A DNA stretch of 64,000 nucleotides from Yoonia sp. (GTDB lineage: Bacteria > Pseudomonadota > Alphaproteobacteria > Rhodobacterales > Rhodobacteraceae). The position numbers and the translations under genes are program-made. How positions within the stretch are numbered: position 1 is the first letter of the stretch; every line of letters begins with the position of its first letter. The notes beneath the pieces are model-generated. The model worked only from the letters and a program-made list of their open reading frames with translations. It was not told the DNA's origin and did no database searches. Of the stretch, positions 1-64,000 are shown piece by piece. The stretch spans positions 1 to 64,000 of the forward strand of contig NZ_JAFMHJ010000006.1 of assembly GCF_017854565.1 (NCBI RefSeq). Direction: 5' to 3'.

Positions 1-55
1 GCTACCACACTGGATTCACTAGATGAATCCCTCACAGAATTTGTGCAACAGAGCC
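1..55. mobile_element. Terminal end of an IS5-family-like insertion sequence (rest lies outside the window)
   Basis: Read on the minus strand, position 55 begins GGCTCTGTTGCACAAATTC, followed by a GGGATTCATC stretch. This resembles the terminal inverted repeat and subterminal sequence of IS5-family (IS903-group) elements as I remember them. Only the end is present, and the transposase would lie before position 1. Bases 56-64 (ATCCCAACC) recur inverted at 132-140, so the exact boundary is uncertain. No target-site duplication can be tested because the other end is missing. Confidence 0.5.
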
Positions 56-253
56 ATCCCAACCCCAAAGTGGCAACATTTTGCGCTGCCCTTTGGCTCA
101 CTTTTACTCTGCCGTTGACAATAGCGGAGCTGGTTGGGATTTCTATTGAAGGCTCTTAACTTCCACCGAGATTGCACCTCAGATCGTCTGATCGGCGGAC
201 ACAAGATTAGTTTCGAACCTAGTTGGCGCATAGATCGCAATACGTGCACACAC

Positions 254-279
254 AAAAAAGGGGCCCCCGAAGGGACCCC
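254..279 (-). terminator. Intrinsic terminator, minus strand (copy 1)
   Basis: Read on the minus strand the sequence is GGGGTCCC, loop TTCG, GGGGCCCC, then six T. The stem has eight pairs with one G-U, a tetraloop and a T-run, which is the textbook form of a rho-independent terminator. It closes the candidate RNA of repeat copy 1. Confidence 0.85.
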
Positions 280-388
280 ATTAGTTTTGCTGATCGGGCT
301 CGTGATTATACCGCTCGTGTTTTTATGCCTGTTGGCCCGATCTGCACCGAAGGCGAGCGCACCCGCCTCCGGATCCTTATTTCTAACG
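254..388 (-). ncRNA. Candidate structured RNA, copy 1
   Basis: On the minus strand an outer stem (383-388 with 279-284) encloses a short hairpin (343-347 with 357-361) and a stem 335-342 with 292-299, and a terminator follows. Compared with copy 2, one pair in the inner stem changes from G-C to A-T, keeping the pairing. Two other differences give G-U pairs on the minus strand but A-C mismatches on the plus strand. This points to a minus-strand RNA of about 130 bases. I recognise no known RNA family and see no clear promoter. Confidence 0.45.
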
Positions 389-662
389 TGTTTCACCCGA
401 TCGGGAGAAACTTTGCCCCCAGATGGGAAAACCTTTGCCCAAATTGGGAAGAACTATGCCCAGAGGGACACCTCGGTGTAGACCCGAGCATCACGCAACG
501 CGCAGCTAGCCCATCTTTTTGTCGATGAATGAAAAAAGATGGTGCGCCAAGAGGGAAAAGGATTGAACCCCCAGTTCAATTCCCTCAGCGCAGAAGAGCT
601 GAAAACTCTTTTCGATGCCCTTGAGGCCTGGGAACGCCATCTCGCACAGTTAGACTTACAGC

Positions 663-1001
663 CAATCTCAAGAACTCAAGTAACAGATTCCAACGCTTGT
701 CTTCAGTTTTGCGGCTTTGAGAATAGGTTGAGAATGGCTGGCAAGGAGCACAACCTGCCAATACTCTGACTTTCGCGCTCCCAAACCATTCATTCAGATC
801 AGATGGGGTCACCTTTGACACATCGCGACAGACGAACTCGGCGGAGGTGTTTGTCTCCAGCGCATACTTACAGCTCGGATCTAGGTCCACTCCTGCGGCA
901 ATCTTGCAACCTGCCGTTTGCATGCCGTAAGCTAGACCGCCCGCACCGCAGAACAGGTCAACAACGACTGGTGCTTCGACTACGGGGTTTGATTTTGACA
1001 T
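663..1001 (-). pseudogene. Truncated DNA (cytosine-5)-methyltransferase, N-terminal fragment
   Basis: Starting at the ATG at 1001 the product begins MSKSNPVVEAPVVVDLFCGAGG. It has the S-adenosylmethionine-binding motif I (DLFCGAGG) and motif IV with the catalytic Cys (GCAPCQPFS), followed by a DKRWNLLLEF helix. These are hallmarks of C5 DNA methyltransferases such as Dcm-like or restriction-modification enzymes. Similarity stops at about position 663; the reading frame continues with unrelated sequence to 585. Only ~113 of an expected 300-450 residues remain, so the target-recognition domain and motifs VI-X are gone. No endonuclease gene is visible. The fragment lies between the two direct repeats, so it was probably part of a mobile or recombined segment. 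It should be inactive. Confidence 0.85.
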
Positions 1002-1107
1002 ATTGCCGTCAATTATTTTCATGCCACTACATATAGCTGTCTTCCGGCTGGATTGCCAAGAGTCAGAGTAGCCTGTTTGGAGAGACATCACTCTAAATGA
1101 TTGGTCG

Positions 1108-1133
1108 AAAAAAGGGGCCCCCGAAGGGACCCC
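1108..1133 (-). terminator. Intrinsic terminator, minus strand (copy 2, downstream of nrdJ)
   Basis: It has the same hairpin as copy 1: GGGGTCCC-TTCG-GGGGCCCC followed by six T on the minus strand, here with a perfectly conserved stem. It is the first strong terminator after the nrdJ stop codon and so probably ends the nrdJ transcript as well as any RNA started within the repeat. Confidence 0.85.
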
Positions 1134-1239
1134 GTTAGTTTGCTGATCAGGCTCGTGATTATACCGCTCGTCGTTTGTTGCCTGTGGCCTGATCTGCGCC
1201 GAGAGCGAGCGCACCCGCCCCGGATCCTTATTTCTAACG
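1108..1239 (-). ncRNA. Candidate structured RNA, copy 2
   Basis: On the minus strand CGTTAG (1239-1234) pairs with CTAACG (1138-1133) as the outer stem. TGCGC/GCGCA forms a small hairpin, and the 8-bp stem 1187-1194 with 1145-1152 is perfect. In the last stem the A1149-T1190 pair replaces G296-C338 of copy 1, a compensatory change. The terminator at 1108-1133 closes it. It could also act simply as the 3' end of nrdJ mRNA. The strand assignment rests on the G-U versus A-C argument and on the terminator. Confidence 0.45.
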
Positions 1240-1338
1240 TCTTTCACCCGATCGGGAGAAACTTTGCCCCCAGATGGGAAAACCTTTGCCCAAATTGGGA
1301 AGAACTATGCCCAGAGGGACAAAATCCTCCTCAATTTC

Positions 1339-4300
1339 TCAGCTGCACCCGCTTGTCCCGCCACAGGTGTTGCACTTCATGCAGGTGCCGTTGCGCACCA
1401 GCGTATAGTTGCCGCATTCGCCGCAGGGATCGCCCTCGTAGCCCTGCATCTTGGCCTTGTCGCGGACCGTGATGCCGACGGTGCCGGTGCTGAGTGCGGT
1501 TATTGTCCGCACCTCCGGGACGAGTGTCTGAAGGGCCGCAATCGCATCCGTACCGGTGCGCAGCGCCGTGGCACCCATGCCCCCCTGCAGCACCACCAGT
1601 TCCTGTGGCATCCGCTTGCGCAGATATCCTGTCGATGAAATCTGCTTGAGCACTTCGAGTGACCGTGACGCAGCAGATTGGCTTGGTGTTTGAACGTTCG
1701 ATACGCCTTCCTTTTCGCCGCGGCCGATATCATCGAACGACGCGCCTTCCGGTTTCACATGGGCCAAGTCAGTCCGGTCCAGATAGGACACCGCCAATTC
1801 CCGGAAGATATAGTCAAGGATCGAGGTCGCATTCTTGATGCTATCATTGCCTTGGACCATGCCGGCGGGTTCGAATTTGGTGAATGTAAACGCATCCACG
1901 AACTCTTCCAGCGGCACGCCGTATTGCAGACCGACAGACACTGCGATGGCAAAGTTGTTCATCATCGCGCGAAAGCCGGCACCCTCTTTGTGCATATCAA
2001 TAAAGATTTCACCCAGTTGGCCATCCTGATATTCGCCCGTGCGCAGATACACTTTGTGCCCACCCACAATCGCCTTCTGGGTATAACCCTTGCGGCGTTG
2101 CGGCATCTTTTCACGCTCACGGTTGCGCACTTCCTGGATGATAATCCGCTCGACGATCTTTTCTGCCAGAACGGCGGCCTTCGCGTGATGATTGCCGCTT
2201 TCCAGAATTTCCAGCGCCTCGTCGTCATCTTCAACCAACGCGGACGCAAGTGGCTGCGACAGCTTCGATCCATCGCGGTACAGCGCGTTGGCCTTCACAC
2301 CCAGTGACCAGGACAGCTCGTAGGCTTTCTGGCAATCTTCGATGGTCGCATCATTGGGCATGTTGATCGTTTTTGAAATCGCGCCCGAAATGAACGACTG
2401 CGCCGCAGCCATCATGTAGATATGGCTATCAACGCTCAGATAACGCTTGCCCGTTTTGCCGCAGGGATTGGCGCAATCAAAGACGCTATAGTGCTTTTCA
2501 TTCAGGAACGGTGCACCTTCCAGCGTCATCGTCCCGCAGACGTGATCGTTCGCAGCCTCGATGTCCTTCTTGGTATAGCCAAGATGGCGCAGCAGATCAA
2601 AGGTTGGATCGTTCAGCTTATCAACGGGAATACCCAGTGTCTTGGTGCAGAAATCCTCGCCCAGCGTCCACTGGTTGAAAACAAAGCGGATATCGAAGGC
2701 CGACTTGAGCGACCCTTCGATCTTGTCCAGCTCGGCCTGTCCAAAACCATGCCCAATCAGGCTGGTGTGGTTGATCGCAGGCGCCTGCCCCATCGACGCG
2801 TGACCAACGGCATACGCGATGATCTCCTCGACCTGCGCAGAGCCGTAGCCGAGCTTTTCAAGCGCGGCCGGCACCGACTGGTTGATGATCTTGAAGTAAC
2901 CGCCACCCGCCAGCTTTTTGAATTTCACCAAGGCAAAGTCAGGCTCAATTCCGGTGGTATCACAGTCCATGACCAGACCGATCGTGCCGGTCGGCGCGAT
3001 CACCGAGACCTGCGCATTGCGGTAGCCGTGCTTTTCGCCCAGTTCCAGCGCCTCGTCCCAGGCAGTTATTGCCAGTTCGACCAGACGTGCGTCGGGGCAA
3101 TTGCCATGGTCCAGCGGCACGGGCTTTACATCCAGTTTGTCATAGCCTGTGGACTTGCCCAGGGCTGCCTGCCGATGGTTCTTGATGACCCGCAACATGT
3201 GCTTGCTGTTCTTGGCATAGCCGGGGAACGCGCCCAGTTCGCCTGCCATTTCAGCAGACGTCGCATAGGACACGCCGGTCATGATCGCCGTCAGGGCGGC
3301 CCCCATCGCACGCCCTTCGTCGCTGTCATAGCCAAAGCCCATGTTCATCAGCAGACCACCGATGTTGGCATAGCCCAGCCCCAGCGTACGGAAGTCATAG
3401 GACCGCTGCGCGATTTCCTTGGACGGGAACTGTGCCATCATCACGGAAATTTCCAACGTCACCGTCCACAAACGAGTCGCATGGATGTAATCTTCGACTT
3501 GAAACACGCCGTCTGCATAAAACTTCAGCAGGTTCATCGAGGCGAGGTTACACGCTGTGTCGTCCAGAAACATGTACTCGGAACACGGGTTCGAACCGCG
3601 GATTTCACCGTCTTCGGGGCATGTGTGCCATGCGTTGACTGTGTCATGGTACTGGATGCCCGGATCAGCACAGGCCCATGCGGCATGGCCCACCTGCTCC
3701 CACAGATCGCGGGCCTTGATGATGCGGGCCACTTCTCCATTCCTGCGATTGATCAGCTTCCAGTCGGCATCATCTTCGACCGCCTTGAGAAACGCATCGG
3801 TGACCCGGATCGAGTTGTTGGAGTTCTGCCCGGACACGCTCGAATAGGCTTCAGAATCCCAATCCGTGTCATAGGTCGGGAATTCAATGCTGGTGTGACC
3901 CTGCTTGGCATAGTCAAGAACGCGCTTGATATAGGTCTCGGGGATCGCGGACCGCTTTGCGTCCTTGACCGCAGACGCCAAAGTCGCATTGGTCTTGGGA
4001 TCATATGCAGCGACATCTTCGCCATCCCATGATTTGATCGCCGCAAAGATCGCGTTCAGGTAACGCTCGTGCATCTTGGACCCCGCCACGATGGACGCTA
4101 CCTTTTGCTCCTCGATGACCTTCCAGTTAATGAAATCCTCTACATCGGGGTGATCTGCATCGACGATCACCATCTTGGCGGCCCGGCGTGTGGTCCCGCC
4201 CGATTTGATCGCCCCTGCCGCACGATCGCCAATCTTAAGGAACCCCATCAGGCCCGATGACTTGCCACCACCCGAAAGCGCCTCACCTTCGCCGCGCAGT

Positions 4301-4986
4301 GACGAAAAGTTTGTGCCCGTGCCAGAGCCGTATTTGAACAGGCGTGCTTCGCGGACCCACAGGTCCATGATGCCGCCTTCATTGACCAGATCATCGCTGA
4401 CCGATTGGATGAAGCAGGCGTGCGGCTGCGGATGCTCGTAGGATGATGTCGATTTAGTCAAGACGCCCGACTGGTAATCAACGTAATAATGCCCCTGCGC
4501 AGGACCATCAATGCCGTAGGCCCAATGCAGACCTGTATTGAACCACTGCGGGCTGTTTGGCGCGGCACGTTGCGTGGCCAGCATATACCGCATTTCGTCG
4601 AAATACGCGCTGGCATCTTCCTCGGACGAGAAATAGCCGCCCTTCCAGCCCCAATAGGTCCACGCACCTGCCAGACGGTCAAACACCTGCTTGGCCGAGG
4701 TTTCACCGCCAAAGGTCGCCCCTTTGGCTGGAACCGACCGCCACAGGAACGCAGGAACGTCCTTTTCTTTTACCTTTTTCACTTCCGAAGGCACGCCGGC
4801 CTTGCGAAAATACTTTTGCGCGATGACATCGGATGCAACCTGGCTCCAACCGCCCGGAATTTCACAATCGTCCAGTTTGAAAACAATCGTCCCGTCCGGA
4901 TTACGAATCTCCGACGTGGTCGTCTTGAACTTCAGCGCCGCATAAGCGTCTTGCCCGACTGTTGTGAAATTGCGTTCGATTTTCAT
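1339..4986 (-). CDS. nrdJ: Adenosylcobalamin-dependent (class II) ribonucleoside-diphosphate reductase
   Basis: The 1215-residue product reduces ribonucleotides to deoxyribonucleotides in the cytosol using a B12-generated thiyl radical, so DNA precursor synthesis here needs no oxygen but needs cobalamin. Visible signatures are NSPQWFNTG near 144-152, Cys191 in PHACFIQS, the glycine-rich [20 protein letters not shown] near 223-242, NPCSE at 466-470 (radical Cys and catalytic Glu) and a second Cys at 479. The last ~30 residues form a Cys-rich zinc-ribbon-like tail ([18 protein letters not shown]) typical of the long alphaproteobacterial NrdJ. The length fits the family. The 3' flank is repeat copy 2 with its terminator; the 5' flank is long and contains a DnaA box. 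No nrdAB or nrdDG is seen in this window. Confidence 0.97.
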
Positions 4987-5173
4987 CGTGTCTGCCCCTA
5001 TTTTTTTTGCCGTCGTTGCGGCCTTAACCTGAAACCCACCGCATGATCGCGATGCGAAGAACTATTCGTGCCCAAAGACATGCGGCGGCAAACCAAAATG
5101 GTCCGGCCATTGGTAAACTGCAGTGAGAGTGCGCAATAAATATCTGCGCCCGCCTGTAAAACCTGTCCCGGTG

Positions 5174-5340
5174 TTACTACCACATCTAGTGCTGCGGCCG
5201 TCAACTCGCACAAGGTGACGCATCTAGCCCTAGTGGGTCAACGAATTTTTAACACTAAATGCGGATTAAAATGGTTGACGTGTCCCATGTGAACCGTCCC
5301 CATCACACCCCAGTGATTCATCCCCCGAATTATCCACAGG
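5174..5340 (-). promoter_or_regulatory. nrdJ upstream control region with a consensus DnaA box
   Basis: The 627 bases between nrdJ and the next gene hold no convincing coding sequence. TTATCCACA at 5330-5338 is an exact consensus DnaA box. CACATCTAGTG at 5181-5191 and AACACTAAAT at 5251-5260 each resemble half of an NrdR box, the usual repressor site of ribonucleotide reductase genes, but neither is a full match. A minus-strand -35-like GTTGACGG lies at 5198-5205. DnaA control of nrd genes is established in E. coli; for this gene it is inference. Confidence 0.35.
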
Positions 5341-5613
5341 CGGCACCGCTACAGGCAGCAAAAGAAACCCTTTTGTTCGGCATATTTAGCACCACAAACA
5401 AAGAGAGTGGTTGAAGACATAGCGGCAGGCCAACATGCATTTAGAGAATGGTTAACAAAGGACTAACAATCACTTTCGGGCGCGCCTTGCTGTCACCCGC
5501 GACCCGTCGTGCGACGAATCGGTGTCAGTTCCGACACCCGGTTCGTACCCTTGCCTCTGTGCGCGCTATCAACGATTGTCGCCCGATATGCATCGTGATT
5601 AAGGGCGGCAATC

Positions 5614-6732
5614 GTGACGAAAACAACAGGTTCGACAGACTTCAGTTTCATCTATGTTATTGACCCGCCTAATCTGATCACCCATGCGATTCCTTTGCTG
5701 CTGTCACTGCGACGTCATCATCCGGATACGCCGATCTATCCCTATGCGCCCTTGGGAAAAGCAGATCAGGTCCCGGACCGCGTAAAAGCAATTCATGCAG
5801 CCATGAACGCACCGATTCAGACGCTCTCACGCGAACTTGCCTTCAGCATGAACCGCTATCAGAAACCCTACCACCACGGGCACAAGCTATTGGCCGTCGC
5901 TGAGAATCGGCCACATGCGTTTTGTGTCTTTGTCGACACCGACACCTTGCTGCGCAAGCCATTGAACGATCCCACACTGTTTCAACACGACAAGATTGCA
6001 GCTGTGCCCGAATCCGTTGCCGGATACGCACAGCGTTTCATGGACGTTTGGGAAGAAACCTATGCCATCTTCGACCTGCCGCTGCCCGATGAACGGGTCA
6101 AAATGCTGCGCACGAATCGCGAGACGGCACCCTATTACAATGCGGGATTTGTGGCATTCCCGGAAACGGTGCCCGACGGCACACGCTTTGGCGCCCGTTG
6201 GCTGGAAACAGCGCTGACTTTGGACTTTGATCAGCGCATCGACGATGAGCGCAAGCGCCCATGGCTTGATCAGGCATCATTGCCAGTCGCGGTGTACCGC
6301 AGCGGGTGTCGCTTTGAAACGCTCACACCTGCGTTCAACTACCCGATTGATGGGACCATGTTCCCGGCAAACGACGACGCCGTTCTTTACCACTACCACG
6401 GGTTCGAACGTCTTGAGGCCGCAGAAAGCATGCATGAAATCGAAGACCTCTTGCTGGCTTCTGGGCGCTTTGCGTCATTCGAACATTTCTGCACCCCGCT
6501 CAACATGCGCAGGAATGCGATAAACGCGATCATGCGGCAGGTCGCCGGATTAGCTGAACTGCGGCGCAGCCTCAAACCGCAAATCGTCGCACTGAAGGGA
6601 AAAGGGCCAAGCGATGCGTCCAAAAGCCTGAACGTACAGATGCTGGAGGCCAGGCGCAAAAATCACGAACTGCGGCAATCCCTCACAGATGTCACAGAAG
6701 ACAATTTCTACGATGAAACTTGGGGGGTCTGA
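5614..6732 (+). CDS. Glycosyltransferase-like protein (GT-A type fold suspected)
   Basis: The 372-residue product starts at GTG (5614) behind an AAGGGCGG ribosome-binding site. It begins with SFIYVIDPPNLITHAIPLLL, a strand followed by a helix as in nucleotide-sugar transferases, and has FVDTDTLLRKP near 107-117, a DXD-type metal/sugar-nucleotide motif. PYYNAGFVAFP and a YHYHGFERLE segment follow, a layout seen in GT8-like and related bacterial transferases. The last ~70 residues look helical and charged. The substrate cannot be read from the sequence. It stands alone between the nrdJ control region and a tRNA gene, with no sugar-nucleotide genes nearby. It could also be an uncharacterised family only loosely related to glycosyltransferases. 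Confidence 0.75.
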   Translation: MTKTTGSTDFSFIYVIDPPNLITHAIPLLLSLRRHHPDTPIYPYAPLGKADQVPDRVKAIHAAMNAPIQTLSRELAFSMNRYQKPYHHGHKLLAVAENRPHAFCVFVDTDTLLRKPLNDPTLFQHDKIAAVPESVAGYAQRFMDVWEETYAIFDLPLPDERVKMLRTNRETAPYYNAGFVAFPETVPDGTRFGARWLETALTLDFDQRIDDERKRPWLDQASLPVAVYRSGCRFETLTPAFNYPIDGTMFPANDDAVLYHYHGFERLEAAESMHEIEDLLLASGRFASFEHFCTPLNMRRNAINAIMRQVAGLAELRRSLKPQIVALKGKGPSDASKSLNVQMLEARRKNHELRQSLTDVTEDNFYDETWGV

Positions 6733-6805
6733 TAATGTAACCGGCTTGGTGCTGCCGGTTCCACAGACAGACAACACCGCGTGCTGCCGTCTATATTCTT
6801 AAAAT

Positions 6806-6882
6806 TGGTCGGGGCGGAGAGATTCGAACTCCCGACCCTCTGTTCCCAAAACAGATGCGCTACCAGGCTGCGCTACGCCCCG
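6806..6882 (-). tRNA. tRNA-Pro (anticodon UGG)
   Basis: Read on the minus strand the 77-base gene has a 7-bp acceptor stem CGGGGCG/CGCCCCG, a D arm with AGCGCAGCCTGGTAGCGC, an anticodon arm TCTGT-TTTGGGA-ACAGA with anticodon TGG, a T arm with GTTCGAATC and an encoded 3' CCA. All arms pair fully. UGG can read all four proline codons. It lies 44 bases from the DUF192 gene in the same direction. Confidence 0.98.
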
Positions 6883-6925
6883 AACCGAGGCTGTCTTTAG
6901 CCCCCCTAAACTGATTTGAAAAGCC

Positions 6926-7420
6926 CTAACTGTCGCTATTTTCAACACAAGGTGAAATTGCTTCGGGACCAAAGCTCGGATGCTGCAAGACATCGCCAAC
7001 GCCAATGCCCAGACGCCGGGCAAGACCGCCGTTGATCTCAAGCACCATCTGCACGCCATCCCCACCCGCAATCGGCGTCAAATCACCGGGCACTGCATTG
7101 TCATGGATAGCCAGCACTTCACCAGTGGGGCTGACAAACAGTATATCCAATGGAATCAGCGTGTTCTTCATCCAAAAACTGACGCTCTGCGGGCGCTCGT
7201 AGACAAACAGCATCCCCGTCAGCATCGGCATTTGCGCGACAAACATAAGACCGCTGGCCCGCTCTTGCGGGTCGTCGGCCACATCGACGGTGAAATGCGC
7301 CCGCCCCCAAGGGCCGGACACCGTCACCTTGTCCACAGCACAAACCGCCCAAAGCGGCTGCCCCAGAACGGCCAGAACGATTGAAAGCGCGCCAGCTTTT
7401 AACGTGCGGCTATTTCCCAT
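6926..7420 (-). CDS. DUF192 family exported protein
   Basis: The 164-residue product has a short basic start and a hydrophobic stretch (SIVLAVLGQPLWA) ending near residue 25, which reads as a signal peptide. The mature part has the DUF192 signatures ERASGLMFV, MLFVYERPQSVSFWMKNT and PLDILFV. It is expected in the periplasm. The molecular role of the family is not established. Its ATG overlaps the 3' end of the cold-shock gene by 22 bases, so the two are probably co-transcribed and translationally coupled; this pairing is common in Rhodobacterales as far as I know. Confidence 0.9.
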   Translation of the reverse strand: MGNSRTLKAGALSIVLAVLGQPLWAVCAVDKVTVSGPWGRAHFTVDVADDPQERASGLMFVAQMPMLTGMLFVYERPQSVSFWMKNTLIPLDILFVSPTGEVLAIHDNAVPGDLTPIAGGDGVQMVLEINGGLARRLGIGVGDVLQHPSFGPEAISPCVENSDS

Positions 7421-7926
7421 CCAACAACCTCAATCGCCATGCTGCCCCGTTCGCCGTCAACCAGACGCAGGCCCACTGCTTCACCTGATTGCAAATCAGA
7501 CAGACCAGAGCGACGCAGCACCTCAACATGAATGAACACATCATCGTTGTTGCCAAAAATATTCGCAAAACCGAATCCCTTTGCCTTGTCGAACCACTTC
7601 ACGCGCGCGGGCAGAATAGGACGCCGGGCGATATCGTCAGCGGTAAATTCGACCATGTCGCGCAACGGAACCGACGCATCACTTTGCGGTGGCGTGATTG
7701 ACAGCACCTGTGTGGCCTGCAGGCCACGCTCGGTATCCTGCACCAGAATTTCAATGGCGGAGCCATCAACGACTGATCCCTGTCCGAAATTACGCAATAC
7801 GTTCGCATGCAGCAATATATCCGGCCCACCAAGGTCGGCGATTACGAAACCAAAACCCTTTGCAGGGTCGAACCATTTCACCCGGCCATTAATTTGCCGT
7901 TGGCCATCGGTGTCTTGCGTATCCAT
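7399..7926 (-). CDS. Cold-shock protein with two CSD domains
   Basis: The 175-residue product carries two cold-shock domains, near residues 13-75 and 107-170. Each opens with GRVKWFDPAKGFGF or ARVKWFDKAKGFGF, the RNP1 motif, and each has an RNP2-like stretch (DILLHANVL; DVFIHVEVL). Such proteins bind single-stranded RNA or DNA and act as RNA chaperones or antiterminators in the cytoplasm. The ATG at 7926 is preferred over one at 7962 because AGGGGAAG lies just upstream and the extra 12 residues are not domain sequence. The duplicated domain is the usual alphaproteobacterial form. It overlaps the following DUF192 gene. Confidence 0.93.
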   Translation of the reverse strand: MDTQDTDGQRQINGRVKWFDPAKGFGFVIADLGGPDILLHANVLRNFGQGSVVDGSAIEILVQDTERGLQATQVLSITPPQSDASVPLRDMVEFTADDIARRPILPARVKWFDKAKGFGFANIFGNNDDVFIHVEVLRRSGLSDLQSGEAVGLRLVDGERGSMAIEVVGWEIAAR

Positions 7927-8028
7927 CACGTCTTCCCCTCGGCCACATTCAAGCTCCCGCAATGTGTCCGTCCTTTTCTTTCCAAAACCGATCTCGACCA
8001 GAAACTAACCTGAACTTCAAGGCCCGAT

Positions 8029-8047
8029 ATTTCACGAAGCGTGAAAT
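8029..8047. other. Perfect palindrome after pdxH
   Basis: ATTTCACG and CGTGAAAT form an 8-bp inverted repeat with a 3-base loop directly after the pdxH stop codon. No T-run follows on the minus strand, so it may be a weak terminator or an mRNA 3'-end stabiliser rather than a full intrinsic terminator. Confidence 0.4.
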
Positions 8048-8653
8048 TCAGGGGCTCAGGCGGGTAATTTCCCATGCTTGATCACTCGTTTCACGTGACC
8101 ACCGAAACCGGTCATGCAGTCGAAACGCGCCGTCGGACCAAAACTCGATCTCTAACGGCACGATACGGAAACCACCCCAAAAAGGTGGCCGTTCCGGATC
8201 CACACCTTGCTGCACTGTTACCTTGGCAACTTCTGCTACTAACGCACTCCGTGACGACAACGGCTGTGATTGCCGCGACGCCCAGGCACCCAACCTGCTT
8301 TTGAGCGATCTGGACTTGTAGTACGCGTCCGCGATCAGTCCATCTTCTTTACTGACCAAACCGCGCACCCGGATCTGCCGGGCTTGCGTTTTCCAGTGCA
8401 CAACAAACGCAGCCTTACCTGACTGCGTGATCTCAACGGCCTTTCGGCTTTCATAATTGGTGTAGAAGACAAATGCGTCAGGCTCAATATCCTTGAGAAG
8501 CACCATGCGCACATTCGGCAAACCTGTTGCATCGACGGTCGATAACGCAATGGCATTGGGATCGCTGATTTCCGTCTGCGAAGCTACGTCAAGCCATTGC
8601 TGCGCAATGACAAATGGATCATCGCCTACAAAAATCCCATCCCGATCAGACAT
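8048..8653 (-). CDS. pdxH: Pyridoxamine 5'-phosphate oxidase
   Basis: The 201-residue product oxidises pyridoxine or pyridoxamine 5'-phosphate to pyridoxal 5'-phosphate with FMN, the last step of vitamin B6 supply and salvage. Family signatures are NVRMVLLKD near 47-55, [10 protein letters not shown], the FMN-binding [20 protein letters not shown] near 125-134 and the C-terminal [10 protein letters not shown] that holds the substrate-binding residues. The length fits the family. It stands alone on the minus strand, back to back with fabI across 152 bases that must contain both promoters. Confidence 0.96.
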
Positions 8654-8805
8654 ACCCGACCCTCAATTGCACCCCTAATGACAGGCTTAGGATTAATCGT
8701 GCAAGCTGGCAACCTTTTTACTGAATGGCGTCAACAGCTTGCCGCCGTCTGGGCAATCGCCTAAACGATAGGTCAACTCGATCAATTCCGATAAGGGAAA
8801 CAGCA

Positions 8806-9612
8806 ATGACGTCACAGCTGATGCAGGGCCAGCGCGGCCTGATAATGGGCCTGGCCAATGATAAATCAATCGCGTGGGGTATCGCAAAAGCCTGTGCCGA
8901 AGCTGGGGCAGAACTCGCCTTTTCGTATCAGGGCGAGGCGTTGAAAAAACGCGTCGGTCCACTGGCAGCATCCGTTGGTTCCGATATTGTTCTGCCCTGC
9001 GATGTTGGCGATGAGGCGTCGATAGACGCGCTGTTTGCCGCACTTGAGGACCGCTGGGGCAAGTTGGACTTCATTGTCCATGCCATTGGTTTTTCTGACA
9101 AAAATGAATTACGTGGCCGTTATGTTGATACCAGCCGCAGCAACTTCCTGATGTCGATGGACATCTCTGTCTACTCGTTCACGGCTGTCGTGAAGCGGGC
9201 GGAAAAACTGATGACAGATGGCGGGTCTTGCCTGACGCTTACGTATTACGGCGCCGAGAAGGTGATGCCACATTACAACGTCATGGGCGTCGCCAAGGCC
9301 GCCCTTGAGGCCTCCGTGCGCTACATGGCCGAAGATCTCGGCAAACATAACATCCGCGTCAACGCAATCAGCGCGGGGACAATCAAGACATTGGCAGCCT
9401 CCGGCATCGGCGATTTTCGGCTCATCATGAAGTGGAACGAATATAACGCGCCGCTGCGCCGGACCGTCACCCAGGAAGAGGTCGGCAAATCAGCACTTTA
9501 CCTGCTTTCCGACTTGGGCAGCGCCGTCACCGGCGAAGTGCTGCATGTCGATGCCGGCTACCACGTTGTCGGCATGAAAGCCGTCGATGCACCCGACGTT
9601 ACCAAAGAATAG
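8806..9612 (+). CDS. fabI: Enoyl-[acyl-carrier-protein] reductase (NADH)
   Basis: The 268-residue product catalyses the last reduction in each round of fatty-acid elongation. It has the FabI-type nucleotide loop [17 protein letters not shown] near 11-27 and the catalytic [19 protein letters not shown] with Tyr157 and Lys164 in the Tyr-X6-Lys spacing of FabI, which separates it from ordinary short-chain dehydrogenases. The ATG at 8806 follows AAGGGAAA; the upstream in-frame ATG at 8725 would add 27 non-conserved residues. Eleven bases separate it from gpt, so both probably share one transcript. Confidence 0.96.
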
Positions 9613-9622
9613 GATCCGCGCC

Positions 9623-10126
9623 ATGACTGACCGCCTGCCCCATGAAAAGGGGTTTCACATAAGCTGGGACCAGATCCATCGTGACAGCCGGGCACTGGCT
9701 TGGCGGTTGGATGGCAAAGGGCCTGACAACGGTGCATGGAAGGCCGTGGTCGCGATTACCCGCGGCGGGATGGCCCCCGCAATGATCGTCGCGCGCGAGC
9801 TTGATATCAGGACGGTCGATACGATCAGTATCAAAAGCTACGATCACCAGGACCAGTCAGACGCGGCTGTTCTCAAGGCCCCGGACGCTACGCTTATGGG
9901 CAACGGCACCGGGATTTTGATCATCGACGATCTGGTCGACAGCGGCAAGACCCTCGAACTGGTACGGCTCAAGTATCCAAACGCCCATTTTGCTACGGTG
10001 TACGCCAAACCCAAAGGGCGCCCCCAAGTGGACACATTCATCACCGAGGTCAGCCAGGATACGTGGATTTTCTTCCCATGGGACATGGCACTGCAGTACG
10101 TTGAGCCATACCGCGGCAAAGATTGA
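9623..10126 (+). CDS. gpt: Xanthine(-guanine) phosphoribosyltransferase
   Basis: The 167-residue product transfers the phosphoribosyl group of PRPP to xanthine or guanine in purine salvage. Visible are [20 protein letters not shown] near 42-61 and the PRPP-binding loop [16 protein letters not shown] near 97-112, followed by the C-terminal WIFFPWD purine-binding stretch. The ATG at 9623 gives the family's usual N-terminus; a longer frame from 9587 would overlap fabI. It follows fabI closely on the same strand. A long inverted repeat lies downstream. Confidence 0.93.
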
Positions 10127-10145
10127 ACATGCGGGACGCGCCGCG

Positions 10146-10210
10146 GGGGATATTGTGGCTCGGAAGAAGCGGTTTTTCGACAAGCCATTCTTCCGAGTAA
10201 AAATATCCCC
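10146..10210. repeat. Long interrupted inverted repeat between gpt and the aminotransferase gene
   Basis: GGGGATATT (10146-10154) and CTCGGAAGA (10159-10167) reappear inverted as TCTTCCGAG (10189-10197) and AATATCCCC (10202-10210). Two 9-bp stems are separated by a 4-base internal loop and close a 21-base apical loop. The right arm runs into AAATATCCCCGCCGGAGGC, a motif related to dispersed elements at 43843 and 60272. It may terminate the fabI-gpt transcript, but there is no T-run. Confidence 0.8.
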
Positions 10211-10263
10211 GCCGGAGGCAAAAGATTAAGTCTTGCGGCGCAGCCGCTCCGTTTGGAAAGATC

Positions 10264-11439
10264 ATGACCCGACCGCGTACAGCCACCACCTTTGCTCCTC
10301 CGGTTATGCAGGCACGGCGCTGGCTTGATGGCGTAACCCATCCCACTGATCGCCCCTTGCTGAACGTCAGTCAGGCGGCACCCGTTGACCCACCGCCCCA
10401 CGTCATGCGCGAAGCTATGGCGCAGATGATTCTAACCGATCCCGCGGCCCACCTGTATGGCCCGGTGCTTGGCCTGCCTGCATTGCGGGAACAAGTCGCC
10501 GACAGGTGGTCTGCAGCCTATAGCGGTGCAGTAGCACCCGCGCAGGTCGCGATCACATCCGGCTGCAATCAAGCCTTTGCCGCAGCAATCGCCACGCTCT
10601 GCGCAGAAGGCGACGAAGTAATCGTGCCTGTGCCCTATTACTTCAATCACCGTATGTGGCTGGACATGTCAGGCGTCAAAACGGTGCCTTTGACAACGGG
10701 TACCGGTATGGTGCCCGAGGCAGATGCCGCTGCGGCATTGATCGGCGATCGCACCCGCGCCATTGTGCTTGTCAGCCCAAACAACCCCTGCGGAGTTGAA
10801 TACCCGGCCGAGACCCTGCGTGCCTTTTTGACCCTTGCGCGCCGACACAAGATCGCCCTGATCGTCGATGAAACCTATCGCGATTTCGACAGCCGCGTCG
10901 GCATGCCGCATGATCTGTTCAGCGACCCCGACTGGGACGACACACTGATCCAACTCTATTCATTTTCCAAGGCGTATCGGCTGACCGGCCACCGGGTTGG
11001 CGCAATCACCGCAAGCGCAGCCCGCCTGTCCGAGGTCGAAAAGTTTCTCGATGCCGTTACTATCTGCCCAAATCAGTTGGGACAGCGCGCCGCCCTATGG
11101 GGGATGCAAAATCTGGGCGAATGGCTTGCCGACGAACGCCGGGAAATTCTTGATCGACGCGCAGCCATCACCGATCATTTCCCAATGCTTGCCTATCACG
11201 GCTGGGCCTTGCTGGGTAGCGGTGCTTATTTTGCCTATGTCCAACATCCATTTCCGATGTCATCCGCCGATCTCGCACCGCTTCTGGTGCGCGATGCAAG
11301 TGTCCTGCTCCTACCGGGAACGATGTTCATGCCTGTCGATGTCCCGGGCGGCGAAACGCAGTTGCGCATCGCATTTGCCAATATCGACCGTTCAGGGATC
11401 GCCGCACTGTTCAACAGGCTGTCAAACCTCGCGCTCTGA
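10264..11439 (+). CDS. PLP-dependent class I/II aminotransferase
   Basis: The 391-residue product is a fold-type I aminotransferase. It shows YGPVLGLPALRE near 65-76, SPNNPCG near 171-177 (the conserved Asn), VDETY near 201-205 with the Asp that holds the PLP ring nitrogen, and YSFSKAYRLTGHRVG with the Schiff-base Lys236 and phosphate-binding Arg244. This is the pattern of aspartate/aromatic-type aminotransferases, cytosolic. The amino-acid substrate is not readable and no biosynthetic partner is adjacent. The start at 10264 fits the usual N-terminus. It is followed 80 bases later by ppiD. Confidence 0.9.
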   Translation: MTRPRTATTFAPPVMQARRWLDGVTHPTDRPLLNVSQAAPVDPPPHVMREAMAQMILTDPAAHLYGPVLGLPALREQVADRWSAAYSGAVAPAQVAITSGCNQAFAAAIATLCAEGDEVIVPVPYYFNHRMWLDMSGVKTVPLTTGTGMVPEADAAAALIGDRTRAIVLVSPNNPCGVEYPAETLRAFLTLARRHKIALIVDETYRDFDSRVGMPHDLFSDPDWDDTLIQLYSFSKAYRLTGHRVGAITASAARLSEVEKFLDAVTICPNQLGQRAALWGMQNLGEWLADERREILDRRAAITDHFPMLAYHGWALLGSGAYFAYVQHPFPMSSADLAPLLVRDASVLLLPGTMFMPVDVPGGETQLRIAFANIDRSGIAALFNRLSNLAL

Positions 11440-11519
11440 CCCTTGCACCCACGGGCCTGCGCCCGTATTCAGACGCGACCCACTTTAGCGGTCAAACGAA
11501 CAACGGGCGGTATCCACGC

Positions 11520-13361
11520 ATGGCGGAAAAAAAGAAAAACCGATATGGGGTTTGGTTCATCCTGATCCTGCTTTTGGTCGGGCTTGCAGGTTTTGGGGCC
11601 AATGGCCTTTCGGGCAATATCCGCAGCATCGGCACAGTCGGCGCAAAGGACATCAGCGTGACGTCGTATCAACGCACCCTGAACGAGCAGATTCGCGCCC
11701 TTCAGGCACAATTCGGCACGACGCTGTCATTTCAGCAGGCGCAGGCGTTTGGCATTGATCAAGCCGCCCTGAGCCAGATTATCCTCACCCGCACCCTTGA
11801 TAATGAGGCGAGCGACCTTGGAATTTCCGTTGGTGATGCGCTGGTGCTTGAGCGGGTTATCGCCATTCCACAATTCCGCGGCAGCGATGGTGCCTTTAAC
11901 CGCGAAAGCTATCGCTTTGCACTACAGCAAAACGGGCAGTCAGAAGCGGAATTCGAAGCCGACATCCGCGAAGACCTGACCCGCAGCCTGCTGCAAGGCG
12001 CCGTCGTCAGCGGCGTGCCAACGGCGGATGCTTATGCGGACACGCTGGTTCAATATATCGGCGAGCGTCGCAGCATCACGTGGACAACCATTGATGCAAC
12101 AGCGTTGACCGCGCCCGTGCCCGGCCCAACCGAGGCGGATCAGCAGACCTATTACGGCGACAATCCTGCGCTGTTCACCCTGCCCGAAACCCGCGACATC
12201 ACTTATGCTTGGCTGTCGCCTGATATGATCCAAGGTCAGATGACCGTCACAGATGAGGCCGTCAGACAGCTTTATGAAGACCGCAGTGCGGAATTCATCC
12301 AGCCTGAACGTCGCCTCGTCGAACGTCTGGTTTATGTCGATCAGGCCAAAGCTGAAAATGCGCGTGCCCGTCTTGACGCAGGGTCCGTCACATTCGAAGG
12401 ACTGGTCGCGGAACGCGGTCTGAACCTGTCCGATATCGACTTGGGTGATGTCGATCAGGCCCAACTGCGCGGCGCTGGCGAGGCGGTTTTCGCCGCCGAT
12501 CCCGGTGCCATTGTCGGGCCCTTCAATTCCTCTCTCGGGCCTGCGCTGTTTCGTGTGAATGCTGTTCTGGCTGCTCAGGAAACCACATTTGAAGAAGCCG
12601 CGCCCGACCTGCGCAATGAACTGGCCGCCGATGCGGCACGCGAGGTTATCAACGGCGACACGGACACCATCATCGACCTGCTCGCCGGTGGCGCGACGCT
12701 CGAAGATCTGGCAGAGCGTACCAATATGCAGCTTGGTACCATCAACTGGGCGGCCGATGACGCCGCGGGCATTGCCGCCTACGAGGCATTCCGCACAGAG
12801 GCCGCCCTGATTGAACAAGGCGCATTCCCAGAGGTGTTCGACCTCGATGATGGCGGTATCTTCGCGCTGCGGCTTGATGGAATCACCCCGCCCAAGCTTC
12901 AGCCGATCGTAGATGTGCGTGACGCGGTCATCGCAGGCTGGCAGGCCAAAGCCCGGCAGGAAGCCGTCGTTGCGCGCGCCGAAGAAATTGTCGCCTCCAT
13001 CCAGCCGCTCACTGATTTTGCAACACTCGGCCTTGAGCCATTGACCGAGGCGGAATTGACACGGCGCAGCTTTGTCGAAGGCACGCCACCGGACTTTAAC
13101 GATGCCCTGTTCGAAATGGCCATTGGCGAGGTGCGGGTAATTGATGCGCTGGATCGTGCGATCATCGTGCGGCTTGATGATATCGCGCCCCCCGATCCGC
13201 AGGATGCGACAACGATTGCCCAACGCGAATCACTGGCAGCGAATGCGGCCGCCGGTATCGCGCAGGACATCTTTGATGCCTATGCAACACAGCTTCGGCA
13301 GCAGACCGACATCAATATCAATCAGGCCACCGTGAACGCGGTCAACGCCCAGTTCCAATAG
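11520..13361 (+). CDS. ppiD: PpiD/SurA-like membrane-anchored peptidyl-prolyl isomerase or chaperone
   Basis: The 613-residue product has a short basic N-terminus and one membrane helix near residues 12-32 (VWFILILLLVGLAGFGANGL), then a SurA-type N-terminal chaperone region to about 200 and a parvulin-like central region (near 235-350). It should be anchored in the inner membrane with its bulk in the periplasm, helping outer-membrane proteins fold. Length and order fit PpiD. The parvulin part is weakly conserved, so isomerase activity is uncertain, as in E. coli PpiD. It ends 7 bases before trpE, so the two are very likely co-transcribed, an arrangement known to me from other Rhodobacterales. 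Confidence 0.88.
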   Translation: MAEKKKNRYGVWFILILLLVGLAGFGANGLSGNIRSIGTVGAKDISVTSYQRTLNEQIRALQAQFGTTLSFQQAQAFGIDQAALSQIILTRTLDNEASDLGISVGDALVLERVIAIPQFRGSDGAFNRESYRFALQQNGQSEAEFEADIREDLTRSLLQGAVVSGVPTADAYADTLVQYIGERRSITWTTIDATALTAPVPGPTEADQQTYYGDNPALFTLPETRDITYAWLSPDMIQGQMTVTDEAVRQLYEDRSAEFIQPERRLVERLVYVDQAKAENARARLDAGSVTFEGLVAERGLNLSDIDLGDVDQAQLRGAGEAVFAADPGAIVGPFNSSLGPALFRVNAVLAAQETTFEEAAPDLRNELAADAAREVINGDTDTIIDLLAGGATLEDLAERTNMQLGTINWAADDAAGIAAYEAFRTEAALIEQGAFPEVFDLDDGGIFALRLDGITPPKLQPIVDVRDAVIAGWQAKARQEAVVARAEEIVASIQPLTDFATLGLEPLTEAELTRRSFVEGTPPDFNDALFEMAIGEVRVIDALDRAIIVRLDDIAPPDPQDATTIAQRESLAANAAAGIAQDIFDAYATQLRQQTDININQATVNAVNAQFQ

Positions 13362-13368
13362 GTTCGAC

Positions 13369-14877
13369 ATGGCCCTTACGCCCCACTACGACAGCTTTGC
13401 ACATGGCTACGACGCCGGTGAAAACCAGATTGTCTATACCCGCATCGCGGCCGATCTGGACACGCCGGTGTCGCTCATGCTCAAGCTGTCAGGCGCGGGG
13501 AAAAACGCCTTCATGCTCGAAAGCGTGACTGGCGGTGAAATCCGGGGGCGATATTCGATTATTGGGATGAACCCGGATCTGATCTGGGAATGTCGTGGCA
13601 CCACATCGCGGGTCAATCGCAATGCGCGGTTTGCCGATGACAGCTTTACCGACATCGACGCCGACCCGCTTGCGGCGCTGCGCGCGCTGTTAGCCGAATC
13701 GCGGATAAATTTGCCTGCGGATATGCCCGCTGCGGCTGCGGGTCTGTTCGGTTACCTTGGCTATGATATGATTCGACTGGTTGAACGGCTACCCAACGTG
13801 AACCCCGATCCGCTGGGCCTGCCTGATGCAATGATGCTGCGGCCATCAGTCGTCGCCGTTCTGGATGGTGTCAAAGGTGATGTTATTCTGGTGGCGCCTG
13901 CCTATGTCAATTCCGGTCTGACTGCGCGTGCCGCCTACGCCCAAGCCGCCGAACGTGTCATGGACGCGCAGCGCGCCCTTGAACGCGCAACCCCCAGCAA
14001 CAGCCGTGCGCTGGCTGATCCTGCGCCGGTTGCCCCACCGGTGTCCAACTTCACGCATGACGCCTACTTGCAGGCCGTTGAAAAGGCCAAGGACTACATC
14101 CGTGCGGGCGATATATTTCAGGTCGTGCCGTCGCAACGCTGGACTCAGGATTTTCGCGAACCGCCCTTTGCACTGTATCGCTCACTGCGGCGGACCAACC
14201 CATCGCCATTTATGTTTTTCTTTAACTTCGGTGGGTTTCAGGTCATCGGCGCCAGCCCCGAAATCTTGGTCCGCGTCTTTGGATCACAGGTTACAATCCG
14301 CCCCATCGCAGGCACGCGCCCGCGCGGCGCGACCCCCGAAGAAGACAATGCAAACGAAGCAGACCTGATGGCCGATCACAAAGAACTGGCCGAACATCTG
14401 ATGCTGCTTGATCTGGGGCGCAACGACACCGGCAAGGTCTGCAAAATCGGCACCGTGCGGCCAACCGAAAAATTTATCGTGGAACGCTATTCCCACGTCA
14501 TGCATATCGTGTCCAATGTGGTTGGTGAACTGGCCGATGACCAAGACGCCCTAAGTGCTTTTTTTGCGGGAATGCCCGCCGGCACCGTGTCAGGTGCGCC
14601 AAAGGTCCGTGCAATGGAAATCATTGACGAGCTTGAGCCGGAAAAGCGCGGCGTCTATGGCGGCGGCTGTGGCTATTTCAGCGCGAATGGCGACATGGAC
14701 ATGTGTATCGCCCTGCGCACCGCGGTGCTGAAGGACCAAAAGCTATACATTCAGGCAGGCGGTGGCGTTGTCTACGACAGCGATCCCGAAGCCGAATATC
14801 AGGAAACCGTCCACAAATCGAATGCCATTCGCAAAGCCGCAGCAGATGCCGGGATGTTTCAGGGCGACCGCAACTAA
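13369..14877 (+). CDS. trpE: Anthranilate synthase component I
   Basis: The 502-residue product converts chorismate and ammonia to anthranilate, the first committed step of tryptophan synthesis. The feedback-binding segment MLESVTGGEIRGRYSIIG near 49-66 (LLES-type motif) and the chorismate-binding domain are both visible, the latter with GDIFQVVPSQR, RPIAGTRPRG, ERYSHVMHIVS and GTVSGAPKVRAMEIID. The TrpG amidotransferase that supplies ammonia is encoded separately 1.7 kb downstream, beyond a reverse-strand gene. No leader peptide or attenuator precedes trpE; it is read through from ppiD. Other chorismate enzymes such as PabB are less likely given the trp context. Confidence 0.97.
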   Translation: MALTPHYDSFAHGYDAGENQIVYTRIAADLDTPVSLMLKLSGAGKNAFMLESVTGGEIRGRYSIIGMNPDLIWECRGTTSRVNRNARFADDSFTDIDADPLAALRALLAESRINLPADMPAAAAGLFGYLGYDMIRLVERLPNVNPDPLGLPDAMMLRPSVVAVLDGVKGDVILVAPAYVNSGLTARAAYAQAAERVMDAQRALERATPSNSRALADPAPVAPPVSNFTHDAYLQAVEKAKDYIRAGDIFQVVPSQRWTQDFREPPFALYRSLRRTNPSPFMFFFNFGGFQVIGASPEILVRVFGSQVTIRPIAGTRPRGATPEEDNANEADLMADHKELAEHLMLLDLGRNDTGKVCKIGTVRPTEKFIVERYSHVMHIVSNVVGELADDQDALSAFFAGMPAGTVSGAPKVRAMEIIDELEPEKRGVYGGGCGYFSANGDMDMCIALRTAVLKDQKLYIQAGGGVVYDSDPEAEYQETVHKSNAIRKAAADAGMFQGDRN

Positions 14878-14918
14878 AGCCGCCACTCTATCGGATTACG
14901 GCGCAGCAAATGCCCGAA

Positions 14919-14946
14919 CGTAAGGTGGGTTTCAACCCACCCTACG
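14919..14946. repeat. Dispersed palindromic repeat (CGTAAGGTGGGTT-type)
   Basis: CGTAAGGTGGGTT, two bases, then AACCCACCCTACG make a 13-bp near-perfect palindrome between the convergent ends of trpE and the deacetylase-like gene. A related palindrome is found at 47825-47852. Elements of this sequence are scattered in many proteobacterial genomes at gene ends. It can serve as a transcription end for either strand. Confidence 0.7.
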
Positions 14947-14953
14947 GCCCACG

Positions 14954-16417
14954 TTACCGTGCGCCCAGAACGGCCGATGCGGGGGCGACGGCGATCTCGT
15001 TTGCAGCCGCCTCAGACGCCCAATCAGCCAGAACGGCCAGTGTCTGCGGCGTGATGCGCGCCAAAAGGAACACACCGCTGTCTTGCCGCGCCCGCAGAAC
15101 CGCCTGATCCAGTGCCCGGCGCATCCCACCGATATCTTCATCGGTCAGATCACGTTGCACCAACCCGGCAGGCACCGCCGCCTGCTCTGCCGCGCGCAGG
15201 GCATTGCCCAAACCTCGCTGCTGCACAATCAACCCCAGACCATCGGCCGCAAGCACCTGCATTGCCTGCGCTGTAACGGCACGGTCCGCGTGCAGACTGT
15301 CGCCACTGTCAGAAAAGAAAACCGCCGCTTCCGGGATCGTCTTGAACGCCGCCTCAAAGATCACTTCGACATCGCGCGGCGTCGCACCCGGTGGCAACGG
15401 CGTCTGCATACCCACCTCGATACCCGCATCGCGGTAGGCCCGCATCAGCGCGTCGGCGCCATCCTCAAGCGCGTCCAGAATGACGGTTGGCGAAAATGGC
15501 AGCGACGACACCGCTGCAACCGGGTCCGGCACGCCGCCCGCGTCAATCAATACAATACTGACCATTGGCCAGCCTTGCGGGTTTTCGAACGCCGCCGCAA
15601 ATTTCCAAAGGGCCGGTGCATCGTCAGGCATGGCGGGTGCCAATGTCACCTCAGCTTCGGTTCCGGCGCTGTCCGAGCCATCGACGCCGAGCCTGTTTAC
15701 ACGCACACCTGTTGTCGCCTCTGGCAATGGCACATCTTGGGGGTCAGCCATCGTAGTTGTTGGGGCTGTGTCCACATCCTCCGACGCGGGGGCCGCTTGA
15801 TCATCATCGGCGCTTTGGCCAACGGGCATCTCTTGCGGCGCGCTCGGCTCTTGTTGGACCAGATCCGCCTCGGCAATCGGCACGTCTGCGGCGCTTGCCG
15901 GGGCAGGCTGACCTGGCGCAGGCGTCACTGGCAGAGCTGGCACTTCAGGTGCTGACGGCACCGCCTGCGTCGTCACAATCACCTCCTGCTCGACCGCAGG
16001 CACCTGAGGCGCAGCCGACAAAGCAGTCGGCAACACCGGCTCTTCGCGCATGGTGGCCACGTCGGACTCCATCACTGTGTCCGGCGCACGCAGCCCTGTT
16101 TCAATCTCGACGGTTTGTGGGGCCACGGCGGGTTCCGTATCCGGCACAGGCTCAGCGGTCACGGCCGTCGGTGGCGTGACCTGCGGTGCCGTAGCCGCGA
16201 AATCACGCAAGTTTTCTGGTGGCTCGCCGGTCAAACCCTGTGGCGCGGGTTCAGTCTGTGCCGTTTGCGACACGACCAGTTGCGGGATATCTGGCACCAC
16301 GTCGCCGATAGGCTGCTCGCCTACCAGCGACGCAATACTCAATCCGGCCCCGCCCAGTACCAGCCCCCAAACCACACCAGAAACTGATCCACGCATCCTG
16401 TCACTTAACCTTATCAT
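14954..16417 (-). CDS. Divergent polysaccharide deacetylase family protein
   Basis: The 487-residue product has an N-terminal membrane helix near residues 13-32 ([18 protein letters not shown]), a long Pro/Ala/Glu-rich linker to about 240, and a C-terminal domain. That domain matches the divergent polysaccharide deacetylase (YibQ-like) pattern: [10 protein letters not shown] near 281-290, [24 protein letters not shown] and FFSDSGDS. It is probably periplasmic and membrane tethered. Several metal ligands of true deacetylases are not evident, so catalysis is doubtful. The linker suggests it spans the periplasm. It is on the opposite strand, splitting trpE from trpG. Confidence 0.85.
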
Positions 16418-16539
16418 TGCTCGCCGTTTCGCCCTTCGACCTTGACGCTACCCCGCATCCCGGCCCATGTATGGCGCAGCTTATACCGTCAGCCATGGGG
16501 AAGACGGTAGCCCCTAATTCCACCTGCGCGGGATTTACC

Positions 16540-17121
16540 ATGCTGCTTTTGATCGATAACTACGACAGCTTCACTTATAATTTGGTCCATTATCTGGGCG
16601 AACTGGGTGCCGATGTCGTCGTCCGGCGCAATGACGCGCTGAACGTCCAGGACGCGATGGCCATGCGCCCCGAGGCAATCATGCTGTCCCCGGGCCCCTG
16701 TGACCCCGCACAGGCGGGGATTTGCCTGCCCCTTGTGCATGCCGCTGCGGAAACGGGAATGCCGTTGATGGGTGTCTGCCTGGGCCATCAGGCCATCGGC
16801 GAGGCATTTGGTGGCAAGGTCGTGCGCTGCCATGAAATCGTACACGGCAAAATGGGGGCGATGCAGCATGCCGGTCAGGGCCTGTTCGCTGGCCTGCCCA
16901 GCCCCTTTGACGCCACACGCTATCATTCGCTGATCGTGGAACGCGACAGCCTGCCCGCCTGCCTTGAGATCACAGCAGAACTGGAGGATGGCACCATTAT
17001 GGGACTGCAACATAAGACCCTGCCGATCCACGGCGTGCAATTCCACCCCGAAAGTATCGCCTCGGAACATGGCCATAAGCTTTTGAATAACTTCCTGAAA
17101 ATGGCAAAGGTCACGGCATGA
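16540..17121 (+). CDS. trpG: Anthranilate synthase component II (glutamine amidotransferase)
   Basis: The 193-residue product releases ammonia from glutamine for TrpE. It begins [14 protein letters not shown], has the oxyanion strand LSPGPCDP near 53-60, the nucleophile Cys in [11 protein letters not shown] near 81-91 and the catalytic His-Glu pair in [10 protein letters not shown] near 170-179. The start at 16540 matches the family; an upstream in-frame ATG at 16417 would add unrelated sequence and overlap the divergent gene. Its stop overlaps the trpD start in ATGA, so the two are translationally coupled. Confidence 0.97.
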
Positions 17122-18134
17122 GCGAAGCCCTCAAACCGCTCATCCATGCCGCTGCCGAAGGTCCGCTATCCCCCGCGCAGGCCGCGCAGGCCTTCGAGAT
17201 ATTATTCGAAGGCGGTGCAACACCATCCCAAGTCGGCGGCTTTTTGATGGCCCTGCGGACCCGTGGTGAAACCGTCGCTGAATATGCAGCGGCCGCCGAT
17301 GTGATGCGCGCGAAATGCCTGCCCGTAAAGGCACCACCCGGCGCCATGGACATTGTCGGCACTGGCGGCGACGGGAAACACACGCTGAATATTTCGACGG
17401 CAACCGCGTTTGTCGTCGCGGGTGCAGGGGTTCCCGTGGCCAAGCATGGCAACCGCAATATATCCTCGAAATCCGGCACCGCCGACGTCCAAGGCCAACT
17501 GGGCATTAACGTCATGGTCGGACCAGAGGTGGTCGAGCGTGCGCTGGTCGAGGCCGGGATCGGTTTCATGATGGCCCCGATGCATCACCCCGCCATCAAA
17601 CACGTCATGCCGACGCGGGCCGAACTTGGAACAAGAACGATCTTCAACATATTGGGGCCGCTTACAAATCCGGCTGGCGTGAAACGGCAATTGACGGGCG
17701 CATTCAGCCGCGACCTGATCCGCCCGATGGCCGATACACTGCTTGCACTCGGGTCGGACGCCGCGTGGCTTGTGCACGGCTCTGACGGCACGGATGAACT
17801 TGCCATTTCAGGCGCATCCTGGGTTGCGTCCCTCGCTGATGGCGCTGTGACCGAATTCGAAGTGCACCCAGACGATGCAGGCCTGCCCGTCCACGACTTT
17901 GCAGCCATCATCGGCGGCACGCCCGCACAAAACGCAACCGCGTTTCGCGCGTTGCTTGACGGCCGCAAAGGCGCCTATCGCGATGCGGTATTGCTGAATG
18001 CCGCCGCAGCACTGCTTGTCGCAGGCAAGGCAAGCACGCTACCGGAAGGTGTTGAAATGGCCAAGGACAGTATCGACAGCGGCAAGGCCAAACGCGCCGT
18101 CGAAACCCTTGCCCGCATCACGTCCGAAGGCTGA
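17118..18134 (+). CDS. trpD: Anthranilate phosphoribosyltransferase
   Basis: The 338-residue product joins anthranilate to PRPP, the second tryptophan-specific step. The PRPP loop [17 protein letters not shown] near 82-98, the anthranilate-binding [16 protein letters not shown] near 109-124 and GPLTNPA near 180-186 are all present. Length is typical. It overlaps trpG by four bases and its stop shares one base with the ung start, so it sits in an uninterrupted coupled chain. Confidence 0.97.
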
Positions 18135-18775
18135 TGTTCGCCCGTGGCCAACTTGGCGCTTGGGCTGATTTGCCGTTCTTTACCGATGATTTACCGGGTA
18201 TTGCGGCCAAATTGGACAGGGACATTCTGCCACCGGCCACCTTGACCTTCGCCGCGCTGGAACATTGCCAACCCCAAGACACACGTGTCGTGATCCTTGG
18301 GCAGGATCCCTACCATACCGCTGGCAAAGCAGATGGGCTGGCGTTTTCCATTCCCGATCACTTTAGCGGTCGCCTTGATAGCCTTGGTAATATTTTCAAA
18401 GAGTTACAGACCGATCTGGGGCAGACCCGCAGCCGGACATCGCTGGCCGACTGGGCGGATCAGGGGGTTTTGCTGCTCAATACCGCACTGACCGTGCCAC
18501 CCGGCAAACCCAAGGCGCACGCCGGGCTGGGTTGGTCGAACCTTGTCACCCAAGTGCTGAACCGGCTCAACGACCGCCCCCGCGCCTATCTTCTTTGGGG
18601 TGGCCCGGCACAGAGCTATGCCCCATATATCGCAGGCGATAATTTGATCATACGGTCCGCGCATCCCTCGCCTCTGTCAGCCCATCGCGGTTTTTTCGGC
18701 TCGCGCCCATTTTCAACTGTGAACCAGTGGCTTATTGATCGGGGCGAACAGCCAATTAACTGGGCGGACCCATGA
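18134..18775 (+). CDS. ung: Uracil-DNA glycosylase, family 1
   Basis: The 213-residue product removes uracil from DNA, starting base-excision repair. It has the family-1 water-activating motif GQDPYH near 56-61, LLLNTALTV near 114-122 and [13 protein letters not shown] near 176-188, which holds the DNA-intercalating loop and catalytic His. Its start overlaps the trpD stop (TGATG) and its stop overlaps the trpC start (ATGA). A repair gene inside a tryptophan operon is unusual; its expression would follow tryptophan-operon transcription and translation. Confidence 0.96.
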
Positions 18776-19578
18776 CCGACATCCTGCAAAAGATCAAAAC
18801 CTACAAGCTGGAAGAGGTGGCCGCCCGCAAGGCCGCCGTCCCTCTGGCCGAACTCGAAGCGCGCGCCAATGAGGCACCCCCGACACGCGGTTTTGGTGCC
18901 CGTCTGGCAGAGGCCGCGCGCGAGGGCTACGGCCTCATCGCCGAAATCAAAAAGGCCAGCCCCTCAAAGGGTCTAATCCGCGCCGACTTTGATCCCCCCG
19001 CACTCGCGCAAGCCTATGCCGAGGGCGGCGCAACCTGTCTGTCAGTGCTGACGGACGGCCCTTCGTTCCAAGGCGATGACAGCTACTTGACCGCAGCGCG
19101 CGGTGCCTGCGATCTGCCCGCCCTGCGCAAAGATTTCATGTATGATACCTATCAGGTGGCCGAAGCACGCGCGTTGCACGCGGATTGCATCCTGATTATC
19201 ATGGCCAGCGTCAGCGACGCGCAGGCCCAGGAGCTGGAGGAAGCGGCAACGCTGTGGGACATGGATGTCCTGATCGAAGTACACGACGCCGCCGAACTGG
19301 AACGCGCAACCCTGCTCAAATCTCCGCTCATCGGCATCAACAATCGCAATCTCAAAACATTCGAAACAACGCTCGATACCACGCGGAAACTGTCCAAACT
19401 GGTTCCTGCCGACCGGATGATCGTGTGCGAAAGCGGACTGAACACGCCCGAGGAATTGGCCGATATGGCCCGTTACGGCGCGCGCTGCTTCTTGATCGGC
19501 GAAAGCCTGATGCGGCAAGATGACGTGGCCGCCGCCACCAGGCATCTACTGGCCAGCCCGGCAAAAGGAGCGATATGA
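18772..19578 (+). CDS. trpC: Indole-3-glycerol phosphate synthase
   Basis: The 268-residue TIM-barrel enzyme closes the indole ring from carboxyphenylaminodeoxyribulose phosphate. Motifs seen are [15 protein letters not shown] near 57-71, [27 protein letters not shown] with the catalytic Lys, and [15 protein letters not shown] near 186-200. It overlaps ung upstream and moaC downstream by ATGA. No fused TrpF domain is present; trpF and trpBA are not in this window. Confidence 0.97.
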
Positions 19579-20054
19579 TGTCAGACCTCACCCACTTTGA
19601 CGCGGATGGTCAGGCGCATATGGTCGATGTATCCGACAAACCTGTCACCGCCCGTATCGCCGTGGCCGAAGGATATATCCGCATGACTGCCCAAACCCTC
19701 GCACTGATCACCCAAGGGCGCGCGACAAAAGGCGACGTGCTGGGTATCGCACGCATCGCCGGGATCATGGGCGCCAAGAAAACCGCCGAGCTGATCCCGC
19801 TCTGCCATCCGCTGCCGATCACCAAAGTCGCGTTGGACCTGACACCCGACCCCGCCCTGCCCGGTATCCGCATCACCGCCACCGTCAAGACCGGCGGGCA
19901 AACCGGCGTCGAGATGGAGGCCCTGACGGCCGTCACCACAGCCGCGCTGACCGTCTATGACATGGTCAAAGCAGTGCAAAAAGACATGGAAATCGGCGGC
20001 ATCCGCCTGACCCTGAAAGACGGCGGAAAATCAGGCCGGTTCGAAAACCCATGA
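19575..20054 (+). CDS. moaC: Cyclic pyranopterin monophosphate synthase
   Basis: The 159-residue product performs the second half of the first molybdenum-cofactor step, giving cyclic pyranopterin monophosphate. It has [19 protein letters not shown] near 15-33, the signature [12 protein letters not shown] near 75-86 and [20 protein letters not shown] near 114-133, all diagnostic. Two adjacent ATG codons (19575, 19578) are possible starts; the first overlaps the trpC stop. The stop overlaps the start of a small ORF that links it to moeA. Confidence 0.96.
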
Positions 20055-20182
20055 CGCTGCGGCGCCGCGCCTTCGACCGGAAACATTTCAGCAGCGGCCC
20101 TGCCGGAGGTGTTATCGCAAAAGCGTCTGGCGGGACCAGTCTCTGGTTGCGCGCCCACACCATCAAGGCGCGCGACCAATGA
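20051..20182 (+). CDS. Small ORF (43 codons) linking moaC and moeA
   Basis: ATG at 20051 overlaps the moaC stop in ATGA, and the TGA at 20180-20182 overlaps the moeA ATG in the same way. The predicted 43-residue product is basic ([13 protein letters not shown] at the start, [10 protein letters not shown] at the end), with a Gly/Ala-rich middle and no membrane helix. About three quarters of third codon positions are G or C, as in neighbouring genes. It may be a real small protein, or a coupling ORF that simply carries ribosomes from moaC to moeA. I do not recognise the sequence. Confidence 0.5.
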
Positions 20183-21351
20183 TCACCGTCAATGACGCGC
20201 TCGCGCATCTTTTCGCCCTCGTCGATCCGCTGCCGACTGAAACCGTGCCGCTGACCCAAGCCAACGGGCGCGTGCTTGCCCGGAACGTCACCGCCCGCCG
20301 CGATCAACCGCCATTTGCGGCATCCGCGATGGATGGCTATGCCGTCGCGGATGCCGACGTGGCCCCCGGCGCCACATTCACGGTCATCGGCGAAGCCGCC
20401 GCCGGCCATGCCTTTGCCGGGACCGTTGCCAAAGGGCAAGCTGCGCGTATTTTCACCGGTGCCCCGCTTCCAGCCGGCACCGACCGCGTCGTCATTCAAG
20501 AGGACGTGACCCGAATCGGCAGCACGATCACCCTTTGCGACACGCCTGAAACCAAATGGCACGTCCGCCCTGCGGGCGCCGATTTCAGGACCGGTGATAG
20601 CATCGCCGCGCCGCGCCTTTTGACGCCATCAGACATTGCCTTGCTGGCCTCCATGAATATCCCATGGGTGCCGGTCACGCAGCGTCCCGTGATCGCGATC
20701 ATCGCAACCGGCGACGAACTGGTGCAACCGGGCGAAGACCCCAGCCCGGATCAGATCATCGCCTCGAACAGCTACGGGCTGGCAGCGCTGGTCGAATCCT
20801 GTGGCGCGCGCGCTCGGCTGTTACCCATCGCACGCGATAATGTGCCCGCGTTGGAACTTGCCTTTGCGTTGGCCCGCGACGCCGATCTGATTGTCACCAT
20901 CGGCGGGGCGTCGGTCGGCGATCATGATCTTGTCGGCGCGGTGGCACAGGCGCAGGGGATGCAGCGGGCATTCTATAAAATCGCCATGCGGCCGGGCAAG
21001 CCACTGATGGCGGGCCGCATGGGTGATGCGATCATGATCGGCCTTCCCGGCAACCCGGTGTCCGCGATGGTCTGCGGGCATATCTTTCTTGTGCCGGTGA
21101 TCCGCGCCATGCTGGGCTTGGGCAAAATGCCAGCGCCGCGTGAAATCGCCCCGCTGACCGCCGACATCGGCCCCAACGGTTCGCGCGAACACTACACCCG
21201 TGGACAGGTCGGCGCTACGGGTGTGACGATTTTTGATCGACAGGACAGTGCCCTGCTGACTGTGCTGGCCGATGCCAATTGCCTCGCGGTGCGTCCTGTC
21301 GATGACACCGCTCGCGCCAAAGGCGATCTGATCGAAATTATTCGCCTCTGA
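20179..21351 (+). CDS. moeA: Molybdopterin molybdotransferase
   Basis: The 390-residue product inserts molybdate into adenylylated molybdopterin. Visible are PPFAASAMDGYAVADAD near 42-58, the MoeA domain III (IIATGDELVQPG near 173-184, IIASNSYGLAALVES, TIGGASVGDHDLV near 239-251), MRPGKPLMAGRM and IGLPGNPVSAMV. Length and order match MoeA. It follows the small ORF with a four-base overlap and ends 68 bases before lexA, which has its own promoter. Confidence 0.96.
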   Translation: MITVNDALAHLFALVDPLPTETVPLTQANGRVLARNVTARRDQPPFAASAMDGYAVADADVAPGATFTVIGEAAAGHAFAGTVAKGQAARIFTGAPLPAGTDRVVIQEDVTRIGSTITLCDTPETKWHVRPAGADFRTGDSIAAPRLLTPSDIALLASMNIPWVPVTQRPVIAIIATGDELVQPGEDPSPDQIIASNSYGLAALVESCGARARLLPIARDNVPALELAFALARDADLIVTIGGASVGDHDLVGAVAQAQGMQRAFYKIAMRPGKPLMAGRMGDAIMIGLPGNPVSAMVCGHIFLVPVIRAMLGLGKMPAPREIAPLTADIGPNGSREHYTRGQVGATGVTIFDRQDSALLTVLADANCLAVRPVDDTARAKGDLIEIIRL

Positions 21352-21359
21352 CCTCATCG

Positions 21360-21388
21360 TTGACACAAAACGGGAACATGCGTAGAAC
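21360..21388 (+). promoter_or_regulatory. lexA promoter with SOS box
   Basis: GAAC-ATGCGTA-GAAC at 21374-21388 matches the alphaproteobacterial LexA site (GAAC-N7-GAAC direct repeat). It lies between a perfect -35 TTGACA (21360-21365) and a -10 TAGAAC (21383-21388) 17 bases apart, so LexA binding would block RNA polymerase. This is lexA autoregulation. Confidence 0.9.
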
Positions 21389-21418
21389 ATATGCAAAACC
21401 TGTGACGGGAGATGACGC

Positions 21419-22105
21419 ATGTTAACCAAGAAACAACTCGACCTGTTAGAGTTCATCCACAAACGGGTGCAGCGCGACGGCGTCCCGCCCAGCTTTGATG
21501 AGATGAAAGAGGCGCTTGATCTGCGCTCCAAGTCCGGCATTCACCGGCTGATCACAGCGCTCGAGGAACGCGGCTTTATACGGCGCCTCGCACATCGGGC
21601 GCGTGCGCTGGAAATCGTCAAGCTGCCGGATGCGATGCTGGCCAAATCCGGATTTAGCCCGCGCGTGATTGACGGCGACAAACCCGACAGCACCCCCGCG
21701 CGTGCGATGCAGATCAACACTGGCGCAATAGATCTGCCGATGATGGGCCGCATCGCCGCAGGTGTCCCGATCGAGGCGATCAGCCAAATGTCCCACCATG
21801 TGTCTGTGCCGCAGTCGATGGTTGGCAAGGGCGATCACTACGCTCTCGAAGTGAAAGGCGATTCGATGATCGACGCCGGGATCAACGATGGCGATGTGGT
21901 GGTGATCCGCGAAACCAGCGTGGCCAATAACGGCGATATTGTCGTGGCGCTTATCGAAGGGCACGAGGCAACACTGAAGCGGTTCCGCCGCAATGGCAGC
22001 GCGATCGCGCTTGAGGCGGCGAACCCCGCCTACGAAACCCGGGTGTTTCCCGACGATCAGGTCAAGGTGCAGGGCCGGTTGGTTGGATTGATCCGAACCT
22101 ATTGA
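21419..22105 (+). CDS. lexA: LexA repressor
   Basis: The 228-residue product represses the SOS regulon and cleaves itself when RecA filaments form. The N-terminal winged helix ([37 protein letters not shown]) is followed by the cleavage site in [10 protein letters not shown] near 115-124, the catalytic Ser in KGDSMIDAG near 145-153 and the general-base Lys in HEATLKRF near 183-190. The length fits alphaproteobacterial LexA. Its last seven bases overlap the end of the convergent comEC gene. Confidence 0.97.
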
Positions 22106-24228
22106 CTGGCGTCGTTGTGCCGCCGAAGGGTCGCGGCGGCGGCCCTTTTTTCATGGTCCCGGATTAAACGCGGGGGCACGTCAACCGGCCCTTGGGCCCG
22201 GTTCCATCGCCTTTGGCCTGCGTTCGCGTGGGCCGTGTTGATGATCAGATCACCGGTCTCGGACAGGTCCAACGCCACGGCTCCCGTCTTGCGCAGCCGC
22301 GCGATATCAAAAACCACACAGGACCGCGCCACCGTATCCACCTGATTGCTGATCAACACATCGGCCCCCCCGCACCCATCCAATGCCGCCAATGCGGTCT
22401 TGCCCGACACCTGCATGATCTGCCAGTCCCCCAACCCCGCCCGTACCACACGACCATCGCGCGCAAATCCGTCCCGCGCCGCGGCCAACTCTTGGGCGAC
22501 CGGGGCCCCATCATTCTCAAGCCAAATCCCCGCAACAAAGCCGCTGCCCGTCGGTTTGGACAGCGCACGCCCGTGTCCTCCCACAACCCCGATCAACGCG
22601 CCATCGTCCGCGATCAAGACAGCGGGCCGCGTCGATTGCTGCCAAAGAAAGCCTGCGATGACGACCGCCGTGATGCCCAGAAACCGCATCCGCCCCTGCC
22701 ACAGCACCAGCCACAAAAGCCCAAGCGTCAATACCGGCAGCACCGCGCCGGACGGCGCAATCACATGCCCAACGGCCCCATCCTGCCCCGCGACCTGTCC
22801 GGCCACAAACAATATCCAGCGCAACCCAAGGTCCATGAACCAAAGTCCGACGTTCCACAGGCCCAAGGGCGCCAAACACGCCGCCAAAACCGCCGCAGGC
22901 ATCACCAGAACCCCCATCAGCGGAACACTCAGCAGATTGGCGATCAGCCCATAGTGGGCAATCTGATTGAAATGCGCTGCGGCAAACGGGGCCGTCGCAA
23001 GCCCGGCCACAAACGATGACAACACAACAGACATAATCGCCCGGGACCATTTCGGCAGGCGCGTCACATTCATGCGCCGCAAGGCACCAAAGACCACGAC
23101 CAGTGCCGTCGTAGCCGCGAATGACATCTGAAACCCCGGCCCGGTCAACGCCTCGGGTTGCCACACCAGCACGATGATGGCAGCCATCGCAACGGCCCGC
23201 AGGGTCAGGGCCCGACGGTCCAGCAGCACCGCCACAAACATCACCGCAACCATGATAAACGCCCGCTCCGTCGCGACATTGCCCCCCGACAGGAAAAGAT
23301 AAAGTGCGCCAATGATCAATGCGCAGACCGCGCCGATCTTTTTTGTGGGCCAGTACAGGGCAGCCCCGGGGATCATGGCCATGCCATAGCGCACGGTCGC
23401 AAAGATAAATCCGGTCAGCAGCCCCATATGCAGCCCTGAAATCGCCAACAAATGTGCCAGATTAGCCGCGCGTAAATCCGCCAGCGTGCCCTGCCCCATC
23501 CCGGATCTGTCGCCCGTCATGATAGCGGCGGCAAAGGCGCCGGTCTCGCCCGGCATCGCGTCTTGCACAGCACGCGATATCGCCATCCGCACCGCGAAAA
23601 TGCGCATCGAAAACCCCGCCCGCGCCGGTGCTGCGATACGCAATACAGGCGTCCGTGTGTAGCCAACCGCACCCAATTGCAAAAACCAGGCGTGTCGCTG
23701 GAAATCAAATCCTCCGGGCTCTGCCGGGCCCGCAGGTGGGGACAGATGACCTGTCAGCATCAAGGTTTCACCGGGCAAATAGCCGGCGATCACCTGTTCA
23801 CCGTGGACCGACACCCGCACCCGTTGCGGCGTGCGGCCCGGCGCAAAGTCCTCCAATACCACGCGGTCCAGTGTCAGCCGTGTCGCGTCGCTGGCTGATC
23901 GGTCAATGTTGATCACGCGCCCTTCAATCGCGCCGTAATAACGAAACCCCAAAACCGGCGCTGCAATGGCATCGGTGCGCCATTTGGCCAGCCCCGTCCC
24001 CGCCAGCACCAGAATAAGCCCAATTGCCAGCGGCGCATAAGCCACATGTACCAACCGCGATAGCGCAAAAAGTAACAGCGCGGCCAATCCAAGCACCGCA
24101 AGGAACGCGGTGCCCGGCTCCTCAGCCATCGCAAAATACCAGCCGATTCCAATGCCAAGGCACACTGGAACCCACCCAATCAGGGCACCGCGCTGCGCCA
24201 GAAGCGCGTCTTGCAGAATGCCACGCAC
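22099..24228 (-). CDS. comEC: ComEC/Rec2 family DNA-uptake channel protein
   Basis: The 709-residue product is an inner-membrane protein with many hydrophobic helices. The N-terminal part (to ~200) has the DUF4131-like and OB-fold region, and the central Competence domain (about 220-510) includes [31 protein letters not shown], the family signature. The C-terminal soluble region (about 520-709) lacks the HxHxDH metal motif of the metallo-beta-lactamase-like nuclease domain found in many ComEC proteins. DNA translocation may remain, but nuclease activity of this tail is not supported. In Rhodobacterales ComEC is also needed for uptake of gene-transfer-agent DNA. It converges on lexA. Confidence 0.92.
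22119..22151 (+). terminator. lexA terminator inside the comEC 3' coding end
   Basis: GCCGCCG and CGGCGGC form a 7-bp stem with an eight-base loop, followed by GGCCC and six T on the plus strand. It lies just past the lexA stop and inside the last codons of the convergent comEC gene, so one sequence serves as coding DNA on one strand and terminator on the other. Confidence 0.65.
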
Positions 24229-24310
24229 TTGTTCTTCGCCCCTCGGCTTAGTATCCCCATCCCAAGCCCGGAAAATACCGGAGAGATGGTTAGCGAAAGG
24301 TTAAGTTCCC

Positions 24311-25714
24311 ATGTCAGACACACCCGTTGTCACCCGCTTCGCGCCCTCACCGACAGGGGCTTTGCATATCGGCGGCGCCCGCACGGCGCTGTTCAACTGG
24401 CTTTATGCCCGTGGGCGCGGCGGGAAATTCCTGCTGCGGATCGAAGACACCGACAGGACCCGTTCGACCGACGCCAACACCCAAGCCATTCTTGATGGGT
24501 TGACTTGGCTCGGACTGGACTGGGATGGCGCCCCCACAAGCCAATTCGCACACGCACCCCGTCATATGCAGGTGGCGCATCAAATGCTGGCCCAAGGCGA
24601 CGCCTACAAATGCTACAGCAGCCAGGACGAAATCGAAGCGTTCCGTGAAAAAGCCCGCGCCGAAAAGACATCGACCCTCTTTCACTCGCCTTGGCGCGAT
24701 ATTCCAGAGGCCAATCATCCGGATCTGCCGTACGTCATCCGTTTGAAGGCCCCACAAAACGGCACGACAACCCTGCACGATGCGGTCCAAGGCGCGGTCA
24801 CGTGGTCCAACGACCAACTTGATGACATGATCCTGCTGCGTTCCGATGGCACGCCGGTCTATATGCTGGCCGTTGTGGTGGATGATCATGATATGGGCGT
24901 AACCCATGTGATCCGGGGCGACGACCACCTTGCCAACGCCTTTCGTCAGAACCTGATTTACGAGGCGATGGGTTGGACCAAGCCCGTTTTGGCCCACATT
25001 CCACTGATCTTTGGCCCTGATGGAAAGAAATTGTCGAAGCGGCATGGCGCAACCGGTGCCGCGGAATATCAGGCGCTTGGCTATCCTGCCGCAGGCATGC
25101 GCAACTACCTGACCCGCCTCGGCTGGAGCCACGGGGACGACGAGTTTTTCACCGATGAACAGGCACGCGCATGGTTCGACCTTGATGGAATCGGCAAATC
25201 ACCAGCGCGCTTTGACATCAAGAAGCTGGAGAACATCTGCGGACAGCACATTGCCATGGCCGACGATGCTGCACTGCTGCAAGAGCTTCAGGGTTACCTT
25301 ACGGCATCTGGGCGGCCACGACTGACTGAAACACAGGCTGACGGAATGTTGCGGGCGATGTACTGCCTCAAGGAACGTGCCAAAACATTCCCAGAACTTA
25401 TTGAAAAAGCTCACTTTGTTATCACTGAACGCCCGATCATCGCGGATGAAAAGGCGGCAGCGCAACTTACGGATGTATTCCGTGGTATACTGTCTGAATT
25501 GACGCCGCACCTGCAAAATGTTAGCTGGGACCGTGACACTCTAGAGGGGGTCGTTTCGTCCGTCGCCGAACGCCACGAGATGAAACTTGGCAAGCTGGCC
25601 GGACCGCTACGTGCGGCATTGGTCGGGCGGTCTATCTCTCCGAGCGTGTTCGATATTATGTTGGTCCTCGGGCGCGATGAAACGATCGCCCGGTTGCAGG
25701 ATGCCAGCGCCTGA
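24311..25714 (+). CDS. gltX: Glutamyl-tRNA synthetase
   Basis: The 467-residue class I synthetase charges tRNA-Glu. The HIGH-type motif is in [17 protein letters not shown] near 12-28, and the KMSKS-type motif is [11 protein letters not shown] near 236-246. Length is typical of bacterial GluRS. Many alphaproteobacteria carry two gltX genes, one of which charges tRNA-Gln with glutamate for the amidotransferase route; which copy this is cannot be told here. It is divergent from comEC. Confidence 0.96.
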
Positions 25715-25718
25715 AACC

Positions 25719-25733
25719 AATTCGTTACGAATT
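25719..25733. promoter_or_regulatory. 15-base palindrome upstream of gltA
   Basis: AATTCGT-T-ACGAATT is a perfect palindrome four bases after the gltX stop codon and about 80 bases before the gltA start. It could be a regulator site for the citrate synthase gene or a short transcript-end hairpin. No regulator is identifiable. Confidence 0.35.
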
Positions 25734-25810
25734 TCGGTTATCGGCGTGGGGACGATTTTAGACTGGCCAGCGACGCAAGAACTGTGCGCGGCATTAAGAG
25801 GAAGACAAAC

Positions 25811-27106
25811 ATGGCTGAAAACACCGGCACCGCGACGCTCACGATCAAAGGCAAGACATACGAACTGCCGATGCATTCGCCCACAAATGGCCCCGATGTG
25901 ATCGACATCCGCAAACTTTATGCACAGGCCGATGTGTTCACTTACGACCCCGGCTTCACCTCGACCGCCGCCTGTGACAGCACCATCACCTTTATTGATG
26001 GCGACAAGGGTGAACTGCTGCACCGTGGCTACCCGATTGATCAACTCGCCAGCCAGTCCCACTACCTCGAGGTGTGTTACCTGCTGTTCTACGGCGAACT
26101 CCCCTCCGCAGAGGAGCTTGAGAAATTTGAATCGCTCGTGACCAATCACACGATGATTCATGAACAGATGCACAACTTTTTCCGCGGTTTCCGGCGCGAC
26201 GCGCACCCGATGGCCACGATGGTCGGTGTCGTGGGCGCCATGTCCGCGTTCTATCACGATAGTACCGACATCAATGATGCCCACCAGCGCGAGGTCGCGT
26301 CGATCCGCTTGATCGCCAAGATGCCGACGATTGCCGCGATGGCCTATAAATACTCGATCGGCCAGCCGTTCGTCTATCCGCGCAATGATCTCGATTACGC
26401 CGCAAACTTTCTGCACATGTGCTTCTCCGTGCCGGCTGAGACGTATAATGTGAACCCGATCATGGCCCGCGCGATGGACCGGATTTTCACGCTACATGCA
26501 GATCACGAACAAAATGCCTCGACGTCGACCGTGCGTCTGGCATCATCTTCGGGTGCCAACCCGTTCGCTTGTATCGCGGCAGGTATCGCCTGTCTTTGGG
26601 GCCCGGCCCACGGCGGCGCAAACCAAGCCTGCCTCGAGATGCTGCGCGAAATCGGCACCGTTGACCGGATCCCGGAATTCATCGCCCGCGCCAAGGATAA
26701 GGACGATCCGTTCCGCCTGATGGGCTTTGGCCACCGCGTCTACAAAAACTTCGACCCGCGTGCCAAAGTCATGAAAGAAAGCGCGGACGAGGTGCTTGAT
26801 CTGATGGGCGTGGAAGACAATCCCACACTGCAAGTCGCCAAAGAGCTGGAGCGCGTCGCTCTTGAAGATCCCTATTTCAAGGAAAAGAAACTCTACCCCA
26901 ACGTCGATTTCTATTCGGGTATCATCCTCGATGCGATGGGCTTCCCGACGTCAATGTTTACGCCAATCTTCGCCCTCGCTCGGACCGTCGGCTGGATTTC
27001 ACAGTGGAAAGAACAGCTTGCCGATCCACAACTCAAGATTGGTCGGCCACGTCAGCTGTATCTGGGCGAAACGGCCCGCAACTACGTCGATATCGAAAAA
27101 CGCTGA
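25811..27106 (+). CDS. gltA: Citrate synthase
   Basis: The 431-residue product condenses acetyl-CoA and oxaloacetate at the entry of the TCA cycle. It has the type II form: [29 protein letters not shown] near 47-75, the active-site His in [28 protein letters not shown] near 229-243, and [14 protein letters not shown] with the second His and catalytic Asp further on. The ATG at 25811 follows AGAGGAAGAC; an upstream in-frame ATG at 25784 adds nine unrelated residues. A terminator follows the gene. Confidence 0.97.
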
Positions 27107-27112
27107 AACGAT

Positions 27113-27137
27113 GGGCTGCCTCAGGGCAGCCCTTTTT
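27113..27137 (+). terminator. gltA terminator
   Basis: GGGCTGCC, loop TCAG, GGCAGCCC, then five T: a perfect 8-bp stem with a T-run immediately after gltA. Confidence 0.9.
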
Positions 27138-27172
27138 CCATCAGGCTTGCGCAAAGCCGGGGGGAACGTACA

Positions 27173-27673
27173 ATGATCCTGACCACAGACCGGCTCGTTT
27201 TACGCGCACCCATGCCCACAGACGTTGATGCGATGTTTGCCGCCTACAGCGACCCGCGCGCAATGCGCTACTGGTCCACGGCACCGCACGAAACGGCCAC
27301 CGTCACCCAAGACCTGCTTGACCGCTGCATCGCATGGTGGGCCATTCAACCGGTCAATTTTCATATCACGATCAATGACATGTATATCGGCAGCGCTGGC
27401 AACTTCCGCGGTGATGAAATCGGCTTTATGCTGCATCCAGACTACTGGCGCCAAGGCATCCTGACCGAGGCAATGCAGGCCATTATCCCTTACCTATGGG
27501 AGGTCACAGATCACACCCAACTCACGGCGGACGCTGACCCAAATAACACGGCTTCTGTCAGACTGCTGCAAAAATTAGGTTTTCACGAAACGCATCGCGC
27601 TGAAAAAACATTCGTTATCAATGGGGTGTGGTCCGATAGTGTGTATTTCGCCCGCTACCGGCCAGCGCTGTAA
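27173..27673 (+). CDS. GNAT family N-acetyltransferase (RimJ/RimL type)
   Basis: The 166-residue product begins MILTTDRLVLRAPMPTDVDAMF, the usual start of RimJ/RimL-like acetyltransferases, and carries the acetyl-CoA-binding region EIGFMLHPDYWRQGILTEAM near 82-101 and DPNNTASVRLLQKLGFHET near 122-140. It should transfer an acetyl group from acetyl-CoA to an amine or protein N-terminus in the cytosol. The substrate is unknown. It converges on the enoyl-CoA hydratase gene with an eight-base gap. Confidence 0.9.
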   Translation: MILTTDRLVLRAPMPTDVDAMFAAYSDPRAMRYWSTAPHETATVTQDLLDRCIAWWAIQPVNFHITINDMYIGSAGNFRGDEIGFMLHPDYWRQGILTEAMQAIIPYLWEVTDHTQLTADADPNNTASVRLLQKLGFHETHRAEKTFVINGVWSDSVYFARYRPAL

Positions 27674-27681
27674 CAGACCCC

Positions 27682-28458
27682 TTAACGCCCTTCATAACGG
27701 GCGGGGCGTTTTTCCATAAAGGCCACGACGCCTTCCTGAAAATCGCGGGTCTGACCGCAGCGCCCCTGCAATTTCGCCTCAAGCGCCAATTGCTCGTCGA
27801 GTGAATTCTCAAACGACCCTCGGATCGCCTTTTTCAACTGCCGGTAAGCGACAGTTGGGCCCTGCGCCAACTGGGCCGCACGGCCCTGCACATGCGCAAG
27901 AAACGTCGCCGCCGGGGCTGTTTCATAGATCATGCCCCACCGTTCCGCCTGCACAGCCGAAATCTTGTCGGCAAACAACGCAGCCCCCATCGCCTTGGCG
28001 GCCCCCATCTGGCGTGGCAACCAATAGGTACCACCCGCATCGGGGATCAGACCAATGCGTGTAAACGCCTGCACAAAATAGGCGTCCTCGGACGCGATCA
28101 CCACATCGGCCGCCAGCGCCAGATTCGCCCCGGCCCCGGCAGCCGGACCATTGACCGCAGCAATGGTGGGAATCCGGCAATCAAAAATTGCCTTCAGCAT
28201 CGGCACATATTCATCGCGCAGCGTTCGTTCCAAATCCAGCGCCGCAGCCGACCCACTGTCGCCCAGATCCTGCCCCGAACAGAACGCCTTGCCGGCCCCT
28301 GTCATGATCAGCACCCGCGCCTCTTTTTCGGCGGCTTTCACGGCGTGGGTAATCTCGGCCCGCATCTGCGTGTTAAGGGCGTTCATCAATGCGGGACGGT
28401 TCAGCGTAATAACAGCGACCGAATTGCGAATCACAAGTGTAATGGCCTGATAGTCCAT
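27682..28458 (-). CDS. Enoyl-CoA hydratase/isomerase family protein (PaaG-like)
   Basis: The 258-residue crotonase-fold product has ITLNRPALMNALN near 17-29, the oxyanion-hole segments GAGKAFCSGQDLGD near 53-66 and AAVNGPAAGAGANLALAADVVIAS near 99-122, and FTRIGLIPDAGGTYWLPR near 130-147. The sequence pattern is closest to 2-(1,2-epoxy-1,2-dihydrophenyl)acetyl-CoA isomerase (PaaG), but no other phenylacetate gene is nearby, so a general fatty or aromatic acyl-CoA role is equally possible. It is the last gene of the reverse block behind ccmH. Confidence 0.85.
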   Translation of the reverse strand: MDYQAITLVIRNSVAVITLNRPALMNALNTQMRAEITHAVKAAEKEARVLIMTGAGKAFCSGQDLGDSGSAAALDLERTLRDEYVPMLKAIFDCRIPTIAAVNGPAAGAGANLALAADVVIASEDAYFVQAFTRIGLIPDAGGTYWLPRQMGAAKAMGAALFADKISAVQAERWGMIYETAPAATFLAHVQGRAAQLAQGPTVAYRQLKKAIRGSFENSLDEQLALEAKLQGRCGQTRDFQEGVVAFMEKRPARYEGR

Positions 28459-28529
28459 GCGCGCTGTCCTTTTTTGTCTGTTGTCCGTAACCTACTGAAC
28501 TCATCGGTTCAGGAAAGGGCAACCGAACG

Positions 28530-28970
28530 TCACGCCTCTAATATTTTATCTAACTCGGCCTGTTCAGCGTCTGTCAGCGCCGCCGGGGCGGTCCGCCGCC
28601 GCCGAATGGTCGCCCAGCCCACACCAAGCGACAGCACCAACATCGCGGGTGCGGCCAGCCACAGGATCAGATTGGCGCCACGCGCATCAGGCCGCAGCAG
28701 CACATATTCGCCATAGCGCGCCACCATGAAATCCACGGCTTGCGCATCAGTGTCGCCTGCAACAATCCGTTCGCGCAGCACAATCCGCAGTTCCCTGGAC
28801 AGCGTCGCGTGGCTTTCATCAATGCTTTCATTGCGGCAAACCGGACAACGCAACCCTTGCGATATCTCCCGCGCGCGTGCCTCCAGCGCGGGATCATCCA
28901 ACATCTCGCCGGGTTCTACGGCCCAAACGGGCGCAGCCACCAGCAACAAAATGATCAACAACCGCCTCAT
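28530..28970 (-). CDS. ccmH: Cytochrome c maturation protein CcmH (CycL type)
   Basis: The 146-residue product has a signal peptide or N-terminal anchor (LLIILLLVAAPVWA), the thiol motif LRCPVCRN near 40-47 that keeps apocytochrome c cysteines reduced for heme attachment, and a C-terminal membrane helix near 102-122 followed by a charged tail. It acts on the periplasmic face with CcmF in heme ligation. The start overlaps the ccmF stop in ATGA. The CcmI-like tetratricopeptide half found fused in enterobacteria is absent here. Confidence 0.95.
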   Translation of the reverse strand: MRRLLIILLLVAAPVWAVEPGEMLDDPALEARAREISQGLRCPVCRNESIDESHATLSRELRIVLRERIVAGDTDAQAVDFMVARYGEYVLLRPDARGANLILWLAAPAMLVLSLGVGWATIRRRRTAPAALTDAEQAELDKILEA

Positions 28971-30940
28971 TCGGCTGGCACGGCTTTGGCCATCTTTTTC
29001 GGCGCAGCGGCACCCACGCGCAACCGCCGGTCAGACAACGAAAGCGCGCCCCCCAACGCCATCAGCATCGCACCACCCCATATCCAGTTGGCAAACGGTT
29101 TGACATAGACACGCACTGCATAGCCGCCATTGACCTGCGGATCGCCGATCACCACGTAGATATCGCGCAGAATACCATTGCGGATCGCCGCCTCAGTCGT
29201 TGGCATGTTTGCCACCGGATAGAACCGCTTCTCCGGGGTCAAGACTGTCAACTGGCGGTCGCCCTGCCACACTGACATATCGGCCATTGTGGTCACATAG
29301 TTCGGCCCTTGCTGTTGCCGCACCTCGTCCAGCTGGAATGAAAACTGGCCGACTGACCAGCGATCACCGATATCAGCGACGCGAATGTCCTCTTTTTGCC
29401 AAGCCGTTATCGCTGCGATTCCAAAAATCGTGACGCCCATCCCGATATGCGCAACAGCCTTGCCCCAATCGGCACGCGGTAGCCGCCTGATCCGGGTCAG
29501 GCGCAGCGCCCAACTCTCGCGTCCACCGCGCATCCACAGATCGGCCAACGCGCCACCAACAACCCAAACCCCCAACGCCACGCCAATCGGCCCCAGCGCG
29601 GAATGCCCGCTTTGTATCGCGAATGCCAAACCCGCCAGCGCCACGGCCAAGATCAGCCATGCACCCAACGGCTTGGCCGCACGGCCCAACGTGCCCCGCT
29701 TCCATGCCAGCATGGACCCCAGCGGCAAGATCACAGCAAGCCCCACCATAAACGGCGTAAACGCGGCATCAAAGAACGGCGGTCCGACGGAAAGCGTACG
29801 ATCGAACAGCAGCTCCGCCACCAGCGGCCAAACCGTGCCGATGAACACGACAAACGCGCTCACCGCGAGCAGAATATTGTTCAGGATCAGCGCGCTCTCA
29901 CGGCTCACCGTCGAAAACACACCCTTTGACTCCATCGCACCGGCACGTGCGGCGAACAGCGTTAGCGCCCCACCCAGAAACACCGCAAGAATGATCAGGA
30001 TCAAAACACCGCGCGCCGGGTCATTGGCAAAGGCGTGCACCGACGTCAGCACCCCCGACCGCACGATGAACGTGCCCAGCAGCGAAAATCCGAAAGCCAA
30101 AATCGCCAGAAGGATCGTCCAGCTTTTCAGCGCCTCGCGCTTTTCGACCACGATGGCCGAATGCAGCAGTGCGGCGGCAATGAGCCAAGGCATGAAGGAC
30201 GCATTTTCAACCGGGTCCCAAAACCAAAACCCGCCCCAGCCCAATTCGTAATAAGCCCACCAAGACCCCAGCGCGATGCCCACCGTCAAGAACATCCACG
30301 CGGCCAGCGTCCATGGCCGGACCCAGCGCGCCCATGCCGCATCCACCCGACCCTCGATCAACGCGGCCACGGCAAAGGAAAACGACATGCTCAGACCGAC
30401 ATAGCCAAGATACAAGAACGGCGGATGAAACGCCAAACCGGGGTCCTGCAACAGCGGGTTCAGGTCGCGCCCATTCAGCGGCGGCACGGCCAGACGCAAA
30501 AACGGGTTCGATGTGAACAGGATAAAGGCCAGAAACGCGACCCCGATAGATGCCTGAACCGCCAGCACACGTGCCTGCAAACGTGCCGGCAACCCGCCGC
30601 CAAACAATGCGGCAACGGCCCCGAACAGCGTCAAAATCAGGATCCATAGCAACATGGACCCTTCGTGGTTCCCCCAAACGCCGCTGATTTTATAGATCAT
30701 CAGCTTGTCCGTGTGGGAATTTGCATAGACCAGCTTCAACGAGAAGTCAGAGGTTACAAAAGCCCACGTCAGCACTGCAAATGAAAACCCCACCAGCAAA
30801 AACTGCGTAATCGCCGCAGGTTCCGCCACGGCCATCATGGCCGCATTGTTACGGTGCGCGCCAACCAAGGGTACGATCATCTGAACCAAGGCGACGCCAA
30901 AGGCCAGAATCAATGCGAAATGTCCAAGTTCTATCAACAT
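28967..30940 (-). CDS. ccmF: Cytochrome c heme lyase subunit CcmF
   Basis: The 657-residue polytopic membrane protein attaches heme to apocytochrome c. It has the tryptophan-rich heme-handling motif WGGFWFWDPVENASFMPW in the central region, IYKISGVWGNHEGSMLLW near 83-100 and a large C-terminal periplasmic domain. The ATG at 30940 gives the usual MLIELGHFAL start; a longer frame from 31003 adds unrelated residues. In most genomes ccmF directly follows ccmE; here about 1.4 kb of phage-like lysis genes separate them. Confidence 0.96.
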   Translation of the reverse strand: MLIELGHFALILAFGVALVQMIVPLVGAHRNNAAMMAVAEPAAITQFLLVGFSFAVLTWAFVTSDFSLKLVYANSHTDKLMIYKISGVWGNHEGSMLLWILILTLFGAVAALFGGGLPARLQARVLAVQASIGVAFLAFILFTSNPFLRLAVPPLNGRDLNPLLQDPGLAFHPPFLYLGYVGLSMSFSFAVAALIEGRVDAAWARWVRPWTLAAWMFLTVGIALGSWWAYYELGWGGFWFWDPVENASFMPWLIAAALLHSAIVVEKREALKSWTILLAILAFGFSLLGTFIVRSGVLTSVHAFANDPARGVLILIILAVFLGGALTLFAARAGAMESKGVFSTVSRESALILNNILLAVSAFVVFIGTVWPLVAELLFDRTLSVGPPFFDAAFTPFMVGLAVILPLGSMLAWKRGTLGRAAKPLGAWLILAVALAGLAFAIQSGHSALGPIGVALGVWVVGGALADLWMRGGRESWALRLTRIRRLPRADWGKAVAHIGMGVTIFGIAAITAWQKEDIRVADIGDRWSVGQFSFQLDEVRQQQGPNYVTTMADMSVWQGDRQLTVLTPEKRFYPVANMPTTEAAIRNGILRDIYVVIGDPQVNGGYAVRVYVKPFANWIWGGAMLMALGGALSLSDRRLRVGAAAPKKMAKAVPAE

Positions 30941-31042
30941 ACAATATACATAGCGCAAACCGACGCCGGGCAAAATAGCTGGCGCATCACATCGACGATA
31001 CATTTCAACGCACCCCAGCCAATCCCCCGGCCCAAATCAATC

Positions 31043-31246
31043 TCAGTGCGCAAATCCGCCCTGCAGCGCGTAGGTCAGTGCCGCCATCAACAGCCCGCCA
31101 ATGATCAGCCGCACAAGCCATTTCAGGGTGTCTTCGATTGCGCCCAAACGATCCGCGACATTGCCGCGATGGACCTCATCCACCGCATTGCGCATCTCCA
31201 ACACGATCAAGCGGCGCTTTATCTGATCCGACAACTCATCATCCAT
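31043..31246 (-). CDS. Small single-pass membrane protein of the lysis cassette
   Basis: The 67-residue product has a charged, helical N-terminal half (about 1-42) and one hydrophobic segment near 43-63 (WLVRLIIGGLLMAALTYAL) with a short tail. Its start overlaps the holin gene by eight bases, which ties it to the endolysin-holin pair. It could be an accessory holin, an antiholin or a spanin-like protein; no lipobox is seen. Function is inferred from position only. Confidence 0.7.
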   Translation of the reverse strand: MDDELSDQIKRRLIVLEMRNAVDEVHRGNVADRLGAIEDTLKWLVRLIIGGLLMAALTYALQGGFAH

Positions 31247-31757
31247 GGCTTGCCTGCCAATCCATCAATGCCGCGTTGGGCGCCGCTGCGGTCCGGGCGT
31301 CATAGATATGCTTGGCCGGGTCCGACACACGCTGCGCCGTGATCAAACTTTGTGCGACAGAGTGTTGAAATTCCTGCTCTTTCACCTGATGACGTGCCCC
31401 AAAATAGAAACTCACAATCGCGCCCATCAACCACCAAAGCGGCTCCGGCACCAGCGCAAGACCCGCCATTCCTTTGGTAAAACCATCTGGATCGCGCATC
31501 GCCGTCACAAACAGCCAGATCGTTCCCAACGCCAGAAACGGCCTTGGCAACCGGTTCAGCGCGTCAACCAAGCGGTCAAACAACCCTTGGCGCGGGTGCG
31601 CAAACTCTGCGGCGAACTGCTGCAGGCTCTGGCTTTTGGCATCCGCATCGCGCATCGCACCCTTTTCGGCGTTGACCCGAAACACCTCGGCTGTCTCGGC
31701 CAGCACATTGCGCCCATCACCAAAGATATAACCCATCAAACCCGTTATCAGTCCCAT
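31239..31757 (-). CDS. Holin of the gene-transfer-agent release type (3TM)
   Basis: The 172-residue product has an N-terminal hydrophobic patch (LITGLMGYIFG), a charged region, and two clear membrane segments, near 73-88 (FLALGTIWLFVTAM) and 104-122 (PLWWLMGAIVSFYFGARH). This is the pattern of the family described as holin of 3TMs for gene-transfer release (as in Rhodobacter capsulatus). It would form lesions in the inner membrane that let the endolysin reach peptidoglycan. It overlaps the endolysin gene by ten bases. Confidence 0.85.
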   Translation of the reverse strand: MGLITGLMGYIFGDGRNVLAETAEVFRVNAEKGAMRDADAKSQSLQQFAAEFAHPRQGLFDRLVDALNRLPRPFLALGTIWLFVTAMRDPDGFTKGMAGLALVPEPLWWLMGAIVSFYFGARHQVKEQEFQHSVAQSLITAQRVSDPAKHIYDARTAAAPNAALMDWQASHG

Positions 31758-32359
31758 CGTGCTGTCCTTTGCTGATGTTGTGCATCTGTAAGGTGATACT
31801 TCGGCGCGATGAATTCCTCGGCCCGCACGATCCAGCCACCCTTCCCGCCGTCGCGGCGGCGCGCGTATTTGCGGCTGTTCGCCCGCCGGTCGGCCAAATC
31901 GTAATAATAATTGCGCCGGGCAATCCCATAGGCATCCACCAGATGCTCCGGTGCCGCCTCTGCCGCCCGCGTGGCCGCTGCAATCGTCTGCGGACCGATG
32001 ACACCATCGACCGTCACGGAAATGCGCATGTCACCCAACAAACGCTGCATGATTTTGATCGCTTGCGCCCCTGCGTTGACATACATGTCGAAAACGCTGG
32101 CGTGCAGCACGACGGGCAATTGATCAATCTTGGGTCGCCGAAAATAGTGTTCGACGAAAATAGACACCGCCTGCACCTTGTCCAGAACACGCACATCCGC
32201 TTCCGTCACCTGCCCGTCGCCCGTCAGGTCAAGGCCAAGCCTGCGCATTGTGTGGATCGTCACCCCGTGTTTCGTCGCCCCGCCGGGATCATCGGGGTCA
32301 TTCACATATCCACCCTCGCGGGCGACAATCGCGGTCGCAATTTCCGTGATGTTTTGCAT
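31748..32359 (-). CDS. Endolysin, glycoside hydrolase 108 family with peptidoglycan-binding domain
   Basis: The 203-residue product starts with VAREGGYVNDPDDPGGATKHGVT near 12-34, the GH108 catalytic region with the Glu in REGGY, and continues with a second domain having DGVIGPQTIAAA near 107-118, typical of the peptidoglycan-binding partner. It has no signal peptide, so it needs the adjacent holin. In Rhodobacter capsulatus an endolysin-holin pair releases gene transfer agents from a locus apart from the capsid genes; the same role is inferred here because no phage structural genes are nearby. Confidence 0.88.
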   Translation of the reverse strand: MQNITEIATAIVAREGGYVNDPDDPGGATKHGVTIHTMRRLGLDLTGDGQVTEADVRVLDKVQAVSIFVEHYFRRPKIDQLPVVLHASVFDMYVNAGAQAIKIMQRLLGDMRISVTVDGVIGPQTIAAATRAAEAAPEHLVDAYGIARRNYYYDLADRRANSRKYARRRDGGKGGWIVRAEEFIAPKYHLTDAQHQQRTARWD

Positions 32360-32361
32360 CG

Positions 32362-32394
32362 GCAGCCCTCATGTCCGTGAAACATGAAGGCTGC
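32362..32394 (-). other. Intercistronic hairpin between ccmE and the lysis cassette
   Basis: GCAGCC-C-TCATGT and ACATGA-A-GGCTGC form a 12-bp stem with one mismatch and a 7-base loop. No T-run follows, so it is more likely an RNA-processing or attenuating structure than a classic terminator. It may uncouple lysis-gene expression from ccmE. Confidence 0.5.
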
Positions 32395-32404
32395 GCTGAA
32401 TGTG

Positions 32405-32872
32405 TTAATTCGTGACTGCGGCACCGTCCGGTGTGACGTATGTCCCCTGCGCCTTAAGCGCGTCAATCACCTCTTTTGGCATGTAACTTTCGTCATGTTT
32501 CGCAAGGATTTCAACAGCTTCAAAGCGACCGTTTATGTAATTCCCCTGCGCGACCATACCCTGACCCTCATCAAAAAGGTCTGGCAGAATGCCGGTGTAG
32601 ACAACGGGCACAGACGCGCCGCCATCGGTCACGACAAAACTGATCTGCTCGCCCTGACCACGCACCAACGACCCGCCTTCAACCAGCCCGCCAATCCGAA
32701 ACCGCTCGGTCGGCGGCGGCGGTGCCTGGGTTACCTCACTGGGCGAACGGAAGAACTGAAACGATTCGTCCGGCAAGAACCAAAGGAGTGTCAGCACCGC
32801 CGCAAGACAGACGCCCGCGATCCCGATCACCTGAACCCGGCGGCGTTTCTTCAGGGACTTCAAACCGCTCAT
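32405..32872 (-). CDS. ccmE: Cytochrome c maturation heme chaperone CcmE
   Basis: The 155-residue product has a basic N-terminus and one membrane helix near 14-33 (VQVIGIAGVCLAAVLTLLWF), then an OB-fold with FRIGGLVEGGSLVRG near 58-72 and the heme-binding His and Tyr in AKHDESYMP near 126-134. It carries heme in the periplasm to CcmF. Its ATG overlaps the argC stop in ATGA. The rest of the system (ccmABCD) is not in the window. Confidence 0.97.
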   Translation of the reverse strand: MSGLKSLKKRRRVQVIGIAGVCLAAVLTLLWFLPDESFQFFRSPSEVTQAPPPPTERFRIGGLVEGGSLVRGQGEQISFVVTDGGASVPVVYTGILPDLFDEGQGMVAQGNYINGRFEAVEILAKHDESYMPKEVIDALKAQGTYVTPDGAAVTN

Positions 32873-33894
32873 GGGAACACCGGCGACAGCTGCAATCCCG
32901 CCGTCTCCTCCAGCCCCAGCATGATATTCGCATTCTGAAGCGCCTGCCCAGACGCCCCCTTCATCAGGTTATCCAGTACCGACACGATAATCATGCGCCC
33001 CGGCGCGCGATCCGCAACAACCCCGATATGACACAGGTTCGATCCCTTCACATGCTGCGTCGCAGGGGTTTTGCCCAATGGCAGCACCTGCACGAACGGC
33101 GCATCGGCATAGGTATCAACCAGCACCTTATGCGCCGCCGCAGCATCCCCCGCGGCATAGATCGTGGCCATCATGCCCCGGCTCATCGGCAGCAGATGTG
33201 GGGTGAACGTCGGCGCGACCGCGACGCCGGCGGCCAGTGACAGCTCTTGATCCAACTCGCCCATATGCCGATGATGGGCCACGCCGTAGGCCATGAACCC
33301 TTCGTTCACTTCGCAATACAGATTGCTTTCTTTCAACGCACGCCCCGCGCCCGACACTGCGGACTTGGCGTCAATCACCAGCCCCTCGGGCTTGACCGCA
33401 CCAGCGCGCAACAGCGGGATCAGCGGCAACAGCGATGTGGCCACATAGCAGCCCGTGTTGGCGGTGATCTGCGCCTTGGCAATGGCGTCGCGGTAAACTT
33501 CGGGCAGCCCATAGGCAACCTGCGGCTGGATATCCATCGCGGTATGGTCAAGCCCATACCACTTCTTGTAACTTTCCGCATCGCTCAGCCGGAAATCCGC
33601 CGACAGATCGACCAATTTCAAATGTGCAGGCATCGTCTTGGCAAACCCGTGGGTCAGCCCATGCGGCAGCGCACAAAATGCCAGATCAATCCCGGAAAAA
33701 TCAATTTCCTCAATTGTTTGCAGCCCGGGCAAATCCAAATGCCGCAGATGCGGAAACACATCCGCCATCTGTTGACCGGCATTGCGATCCGCAGACAGCG
33801 CCACGATCCGCAGATCAGGATGGGTCGTGATCAACCGGACCAGCTCGGCCCCGGTATAGCCAGAAGCGCCCAGAATGGCGACGTTGTGGGTCAT
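32869..33894 (-). CDS. argC: N-acetyl-gamma-glutamyl-phosphate reductase
   Basis: The 341-residue product reduces N-acetylglutamyl phosphate in arginine synthesis. The NADP loop ILGASGYTGAEL near 6-17, the nucleophile Cys in ANTGCYVATSLLPL near 146-159 and HHRHMGELDQEL near 210-221 identify it. The ATG at 33894 is chosen because the extra 17 residues from 33945 are not conserved. It is coupled to ccmE, an arrangement seen in other Rhodobacterales. Confidence 0.97.
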   Translation of the reverse strand: MTHNVAILGASGYTGAELVRLITTHPDLRIVALSADRNAGQQMADVFPHLRHLDLPGLQTIEEIDFSGIDLAFCALPHGLTHGFAKTMPAHLKLVDLSADFRLSDAESYKKWYGLDHTAMDIQPQVAYGLPEVYRDAIAKAQITANTGCYVATSLLPLIPLLRAGAVKPEGLVIDAKSAVSGAGRALKESNLYCEVNEGFMAYGVAHHRHMGELDQELSLAAGVAVAPTFTPHLLPMSRGMMATIYAAGDAAAAHKVLVDTYADAPFVQVLPLGKTPATQHVKGSNLCHIGVVADRAPGRMIIVSVLDNLMKGASGQALQNANIMLGLEETAGLQLSPVFP

Positions 33895-33945
33895 GGTAAG
33901 ATCCCCCTTTGGATCAGATGTAGGAGAACTGGCGCGGCGGTTCAA

Positions 33946-34758
33946 TCAGGCCGCCTGAAACGTGATCTGTCGGCGCAAGAACTGTGTGGCACGGGTTGAC
34001 ACGCGCACCGGGTCCCCCGTGGTCAAAAACGCGCTTTGCGTCCCCGGCCCTACCATTTCAGGGCGGCGCCCCAGATAGTCGGCCAAACTCTCGGCGACCA
34101 GATTGGCCTGTGAAAACACCTTTACATCCGCACCCAATGCGTCCTGAAACACCTCCGCCATCAGCGGGTAATGCGTACAGCCCAGTATCGCAGCATCCGG
34201 CATGGGCATCTTGCGCCTGAGAGCATCAACATGGCTGCGCACCAGCGCATCGGCCAAGATCATGTCGCCATCCTCGATGGCATCAACGACACCCCCACAG
34301 GCCTGCGCCTCGACATCCACGCCGATGGCCCGGAATGCCAATTCCCGCTGAAATGCGCGGCTGCTGACCGTCGCGGGCGTCGCAAACAGCGCCACATGCT
34401 TGGTGGCCACCTCGCGGGGCGGGGAGTTGTCGCCCCACTGCCGCTCTGTCAACGCCTCGATCAATGGCACAAACACACCCAAGACCCGCTTGCCCGGGGG
34501 CACCCACGCTTCTTGCATCCGGCGCAAAGCCGCAGCGCTGGCCGTATTGCAGGCCAAAATAACCAAATCACAGCCCGCATCAAACAGCCGCTGGGTCGCC
34601 GCCGTGGTCAGGTTGTAAATATCGTCCGGCGCACGCACGCCGTACGGTGCATTGGCGCTGTCCCCCAGATAAACCAAGGGGACGTCCGGCAGCCGCTTTG
34701 CCACAGCCTCCAGCACCGTCAGCCCGCCCAACCCGCTATCGAATATGCCCACTGCCAT
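33946..34758 (-). CDS. murI: Glutamate racemase
   Basis: The 270-residue product makes D-glutamate for peptidoglycan. It has [14 protein letters not shown] near 3-16, [11 protein letters not shown] near 35-45, the first catalytic Cys in [13 protein letters not shown] near 70-82 and the second in [10 protein letters not shown] near 183-192. The ATG at 34758 lies inside the end of the preceding acyltransferase gene (23-base overlap). It precedes argC by about 50 bases on the same strand. Confidence 0.95.
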
Positions 34759-35644
34759 TGCGCACCTTGTATTTCTTTTCAAATTCGTGCCCCAGATGGC
34801 TGCTATCCACGGGGCTTGGACTCAGCTCATACGTCGCTTTGCGCAGGAAATCCATGCAGGCTTTGGGGTCTTTCTTATACGCTGACAAAACGTCGGACGG
34901 GATCGGGTCGCCAATGACAACCCGCACCGGCTTGTTGATCCGGGCGCGGAACTCGCGGATGAACATCCCCGTGCGCAAAGTGCTATGAATATGACTGGCG
35001 ATCTGAAAAATTCGGCTGTTCCCACCCTCAAAGAAGATCGGCACGACCACGGCGTCAGATCTGGCAATCATCTTGGCCGTAAACGTCCGCCAACTGGGGT
35101 CCATCGGCTGCGAAAACGGTGTCGCCGACGTGGACACCGTGCCGCCGGGGAATATCCCGATGGCACCGCCCGCAGACAAATAACGCACCGCTTCGGCACG
35201 GGTTTCAAGGTTCAGCTTGGCGGCTTCCTTGGTCTCATCAAACGAAATCGGCAGGATCACCCGCTCCAGATCCGGCGAACGGCGGAAAATCCGATGCGCC
35301 AGCACCTTGAAATCGCCACGGCGCCGCTCTGACAGGATACGGCCCATCATCAGCCCATCCAGAATGCCGTACGGGTGGTTAGACACCAGGATCAGCGGCC
35401 CGGTGCGCGGAATACTGTCCAGCGACCCCGAAACCACCTCCAGTTTCAGCCCATAGCGCGCTGAAATGACTTCCCAAAAGTCCTGACCATCAGCAACATC
35501 CAGATCATAGCCTTTGGCCTTGTAGATCAGCCGCAACCGGCCCGTTGCATTTTCCATCACCCGGATTACCGCGCGCCCACCCCGGCCCTTGGCCGCGCTG
35601 GCATATGTGATGTCGCGGGCAACCCCATCGTCGTTTCTCGGCAT
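34736..35644 (-). CDS. PlsC-like lysophospholipid acyltransferase
   Basis: The 302-residue product has an acyltransferase core with [16 protein letters not shown] near 85-100 (a variant of the NHXXXXD motif, with one extra residue between His and Asp), [15 protein letters not shown] and the acceptor motif GIFPGGTVS near 160-168. It probably acylates a lysophospholipid or a related lipid at the cytoplasmic membrane. The altered His-Asp spacing is typical of a PlsC subgroup rather than of PlsC itself, so the acceptor lipid is uncertain. It overlaps murI. Confidence 0.88.
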
Positions 35645-35726
35645 GCGTCCGGCCTGTCTACTGCGTGTTGCCCGACGTTAGCATGGCCGGGCAACAATCA
35701 AATGACAATCCCATCATGGACCCACG

Positions 35727-38700
35727 TTACTCTGCCGCCTGTTGCATCGGCGCGGTACGCAACACAGCCAGCAGTTCTTCACGCCGCTTCGCCGCCTTGC
35801 GCACATTTGCGTCCTTGACCGGTCCGAAACCGCGAATATCCAATGGCAGTGCCGCCAAAGCGGCCGCCGCATCGCGGGTATCGGGGCGCACACTTTTCAG
35901 CATATCGGCCATATCCGCCTCATATTGCTTGATCAGCGCCCGCTCCATCCGCCGTTCGGCCGTCCGCCCAAAGGGATCAAACGGCGTGCCGCGCAAAAAC
36001 TTCAGCTTGGCCAACTTCGGAAATGCCCACGCCATGCGCTCACCGAACTGCCGCTTGGCCGGGCGGCCATCAGGGCCGGTCTTGCTGATGATCGGCGGCG
36101 CCAGATGATATGTCAGCTTGAGATCACCGTCGAATGCGTCTTCTGCCTTCTGCCGGGTCTGCGTCAACAGCCGCGCGACCTCGTATTCATCCTTATACGC
36201 CAGCAACTTATAGTATCCCTTGGCGACGGCCTCCCGCAGCGGCGCATCCTGAAACCGATCCACCAATCCGCGATAGCGTCTGGCCAGCCGCATCCCCTGA
36301 TACGCGACCAACTGATCAGCGCGGAATGAGATTTTTTCATCAAGCGTCTGCGGCAGTTGGGCCACATGCGACGTCAGCAGCGCATTGGCTTGCGCAGGGT
36401 ACAAATACGCCCAACGGCCCAGTTCGAACGCACGGATATTGCGGTTGATCGCCGCGCCGTTCAGCTCGATCGCACCAAGGATGGATTCGTATTGCAACGG
36501 AATGGCCCCCATCTGCCACGCCGCGCCAAAGATCATCATATTCGAGAAAATACTGTCCCCCATCAGCGCTTTGGCCAGTTCCGACGCATCGAACATCGCC
36601 AGCCCATCTTGCAAACGCGCCTCAAGCGACACGCGCAACTGATCCGCAGGCAGGCGGAATTCGGGATCGCGGGTGAAATCGCCGGTCATGATCTCGTGAC
36701 TATTGACCACACCCTTGGTGCGTCCGGTTTTCATCAAACCAATCGTCTTGGACCCGGCGCTGACCACCAGATCACCCCCGATCAGCACATCACATTCGCC
36801 CGTGGCGACGCGAATCGCAGTGATATCACTTGGCTTCTCGGCAATCCGGCAATGGATATGCACAGCCCCGCCCTTTTGGGCCAGCCCCGCCATTTCCATC
36901 ATGCCTGCGCCCTTGGCATCCATATGCGCAGCCATCGCCATCACCGCGCCGATGGTGACCACACCCGTGCCGCCAACCCCGGTAATCACGACGTTATGGG
37001 TGCCGCTGATCACTGGCAGCTCGGGATCGGGCATATCGGGCAGATCCACCGTCGCCGTCGCCTCTTTGCGGATTTTTGCGCCCTCTATTGTGACAAACGA
37101 CGGACAAAACCCTTTGACGCAGGAAAAGTCCTTGTTGCACGACGACTGGTCAATTTCGCGCTTGCGGCCCAACTCCGTTTCGACCGGCACGATGGACACA
37201 CAGTTCGACTGCACCCCGCAGTCGCCGCAGCCCTCGCAGATGTCGGTATTGATAAACACACGCTTGTCAGGGTCTGCAAACAGCCCCCGCTTGCGGCGGC
37301 GCCGCTTTTCTGCCGCGCAGGTCTGCACATAAACGATGGCCGACACGCCTTTGTATTTCCTGAATTTATCCTGAACCAAAGGCATCTCGTCGCGCTCATG
37401 CACATCCAACCCTTTGGGGAATGCAGCCAGATCAATGTCTTCTTTTTCATCATAGACAAGCGCCACATTGCGCACGCCCATTGCCTGCAATTCACGGCAG
37501 ATCTGCGCCGCCGTAAGGCCCCCGTCATTGCCCTGCCCACCGGTCATCGCCACCGCGTCATTATACAAAATCTTATAGGTGATATTGGTCCCGGCCATCA
37601 GCGCAAAGCGGATCGCCTGAACGCCCGAATGGTTATACGTGCCATCGCCAAGGTTCTGAAAAACATGGTCGCGGGTCGAAAACGGCGCCTCACCAACCCA
37701 ATTGGCCCCCTCGCCGCCCATCTGCGTAAAACCAACCGTGTCGCGGTCCATCCATTGCACCATGTAATGGCAGCCGATACCGGCATAAGCGCGCGACCCT
37801 TGCGGCACTTTGGTCGATGAATTATGCGGGCAGCCCGAACAGAAATACGGCAAACGGGCCGCGATTTCGGGGGCATTATCGGCCCGGCGCGCCTCTGACA
37901 GCGCGACAAGCCCGGCGGTCACGCCGGCAGAGCCACAGCCCTCTTCCACCAAAATCCCACCCAGCTTTTCAGCTATCCAAATCGGATCGAGCGCGGCACG
38001 GGTCGGGAAAATCTCTTCGCGACGCCCCTCTGAATGTTCGTCGCCCTTGTGCCAGCCATAGACACGGGTGTTGCTGTCGTCAAAAAGCGCCTCTTTCACC
38101 TGCACTTCGATCAGCTTGCGCTTTTCCTCGACGACGACCACCAGATCAAGACCCGCCGCCCATTCATAGAACGACGCCATATCCAGCGGCCAAACCTGAC
38201 CGACCTTATATGTGGTAATCCCCAGCCGTTCCGCCTCGGCTTCATCAATCTGCAACAGCGACAGCGCATGCTGCAAATCCAGCCAGTTCTTACCGGCGGC
38301 CACAAAACCGATCTTGGCCCCTGCCTTGCCCCATTTGCGCTGATCCATCCGATTGGCACGCGAAAACGCCTCTGCGGCGAACCGTTTGTGGTCAATCATC
38401 CGCGCTTCTTGCAACTGCGGCGTATCGACCAAACGGATATTCAGACCGCCCTCAGGCAACGCCATGTCAGGTGTCACAAACGTCAGCCGGTGCGGGTCGG
38501 CATCCACAACCGACGTCACCTCGATGGTGTCCTTCATCGTCTTCAGACCGACCCAAACCCCCGCATACCGCGACAGAGCCCAGGCATATTGCCCATAGTC
38601 CAGAATCTCCTGCACACCTGCGGGGGACACAATCGGCATATACGCATCAATCATCGCCCAATCCGACTGATGCAGCGTGGTCGAACTTTCGCCCGTGTGA

Positions 38701-39140
38701 TCGTCGCCCATCGCCATGATCACGCCGCCATGGGGGCTGGTGCCCGCCATATTGGCATGCCGCATCACATCGCCGGACCGGTCCACACCGGGGCCTTTGC
38801 CGTACCACAGCCCAAAGACGCCGTCATACTTGCCCTCGCCGCGCAATTCCGCCTGCTGGGCCCCCCATAGCGCCGTGGCCGCCAAATCCTCGTTCAGTCC
38901 GGGCTGGAACGTGACCTGCGCAGGCGCCAATACGTCTGCCGCCCGGGTCATCTGCATATCCACCGCCCCCAGAGGCGACCCGCGATAGCCGGTCACATAG
39001 CCCGCCGTGTTCAACCCGGCCTTGGCGTCACGCGCCCGCTGCATCAGCATCAACCGGACAAGCGCCTGCGTGCCGTTCAGCAACACTTGCGTCTTATCTA
39101 GGTCGTAACGATCACTTAACGATACATCTTGATGGGCCAT
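35727..39140 (-). CDS. Indolepyruvate ferredoxin oxidoreductase, fused single-chain form
   Basis: The 1137-residue product oxidatively decarboxylates aryl (or other 2-oxo) acids to acyl-CoA with thiamine diphosphate and iron-sulfur clusters. In order it has a TPP/pyruvate-binding region (about 1-420), a PLP-free TPP domain with GCHYMVQWMDRDT and GGQGNDGG near 460-545, a cluster-binding region with CEGCGDCGVQSNC near 643-655 and a second Cys-rich stretch (SSCNKDFSCVKGFC), then the gamma-type domain with GVGGTGVVTIGAV near 724-736. Archaea split this into IorA and IorB; the fused form is usual in proteobacteria. It is probably controlled by the divergent LysR gene. Likely role: catabolism of aromatic or branched amino acids. 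Confidence 0.93.
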   Translation of the reverse strand: MAHQDVSLSDRYDLDKTQVLLNGTQALVRLMLMQRARDAKAGLNTAGYVTGYRGSPLGAVDMQMTRAADVLAPAQVTFQPGLNEDLAATALWGAQQAELRGEGKYDGVFGLWYGKGPGVDRSGDVMRHANMAGTSPHGGVIMAMGDDHTGESSTTLHQSDWAMIDAYMPIVSPAGVQEILDYGQYAWALSRYAGVWVGLKTMKDTIEVTSVVDADPHRLTFVTPDMALPEGGLNIRLVDTPQLQEARMIDHKRFAAEAFSRANRMDQRKWGKAGAKIGFVAAGKNWLDLQHALSLLQIDEAEAERLGITTYKVGQVWPLDMASFYEWAAGLDLVVVVEEKRKLIEVQVKEALFDDSNTRVYGWHKGDEHSEGRREEIFPTRAALDPIWIAEKLGGILVEEGCGSAGVTAGLVALSEARRADNAPEIAARLPYFCSGCPHNSSTKVPQGSRAYAGIGCHYMVQWMDRDTVGFTQMGGEGANWVGEAPFSTRDHVFQNLGDGTYNHSGVQAIRFALMAGTNITYKILYNDAVAMTGGQGNDGGLTAAQICRELQAMGVRNVALVYDEKEDIDLAAFPKGLDVHERDEMPLVQDKFRKYKGVSAIVYVQTCAAEKRRRRKRGLFADPDKRVFINTDICEGCGDCGVQSNCVSIVPVETELGRKREIDQSSCNKDFSCVKGFCPSFVTIEGAKIRKEATATVDLPDMPDPELPVISGTHNVVITGVGGTGVVTIGAVMAMAAHMDAKGAGMMEMAGLAQKGGAVHIHCRIAEKPSDITAIRVATGECDVLIGGDLVVSAGSKTIGLMKTGRTKGVVNSHEIMTGDFTRDPEFRLPADQLRVSLEARLQDGLAMFDASELAKALMGDSIFSNMMIFGAAWQMGAIPLQYESILGAIELNGAAINRNIRAFELGRWAYLYPAQANALLTSHVAQLPQTLDEKISFRADQLVAYQGMRLARRYRGLVDRFQDAPLREAVAKGYYKLLAYKDEYEVARLLTQTRQKAEDAFDGDLKLTYHLAPPIISKTGPDGRPAKRQFGERMAWAFPKLAKLKFLRGTPFDPFGRTAERRMERALIKQYEADMADMLKSVRPDTRDAAAALAALPLDIRGFGPVKDANVRKAAKRREELLAVLRTAPMQQAAE

Positions 39141-39180
39141 GTCGCACCTCCCCGGACGTCAAAACACTTAAATCACAGTA

Positions 39181-39201
39181 TAGGTCAAAAATACTGACCT
39201 A
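39181..39201. promoter_or_regulatory. Palindromic operator between the ferredoxin oxidoreductase gene and lysR
   Basis: TAGGTCA-N7-TGACCTA is a perfect interrupted palindrome, 40 bases upstream of the oxidoreductase start and 98 bases upstream of the LysR start. Symmetry and position fit a LysR-type recognition site (T-N11-A core) controlling the divergent pair. An Lrp/AsnC-type regulator elsewhere in the genome could also use it. Confidence 0.65.
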
Positions 39202-39299
39202 CAAAGCGGAAAATAAAACCCATAAGGTTTGCAACTGAATGCCCGCATGGCGTAATGATCTTTCCATAAGCGCGGTTATTTGACAGACAGCAGGATAAT

Positions 39300-40208
39300 A
39301 TGGACTGGGATAAGTTAAGAATATTTCACGCCGTCGCGGACGCGGGCAGCCTGACACACGCCGGTGATGTGTTGCACCTGTCGCAATCCGCCGTCAGCCG
39401 GCAAATCCGCGCGCTCGAAGAATCACTCAGCACAACGCTGTTTCACCGCCATGCCCGCGGACTGATCCTGACCGAACAGGGTGAATTGCTGTTCGACGCC
39501 GCCAAATCAATGAACAAACGGCTCGAAGCGGCCTCTGCCCGCATCCGCGACAGCGAAGAAGAAGTGTTCGGCGAATTGCGCGTTACCACGACCACCGGCT
39601 TCGGCACGCTGTGGCTCGCGCCCCGCCTGCCCAAACTTTATGAACAATATCCCGACCTCAAGATCGACCTGATGCTCGAAGAACGCGTGCTTGACCTGCC
39701 CATGCGCGAGGCCGACGTGGCGATCCGCATGAAAGAGCCGTCACAGGCCGACCTGATCCGCAAACGGCTGATGTCCGTGCGCATGCGGCTTTATGCAACC
39801 GAGACGTATATCGCACAGCGTGGCATGATGCATGATATATCCGACATCACGAACCACCGCTTGATTTGTCAAAGCCTGAATTCCACGCAGGTCGCTGCCA
39901 GTGCCACACTGGTCCAGCACCTGATGACCTACGACGTGCCCAGCCTGTTCACCGTCAACAACTACTTCGGCGTCCTGCAAGGCGTGCTCAACAATCTCGG
40001 CATCGGGGTCCTGCCTGATTACGTCACCGAAGATTTTCCCGCCCTCGTCCGCGTCCTGCCTGATCTGGAAAGCGGCGAAGTCCCGGTGTTCCTCGCCTAC
40101 CCCGAAGAACTGCGCCAATCCAAACGGATCAGTGCCTTTCGCGACTTTGTCCAGGATGAAATCTTTGCCCACCGGCGTAAAATCAGAGAAGCGTCAGCAC
40201 CGTCATAA
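39300..40208 (+). CDS. LysR family transcriptional regulator
   Basis: The 302-residue product has an N-terminal winged helix-turn-helix (WDKLRIFHAVADAGSLTHAGDVLHLSQSAVSRQIRALEE near 3-42) and a substrate-binding effector domain from about 90, with RVTTTTGFGTLWLAPRLP and a periplasmic-binding-like fold pattern. LysR proteins usually activate a divergent gene, here the ferredoxin oxidoreductase, and repress themselves. The inducer is unknown, perhaps a 2-oxo acid or an amino acid. Confidence 0.93.
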   Translation: MDWDKLRIFHAVADAGSLTHAGDVLHLSQSAVSRQIRALEESLSTTLFHRHARGLILTEQGELLFDAAKSMNKRLEAASARIRDSEEEVFGELRVTTTTGFGTLWLAPRLPKLYEQYPDLKIDLMLEERVLDLPMREADVAIRMKEPSQADLIRKRLMSVRMRLYATETYIAQRGMMHDISDITNHRLICQSLNSTQVAASATLVQHLMTYDVPSLFTVNNYFGVLQGVLNNLGIGVLPDYVTEDFPALVRVLPDLESGEVPVFLAYPEELRQSKRISAFRDFVQDEIFAHRRKIREASAPS

Positions 40209-40222
40209 CCCCAGTGGCGCAG

Positions 40223-41373
40223 CTACGCCGCATACTCAGGCTGGCGCGCGTCGCCCCGGACTTTGGCCATTTCCGCGACCAGCTTTTCCGCCTGCCGACG
40301 CGTGATCTTTGCGCGGACCGTCGGCCCATACCCATTGTCAGGGTCGCTGCGCAACGCAGGCAAAACATCGAACAACGTCTCACGCTGCGCCGCACTCAGC
40401 ATCGCCACCCCGGTTGGACCGGGATAAAAACTTTCCGACTGCGCCCCATTCGCCCGCAAAAGCGCGTGTTTCGCAAGCAACAGATGAAAATAGGTCGCCT
40501 CTTTTTTTCCACGCATCCAGCGCACGCCAACCATTTCGGTCAGTCCCTTTGCAGGCGCCAAGACCTCCGCATGGCCAAACATTTCCTGACACAGTTCATT
40601 GCGGATCAAAACATGATGCTGCGGCGACACAACCAGCTCAACAAACGGCAAACCGCGCCCCAACGCACCTGCCTTGATCGCAATCGGCTTATACTTCTCA
40701 TCCGCGCCGGGCCATAGATGGGTCGAATGGGTGGCCCAGATCAACGGCTGCGGCCCGTCATCACCAAACTGCCACGACGCAGGTCATCGACACGGACCGG
40801 TCCGGTTGGCGTCTCAATCATCGTGCCTGCAAGATAGCACACCGGCGTCGGCGGCGGCGTAGTGTCAAGACCCTGAACCGTGATCGCACCATTGCCGAAC
40901 GCATTCATTTGCGTTTCGGTCGCACCGGATTCAGGCAGAAACGCCAGCCGCGTTACGTCACCGGGCGCAGGATAATCAATGACCGAGACAAGCGCGACTG
41001 GATCACCCCGAAACAGTACCGGCACCTGATTGGCGCCGTTATTGTTGTTCGTTGGCAATGTGCCAGAAAATTCGTAAACAAAATCATAAGCCACGCCATT
41101 GATCAGGACCTGCGTATCGGGGTCCGTGATACCCGCGCCCAGCTGCTCCAGAATTGTGTCGCCGGGGTCGGTTCCGGACGCCAGGCGTATAAACGTGATT
41201 TGTACACTGGCATCACCCGTCAAATTCAATGCCGCGTTATTTGCCGATGGGCTATCGGTACGTGCCCAGAATGTGTCCGTCAAAGCTTCTTCACTCTCAA
41301 TTCCCCCCCGGAGGCTCAGATCTCCGACACTGGTTTTACGGCTCATCGCACCAATGCCCGGCCCAGCCATCAA
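40223..41373 (-). pseudogene. Hint (Hedgehog/intein) domain protein, frameshifted
   Basis: From ATG 41373 the first frame gives about 207 residues: an adhesin-like N-terminal part with LNLTGDASVQITFIR, then PVCYLAGTMIETPTGPVRV, the start of a Hint autoprocessing domain with its Cys. After GSLVMT (about 40760) that frame stops within four codons. The remaining Hint sequence (DGPQPLIWATHSTH, then VSPQHHVLIRNELC) continues in another frame to 40223. A net change of about one base, or a small deletion, is needed to join them. Intact relatives in roseobacters are usually large secreted or surface proteins. A sequencing error is possible. Confidence 0.85.
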
Positions 41374-41496
41374 GTCACCGGATTTCCGCGTCGATCATTC
41401 TGTTAAAGCACCCGAGTTAAACCCCCGATGAACCGAACCGCATCAGCCATGCAGAAACCACATGGCGGCATTGCGGTCGCGTAATGGTATTTTTTC

Positions 41497-41525
41497 TTGA
41501 ATGGTCAAATATTGCACCCTATCTG
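41497..41525 (+). promoter_or_regulatory. Candidate promoter of the small RNA
   Basis: TTGAAT (41497-41502) and TATCTG (41520-41525) are 17 bases apart, a fair sigma-70 match placed 7 bases before the predicted RNA start at about 41532. Confidence 0.4.
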
Positions 41526-41531
41526 ATCATT

Positions 41532-41613
41532 CGAAGGCGATGATGCGTAAGCGCGCATCGCTTTCACCTCCCTGTTGGACTTCGCCGGGCCTTAGTGCCC
41601 GGCACTTTTTTCT
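41532..41613 (+). ncRNA. Candidate small RNA with anti-Shine-Dalgarno stretch, upstream of purL
   Basis: The 305-base gap before purL has no convincing gene but shows small-RNA architecture on the plus strand. There is a promoter-like pair, a hairpin GATGCG-TAAGCG-CGCATC near 41544-41561, an unpaired UUUCACCUCCCUGUUGGAC stretch, and a terminator. CACCUCC is complementary to ribosome-binding sites. The layout recalls the alphaproteobacterial CcsR ('cuckoo') RNAs with their CCUCCUCCC loops, though the sequence is not identical to what I remember. It could instead be a leader that attenuates purL. Confidence 0.55.
41584..41613 (+). terminator. Intrinsic terminator of the small RNA
   Basis: GCCGGGC, loop CTTAGT, GCCCGGC, then AC and six T. 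The stem has seven perfect GC-rich pairs. It lies 65 bases before purL on the same strand and does not follow any coding sequence, which is the main reason to suspect a small RNA or a leader transcript. Confidence 0.9.
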
Positions 41614-41678
41614 TTAAAATCGTGCTTCCCCCTCGCCGCTGGCACCGTTAAAAGGCCAACAACTGCCGGAGGCCGCAC

Positions 41679-43838
41679 ATGCAAGAACCCCACATCACCG
41701 ATGAATTGATCGCCGCTCATGGGCTGAAGCCCGACGAGTACCAGCGTATCCTCGAAATCATCGGGCGCGAACCGACCTATACGGAGCTTGGTATTTTCTC
41801 GGCCATGTGGAACGAACATTGCTCCTATAAATCATCCAAGAAATGGTTGCGGACCCTGCCCACGACCGGCCCCCAGGTTATCTGCGGCCCCGGCGAAAAC
41901 GCAGGCGTGGTCGATATCGGCGATGGTCAGGCCGTTGTGTTCAAAATGGAAAGCCACAACCACCCCAGCTACATCGAACCTTATCAGGGGGCGGCAACCG
42001 GCGTGGGCGGTATTCTGCGCGATGTCTTCACAATGGGCGCGCGCCCCATTGCCGCAATGAACTCGCTGTCGTTCGGTGAACCCAGCCACCCCAAAACCCG
42101 GCAACTGGTCAACGGCGTCGTCGCGGGCGTCGGCGGCTACGGCAACTGCTTTGGCGTGCCCACAATCGGCGGAGAGGTCCGTTTTGACCCCGCCTACAAT
42201 GGCAACTGCCTCGTCAACGCCTTTGCCGCAGGTATCGCGGACACCGATAAGATATTCTACTCTGCGGCCTCAGGCATCGGCATGCCCGTCGTCTACCTCG
42301 GCGCCAAGACCGGACGCGACGGCGTCGGCGGCGCCACCATGGCCAGCGCCGAGTTCGACGACACCATCGAAGAAAAACGCCCCACCGTCCAGGTCGGCGA
42401 CCCTTTCACCGAAAAACGCCTGATGGAAGCGACCCTTGAACTCATGGCGACGGGTGCCGTGATCTCCATCCAGGATATGGGCGCGGCCGGCCTGACCTGC
42501 TCGGCGGTGGAAATGGGCGACAAGGGTGGGCTGGGCGTCCGCCTCAACCTCAACGCGGTGCCCCAGCGCGAAGAAAACATGACCGCATACGAAATGATGC
42601 TGTCCGAAAGCCAGGAACGCATGCTCATGGTCCTCAAACCAGAGCTTGAGGCAGAAGCCCGCGCGGTGTTCGAAAAATGGGACCTCGATTTTGCCATCGT
42701 CGGTGAAACCATCGCCGAAGACCGCTTCATCGTCCTGCACAACAACGAAATCAAGGCCGACCTGCCACTGGCCACCCTCTCCGGCTCGGCCCCTGAATAC
42801 GACCGCCCTTGGGTGCCGACACCCGCCGCCGACCCCTTGGGTGACGTGCCCGGCGTCCATCCGATTGACGGGCTCAAGGCGCTGATCGGCAGCCCAAACT
42901 ATGCGGGCAAACAATGGGTCTATGAACAATACGACCAACAGGTCATGGGCGATACGGCCCGCACACCGGGTGCCGGCTCTGGCATCGTGCGAATCCACGG
43001 CACCGATAAATCTCTGGCCTTCACCAGCGACGTGACCCCCCGCTATGTCAAAGCCAACCCTGTGATGGGCGGCAAACAGGCCGTCGCCGAAGCCTATCGC
43101 AACCTGACCGCCGTGGGCGCCACGCCCCTTGCCGCAACCGATAACATGAACTTCGGCAACCCCGAAAAGCCCGTGATCATGGGCCAGTTTGTCGGTGCCA
43201 TCCAAGGTATCGGCGAAGCCTGTATCGCCCTCGACATGCCCATCGTTTCGGGCAATGTCTCGCTTTACAACGAAACCGACGGCACCGGTATCCTGCCCAC
43301 CCCGACCATCGGGGCCGTGGGCATCATCAAACACCCCGATGACATGATCATCGGTCAACTCCGCGAGGGGCACGTGCTTCTTGTGCTCGGCGAAACCCTT
43401 GGCCACCTGGGCCAGTCCGCCCTGCTCGCCGAAGTCCACAACCGGGTCGAAGGCGACGCGCCGCCCGTCGATCTGTCCGCGGAAAAGCGGCACGGCGACT
43501 TCATCCGCGCCAACCACACCCTGATCACGGCCTGCACCGACCTCAGCGATGGTGGCCTCGCGCTGGCCGCCTTTGAACTCGCCGAGACCGCAGGGGTCGG
43601 CATCACGCTGGATGCCGAAGACACCCCAACCCTGTTTGGCGAAGATCAGGCGCGCTACCTCATCGGTTGCAACTTCGATCAGGCCGAAGCCTTGATGTCC
43701 GCCGCCGCCAGCGCCGGAGTGACCCTGACAACCGTCGGCAAGGCAGGCGGCACCACCGTCACCCTTGGCCAATACAGCGCACCGCTGGATGAACTCGCCC
43801 ATATCTACCGCACAGCATTTGAAGTGGCCGTCGCCTGA
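41679..43838 (+). CDS. purL: Phosphoribosylformylglycinamidine synthase subunit PurL
   Basis: The 719-residue small-type PurL uses ATP and ammonia from PurQ to convert FGAR to FGAM in purine synthesis. It begins [19 protein letters not shown], has [19 protein letters not shown] near 48-66, the ATP/FGAR-binding [20 protein letters not shown] near 93-112, [11 protein letters not shown], and [15 protein letters not shown] near 268-282. It needs PurQ and PurS, which are not in the window. A ribosome-binding GGAGG precedes the ATG. A dispersed repeat follows. Confidence 0.97.
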
Positions 43839-43842
43839 TCCT

Positions 43843-43877
43843 TTTCTTATGTCCATAAAATACTCCCGCCGGAGGCG
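43843..43877 (+). repeat. Dispersed intergenic element (TTCTTATGTCC...TACTCCCGCCGGAGGC)
   Basis: TTTCTTATGTCC, two variable bases and AAATACTCCCGC recur at 60272-60297 after mmsB, and the CCCGCCGGAGGC part also ends the inverted repeat near 10207-10219. All three lie just after a gene end. CTCCCGCCGGAG is itself palindromic (CTCC-GGAG). Such a motif at many gene ends is familiar from Rhodobacterales genomes; its role is not established. Confidence 0.65.
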
Positions 43878-43937
43878 CAGACTTGCCGACCGGCACCAGC
43901 GTACTTAGATTACGTGCAACAGACCAAAGGACCGCCC

Positions 43938-44174
43938 ATGCCGATCACCGCCCATGAGATCGAAACCCTGCTGCGCAGCAGCTTCCCCGACGCCCGGATC
44001 AGCGTGCAGGGCGACGACGGCGCACATTTCGCCGCCGAAGTGATCGACGAAAGCTTTCGCGGCAAAAACCGGGTCCAGCAACAACGCGCCGTCTACGCCG
44101 CCCTCAAAGGCAAAATGGACGGCACCAATGGCGAACTTCATGCCCTGGCGCTGACCACCAAGGCGCCGGACTAA
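43938..44174 (+). CDS. bolA: BolA/IbaG family protein
   Basis: The 78-residue product has the compact BolA fold: ITAHEIETLLRSSFPDARISV at the start, DESFRGKNRVQQQRAVYAALKG near 36-57 and LHALALTTKAPD at the end, with the conserved His. BolA proteins bind iron-sulfur clusters together with monothiol glutaredoxins and act in Fe-S trafficking. The partner glutaredoxin gene is 60 bases downstream, which supports this. The ATG at 43938 is preferred; eight extra residues upstream are not part of the fold. Confidence 0.93.
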   Translation: MPITAHEIETLLRSSFPDARISVQGDDGAHFAAEVIDESFRGKNRVQQQRAVYAALKGKMDGTNGELHALALTTKAPD

Positions 44175-44234
44175 CGCCACATATGACACCAAAGTCGTTC
44201 TCAGACTTTGCCCTCACCACAAAGGACATCCCCA

Positions 44235-44594
44235 ATGACCGCCGTAGACAAAATCAAAGACACCGTGACCGCCAACCAAGTCGTGCTCTTCATGAAGGGC
44301 ACAAAGTCCATGCCGCAGTGCGGTTTCTCCTCCCGCGTTGCAGGCGTGCTGAACTTCATGGGCGTCGATTTCGCCGACGTGAACGTGCTGGCCGATGAGG
44401 AAATCCGCCAGGGCATCAAAGACTACTCCGACTGGCCCACCATCCCCCAACTCTACGTCAAGGGCGAATTCGTGGGCGGCTGCGACATCATCACCGAAAT
44501 GATGCTCTCGGGCGAACTTGATACGCTCTTTTCCGACAGCGGCGTGTCCTTCGACAAAGACGCCGCCGACAAAATCCGCGAAGCCAACGGCTAA
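44235..44594 (+). CDS. grxD: Monothiol glutaredoxin (Grx4 type)
   Basis: The 119-residue product carries the monothiol active site in [17 protein letters not shown] near 19-35 (CGFS), the TVP-like [19 protein letters not shown] near 68-86 and a glutathione-binding Gly-Gly pair. It holds a 2Fe-2S cluster with glutathione or with BolA and passes clusters to targets. The ATG at 44235 gives the normal N-terminus. It forms a small unit with bolA and ends at a strong terminator. Confidence 0.96.
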
Positions 44595-44603
44595 ACCAAA
44601 AAC

Positions 44604-44634
44604 AAAGGCGACGCTCATGCGAAGCGTCGCCTTT
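44604..44634. terminator. Bidirectional terminator between grxD and zapA
   Basis: AAAGGCGACGCT and AGCGTCGCCTTT form a perfect 12-bp stem with a 7-base loop. The A-rich 5' side and T-rich 3' side allow termination from both convergent genes. Confidence 0.88.
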
Positions 44635-44676
44635 CAAATCGCGATATCAAGAATGCGCGGTAGCGCCCCTTTTTGG

Positions 44677-45069
44677 TCAGCCCGCCTTCGCCTCGACCTG
44701 ATCGGCAAGAGCCTCGGCACGGGCGGCAATTTCGGCCAGCGTATCGGTCACCGCCGCAGGCACCACAGGCACTTCAATCCGTTCCGGTGCCGGCGTGGGA
44801 CGCTGCTCCAGTTTCTCAATCTGCCCATGCAGTTTCGCCACTTCGGCATCCGCGACGCGTACGCGGTCTTCCAGTCCTGCGGTCTTGTCCGCCAGCATCA
44901 GCCCCGCCATCAGCAGCATCCGCGCCTCGGGCATCCGGCCAATCTGCTCCGACAGATGCGCCGCCTCGCCGTCCAGCATGGCCGCTGCGGAATGCAGGAA
45001 ATGCTCTTCCCCGTCCTGACAGGCCACTTCAAACGTGCGGCCGCCAATGGAAATTTCAACCTGCGGCAT
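44677..45069 (-). CDS. zapA: Cell division protein ZapA
   Basis: The 130-residue product has the ZapA start VEISIGGRTFEVACQDGEEHFL near 4-25, the MLLMAGLMLADK helix near 51-62, then a coiled coil and an Ala/Glu-rich tail. ZapA binds FtsZ and bundles its filaments at the division ring. It overlaps the upstream coiled-coil gene by 14 bases. The long tail beyond residue 85 is usual in alphaproteobacteria. Confidence 0.92.
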   Translation of the reverse strand: MPQVEISIGGRTFEVACQDGEEHFLHSAAAMLDGEAAHLSEQIGRMPEARMLLMAGLMLADKTAGLEDRVRVADAEVAKLHGQIEKLEQRPTPAPERIEVPVVPAAVTDTLAEIAARAEALADQVEAKAG

Positions 45070-45526
45070 GGGGTGCCTCCGTGATCAGGGGTTTCAATTC
45101 GGCCAGGATCGCATCAATTTCAACAGCGTCCGCAGACCGCTGCGCGTGCAATGCCTCCACTTCGGCGGTCACCGCCGCGTCATGCAATTCAGGTGCAAGC
45201 CCTTCGGTGATAGCGGCACGCAACTGCGTATTCATCTCGCGCAACTGGACATTGGACGCCCGCAACCGCTGCAATTCCCGGTCAAGCTGGGTCATCTGCG
45301 CGCGCTGTGTCTCCACCCGCTCGGTCAATGACGCCACTTGCGTGTCCTGCCGTTCCTTGAGCAGCCGCACCCGCTCAACCAATGCGACGTTGGCCGCGCG
45401 TTCGTTTTCCAATGCCACCGAAATCGACGCACTGGCAGCCACCTGCGCATCCTGTGCGTCAACGCCGCGCCTGATCCGGTCAAGAGCCGCCGTTATCCGA
45501 CTTTCCAACGCACTAATATCACTCAT
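45056..45526 (-). CDS. Coiled-coil protein paired with ZapA
   Basis: The 156-residue product is almost entirely helical, with heptad-like stretches from about 38 to 110 (ERVRLLKERQDTQVASLTER; LDRELQRLRASN). No membrane helix or other domain is seen. It overlaps zapA, so both are made together. In Caulobacter a coiled-coil protein encoded beside zapA (ZauP) binds ZapA and bridges FtsZ filaments; the same role is a reasonable inference, though sequence alone cannot prove it. Confidence 0.8.
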   Translation of the reverse strand: MSDISALESRITAALDRIRRGVDAQDAQVAASASISVALENERAANVALVERVRLLKERQDTQVASLTERVETQRAQMTQLDRELQRLRASNVQLREMNTQLRAAITEGLAPELHDAAVTAEVEALHAQRSADAVEIDAILAELKPLITEAPHAAG

Positions 45527-45809
45527 CCGCCTGTCCTTTCGTGGCCACCAACGCTGGCCCGGAAATGCCCCGGTGTGTCCGCCGTCCGCATCAAAATCGA
45601 CCCGGCGTCAGGCGGCTCTTGTGCAAATTTGCAGCCCCGCGCGCCGAATCGCACCCTTGTTGCACCAGACTAAGCCATCGACACGGCCCCCGCAAACGGG
45701 CAGGTTGTAAGAAAATGAATGACTTAGCTGTCACGCTTGATCTCAGGGGGGACCCTGATATGAGGCTGACAAACTTGTCGTTCACCATTCTTAATAGGAC
45801 TTGACCACC

Positions 45810-47828
45810 TTGGATATTGCAGCCCTTCGGACCGCCCACCCTGATCACTGGATGAAAGCCGCGGCCATCCGCACCCTGACACTGGACGCGGTCGCCGCTG
45901 CCAACTCCGGCCACTCCGGCATGCCCATGGGGATGGCCGATGTCGCCACCGTGCTTTTTGAAAAGCACCTTAAGTTCGATCCGAAAAATCCCGCATGGCC
46001 AGACCGCGACCGCTTCATCCTTTCGGCGGGGCACGGGTCCATGCTGCTGTATTCCTTGATGTACCTCACCGGCTACGAAGACATCACCCTGCAGCAGATC
46101 AAGGATTTCCGCCAATGGGGTGCCAAAACCGCAGGTCACCCCGAATTCGGACACGCGCGCGGCATTGAAACCACCACCGGCCCCTTGGGTCAGGGCATCG
46201 CCAACTCAGTCGGCTTTGCGATTGCCGAAGAAATTCAGCGCGCCACCTGGGGCAAAACCATCATCGACCACCACACCTACGTCATCGCCGGCGACGGCTG
46301 CCTGATGGAGGGGATCAGCCAAGAGGCCATCGGCCTTGCCGGCATGCAAAAACTGTCACAGTTGGTTGTTCTGTTTGACGACAACAACATCACGATCGAC
46401 GGCACCGTGGACATGGCCGACATCACGGACCAGCCTGCGCGCTTTGCGGCATCCGGCTGGCACGTGCAATCCATCGACGGCCACGACCCGGTCGCGATCG
46501 ACGCGGCCATCACCGCTGCGAAAAACGATCCGCGCCCGTCCATGATCGCCTGCAAAACCCACATCGCTCTGGGACACGCGGCACAGGATACCTCCAAGGG
46601 CCACGGCGCACTGACCAACGCCGAACAGCTGATCGCGGCCAAGGCGGCCTATGGCTGGAACCACGGGCCCTTCGAAATTCCCGCCGATGTCAAATCCCAG
46701 TGGGAAGCCATCGGCGCGCGAGGCGCGACCACCCGCAGCGATTGGGACGCCCGCTTTGCGGCACTGTCGGACACCAAACAGGCGGAATTCAACCGCATCT
46801 ATGCCGGCGAAGCCCCCAAGAACCTCAGCGCGACAATCCGCGCCCTCAAAAAGCAGATCAGCGAAGGCCAGCCATCGGTCGCAACCCGCAAATCATCCGA
46901 AATGACGCTGGAAGTGATCAATCCGATCATGATGGAAACCATCGGCGGCTCGGCTGACCTGACCGGCTCGAACAACACCAAGACCGCCGATCTTGGCATC
47001 TTCAACCCCGGCAACCGCAAGGGCCGCTACATCTATTACGGCGTGCGCGAACACGGGATGGCGGCTGCAATGAACGGCATGGCGCTGCACGGTGGTGCGC
47101 GGCCCTACGGCGGGACGTTCATGTGCTTTACCGACTACGCACGCGGTGCGATGCGGCTGTCGGCCCTGATGGGGATCCCCACGACCTATGTGATGACCCA
47201 CGACAGCATCGGCCTTGGCGAAGACGGGCCAACGCACCAGCCGGTCGAACATCTGGCGATGATGCGCGCGACACCCAACACCCATGTTTTCCGCCCCGCA
47301 GACACCGTGGAAACCGCCGAAGCCTGGGAACTTGCGCTGACGTCGAAAACCACGCCGTCGGTGCTGTGCCTGTCGCGCCAGAACCTGCCCACGGTGCGGA
47401 CCGAACATAAGGTTAAAAACCTGACCGCCCAAGGCGCCTATGTGCTGGCCGACGCTGACGGCAAACGTCAGGCGATCATCATGGCAACCGGGTCCGAGGT
47501 CGAAATAGCCCTCGCCGCCCGTGACCTGCTGCAAGCCGATGGCATCGGCACCCGCGTTGTGTCCATGCCGTGCTGGGAATTGTTCGAAGAACAAGACGAA
47601 AGCTACCGCAAGCGCGTCCTGCCCGCAGGCCCCGTGCGCGTCGCCGTCGAGGCGGGCATCCGCTTTGGCTGGGACCGCTGGTTGTTCGGCGAACGCGGCA
47701 AGCGCGAAAAGTCTGGATTTATCGGCATGCACGGCTTTGGCGCGTCGGCCCCGGCGGAACGTCTGTTCGAAGAATTCGGCATCACGGCGAAAGACACGGC
47801 CGCCAAGGTGAAGTCCTTGATCAAGTAG
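45810..47828 (+). CDS. tkt: Transketolase
   Basis: The 672-residue thiamine-diphosphate enzyme moves two-carbon units in the pentose phosphate pathway. It shows [17 protein letters not shown] near 28-44, [29 protein letters not shown], the TPP motif [14 protein letters not shown] and [18 protein letters not shown]. No ATG exists near the conserved start. TTG at 45810 ([13 protein letters not shown]) fits homologues and has AGGA 11 bases upstream; TTG at 45801 would add three residues and place the AGGA too close. The rare start may lower translation. Paired hairpins follow the gene. Confidence 0.95.
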
Positions 47829-47889
47829 GGGTGGGTCAAGACCCACCTTACGACCATATGACCCGTAGGGCGGGGTTTTCCCCGCCTTA
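47825..47889. repeat. Two consecutive palindromic hairpins between tkt and doxX
   Basis: GGTGGGTC-AA-GACCCACC (47830-47847) is a relative of the palindrome at 14919. It is followed by GTAGGGCGGGG-TTTT-CCCCGCCTTAT (47865-47889), a second hairpin of similar flank (GTAGG...CTTA). They separate the convergent tkt and doxX genes and may end both transcripts. Confidence 0.7.
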
Positions 47890-48253
47890 TCTTTTCTTAA
47901 ACGAAAAACGCCCGGCCACGGCCACGGCCAGCGCAACACACCCCCCGGCAATCGCCCAATTTTTCACGAAAATGGTCATCTGCCACGGATCATCCGGCAA
48001 AAAGTAAAAAATGCTGGTCACCCCACAATAGGCCGCCAGCGACAGCGCCACGGGCCGCACAGCGATACCTGCCAACAAAGCCGCGCCCGCGACACCGTCA
48101 TAGATCAGCGCGATCCAGACCAATACGGTCGGCAAGCCGAATCCTGCCAATAGTAGCGCGGCGTCCTGCGGGTCTTACCGCCTTTTGTACGGCTCCGCCC
48201 AGAAACAGCACCGCGATCAGACCCCGGGCCACCAATAGCAAAGCATCGTTCAC
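47887..48253 (-). pseudogene. DoxX family membrane protein, frameshifted
   Basis: Translation should start at the GTG at 48253, which overlaps the stop of the upstream DUF808 gene in GTGA. The first frame gives VNDALLLVARGLIAVLFLGGAVQKAV, a DoxX-type first helix, then breaks. The following frame continues with AALLLAGFGLPTVLVWIALIYDG and three more membrane helices to 47887. One extra A in GTAAGACC (plus-strand T pair at 48175-48176) explains the break: removing it restores about 121 codons. DoxX proteins are small four-helix membrane proteins of uncertain function. A sequencing error is possible. Confidence 0.85.
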
Positions 48254-49197
48254 CCCGGCATCATCCGCTGCCAGATCGGCGTGATGACTTTGGTGCCCAG
48301 TGGGATCAGTCCAAGCCCAAGCGCCAGCCCGAACACACCATCCATCGCCGCTTTGGCGCTCCATTCCACAGCATCTACCCCCGACGCCGGCACCTGATGC
48401 CCGATCATCGCGGCCCAATCGTGGATATGATGACCCAGCCAGCCAAAGCCCAGCTCGTCCAGCCCGTGAACGATGATCGACCCGCCAACCCACAGCATCG
48501 CAGCAGTGCCGACCCATGTCAGCAGCACCAACACCCCCGGCATGCCGGCGACAATACCGCGGCCCACCGCCCGGGTCGCCCGCAGCCGCCCCCCTGCAAC
48601 CATCGCCAGCCCGACATCATCGGCCTTCACGATCAGCGCGACGGCCCCATAGACAATGGCCGTAATGCCAACGGCTACGACCACCAAGGTCGCCGCCTGC
48701 ATCCAAAGACTTGGCGTATCAATCGCGGCCAGCGCAATCGTCATGATCTCCGCCGACAGGATAAAATCCGTCTTGATCGCGCCGCGCACTTTTTCCTCTT
48801 CCAAATGCGCGGGGTCGCCTACAGGCGCCGTGTGGGTATCACCGGCGTGAAACGCATGGGCGATCTTCTCGGCCCCTTCGAAACACAAATACCCGCCGCC
48901 CAGCATCAGCAACAACGGGATCAACCAAGGTGCGAATGCCGACAACAGCAGACCCACCGGCAACAAGATCAACAACTTGTTGCGGATCGACCCCAGCGCA
49001 ATCCGCCCCACGATCGGCAACTCGCGCTCTGCGGAAAAGCCGTGGACATATTTCGGTGACACCGCAGCATCATCAATCACCGCACCCGCCGCCTTGGCGC
49101 CCGCTTGGGTGGCCTGTCCGATCACATCATCGACCGACGCCGCCGCGACCTTTGCAATAGCCGCGACATCGTCCAAAAGTGCCAATAGTCCGCTCAT
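48250..49197 (-). CDS. DUF808 family membrane protein (YedI-like)
   Basis: The 315-residue product begins SGLLALLDDVAAIAKVAAASVDD, the DUF808 start, and has several membrane helices: about 75-97 (LLILLPVGLLLSAFAPWLIPLLLML), 163-190, 212-232, and 285-302. HDWAAMIGHQ and AAMDGVFGLALGLGLIPLG are family signatures. It sits in the inner membrane; the family has no established function. It is the first gene of a two-gene unit with the broken doxX, joined by a GTGA overlap. Confidence 0.9.
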   Translation of the reverse strand: MSGLLALLDDVAAIAKVAAASVDDVIGQATQAGAKAAGAVIDDAAVSPKYVHGFSAERELPIVGRIALGSIRNKLLILLPVGLLLSAFAPWLIPLLLMLGGGYLCFEGAEKIAHAFHAGDTHTAPVGDPAHLEEEKVRGAIKTDFILSAEIMTIALAAIDTPSLWMQAATLVVVAVGITAIVYGAVALIVKADDVGLAMVAGGRLRATRAVGRGIVAGMPGVLVLLTWVGTAAMLWVGGSIIVHGLDELGFGWLGHHIHDWAAMIGHQVPASGVDAVEWSAKAAMDGVFGLALGLGLIPLGTKVITPIWQRMMPG

Positions 49198-49261
49198 AGG
49201 TGTCCCTTCCGATTCTGTGCTACACAGTTAACCCCTGCCCCACCATCGGCAACCCCGCAAT

Positions 49262-49316
49262 GTTGGCGCCAACCGTTAGCGATAACCGATACCGACAGGC
49301 AACCGTTAACGGTAAC
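49262..49316 (+). promoter_or_regulatory. Three LacI-type operator palindromes upstream of the first gap gene
   Basis: GTTGGCGCCAAC (49262-49273), GTTAGCGATAAC (49275-49286) and GTTAACGGTAAC (49305-49316) share the form GTTRNCGNYAAC-like with a central CG, as LacI-family regulators prefer. Centres are 13 and 30 bases apart. A fourth copy precedes the second gap gene at 50650. A carbon-metabolism regulator such as CceR of Rhodobacter is the leading guess; no regulator gene is present here. Confidence 0.7.
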
Positions 49317-49397
49317 ATATTGAGAAATCGCCCATTTCAACTGGACACAGCCGTCCGAACCCGCCACGAAACCCCAAAAGCACGGGGATACACGCAC

Positions 49398-50399
49398 ATG
49401 ACAGTCACCATCGGGATCAACGGTTTTGGCCGCATCGGCCGCTGCACACTGGCGCATATCACAGAGGCGGGGCGCAACGATGTGCAGGTCGTCAAGATCA
49501 ACGCCACCGGCCCGATTGCAACGAACGCCCACCTGCTCAAATACGACAGCATCCATGGCCGCTTTGGCAGTCCTGTCACGGTCAAGGGCAACACCCTCGA
49601 CCTTGGCCGTGGCCCGATCGACGTGATGTCCACCTACAACCCCGAAGACCTTGACTGGTCCGGTGTGGATGTGGTGCTGGAATGTACCGGCAAATTCAAC
49701 GATGGCATGAAATCCGCCATCCACCTTGATCGCGGCGCTAAAAAAGTGCTGATTTCCGCGCCCGCCACCAACGTTGACCGCACCGTGGTCTATGGTGTGA
49801 ACCACCGGGACTTGTTGGCGACGGAACGGATGGTGTCCAACGGCTCTTGTACGACCAACTGCCTTGCCCCGCTGGCCAAAGTCCTCAATGATGCCATCGG
49901 CATCGAGCGTGGCATCATGACCACGATCCACAGCTACACCGGCGACCAGCCCACGCTCGATCGGCGCCACGACGACCTTTACCGCGCGCGCGCCGCCGCC
50001 ATGGCGATGATCCCCACCTCGACCGGCGCCGCCAAGGCATTGGGCGAAGTCTTGCCCGAACTGGCCGGCAAACTTGACGGCACCGCCATGCGCGTGCCCA
50101 CCCCCAACGTCAGCGCCGTTGACCTGACCTTCGAAGCCGGCAAATCCGTCAGCGTCGCAGACGTGAACGCCATCGTGGCCGAGGCCGCAGGCGGCTATAT
50201 GGGCATGGTCATGTCCTATGATGACGAAGCAAAGGTCAGCATCGACTTCAACCACACCACACATTCCTGCATCTTCGCCCCTGATCAGACCAAGGTCGTG
50301 GGTGGACGCACGGTGCGCGTGCTAGCATGGTACGACAACGAATGGGGCTTTTCGGCACGCATGGCCGATGTTGCAGCCACAATGGGGCGGCTGCACTAA
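49398..50399 (+). CDS. gap: Glyceraldehyde-3-phosphate dehydrogenase, first copy
   Basis: The 333-residue product interconverts glyceraldehyde 3-phosphate and 1,3-bisphosphoglycerate. [10 protein letters not shown] at 6-15 binds the dinucleotide, SNGSCTTNCLAP near 147-158 holds the catalytic Cys151, and the catalytic His follows near 178. At the residue that normally holds the adenosine ribose (Asp in INDL), this copy has Ala36 (KINATGP), while the second copy keeps Asp36. Loss of this Asp usually relaxes NAD preference toward NADP, so a gluconeogenic or NADPH-making role is possible. The ATG at 49398 fits the family. Confidence 0.96.
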   Translation: MTVTIGINGFGRIGRCTLAHITEAGRNDVQVVKINATGPIATNAHLLKYDSIHGRFGSPVTVKGNTLDLGRGPIDVMSTYNPEDLDWSGVDVVLECTGKFNDGMKSAIHLDRGAKKVLISAPATNVDRTVVYGVNHRDLLATERMVSNGSCTTNCLAPLAKVLNDAIGIERGIMTTIHSYTGDQPTLDRRHDDLYRARAAAMAMIPTSTGAAKALGEVLPELAGKLDGTAMRVPTPNVSAVDLTFEAGKSVSVADVNAIVAEAAGGYMGMVMSYDDEAKVSIDFNHTTHSCIFAPDQTKVVGGRTVRVLAWYDNEWGFSARMADVAATMGRLH

Positions 50400-50459
50400 T
50401 CGGTCGCTGGCCCGTTCACAAGTTTTGCCAAACCGGCACATCCCCGCTAAAGCTACACC

Positions 50460-50603
50460 ATGACCAACGCCATCGCCCTGTTCCTTGCCGCCCTGATCAT
50501 TGGCTTTCTCGCCCTTGATCACTATGTCCTTGCATGGGGCGCGCCCGAATTTCTGATGCGACGCCTGATCGAGCTTATTGACTACATCGCCTTTTGGCGG
50601 TGA
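50460..50603 (+). CDS. Small membrane protein between the two gap genes (47 residues)
   Basis: The ATG at 50460 opens a 47-codon frame ending at TGA 50601-50603. The product starts MTNAIALFLAALIIGFLALD, a single membrane helix, followed by an amphipathic stretch (EFLMRRLIELIDYIAFWR). Codon use is like that of the neighbours. Its position between two gap genes under similar operators suggests joint regulation. Small membrane proteins of this form beside gap occur in other Rhodobacterales as far as I recall. Function unknown. Confidence 0.65.
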   Translation: MTNAIALFLAALIIGFLALDHYVLAWGAPEFLMRRLIELIDYIAFWR

Positions 50604-50647
50604 CACTGACCGTACGATCAACGGTTGACCTTTTGCCATAAATCGCA

Positions 50648-50663
50648 ATGTTAGCGCCAACAT
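50648..50663 (+). promoter_or_regulatory. LacI-type operator upstream of the second gap gene
   Basis: ATGTTAGCGCCAACAT is a near-perfect 16-base palindrome with a central GC/CG step, 22 bases before the gap start. It matches the three sites before the first gap gene (core GTTAGCGCCAAC), so both GAPDH genes probably answer to the same regulator. Confidence 0.7.
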
Positions 50664-50685
50664 TGACCCCGAAGGAGGACATACC

Positions 50686-51687
<1,002 letters not shown>

Positions 51688-51706
51688 GACGCCCGTCATC
51701 CCAATC

Positions 51707-51737
51707 AAAAGCCGCCCCGATCAGGGCGGCTTTTTTT
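51707..51737 (+). terminator. Terminator after the second gap gene
   Basis: AAAAGCCGCCC, loop CGATCA, GGGCGGC followed by seven T. A strong GC stem with a T-run 20 bases after the stop codon. Confidence 0.92.
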
Positions 51738-51751
51738 GTGCAGCGTCCGTG

Positions 51752-52255
51752 TTATGCACCCTTGCGCGCAAAGCGGTCCATCAGCGCCTGATTGACCGCA
51801 GGGGTGACAAACTTCGACACGTCCCCGCCCAAACGGGCGATTTCCTTGACCAGCTTCGATGCAATCGCCTGATTCTTGGCATCTGCCATCAAAAACACCG
51901 TCTCGATCGCGTTATCCATCGAACGGTTCATGCCAACCATCTGAAATTCATATTCAAAATCCGCAACCGCGCGCAGGCCACGGATAATCACACCGGCCCC
52001 CACATCATGGGCGCAATGGATCAAAAGGTTCTCAAACGGATGCACGACGATCTCGCAACCAATGTCACGGCCCAGCGGCACGCATTCCGATTCGACCATC
52101 GCCACCCGCGCCTCGAGCGAAAACAGCGGGCTTTTGTCGCGGTTGATCGCCACGCCAATCACCAGCCGATCCACCAGCGAACAGGCGCGCCGGATAATAT
52201 CAATATGGCCATGCGTCACCGGATCAAACGTGCCGGGGTATAATCCTACGCGCAT
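51752..52255 (-). CDS. coaD: Phosphopantetheine adenylyltransferase
   Basis: The 167-residue product adenylates 4'-phosphopantetheine in coenzyme A synthesis. It begins MRVGLYPGTFDPVTHGHIDII, with the TFDP and HGH nucleotide-binding motifs, and contains AINRDKSPLFS, IIRGLRAVADFEYEFQM near 87-103 and the C-terminal SSxSS-equivalent region without the serines. Length is typical. The ATG at 52255 is chosen over 52267. It converges on the second gap gene at a terminator. Confidence 0.96.
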   Translation of the reverse strand: MRVGLYPGTFDPVTHGHIDIIRRACSLVDRLVIGVAINRDKSPLFSLEARVAMVESECVPLGRDIGCEIVVHPFENLLIHCAHDVGAGVIIRGLRAVADFEYEFQMVGMNRSMDNAIETVFLMADAKNQAIASKLVKEIARLGGDVSKFVTPAVNQALMDRFARKGA

Positions 52256-52321
52256 GGCGCACCTCATGTACTTGGGTCATTGCGCGCACGCAACAATATT
52301 GCCAGCCAGAATGCAAGTGGG

Positions 52322-52756
52322 CTAGTGCCCCATAATCATCCCCTGCAGCGCATCCTTTTCCATCGACAACTCTGACAGCCGCGCCTTGACCACATCGCCG
52401 ATCGAAATCAGCCCGATCATCGCCCCGCCGTCAACAACCGGCAAATGCCGAAACCGCCCGTTGGTCATCATCTCAAGCACCGCATCCGCGCTGTCTGTCG
52501 GCGCACATGTCACCAGCTTGGCCGTCATCATCGCGCTGACCGGCTCATCCAGACAGGACGTGCCGCGCCGGCCCATTTCGCGCACGATATCGCGTTCCGA
52601 CAGAATCCCATCCAGCGACGTGCCATCCTCCGACACCACCACCGTGCCGATCCGTTTTTCCGACAACAGCTTGACGGCCTCCCTGACATGGTCCGTCGGA
52701 CGCACCCAGATAACGCCGACATCGGCCTTCGACTTCAAAATTTGTGAAACGATCAT
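52322..52756 (-). CDS. CBS-domain protein
   Basis: The 144-residue product consists of two CBS motifs, near 8-65 (VRPTDHVREAVKLLSEKRIGTVVVSEDG, then GILSERDIVREMGRRG) and near 73-130 (TCAPTDSADAVLEMMTNGRFRHLPVVDGG, then GLISIGDVVKARL). Paired CBS motifs bind adenine nucleotides or NAD and act as energy sensors. There is no attached enzyme or transporter domain, so its partner is unknown. The ATG at 52756 follows AAAGGAGC. It follows the LysR gene on the same strand. Confidence 0.92.
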   Translation of the reverse strand: MIVSQILKSKADVGVIWVRPTDHVREAVKLLSEKRIGTVVVSEDGTSLDGILSERDIVREMGRRGTSCLDEPVSAMMTAKLVTCAPTDSADAVLEMMTNGRFRHLPVVDGGAMIGLISIGDVVKARLSELSMEKDALQGMIMGH

Positions 52757-52794
52757 AACGGGCTCCTTTGCCGGACTCCTAGAATGACAGCGTG

Positions 52795-53697
52795 TCAAAT
52801 CACCACGCTATCTGTCAAGCGTGCCAAGGTCTCCAATCGGGCAACTTCCGCATGGATGCCCACCGTCAAGGCCGCAGCAAACCGCGTCAGCCGGTCCGAT
52901 TGCCGATCAGACGTATGGCGCACCAGATAGAATGACCGCGTCAGTGACACCTGATCCGTCAGGACCCGGCGCAGTTCGGGTGCGAACGGCAGCGCAAAGT
53001 CGTGCACGATCCCCACGCCGCTTTGCCGGATCATCTGCAACTGCACCGCCACTGAATTTGACGCAAGCTGCACACCATCCGCACCCAATGCCCCCAGATA
53101 ATCCAACTCTTTGTCGAAAATCATGTCGGGGATATAGCCCACAACCGGCCTGCCCTTCAGGTCATCCAACGTCCGCACGGGCCGCGCATCCGCACGCATC
53201 GCCAGATGCAGTTGATAATCCGTGACCTTGCGCACCGTCAGCCGCCCCGCCGCCGGGGGGCTGACGGTAATCGCCATATCCGCCTCGCGCCGCGACAGGT
53301 TCACGACCCGCGGCAGGGCCAAAATCTGCACCTCCAGATTGGGGTTGTCCGCCCGGATCGCGGCGCAGACCTGCGGCAGCAGAAAATTCGCAGCGCCATC
53401 CGGTGCCCCGATCCTGATCTGCCCCGTCAGCCCTGCGGACGCGCCCTGCCCTTCGTCAAATGCCAATGCCAACTGCACTTCCGCCTCTGCAGCGCGGTCC
53501 CGCATCCGCTCGCCCAGATCGGTCAGCGCATAGCCTTGCGGTGATTTCACAAACAACGCCGCGCCCAATGCACGCTCCAACCGCGCGACACGGCGGCCCA
53601 ATGTGGCCGGGTCCATCTTCAGCATCGGTGCCGCACCCGACAGGCTTTCGGCCCGCGCCACAGCTAGAAACACCCGCATATCATCCCAGTTCTCCAT
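52795..53697 (-). CDS. LysR family transcriptional regulator (probable mmsA regulator)
   Basis: The 300-residue product has an N-terminal winged helix (ENWDDMRVFLAVARAESLSGAAPMLKMDPATLGRRVARLE near 2-41) and an effector-binding domain from about 88. It is transcribed away from mmsA across a 95-base gap that contains a palindrome, the usual layout of a LysR protein and its target. The inducer may be a valine catabolite. The ATG at 53697 is chosen because the seven residues before it are not conserved. Confidence 0.92.
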   Translation of the reverse strand: MENWDDMRVFLAVARAESLSGAAPMLKMDPATLGRRVARLERALGAALFVKSPQGYALTDLGERMRDRAAEAEVQLALAFDEGQGASAGLTGQIRIGAPDGAANFLLPQVCAAIRADNPNLEVQILALPRVVNLSRREADMAITVSPPAAGRLTVRKVTDYQLHLAMRADARPVRTLDDLKGRPVVGYIPDMIFDKELDYLGALGADGVQLASNSVAVQLQMIRQSGVGIVHDFALPFAPELRRVLTDQVSLTRSFYLVRHTSDRQSDRLTRFAAALTVGIHAEVARLETLARLTDSVVI

Positions 53698-53715
53698 GGC
53701 GTCCTTGCATCTTTG

Positions 53716-53728
53716 CAAAATGATTTTG
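53716..53728. promoter_or_regulatory. Palindrome in the lysR-mmsA intergenic region
   Basis: CAAAAT-G-ATTTTG is a perfect 13-base palindrome, preceded by TTGCATCTTTGCAA. It lies 19 bases before the regulator start and 65 bases before mmsA, a plausible site for the LysR protein. An AGGAGG ribosome-binding site precedes mmsA. Confidence 0.45.
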
Positions 53729-53792
53729 ATATATTCATTCTTTTAGGTTCAAAAACGCAAGCCTATAGTGTCACAAATCTCAGGAGGATATC

Positions 53793-55292
53793 ATGCAAGA
53801 ACTGACGCACTACATCGGCGGCACGCACGTCAAAGGCACATCAGGCCGCTTTGCCGATGTCTACAACCCCGCCACCGGCGAAGTGCAGGCACGCGTGCCG
53901 CTCGCCAATGCTGCGGAAATGGCCCAAGCGGTCGAAATCGCCGCCAAAGCCCAGCCCGCATGGGCCTCCGTCAACCCCCAGCGTCGCGCGCGCGTCATGA
54001 TGGCCTTTGTTGGCCTGCTGAACCGCGACATGGACAAACTCGCCGAAGCCCTCAGCCGCGAGCATGGCAAGACCCTGCCCGATGCCAAGGGCGACGTGAT
54101 CCGCGGCCTCGAAGTCGTCGAATACTGCATTGGCGCGCCGCAGTTGCTCAAGGGTGAATTCACCGACAGCGCGGGCCCCGGCATCGACATGTATTCCATG
54201 AAACAGGCGCTTGGCGTCACCGCCGGCATCACCCCGTTCAACTTCCCCGCCATGATCCCGCTGTGGATGTTCGCCCCCGCCATCGCCTGCGGCAACGCTT
54301 TCATCCTCAAACCGTCTGAACGTGACCCATCCGTGCCATTGATGCTGGCTGAACTCATGGAAGAAGCGGGCCTGCCCAAAGGGATCCTGCAGGTCGTCAA
54401 CGGCGACAAGGAAGCTGTGGATGCGATCCTTGATCACGATGTGATTCAGTCCATCGGCTTTGTCGGCTCGACGCCCATCGCCGAATATATTTACGGACGT
54501 GGCTGCGCGAACGGCAAACGGGTGCAGTGTTTCGGCGGCGCCAAAAACCACATGATCATCATGCCCGACGCCGACATGGACCAAGCTGCCGATGCGCTGA
54601 TCGGCGCGGGCTACGGTGCCGCTGGCGAACGCTGCATGGCGATCTCGGTTGCGGTCCCTGTCGGTGATGAAACTGCCGATCGGCTGATTGCGAAACTGAT
54701 CCCGCGCATCGAAAAGCTCAAGGTTGGGCCATATACATCCGGTAACGACGTGGACTACGGCCCGGTCGTCACGGCAGCGGCCAAGGCAAACATCCTCAAG
54801 CTCATCGAATCCGGTGTGGCCCAAGGCGCCGAACTGGTCGTCGATGGCCGCGATTTCAACCTGCAAGGCTATGAAGACGGGTTCTTTGTCGGGCCCCACC
54901 TGTTCGACCGCGTCACCAAAGACATGGACATCTACACCAAGGAAATCTTTGGCCCCGTCCTGTCCTGCGTGCGCGCGCAATCCTACGAAGAGGCGCTGGG
55001 TCTCGCGATGGATCACGAATACGGCAACGGCACCGCGATTTTCACCCGCGATGGCGACGCGGCACGCGACTTTGCCAACCGGATCAACATCGGTATGGTC
55101 GGCATCAACGTGCCGATCCCCGTGCCGCTGGCCTATCACACCTTTGGTGGCTGGAAGAAATCCATGTTCGGCGATCTCAACCAGCACGGGCCGGATGCGT
55201 TCAAGTTCTACACCCGGACCAAAACCGTCACGTCGCGTTGGCCCTCGGGTATCAAGGATGGCAGCGCCTTCTCGATCCCGTTGATGGACTAA
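53793..55292 (+). CDS. mmsA: CoA-acylating methylmalonate-semialdehyde dehydrogenase
   Basis: The 499-residue product oxidises methylmalonate semialdehyde to propionyl-CoA in valine (and thymine) catabolism. It has GITPFNFPAMIPLWMFAPAI near 145-164, the cofactor segment GFVGSTPIAEYIYGRG near 222-237 and the nucleophile Cys281 in GAAGERCMAIS, then EIFGPVLSCVRA. This Cys context separates MmsA from other aldehyde dehydrogenases. The next genes of the pathway are 1.9 kb downstream, past two reverse-strand genes. Confidence 0.96.
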   Translation: MQELTHYIGGTHVKGTSGRFADVYNPATGEVQARVPLANAAEMAQAVEIAAKAQPAWASVNPQRRARVMMAFVGLLNRDMDKLAEALSREHGKTLPDAKGDVIRGLEVVEYCIGAPQLLKGEFTDSAGPGIDMYSMKQALGVTAGITPFNFPAMIPLWMFAPAIACGNAFILKPSERDPSVPLMLAELMEEAGLPKGILQVVNGDKEAVDAILDHDVIQSIGFVGSTPIAEYIYGRGCANGKRVQCFGGAKNHMIIMPDADMDQAADALIGAGYGAAGERCMAISVAVPVGDETADRLIAKLIPRIEKLKVGPYTSGNDVDYGPVVTAAAKANILKLIESGVAQGAELVVDGRDFNLQGYEDGFFVGPHLFDRVTKDMDIYTKEIFGPVLSCVRAQSYEEALGLAMDHEYGNGTAIFTRDGDAARDFANRINIGMVGINVPIPVPLAYHTFGGWKKSMFGDLNQHGPDAFKFYTRTKTVTSRWPSGIKDGSAFSIPLMD

Positions 55293-55295
55293 GTA

Positions 55296-56016
55296 TCACA
55301 CCAGCATCTTGCCGATGTAATGCGCCACCGGTGCAATCAGATCGGCATCATCCCAGCAGGACCCGTGTGAAAGCGGGTCCCACCTGACCGCCAATGGCGC
55401 GCCCAGACTGATCGGCACATCGCGCAATTGCCGTAGCTCTTCCGGCGGATAGGCAAGCAGTAACACCGGAATGTTGCAGCCAAAGGTCATCAGCCCCGCC
55501 ACCTTGCGCATGTTTTGCAAGGGCGACCTGTACCGCCCGGTGCCAGTGCGTTTTTCAAACCGCTGCAAATCGTGAATATAGTGCGACACGATGTGCCCGC
55601 CCAGCGAATGGGCCAGAATCAACACCGCGCCGTCAGGGCCGATATCGGCTTCCATATCGCGCCCGGCCATTTCAATACGGGCGTGGACCTGTTCGTAAAT
55701 CGCCGCCGATCCATCCGCTGTCTGCTGTCTTGCGATAGGCCGCCGCGTCCGACAACGCAGACATGATGAACGCGCGCGGTGCATCCGCATTTGTCTTGTC
55801 GCGGATCGTTTTGAAATATGCGGCCTGCCGCCCGTGCAGAATGTCCTCCCAGAACACCTCGCGTCAGGCGACATGGCCCGCCCTTTCACCCAAATTCCGC
55901 CGAACCCGGCGGGACATATCTTTGGAAAATGACAATGCATCGGTACGCTCCGGGCGGGAATTGTCCGGATTGCCAACGCCATGAATGACGATACCGCCGA
56001 TTCGCTGTTGGGACAC
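55296..56016 (-). pseudogene. Alpha/beta-hydrolase-like gene, disrupted by a stop and a frameshift
   Basis: From GTG 56016 the frame gives IGGIVIHGVGNPDNSRPERTD, a typical start of this hydrolase-like family, then a TGA at 55866-55864 inside the domain. The same frame resumes (EVFWEDILHG) to about 55722, where a shift is needed to continue with DGSAAIYEQVHARIEMAG, ILAHSLGGHIVSHYIHD (nucleophile elbow GHSLG-like) and a C-terminal domain to 55296. Two independent lesions make a sequencing error less likely. It sits inside the valine degradation cluster on the opposite strand. Confidence 0.85.
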
Positions 56017-56084
56017 TCAATTATCCTTTTGCTGCTCATGCTCTTATGCACAGGCAAGAATAATCAAATACTAATGCCCATCGG

Positions 56085-57047
56085 TCAGCTGGTGGTGCCC
56101 GGCGTATAATGCTGGCTTTGCTGTCCAAATGCCGCCTGAACGCGCCCCGTCGCCTTGCCAAGGTTTCGCGCGGCCAGTGCCAGACCTCGGAACTTGTCAA
56201 ACGGTGACACCAGCAGATAAACCGTCGCACGCATGACGCCGACGAAATACATCACAAACGCATCCAACTTGCGCTTTGGGCGCCGCGACAGCCGGCTCAT
56301 TTCAAGGTCGCGACAGCGTTGGAAATGATATCTCAGGGTCAAACGCGACAGCGGACGTATTTCGGTCGCCACCGCATCCGCAACCCACCCCGTCCGGCCC
56401 CCCGCCGCTGCAAAGCTTGCGTGAAATGCACTGTCTTCACCGCCTGAAAAACGCAGGCTCTCATCGAATCGGGTGCCCAGACGGCGCTGGGTCGCAAGGC
56501 GCAGCATCCAATTGCCTGTGAAAATCGCAAAGCCGCCTTCGCGCGCCGACCCTACGCTTTGTGCGCGCTCCGCGTGGTTGCGCGCGGCGCGGGTCCGCAC
56601 ATCGGCAAGCACGCTGCGTTGTACAAACGCCAATTCCGCGCCCGCCGGTGGGTCGAACAGAACCGGGCCACCCACCAGATCAAGGTCGCGTGTCGCAATA
56701 CCCGCGTACAGCTTTTGCAGCCAATCTTGCGCGACCACCTCATCATCATCGACAAACGCAAGAAAATCACAGCCCTCAGCCAGCGCCATATCAAGCACCT
56801 TATTGCGGGCAAACGGAATACCCAGTTCCGGCTGCAGCGCCAGCTTGACCGCAAACACCTCTCCCAGCGGGTGCCCTTCGACAAGCGACTGCGTGGTCAT
56901 GACCGTGTCATTCTCGACGACCACGACAATGATATCGGCGTCGGGCAACGGCGCCATGGCCAAAATACTGTCCAACAATGTCGACAGCATATCCAGTCTG
57001 CGATGTGTGATCACACCAATCGCTATCTTTGGTTTCAGGTTCGCCAT
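56085..57047 (-). CDS. Glycosyltransferase family 2 protein
   Basis: The 320-residue product begins with IAIGVITHRRLDMLSTLLDSI near 8-28 and has IIVVVENDTVMTT, ARNKVLDMALAEGCDFLAFVDDDE near 80-103 with the metal-binding Asp-Asp-Asp, and GGEDSAFHASFAAAGGRTGWVADA near 202-225, the usual GT2 acceptor region. A hydrophobic stretch near 270-288 (FVMYFVGVMRATVYLLVSPF) suggests membrane contact. It likely adds sugars to surface polysaccharide. The substrate is unknown. It is unrelated to the flanking valine genes. Confidence 0.92.
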   Translation of the reverse strand: MANLKPKIAIGVITHRRLDMLSTLLDSILAMAPLPDADIIVVVVENDTVMTTQSLVEGHPLGEVFAVKLALQPELGIPFARNKVLDMALAEGCDFLAFVDDDEVVAQDWLQKLYAGIATRDLDLVGGPVLFDPPAGAELAFVQRSVLADVRTRAARNHAERAQSVGSAREGGFAIFTGNWMLRLATQRRLGTRFDESLRFSGGEDSAFHASFAAAGGRTGWVADAVATEIRPLSRLTLRYHFQRCRDLEMSRLSRRPKRKLDAFVMYFVGVMRATVYLLVSPFDKFRGLALAARNLGKATGRVQAAFGQQSQHYTPGTTS

Positions 57048-57142
57048 GACCACCCTCCGGAACGATAATTTACGATGCCAGTCTCCCCATGGCTGGACCC
57101 ATGCTGCAATGGGTTGCCAAAGGCAACAAACAACTCGACAAT

Positions 57143-57156
57143 ATGAACAAGTGTTC
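57143..57156. promoter_or_regulatory. TetR-type palindrome upstream of the acyl-CoA dehydrogenase gene
   Basis: TGAACA-AG-TGTTCA is a perfect 14-base palindrome 23 bases before the dehydrogenase start. The form is typical of TetR-family sites such as those controlling fatty and branched acid degradation. It would control the three-gene unit that follows. No TetR gene is in the window. Confidence 0.55.
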
Positions 57157-57179
57157 AATTCTTACCGAGGGAAGATATC

Positions 57180-58316
57180 ATGGACTTCGCCCTGACCGAA
57201 GAGCAAACCGCCATCTTTGACATGGCACAGGCGTTTGGCGCCGAACATATCGCCCCCAACGCCCGCATTTGGGAAAGCGCGGGCACAATCCCCAAAGACC
57301 TTTGGCCGAGACTTGCCGATCTGGGGTTTGGCGGGCTTTATGTGTCCGAAGACAATGGCGGATCAGGGCTGTCGCGCCTTGACGCAACGTTCGTCTTCGA
57401 AGCCCTCTCACAGTCCTGCGCCTCGGTTGCCGCTTTCCTTTCGATCCACAACATGTGTGCAAAGATGATCGAAACCTATGGCTCGGATGCCCTGCGTGCC
57501 CGCGTCCTGCCCCGCGCGCTGCGCATGGACATGGTCCTGTCGTACTGCCTGACAGAACCGGCGTCCGGCTCCGATGCTGCCGCACTGAAAACGCGCGCAC
57601 AGCGTACCGACAACGGCTACAGCCTGACCGGAACCAAGGCATTCATCTCAGGCGGCGGCTATTCCGATGGCTATATCGTGATGGCGCGCACCGGCGATGA
57701 CGGCCCCAAAGGGATCAGCGCACTGCTGGTCGAAGCCGACGCACCCGGCCTGTCATTTGGCGGGCTCGAGGACAAGATGGGCTGGCGGTCCCAGCCAACC
57801 CGGCAAGTGCAGCTTGATGATTGCACGACACCGGCCGAAAATCTGCTTGGCGACGAAGGCCAAGGCTTCAGATACGCGATGGCAGGCCTTGACGGTGGGC
57901 GGCTCAACATCGCCGCCTGCTCCATCGGGGCGGCGCAATCGGCACTCGACCAGACGCTGGCGTATATGCGCGAACGCCACGCCTTCGGCAAATCCATTGA
58001 CCAGTTCCAAGGTCTGCAATTTCGCCTTGCCGACATGGAAATCGACCTGCAATCCGCCCGCATCTTCCTGCGCCAGGCTGCGTGGAAACTCGACACCTGC
58101 GCGGCTGATGCGACAAAATTCTGCGCAATGGCCAAGAAGAATGCAACCGAAGTCGGCAGCCGCGTCGCCGACGGCTGCTTGCAGCTGCATGGTGGATATG
58201 GCTATCTTGCCGACTACGGGATCGAAAAGATCGTGCGCGACCTGCGGGTCCATCAAATCCTTGAAGGCACCAATGAAATCATGCGGCTGATCACCGCGCG
58301 GCACCTGATCCAATAA
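57180..58316 (+). CDS. Acyl-CoA dehydrogenase (probable isobutyryl-CoA dehydrogenase)
   Basis: The 378-residue flavoenzyme oxidises a short branched acyl-CoA. It begins MDFALTEEQTAIFDMAQAF, has the FAD motif YCLTEPASGSDAA near 122-134 and FISGGGYSDGYIVMA near 157-171, and ends with the substrate and catalytic Glu region EKIVRDLRVHQILEGTNEIM near 348-367. Context (3-hydroxyisobutyryl-CoA hydrolase-like and mmsB next) points to isobutyryl-CoA, the third step of valine breakdown. Electrons pass to ETF in the cytosol. Confidence 0.92.
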   Translation: MDFALTEEQTAIFDMAQAFGAEHIAPNARIWESAGTIPKDLWPRLADLGFGGLYVSEDNGGSGLSRLDATFVFEALSQSCASVAAFLSIHNMCAKMIETYGSDALRARVLPRALRMDMVLSYCLTEPASGSDAAALKTRAQRTDNGYSLTGTKAFISGGGYSDGYIVMARTGDDGPKGISALLVEADAPGLSFGGLEDKMGWRSQPTRQVQLDDCTTPAENLLGDEGQGFRYAMAGLDGGRLNIAACSIGAAQSALDQTLAYMRERHAFGKSIDQFQGLQFRLADMEIDLQSARIFLRQAAWKLDTCAADATKFCAMAKKNATEVGSRVADGCLQLHGGYGYLADYGIEKIVRDLRVHQILEGTNEIMRLITARHLIQ

Positions 58317-58364
58317 CGCAACACCGTCCCGGACCTGATCCGGGACCTCCACCCCGGACAGACC

Positions 58365-59408
58365 ATGACCGATATCCTCATCCGCAAAACCGGGCGCGCC
58401 GGACATATTACGCTTAACCGGCCCCAGGTGCTCAATGCGCTGACATGGGACATGTGCCTCGCCATCGAAACCGCCCTGGACGACTGGCGCAACGACCCCG
58501 ACGTTGCCCTGATCATCATCGACGGTGCCGGCGACCGCGCCTTTTGCTCGGGCGGTGACATTGCGGAAATGTACGCAACCGGCAAACGCGGCGATGCGGA
58601 CTATGGCCGCCGCTTCTGGCGCGACGAATACCGGCTCAATGCGAAACTGTTCAAGTTCCCGAAACCTGTCGTCACCTTTCTGCAGGGCTTTACGATGGGT
58701 GGCGGCGTCGGCATCGGCTGCCACGGCTCACACAGGATCGTCTGCGACAGTAGCCAGATCGCAATGCCGGAATGTACCATCGGACTGGTCCCCGACGTCG
58801 GCGGATCGCTTATTCTGGCGCGCGCACCGGGCCACTGCGGCGAATACCTCGGCCTGACCGGCGACCGCATGGATGCGGGTGATGCGCTCCATGCAGGCTT
58901 CGCCGACTACTACATCCCTGAACTACATTGGGACACGCTCAAACAAACCCTGGCCCGCACCGGCGCGCCCGCCGCCGTTGATGCCGCAGCCCACCCCGCC
59001 CCGCCAAGCCGCCTCCAAGGATGGCAAGCCGACATCGACCGGATTTTCAGCGGTGACCGGCTTGGCGATATCTACCGCGCCATGGCATTCACGCCCGGCC
59101 CGACAGCCGAACGCGCGCGCAAATTGATGGACCGCAACGCGCCCCTGGCAATGGCCGTAGCCACCGAGATCATCCACCGCGTCCGCATGGGTCAACGTAT
59201 TGAAAACGCACTGGATCAGGAATTCCGCTATACCTTCCGCTGCGTCGCCCAGGGCGACTTTATCGAAGGCATTCGTGCGGCGATCATCGACCGCGATCGC
59301 ACCCCGCGCTGGCAACACAAAAGCTGGGAAGACGTGCCCGGCAAGGATATCTTGCGCATGACCCTGCCACTGGGCCAGGATGCGCTGCAATGGGAGGAAC
59401 CATCATGA
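58365..59408 (+). CDS. Enoyl-CoA hydratase / 3-hydroxyisobutyryl-CoA hydrolase family protein
   Basis: The 347-residue crotonase-fold product has ITLNRPQVLNALTWDMC near 14-30, DRAFCSGGDIAEMYATG near 60-76 and the hydrolase-type GFTMGGGVGIGCHGSHRIV near 107-125, with CTIGLVPDVGGS near 136-147. The extra C-terminal ~100 residues and the motif context match 3-hydroxyisobutyryl-CoA hydrolase rather than plain hydratases. It frees 3-hydroxyisobutyrate for MmsB. Its stop overlaps the mmsB start in ATGA. Confidence 0.92.
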   Translation: MTDILIRKTGRAGHITLNRPQVLNALTWDMCLAIETALDDWRNDPDVALIIIDGAGDRAFCSGGDIAEMYATGKRGDADYGRRFWRDEYRLNAKLFKFPKPVVTFLQGFTMGGGVGIGCHGSHRIVCDSSQIAMPECTIGLVPDVGGSLILARAPGHCGEYLGLTGDRMDAGDALHAGFADYYIPELHWDTLKQTLARTGAPAAVDAAAHPAPPSRLQGWQADIDRIFSGDRLGDIYRAMAFTPGPTAERARKLMDRNAPLAMAVATEIIHRVRMGQRIENALDQEFRYTFRCVAQGDFIEGIRAAIIDRDRTPRWQHKSWEDVPGKDILRMTLPLGQDALQWEEPS

Positions 59409-60271
59409 AAATAGGCTTCATCGGACTGGGCAACATGGGCGCACCCATGGCGGCAAACCTTGCAAAAAAACATGATGTCATCGGCTTTGATACAGCGGCC
59501 AAACCCGATGGCCTCACCTTGGCCGACAGCGCCGCCGCAGCCGCAAAAGACGCCGACGTCGTGATCACCATGCTGCCCAACGGCAATATTTTGCGCGCGG
59601 TCGCATCCGAAATTCACCCGGTGATGAAGCCGGGCGCAATCCACCTGGACTGCTCGACGATTGACGTCGAAAGCGCGCGCGCCGTGGCCGCTCAGGCCGA
59701 AGGCAGGGGGCTGCACGCGATGGACGCCCCGGTCTCGGGCGGTATCGGCGGGGCCACCAACGGCACCCTGACATTCATGGCCGGCGGCCCGGATGCCGCC
59801 TTCGCCACCGTCAAACCACTTTTCGACATCATGGGCCAAAAAGCCGTCCACTGCGGGCTGGCCGGCAACGGCCAAGCCGCCAAAATCTGCAACAACATGA
59901 TCCTCGGCGTCACCATGATCGCCACCTGCGAGGCTTTCGTGCTGGCCGACAAACTCGGGCTCGACCGGCAGGCCATGTTCGACGTGGTCAGCACATCATC
60001 AGGTGCCTCCTGGAGCATGACCGCCTACTGCCCCGCCCCCGGTATCGGCCCGACCAGCCCGGCTGACAACGATTACAAACCGGGCTTCGCCGCTGAACTG
60101 ATGCTCAAAGACCTGAATCTCGCGCAAATGGCCGCTCAGGCTGTGGATGCGGACACACCCATGGGTCACGCCGCCCGCGCCCTTTATGCACAGTTCGTCG
60201 AAAACGAAAACGGCGCAGGTCGTGACTTTTCGGCCATGCTGCCCCGCTTCGAAAAACGCGGGCGCGGATAA
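59405..60271 (+). CDS. mmsB: 3-hydroxyisobutyrate dehydrogenase
   Basis: The 288-residue product oxidises 3-hydroxyisobutyrate to methylmalonate semialdehyde, the MmsA substrate. It has the NAD loop KIGFIGLGNMGAPMAANL at 2-19, the substrate-binding DAPVSGGIGGATNGTLTFM near 114-132 and the catalytic Lys in GNGQAAKICNNMILG near 160-174. Length is typical. With mmsA, the acyl-CoA dehydrogenase and the hydrolase it completes valine breakdown from isobutyryl-CoA to propionyl-CoA, apart from the enoyl hydratase step. Confidence 0.95.
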   Translation: MKIGFIGLGNMGAPMAANLAKKHDVIGFDTAAKPDGLTLADSAAAAAKDADVVITMLPNGNILRAVASEIHPVMKPGAIHLDCSTIDVESARAVAAQAEGRGLHAMDAPVSGGIGGATNGTLTFMAGGPDAAFATVKPLFDIMGQKAVHCGLAGNGQAAKICNNMILGVTMIATCEAFVLADKLGLDRQAMFDVVSTSSGASWSMTAYCPAPGIGPTSPADNDYKPGFAAELMLKDLNLAQMAAQAVDADTPMGHAARALYAQFVENENGAGRDFSAMLPRFEKRGRG

Positions 60272-60328
60272 TTTCTTATGTCCTGAAATACTCCCGCGCG
60301 GCGCGCATCAAATTTCTGGAAATTTGAT
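60272..60328. repeat. Dispersed element plus palindrome between mmsB and uvrA
   Basis: TTTCTTATGTCC-TG-AAATACTCCCGC (60273-60297) repeats the element after purL. It is followed by ATCAAATTTC-TG-GAAATTTGAT (60307-60328), a perfect 10-bp palindrome. Both lie between the convergent ends of mmsB and uvrA. There is no T-run, so the terminator role is uncertain. Confidence 0.65.
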
Positions 60329-60349
60329 AACACCCTTAGCAAACCTGCG

Positions 60350-63208
60350 TTATTCAGCGGCCAACTTGCGCGGGCGCAACATCTCCTTGAGATAGCGACC
60401 CGTGTGACTTTCCGCGACCTCGGCGACTTTCTCGGGTGTCCCGGTCGCAACGATCCGGCCACCACCATCGCCACCCTCAGGACCAATATCAATGATATGG
60501 TCGGCCGTCTTGATCACATCCAGATTATGCTCGATCACGACAACGGAATTGCCCTGATCCACCAACTCATGCAGCACCTCCAACAGCTTGCGCACATCCT
60601 CGAAATGCAGGCCCGTCGTCGGCTCATCCAGAATATACAGCGTGCGCCCCGTTGATCGCCGCGCAAGTTCCTTGCTCAACTTCACCCGCTGCGCCTCACC
60701 GCCCGACAGCGTCGTCGCCTGTTGACCAACCTTGATATACCCCAGCCCGACCCGCATCAGCGCATCCATCTTCTCACGAATGCTCGGCACCGCCGTAAAG
60801 AACTGCTGCGCGTCTTCCACATTCATGTCCAGCACATCGGCAATGGATTTACCTTTGAACTTGATCTCCAAGGTCTCGCGGTTATACCGCGCGCCCTTGC
60901 ACGTCTCGCAGGTCACATAAACGTCGGGCAAAAAGTGCATCTCGATCTTGATGACACCATCACCCTGACACGCCTCGCAACGCCCGCCCTTCACGTTGAA
61001 CGAAAACCGCCCCGGTTTATAGCCGCGCGCCTTCGCCTCGGGCAGCCCGGCAAACCACTCGCGGATCGGGGTGAACGCGCCCGTATATGTCGCCGGGTTC
61101 GACCGTGGTGTGCGACCAATGGGGCGCTGGTCAATATCAATCACCTTATCAAGATGCTCAAACCCTTTGATCGTCTCACAAGGCCCCGGCGTCTGGCGCG
61201 CGCCATTCAACTTCATCGACGCATTCTTGAACAAGGTCTCGATCGTCAGCGTGGATTTGCCGCCACCTGACACGCCCGTCACACAAACAAACATCCCCAG
61301 CGGAAAATCCGCCGTGACATTTTGCAGGTTATTGCCCGTGGCCTTGACGACGGTCAGCTTTTTCTGGGTGCCCTTGCGGCGCACCTTTGGCACCGCGATC
61401 TCGCGCGCGCCGATCAGATACTGACCCGTCACCGACGCCGGATCGGCCATAATCTCGGCGGGTGTGCCCTTGGCAACAACCTGCCCGCCATGCACCCCGG
61501 CCCCAGGCCCGATATCAAAGACATAATCCGCCTCGCGGATCGCCTCCTCGTCATGTTCGACCACGATCACCGTATTGCCCTGATCGCGCAGGTTCTTCAG
61601 CGTCGTCAGCAGCCGGTCATTGTCGCGCTGGTGCAACCCGATCGACGGCTCGTCCAACACATAAAGCACCCCCTGCAACCCCGACCCGATCTGACTGGCC
61701 AGCCTGATCCGCTGGCTTTCGCCGCCCGACAACGTCCCCGAATTGCGCGATAGCGTCAGATACTCAAGGCCCACATTGTTCAAAAACCCCAGCCGCTCGC
61801 GCACTTCTTTCAAAATCGCCTTGGCAATTTCGTTCTTCTGCTTGCTCAGCTGATCCGGCACGGCCTTGCACCAATCATAGGCCTCCTTGATCGACATCTG
61901 CACGACGTGACCCACATGCAGGCCGCCAATCTTCACGGCCAACGCCTCTTCGCGCAGACGGAACCCACCGCAGGCTCCGCAGTTGCGGTTATTCTGAAAG
62001 CCCTCGAACTCTTCGCGGATCCAATTGCTGTCGGTCTCGCGGTATCGGCGCTCCATATTGGGGATCACACCCTCAAAGGCCCGCTCTACCTGATAGACGC
62101 GGCCACCTTCATCATACCGAAACTTGATCTCCTGCTTGCCCGAGCCGTACAGAAACACCTGCTGCACGGCGGGGTCCAAATCCTTCCAGCGGGCGTTCTT
62201 GTTGAACCCGTAATGTTTGGCAATCGCCTCGATCGTCTGCAGGAAATAGGGGGATTTCCCCTTGCGCCACGGCGCCAATGCACCATCGGCAATCTTCAGC
62301 GTGACATCAGGCACCACGAGTTGCTCATCAAAGAACAGCTCGACCCCCAACCCGTCACACGACGGACAGGCCCCAAACGGTGCGTTGAACGAAAACAAAC
62401 GCGGCTCAATCTCGGGGATGGTGAACCCCGACACCGGACAGGCGAATTTCTCGGAAAATGTCAGCCGCTCCGGCGCGCCCTCAGCCGGTGCCGTCTCAAG
62501 CACGGTAATTCCATCGGCCAGATCCAATGCGGTGCGGAAACTATCGGCAAGCCGCGTCTCCAGCCCCTCGCGCACCACGATCCGGTCAACGACCACATCA
62601 ATGTCGTGGCGAAACTTCTTGTCCAGCGTCGGCGGCTCGTCCAGCTCATAGAATGCGCCGTCCACCTTGACCCGCTGGAACCCCTGCTTGCGTAGCTCCA
62701 GAAACTCCTTGCGATACTCGCCCTTGCGGTCACGCACGATCGGCGCCAGCAGATACCCCCGCGTGCCGTCCTCCAGGGCCATCACCCGGTCGACCATATC
62801 CTGCACCTGCTGCGCCTCGATCGGCAGACCGGTGGTCGGCGAATAGGGCGTGCCCGCACGGGCGAACAACAGCCGCAGATAGTCGTAAATCTCGGTAATC
62901 GTGCCAACGGTGGACCGCGGGTTTTTCGATGTGGTTTTTTGCTCGATCGAAATGGCCGGGCTTAGCCCTGAAATATGATCGACATCGGGCTTTTCCATCA
63001 TATCCAGAAACTGCCGTGCATACGCGCTCAGGCTCTCGACATAGCGCCGCTGCCCCTCTGCATAGATCGTGTCGAACGCCAACGAAGACTTTCCCGACCC
63101 CGACAGCCCGGTGATCACCACCAGCTTGTCACGCGGAATATCCACGTCGATGTTCTTCAGGTTATGTTCGCGCGCGCCGCGCACTTCGATGTATTTCAGC
63201 TCAGCCAT
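60350..63208 (-). CDS. uvrA: Excinuclease ABC subunit A
   Basis: The 952-residue product scans DNA for bulky lesions and loads UvrB in nucleotide-excision repair. It has two ABC ATPase halves: Walker [15 protein letters not shown] near 31-44 and [10 protein letters not shown] near 640, signature [12 protein letters not shown] near 492 and [12 protein letters not shown] near 830. Two zinc-finger Cys clusters are visible ([32 protein letters not shown]). The ATG at 63208 gives the standard [17 protein letters not shown] start; a longer frame from 63289 would run through the SOS box. Damage induction is expected. Confidence 0.98.
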
Positions 63209-63272
63209 GTCTTCACCCTCATCCACCTGTAGGCACATAAGGCAGCCAACAGCATGGTCCAACCGCAATATA

Positions 63273-63287
63273 GAACATAGGCGGAAC
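63273..63287 (-). promoter_or_regulatory. SOS box upstream of uvrA
   Basis: On the plus strand GAAC-ATAGGCG-GAAC matches the alphaproteobacterial LexA site, equally readable as GTTC-N7-GTTC on the minus strand. It is 65 bases upstream of the uvrA start, and TATATT, a -10-like hexamer, follows directly on the minus strand. LexA from this window would repress uvrA. Confidence 0.88.
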
Positions 63288-63409
63288 ATTTACACATTTA
63301 TTTCACCCTGCCCGCATTCACACGGGCCTGCCGCCGCACTTGACCTGCCGCAATCGGCCCATCCGCCAATCTGCTAAAATGGCATTGCCCAATAATACAG
63401 GTGACGGCC

Positions 63410-63916
63410 ATGCAAACCAATGCCCTTCCCCACTACGACGACAGCGTGAACACCACCGGTTGCTGCCCCAAATTCAACCCACGCGGCTGGGACAACGCAG
63501 ACCTGCACTTCAAGGACAAGGACTTCATCCGCGCTATTACCAAAAGCGCGCTGCATATCCCAATCGACATGGGCAGGGTCTTTGGCCGGGTCCAAGGGCA
63601 TATCGACGATGCCGGCGCTTATGACAACGACAACTGCATCGTCCTCAGCCGCGATTTGTCCCCATGGCGGGCCGAGCATCTCTTCTCCGTGTCAAACCCC
63701 GTCCCCGACGAAGAAACCATCAAGCTGTCGGGCGATTTCATCACCAAAGTGTTTGAGGGGCCCTATCGCGAAGCCAGACATTGGCACGATGACATGCGCG
63801 CCCTCGCCAAATCCAAAGGCGGCACATCCGACACGGTTTATTTCTTCTACACCACCTGCCCCAAATGCGCCAAAGCCTATGGCAAGAACTACGTCATCGG
63901 CGTTGCACGCCTCTGA
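63410..63916 (+). CDS. Conserved hypothetical protein
   Basis: The 168-residue product is soluble, without signal peptide or membrane helix. It has CCPKFNPRGWDNADLHFKDKDFI near 18-40, HIPIDMGRVFGRV near 49-61, LSRDLSPWRAEHLFSVS and a Cys pair in YTTCPKCAKAYGKNYVIGVA near the C-terminus, which could bind a metal. The ATG at 63410 has AGGTGAC upstream; a GTG at 63401 is the alternative. Similar sequences are often labelled hydrolase without evidence. I do not recognise a function. It is divergent from uvrA across ~200 bases. Confidence 0.8.
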   Translation: MQTNALPHYDDSVNTTGCCPKFNPRGWDNADLHFKDKDFIRAITKSALHIPIDMGRVFGRVQGHIDDAGAYDNDNCIVLSRDLSPWRAEHLFSVSNPVPDEETIKLSGDFITKVFEGPYREARHWHDDMRALAKSKGGTSDTVYFFYTTCPKCAKAYGKNYVIGVARL

Positions 63917-64000
63917 TCCCGCATGTCTTAACGCGGCATGCACACCTTGACCGCACGCCAGATTAACCCGCCCGGTGCATGACATCGGTACTTACGCGGT

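Follow-up and report, generated by a model that had tools for sequence, protein, structure and literature searches.

A structured RNA known as the nrdJ motif (Rfam/Weinberg) is reportedly located upstream of nrdJ in other bacteria. According to passages of PMC8625941 and PMC6238624, several small RNAs (sRNAs) of Rhodobacter sphaeroides, namely SorX, CcsR1-4, PcrX and UdsA-H, are derived from 3' untranslated regions (3'-UTRs), and RNase E releases 3'-UTR RNAs in Rhodobacter, SorX among them. StsR of R. sphaeroides is described in passages of PMC8307010 as a trans-acting sRNA of 72 nt, and PMC4809877 has a table of R. pomeroyi RNAs, both antisense and known ones, with the coordinates in the supplement. 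The passages of Brewer et al. 2021 (PMC8632094) report several structured motifs that are confined to Rhodobacterales, for instance HRC-8-4, which is mainly found between ccoNOQP and ccoGHIS. Here we show by computation that a repeated sequence in a Yoonia genome contains a folded RNA, encoded on the nrdJ strand and ending in a terminator, which nearly always lies behind nrdJ and is free-standing in some species.

The RNA matched no Rfam family, in line with a preceding sequence-only reading of this DNA. At the curated thresholds of Rfam 15, the window (the whole stretch of 64,000 nt that was analyzed) gave only a tRNA (6809-6882 on the minus strand, 65.5 bits) and SorX, both outside the repeat, and 10 homologous loci gave no match. 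The best sub-threshold match of the repeat, to the L2 leader (22.1 of 37.8 bits), includes the terminator stem. SorX (RF02784), a known 3'-UTR sRNA of this group, matches the window at 41540-41610 (+) only, with 52.1 bits versus a cut-off of 46.6, and was thus set aside as an identity for the repeat. The same applies to 6S RNA (RF00013): the repeat was not matched by its model, and the own genome has another 6S candidate at G000:C78, which scored 40.5 bits, below the cut-off of 46.4. In the open-access literature, taken without supplements and including passages of PMC8307010, PMC8625941, PMC5107571, PMC2864571, PMC6238624, PMC4809877 and PMC8632094, we found no RNA behind nrdJ in this group. 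The RNA family is new in these two respects, i.e. with regard to Rfam 15 and to the open-access literature; the supplementary motif list of PMC8632094 may include it.

The repeat and its two copies in the window

The window carries two direct repeats, as the sequence-only reading had pointed out: positions 369-470 repeat 1220-1321 at 99% identity, and further repeats join 255-332 to 1108-1185 and 333-367 to 1185-1219. Each repeat is a composite of a hairpin-rich 5' part of about 93 nt and an RNA core of about 120 nt that ends in a terminator (Table 1). The core consists of a hairpin (P1) with a UGCG loop, a long stem (P2) whose inner module hardly varies, a linker and an intrinsic terminator. 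The location of copy 2 behind nrdJ, the truncated state of the methyltransferase gene beyond it and the strong minus-strand terminators at the ends of both copies had all been described correctly. An open reading frame of 76 codons at 539-769 (+), also between the copies, has no Pfam match.

Table 1. Positions of the RNA copies, their parts and the neighbouring genes in the window.
Feature	Position	Strand	Support
RNA core, copy 2 (P1, P2, linker, terminator)	1107..1228	-	Covariance model R1, 115.8 bits; included in alignment A1
RNA core, copy 1	253..377	-	R1, 113.5 bits; included in A1
P1 hairpin of copy 2, UGCG loop	1199..1223	-	RNAalifold and pair counts
P2 stem of copy 2 with inner module (GGCC.CAGGC...GAGCGGU...GAGCC)	1142..1198	-	RNAalifold and pair counts; module identity 0.967 over 100 sequences
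P1 hairpin of copy 1	347..372	-	A1 and RNAalifold
P2 stem of copy 1	288..346	-	A1 and RNAalifold
Intrinsic terminator of copy 2	1108..1133 (stem 1114-1133, 8 pairs, then T6)	-	
Intrinsic terminator of copy 1	254..279 (stem 260-279, 8 pairs, then T6)	-	
Hairpin-rich 5' part, copy 2; lineage-specific spacer between nrdJ and core	1229..1321	-	Direct repeat
Hairpin-rich 5' part, copy 1	378..470	-	Direct repeat
nrdJ, class II (adenosylcobalamin-dependent) ribonucleotide reductase; gene that usually precedes the RNA	1339..4986	-	Pfam PF02867, PF08471, PF12637; conserved neighbour
Decayed gene for a C-5 cytosine DNA methyltransferase between the copies, reduced to an N-terminal fragment	660..965	-	PF00145, profile positions 3-98 of 324

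The 5' part is not the conserved element, since most BLAST matches in congeners begin near base 100 of the query, and it was matched along with the core in only three of them (G034, G021 and G013). By eye, the 5' part comprises 3-4 units of about 21-22 bp with the form CTTTGCCC-n-GGGAAAA that begin at a TGTCCC boundary, and TGTCCC marks the start of the 5' part in five aligned sequences. These units may be hairpins or protein-binding repeats. In one congener (G010:C22:43824-43891), BLAST found part of the 5' repeat units at a site that yielded no RNA core.

The number of core substitutions is 12 between copies 1 and 2, but only 4 between copy 2 and its relative L005, and 6 between copy 1 and each of L006 and L007, whereas the 5' parts of the two copies hardly differ. 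Because the cores are nearer to those of relatives than to each other and the 5' part is near-identical, we regard the pair in the window as a mosaic and not as a recent duplication in tandem. The remnant of a methyltransferase gene that separates the copies suggests a collapsed restriction-modification island. Two diverged RNA copies are arranged in tandem behind nrdJ in another genome (G009), and in G614 (L261 and L262) a second copy lies directly behind genes for TniB and TniQ (Pfam), at a distance of about 36.7 kb from the copy at nrdJ, provided that the contig is circular; a Tn7/Tn5053-like island in the nrdJ tail is possible in this case. These three instances give the impression that nrdJ tails are a landing place for islands.

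Fold, covariation and coding strand of the RNA

When folded singly on the minus strand, the two copies fold alike (-85.8 kcal/mol with a z-score of -2.44 for copy 1, and -80.6 kcal/mol with a z-score of -1.70 for copy 2, versus shuffles), which alone is modest evidence for a structured RNA. In 36 sequences that had been collected by BLAST with the window (alignment A1), RNAalifold recovered P1, P2, the inner pairs and part of the terminator unguided, and changes on both sides were present at 15 of the 29 pairs. A larger alignment fitted to the covariance model (A2), which holds 100 sequences from 98 hand-chosen sources and leaves out part of the loci found by the pattern scan described below, showed both-sided changes at 23 of 32 pairs with 95.9% of cells paired, and no shuffle attained the observed score; the terminator helix was paired in 96.2% of cells.

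For the scripted tree-based null, the individual pair 36-83 and column identity, these 100 sequences were realigned with MAFFT. In 400 simulations under the tree-based null, the paired cells reached at most 94.7% in P1 and 95.2% in P2, as compared to observed values of 97.4% and 98.3%. The 74 both-sided changes in P2 surpass the null maximum of 61; the 35 in P1 lie inside the null range (maximum 42), and it is only the paired percentage that exceeds the null in this hairpin. At E<0.05, four column pairs pass the tree null, namely 36-83 in P2, two pairs of the terminator (100-111 and 101-110) and 33-85, an internal-loop swap and no Watson-Crick pair. Pair 36-83 (A-U 63, U-A 28, G-C 4, C-G 3, G-U 2), which lies above all 150 simulations, is the only one of the P1 and P2 pairs to be individually significant under this null. 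The 17 pairs of P1 and P2 contain 171 G-U cells versus 15 A-C cells (81 versus 15 without the one consensus G-U pair), and because G-U far exceeds A-C the RNA is assigned to the nrdJ strand. We conclude that this locus encodes a structured RNA on the strand of nrdJ.

The idea that selection acts on a structured minus-strand RNA is thus borne out by its presence in 166 of 248 genera, by pairing above the tree null and by the excess of G-U over A-C, and the proposed search by BLAST and covariance model did retrieve many homologues. Some details were revised. The compensatory change between the copies, G296-C338 versus A1149-T1190, is correct and is located in P2, but it is part of the variation between species, the copies not being recent duplicates. 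Of two further differences that had been read as G-U pairs on the minus strand, the one in the small hairpin is a pair of P1; the other was placed in an outer stem, GUUAG/CUAAC, which draws on sequence 5' of P1, outside the core, that is not conserved family-wide, and is therefore unsupported.

Conservation is distributed unevenly over the core. Mean column identity over the 100 sequences reaches 0.967 in the inner module and is lower in the P1 pairs (0.90), in the outer part of P2 (0.85) and in the terminator (P3, 0.75). The A-rich loop (0.77) and loop 66-74 (0.62) are variable, and the UGCG loop is among the most conserved columns. It should be noted that the pattern loci in A2 were found via a motif inside the inner module, which inflates the module identity in that part; nearly the same invariant inner-module bases are seen in A1, which was assembled with no motif. 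A pairing of the loop sequence CAGGC with GCCUG was dismissed, since one suggestive triple change (L008) was accompanied by no covariation signal under the tree null. One assembly holds a divergent copy (L036, G020:C115) behind another nrdJ 3' end, in which the P1 stem is largely different and the GUGCGC loop is kept; this copy may be a contamination.

Distribution, linkage to nrdJ and free-standing copies

In large searches with the covariance model R1, which was built from the 36 sequences of A1, the stricter filters used can miss weak copies, and matches were obtained in 166 of the 248 genera of the host family Rhodobacteraceae (148 of 215 among the good genomes). This family includes roseobacters and relatives of Rhodobacter. 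Among the family genomes listed there was a single match per genome, the own genome excepted. In a sample of the order the RNA was present in 118 of 149 genomes, all of the same family among the matches listed, and in a sample of the class four of 289 genomes matched, all of them from this family and one of them the own genome. BLAST with copy 2 gave matches in 32 of 35 congeners; the match in G010 covers the 5' part only, with no core in an unfiltered model search of that locus, and G002 has a clear copy by the model though BLAST missed it. A scan of named genomes with a pattern of the conserved motif found at least 120 loci, and 119 of the 120 listed were assigned to Rhodobacteraceae, Paracoccaceae, Rhodobacterales members or unclassified alphaproteobacteria. 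The exception, in Enterobacter, sits in an apparent coding sequence and was taken as a chance match. Viral contigs searched with the exact pattern, and phages and plasmids searched by BLAST with one homologue, yielded no match. A 27-nt BLAST match in a member of another family (G042, E 5.5e-4) was discarded, as the model did not match there.

The RNA lies on the sense strand 3' of nrdJ at all 29 congener loci, at 29 of 30 loci from the search of the family, where only G000:C50 deviates, and in 124 of the 125 genera that were compared as well as 9 of 9 further genera. The same holds for 111 of the 120 pattern matches listed; the other nine comprise seven loci at most 470 nt from the edge of a stretch, one unlinked copy (L128) and the chance match. 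The distance from the nrdJ stop codon to the RNA ranges from -1 to 691 nt (median 101.5), and 30 of 124 starts are within 30 nt of the stop. In 161 upstream sequences, most of them nrdJ-linked, we found no promoter signal at a fixed distance (information at most 0.09 bit between -90 and -11). This lack of a fixed-distance promoter, together with the 30 starts close to the stop codon, indicates that the RNA is co-transcribed with nrdJ. Read-through from nrdJ, which the sequence-only reading had counted against an RNA in its own right, is probably the usual way in which the RNA is made, and hence does not refute it. The first open reading frames downstream fall into 102 clusters among 148, with a strand ratio of 79:69, a few loci overlapping so that the independent cases are slightly fewer. 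Since the downstream genes are unrelated and the upstream sequences are without signal, the usual form is a 3'-UTR RNA. At 59 loci, pairing of the RNA with the start region of nrdJ (mean z -0.33) was no better than with a control stretch (-0.26), and autoregulation by this route was rejected.

The association is not obligatory for nrdJ, which was found in 241 of the 248 genera sampled; about a third of the genera have nrdJ without a detected RNA, and nrdJ can therefore do without it. Among 18 hand-picked nrdJ 3' regions from such genera, two contain weak relatives (30.4 and 20.0 bits) and the other 16 gave nothing above 13.8 bits. These regions would reflect loss or divergence of the RNA. In one genome a weak second R1 match of 38.1 bits (L284, G671:C11:353844-353965) is located directly behind a FixP/CcoP gene that is preceded by FixO; by eye it is missing the inner module, and its position is the one reported for HRC-8-4.

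Some copies are located away from nrdJ. In the genus of G069, 19 of 22 genomes have the RNA, with nrdJ before it in the same stretch in 16 of them. In the three genomes G069, G678 and G674, the sole R1 match adjoins a divergent gene for an EamA transporter (identified by Pfam in G069 and by tblastn in the other two), with enolase behind the EamA gene in the two longer stretches. Their nrdJ genes are elsewhere, either at a distance (112 kb and 180 kb) or on different contigs (the G674 assembly is 84% complete and its nrdJ is cut by contig ends), and no R1 match above 9.9 bits was present around them. Upstream of the three free copies, the sequence (A/G)TGACG-N18-TAnnnT is common by eye. Scans for promoters detected nothing sigma-70-like on the RNA strand before the free copies L215 and L278, or before L003, the free copy of the own assembly. 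As the three species are congeners, their free copies may descend from one relocation event. That a sole copy has been relocated away from nrdJ speaks for an RNA whose action does not depend on the nrdJ transcript. A contig of a Roseovarius metagenome-assembled genome (L128) also has an RNA copy with no nrdJ in the preceding 3.9 kb.

The own assembly contains a third, core-only copy at G000:C50:59984-60104 (L003, L037), which represents the other within-genus subtype and is located behind a terminator. It has no nrdJ beside it, but enolase, an EamA gene and a gene of the FUR family are close by. Since a contig end is also near, a strain mixture in the assembly is possible. The idea of a second conserved site near enolase, which came from this copy and that of G069, was abandoned because, among 30 enolase loci, only G069's own matched clearly; locus L247 (16.4 bits, E 0.042) looks like the end of a gene with a terminator, and locus L227, from the own genome, ends inside its RNA copy.

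Proposed role and comparison with described RNAs

As in 3'-UTR-derived sRNAs, the RNA lies sense 3' of a coding gene and ends in an intrinsic terminator. With moderate confidence, and judging from sequence comparison, we favour the view that it is a trans-acting sRNA of this kind, about 120 nt long, which would normally form the 3' end of the nrdJ mRNA. The nrdJ transcript would be cut, for which RNase E in Rhodobacter offers a parallel (passages of PMC6238624), to leave a stable RNA with the P1 hairpin at one end and the terminator at the other. A partner, either RNA or protein, would be contacted by the GAAACU linker and the nearly invariant module within P2, and production from nrdJ would couple the level of the RNA to ribonucleotide reductase synthesis.

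We consider it rather unlikely that the RNA does nothing in trans and is a cis-acting 3'-end element whose fold and terminator shield the nrdJ mRNA from 3' exonucleases or set its half-life. The almost constant sense linkage to nrdJ and the consistently paired terminator helix fit such an element, which would also tolerate the variable spacer. It is difficult to reconcile with the three congeneric species, possibly representing one event, that keep their sole detected copy away from nrdJ, and with the unlinked Roseovarius copy; moreover, a plain stabilizer needs no inner module with an identity so far above that of the surrounding helices.

Another reading, to which we assign an equally limited probability, is a trans-acting RNA that is not antisense and whose inner module binds a nucleotide or cobalamin as an aptamer, or an RNA-binding protein, so that the RNA would serve as a sensor or decoy. 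It forms a subset of the favoured trans-acting reading and is told apart by the kind of partner. The concentration of the most conserved columns in the inner module and the UGCG loop, with other loops varying, agrees with this proposal, but the terminator stems vary in sequence, and there is thus no sign of a terminator switch. In its widest version, which we likewise put forward tentatively, the RNA would act in trans family-wide with the invariant module as aptamer or protein core; as the tail of nrdJ it would report reductase output and the nucleotide or cobalamin state, and in part of one genus it would have become an independent gene.

That the repeat is the footprint or integration site of a mobile element and the RNA incidental appears very improbable. 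The decayed methyltransferase between the window copies, the TniB and TniQ genes directly before the second copy of G614 and the shared TGTCCC start of the 5' part are suggestive of mobility, yet most genera sampled have one nrdJ-linked copy with pairing above the tree null, the viral, phage and plasmid searches were negative, and the arrangement in the window would be accounted for by islands that landed next to a host RNA. A riboswitch or attenuator for the downstream gene, though compatible with a compact fold directly followed by a terminator, is already contradicted by the unrelated genes on both strands and can be given next to no credence, there being no constant sense gene downstream.

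A conserved RNA that is tied to nrdJ in the majority of the genera sampled and has no match in Rfam 15 points to unrecognized regulation linking the supply of DNA precursors to something else, and since 3'-UTR and free-standing forms both exist, cis and trans roles are separable by simple genetics. The nrdJ RNA motif is also associated with this gene, but from an upstream position, and no such Rfam 15 match was obtained here. 6S RNA resembles the nrdJ-tail RNA in its size class and long imperfect stem. HRC-8-4 and the other Rhodobacterales motifs in the passages of PMC8632094 share with it a structured, taxon-restricted nature and a terminator stem; unlike HRC-8-4, the present RNA follows nrdJ, and the term 'nrd' is absent from the main text of that paper. 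StsR likewise comes from related bacteria and, as portrayed in the passages of PMC8307010, has a different length (72 nt). The 3'-UTR-derived sRNAs of R. sphaeroides have other host genes, the main texts of PMC8625941 and PMC6238624 being without 'nrd' or 'ribonucleotide', but as these sources present them they have in common with the nrdJ-tail RNA that they are encoded on the sense strand behind a coding gene.
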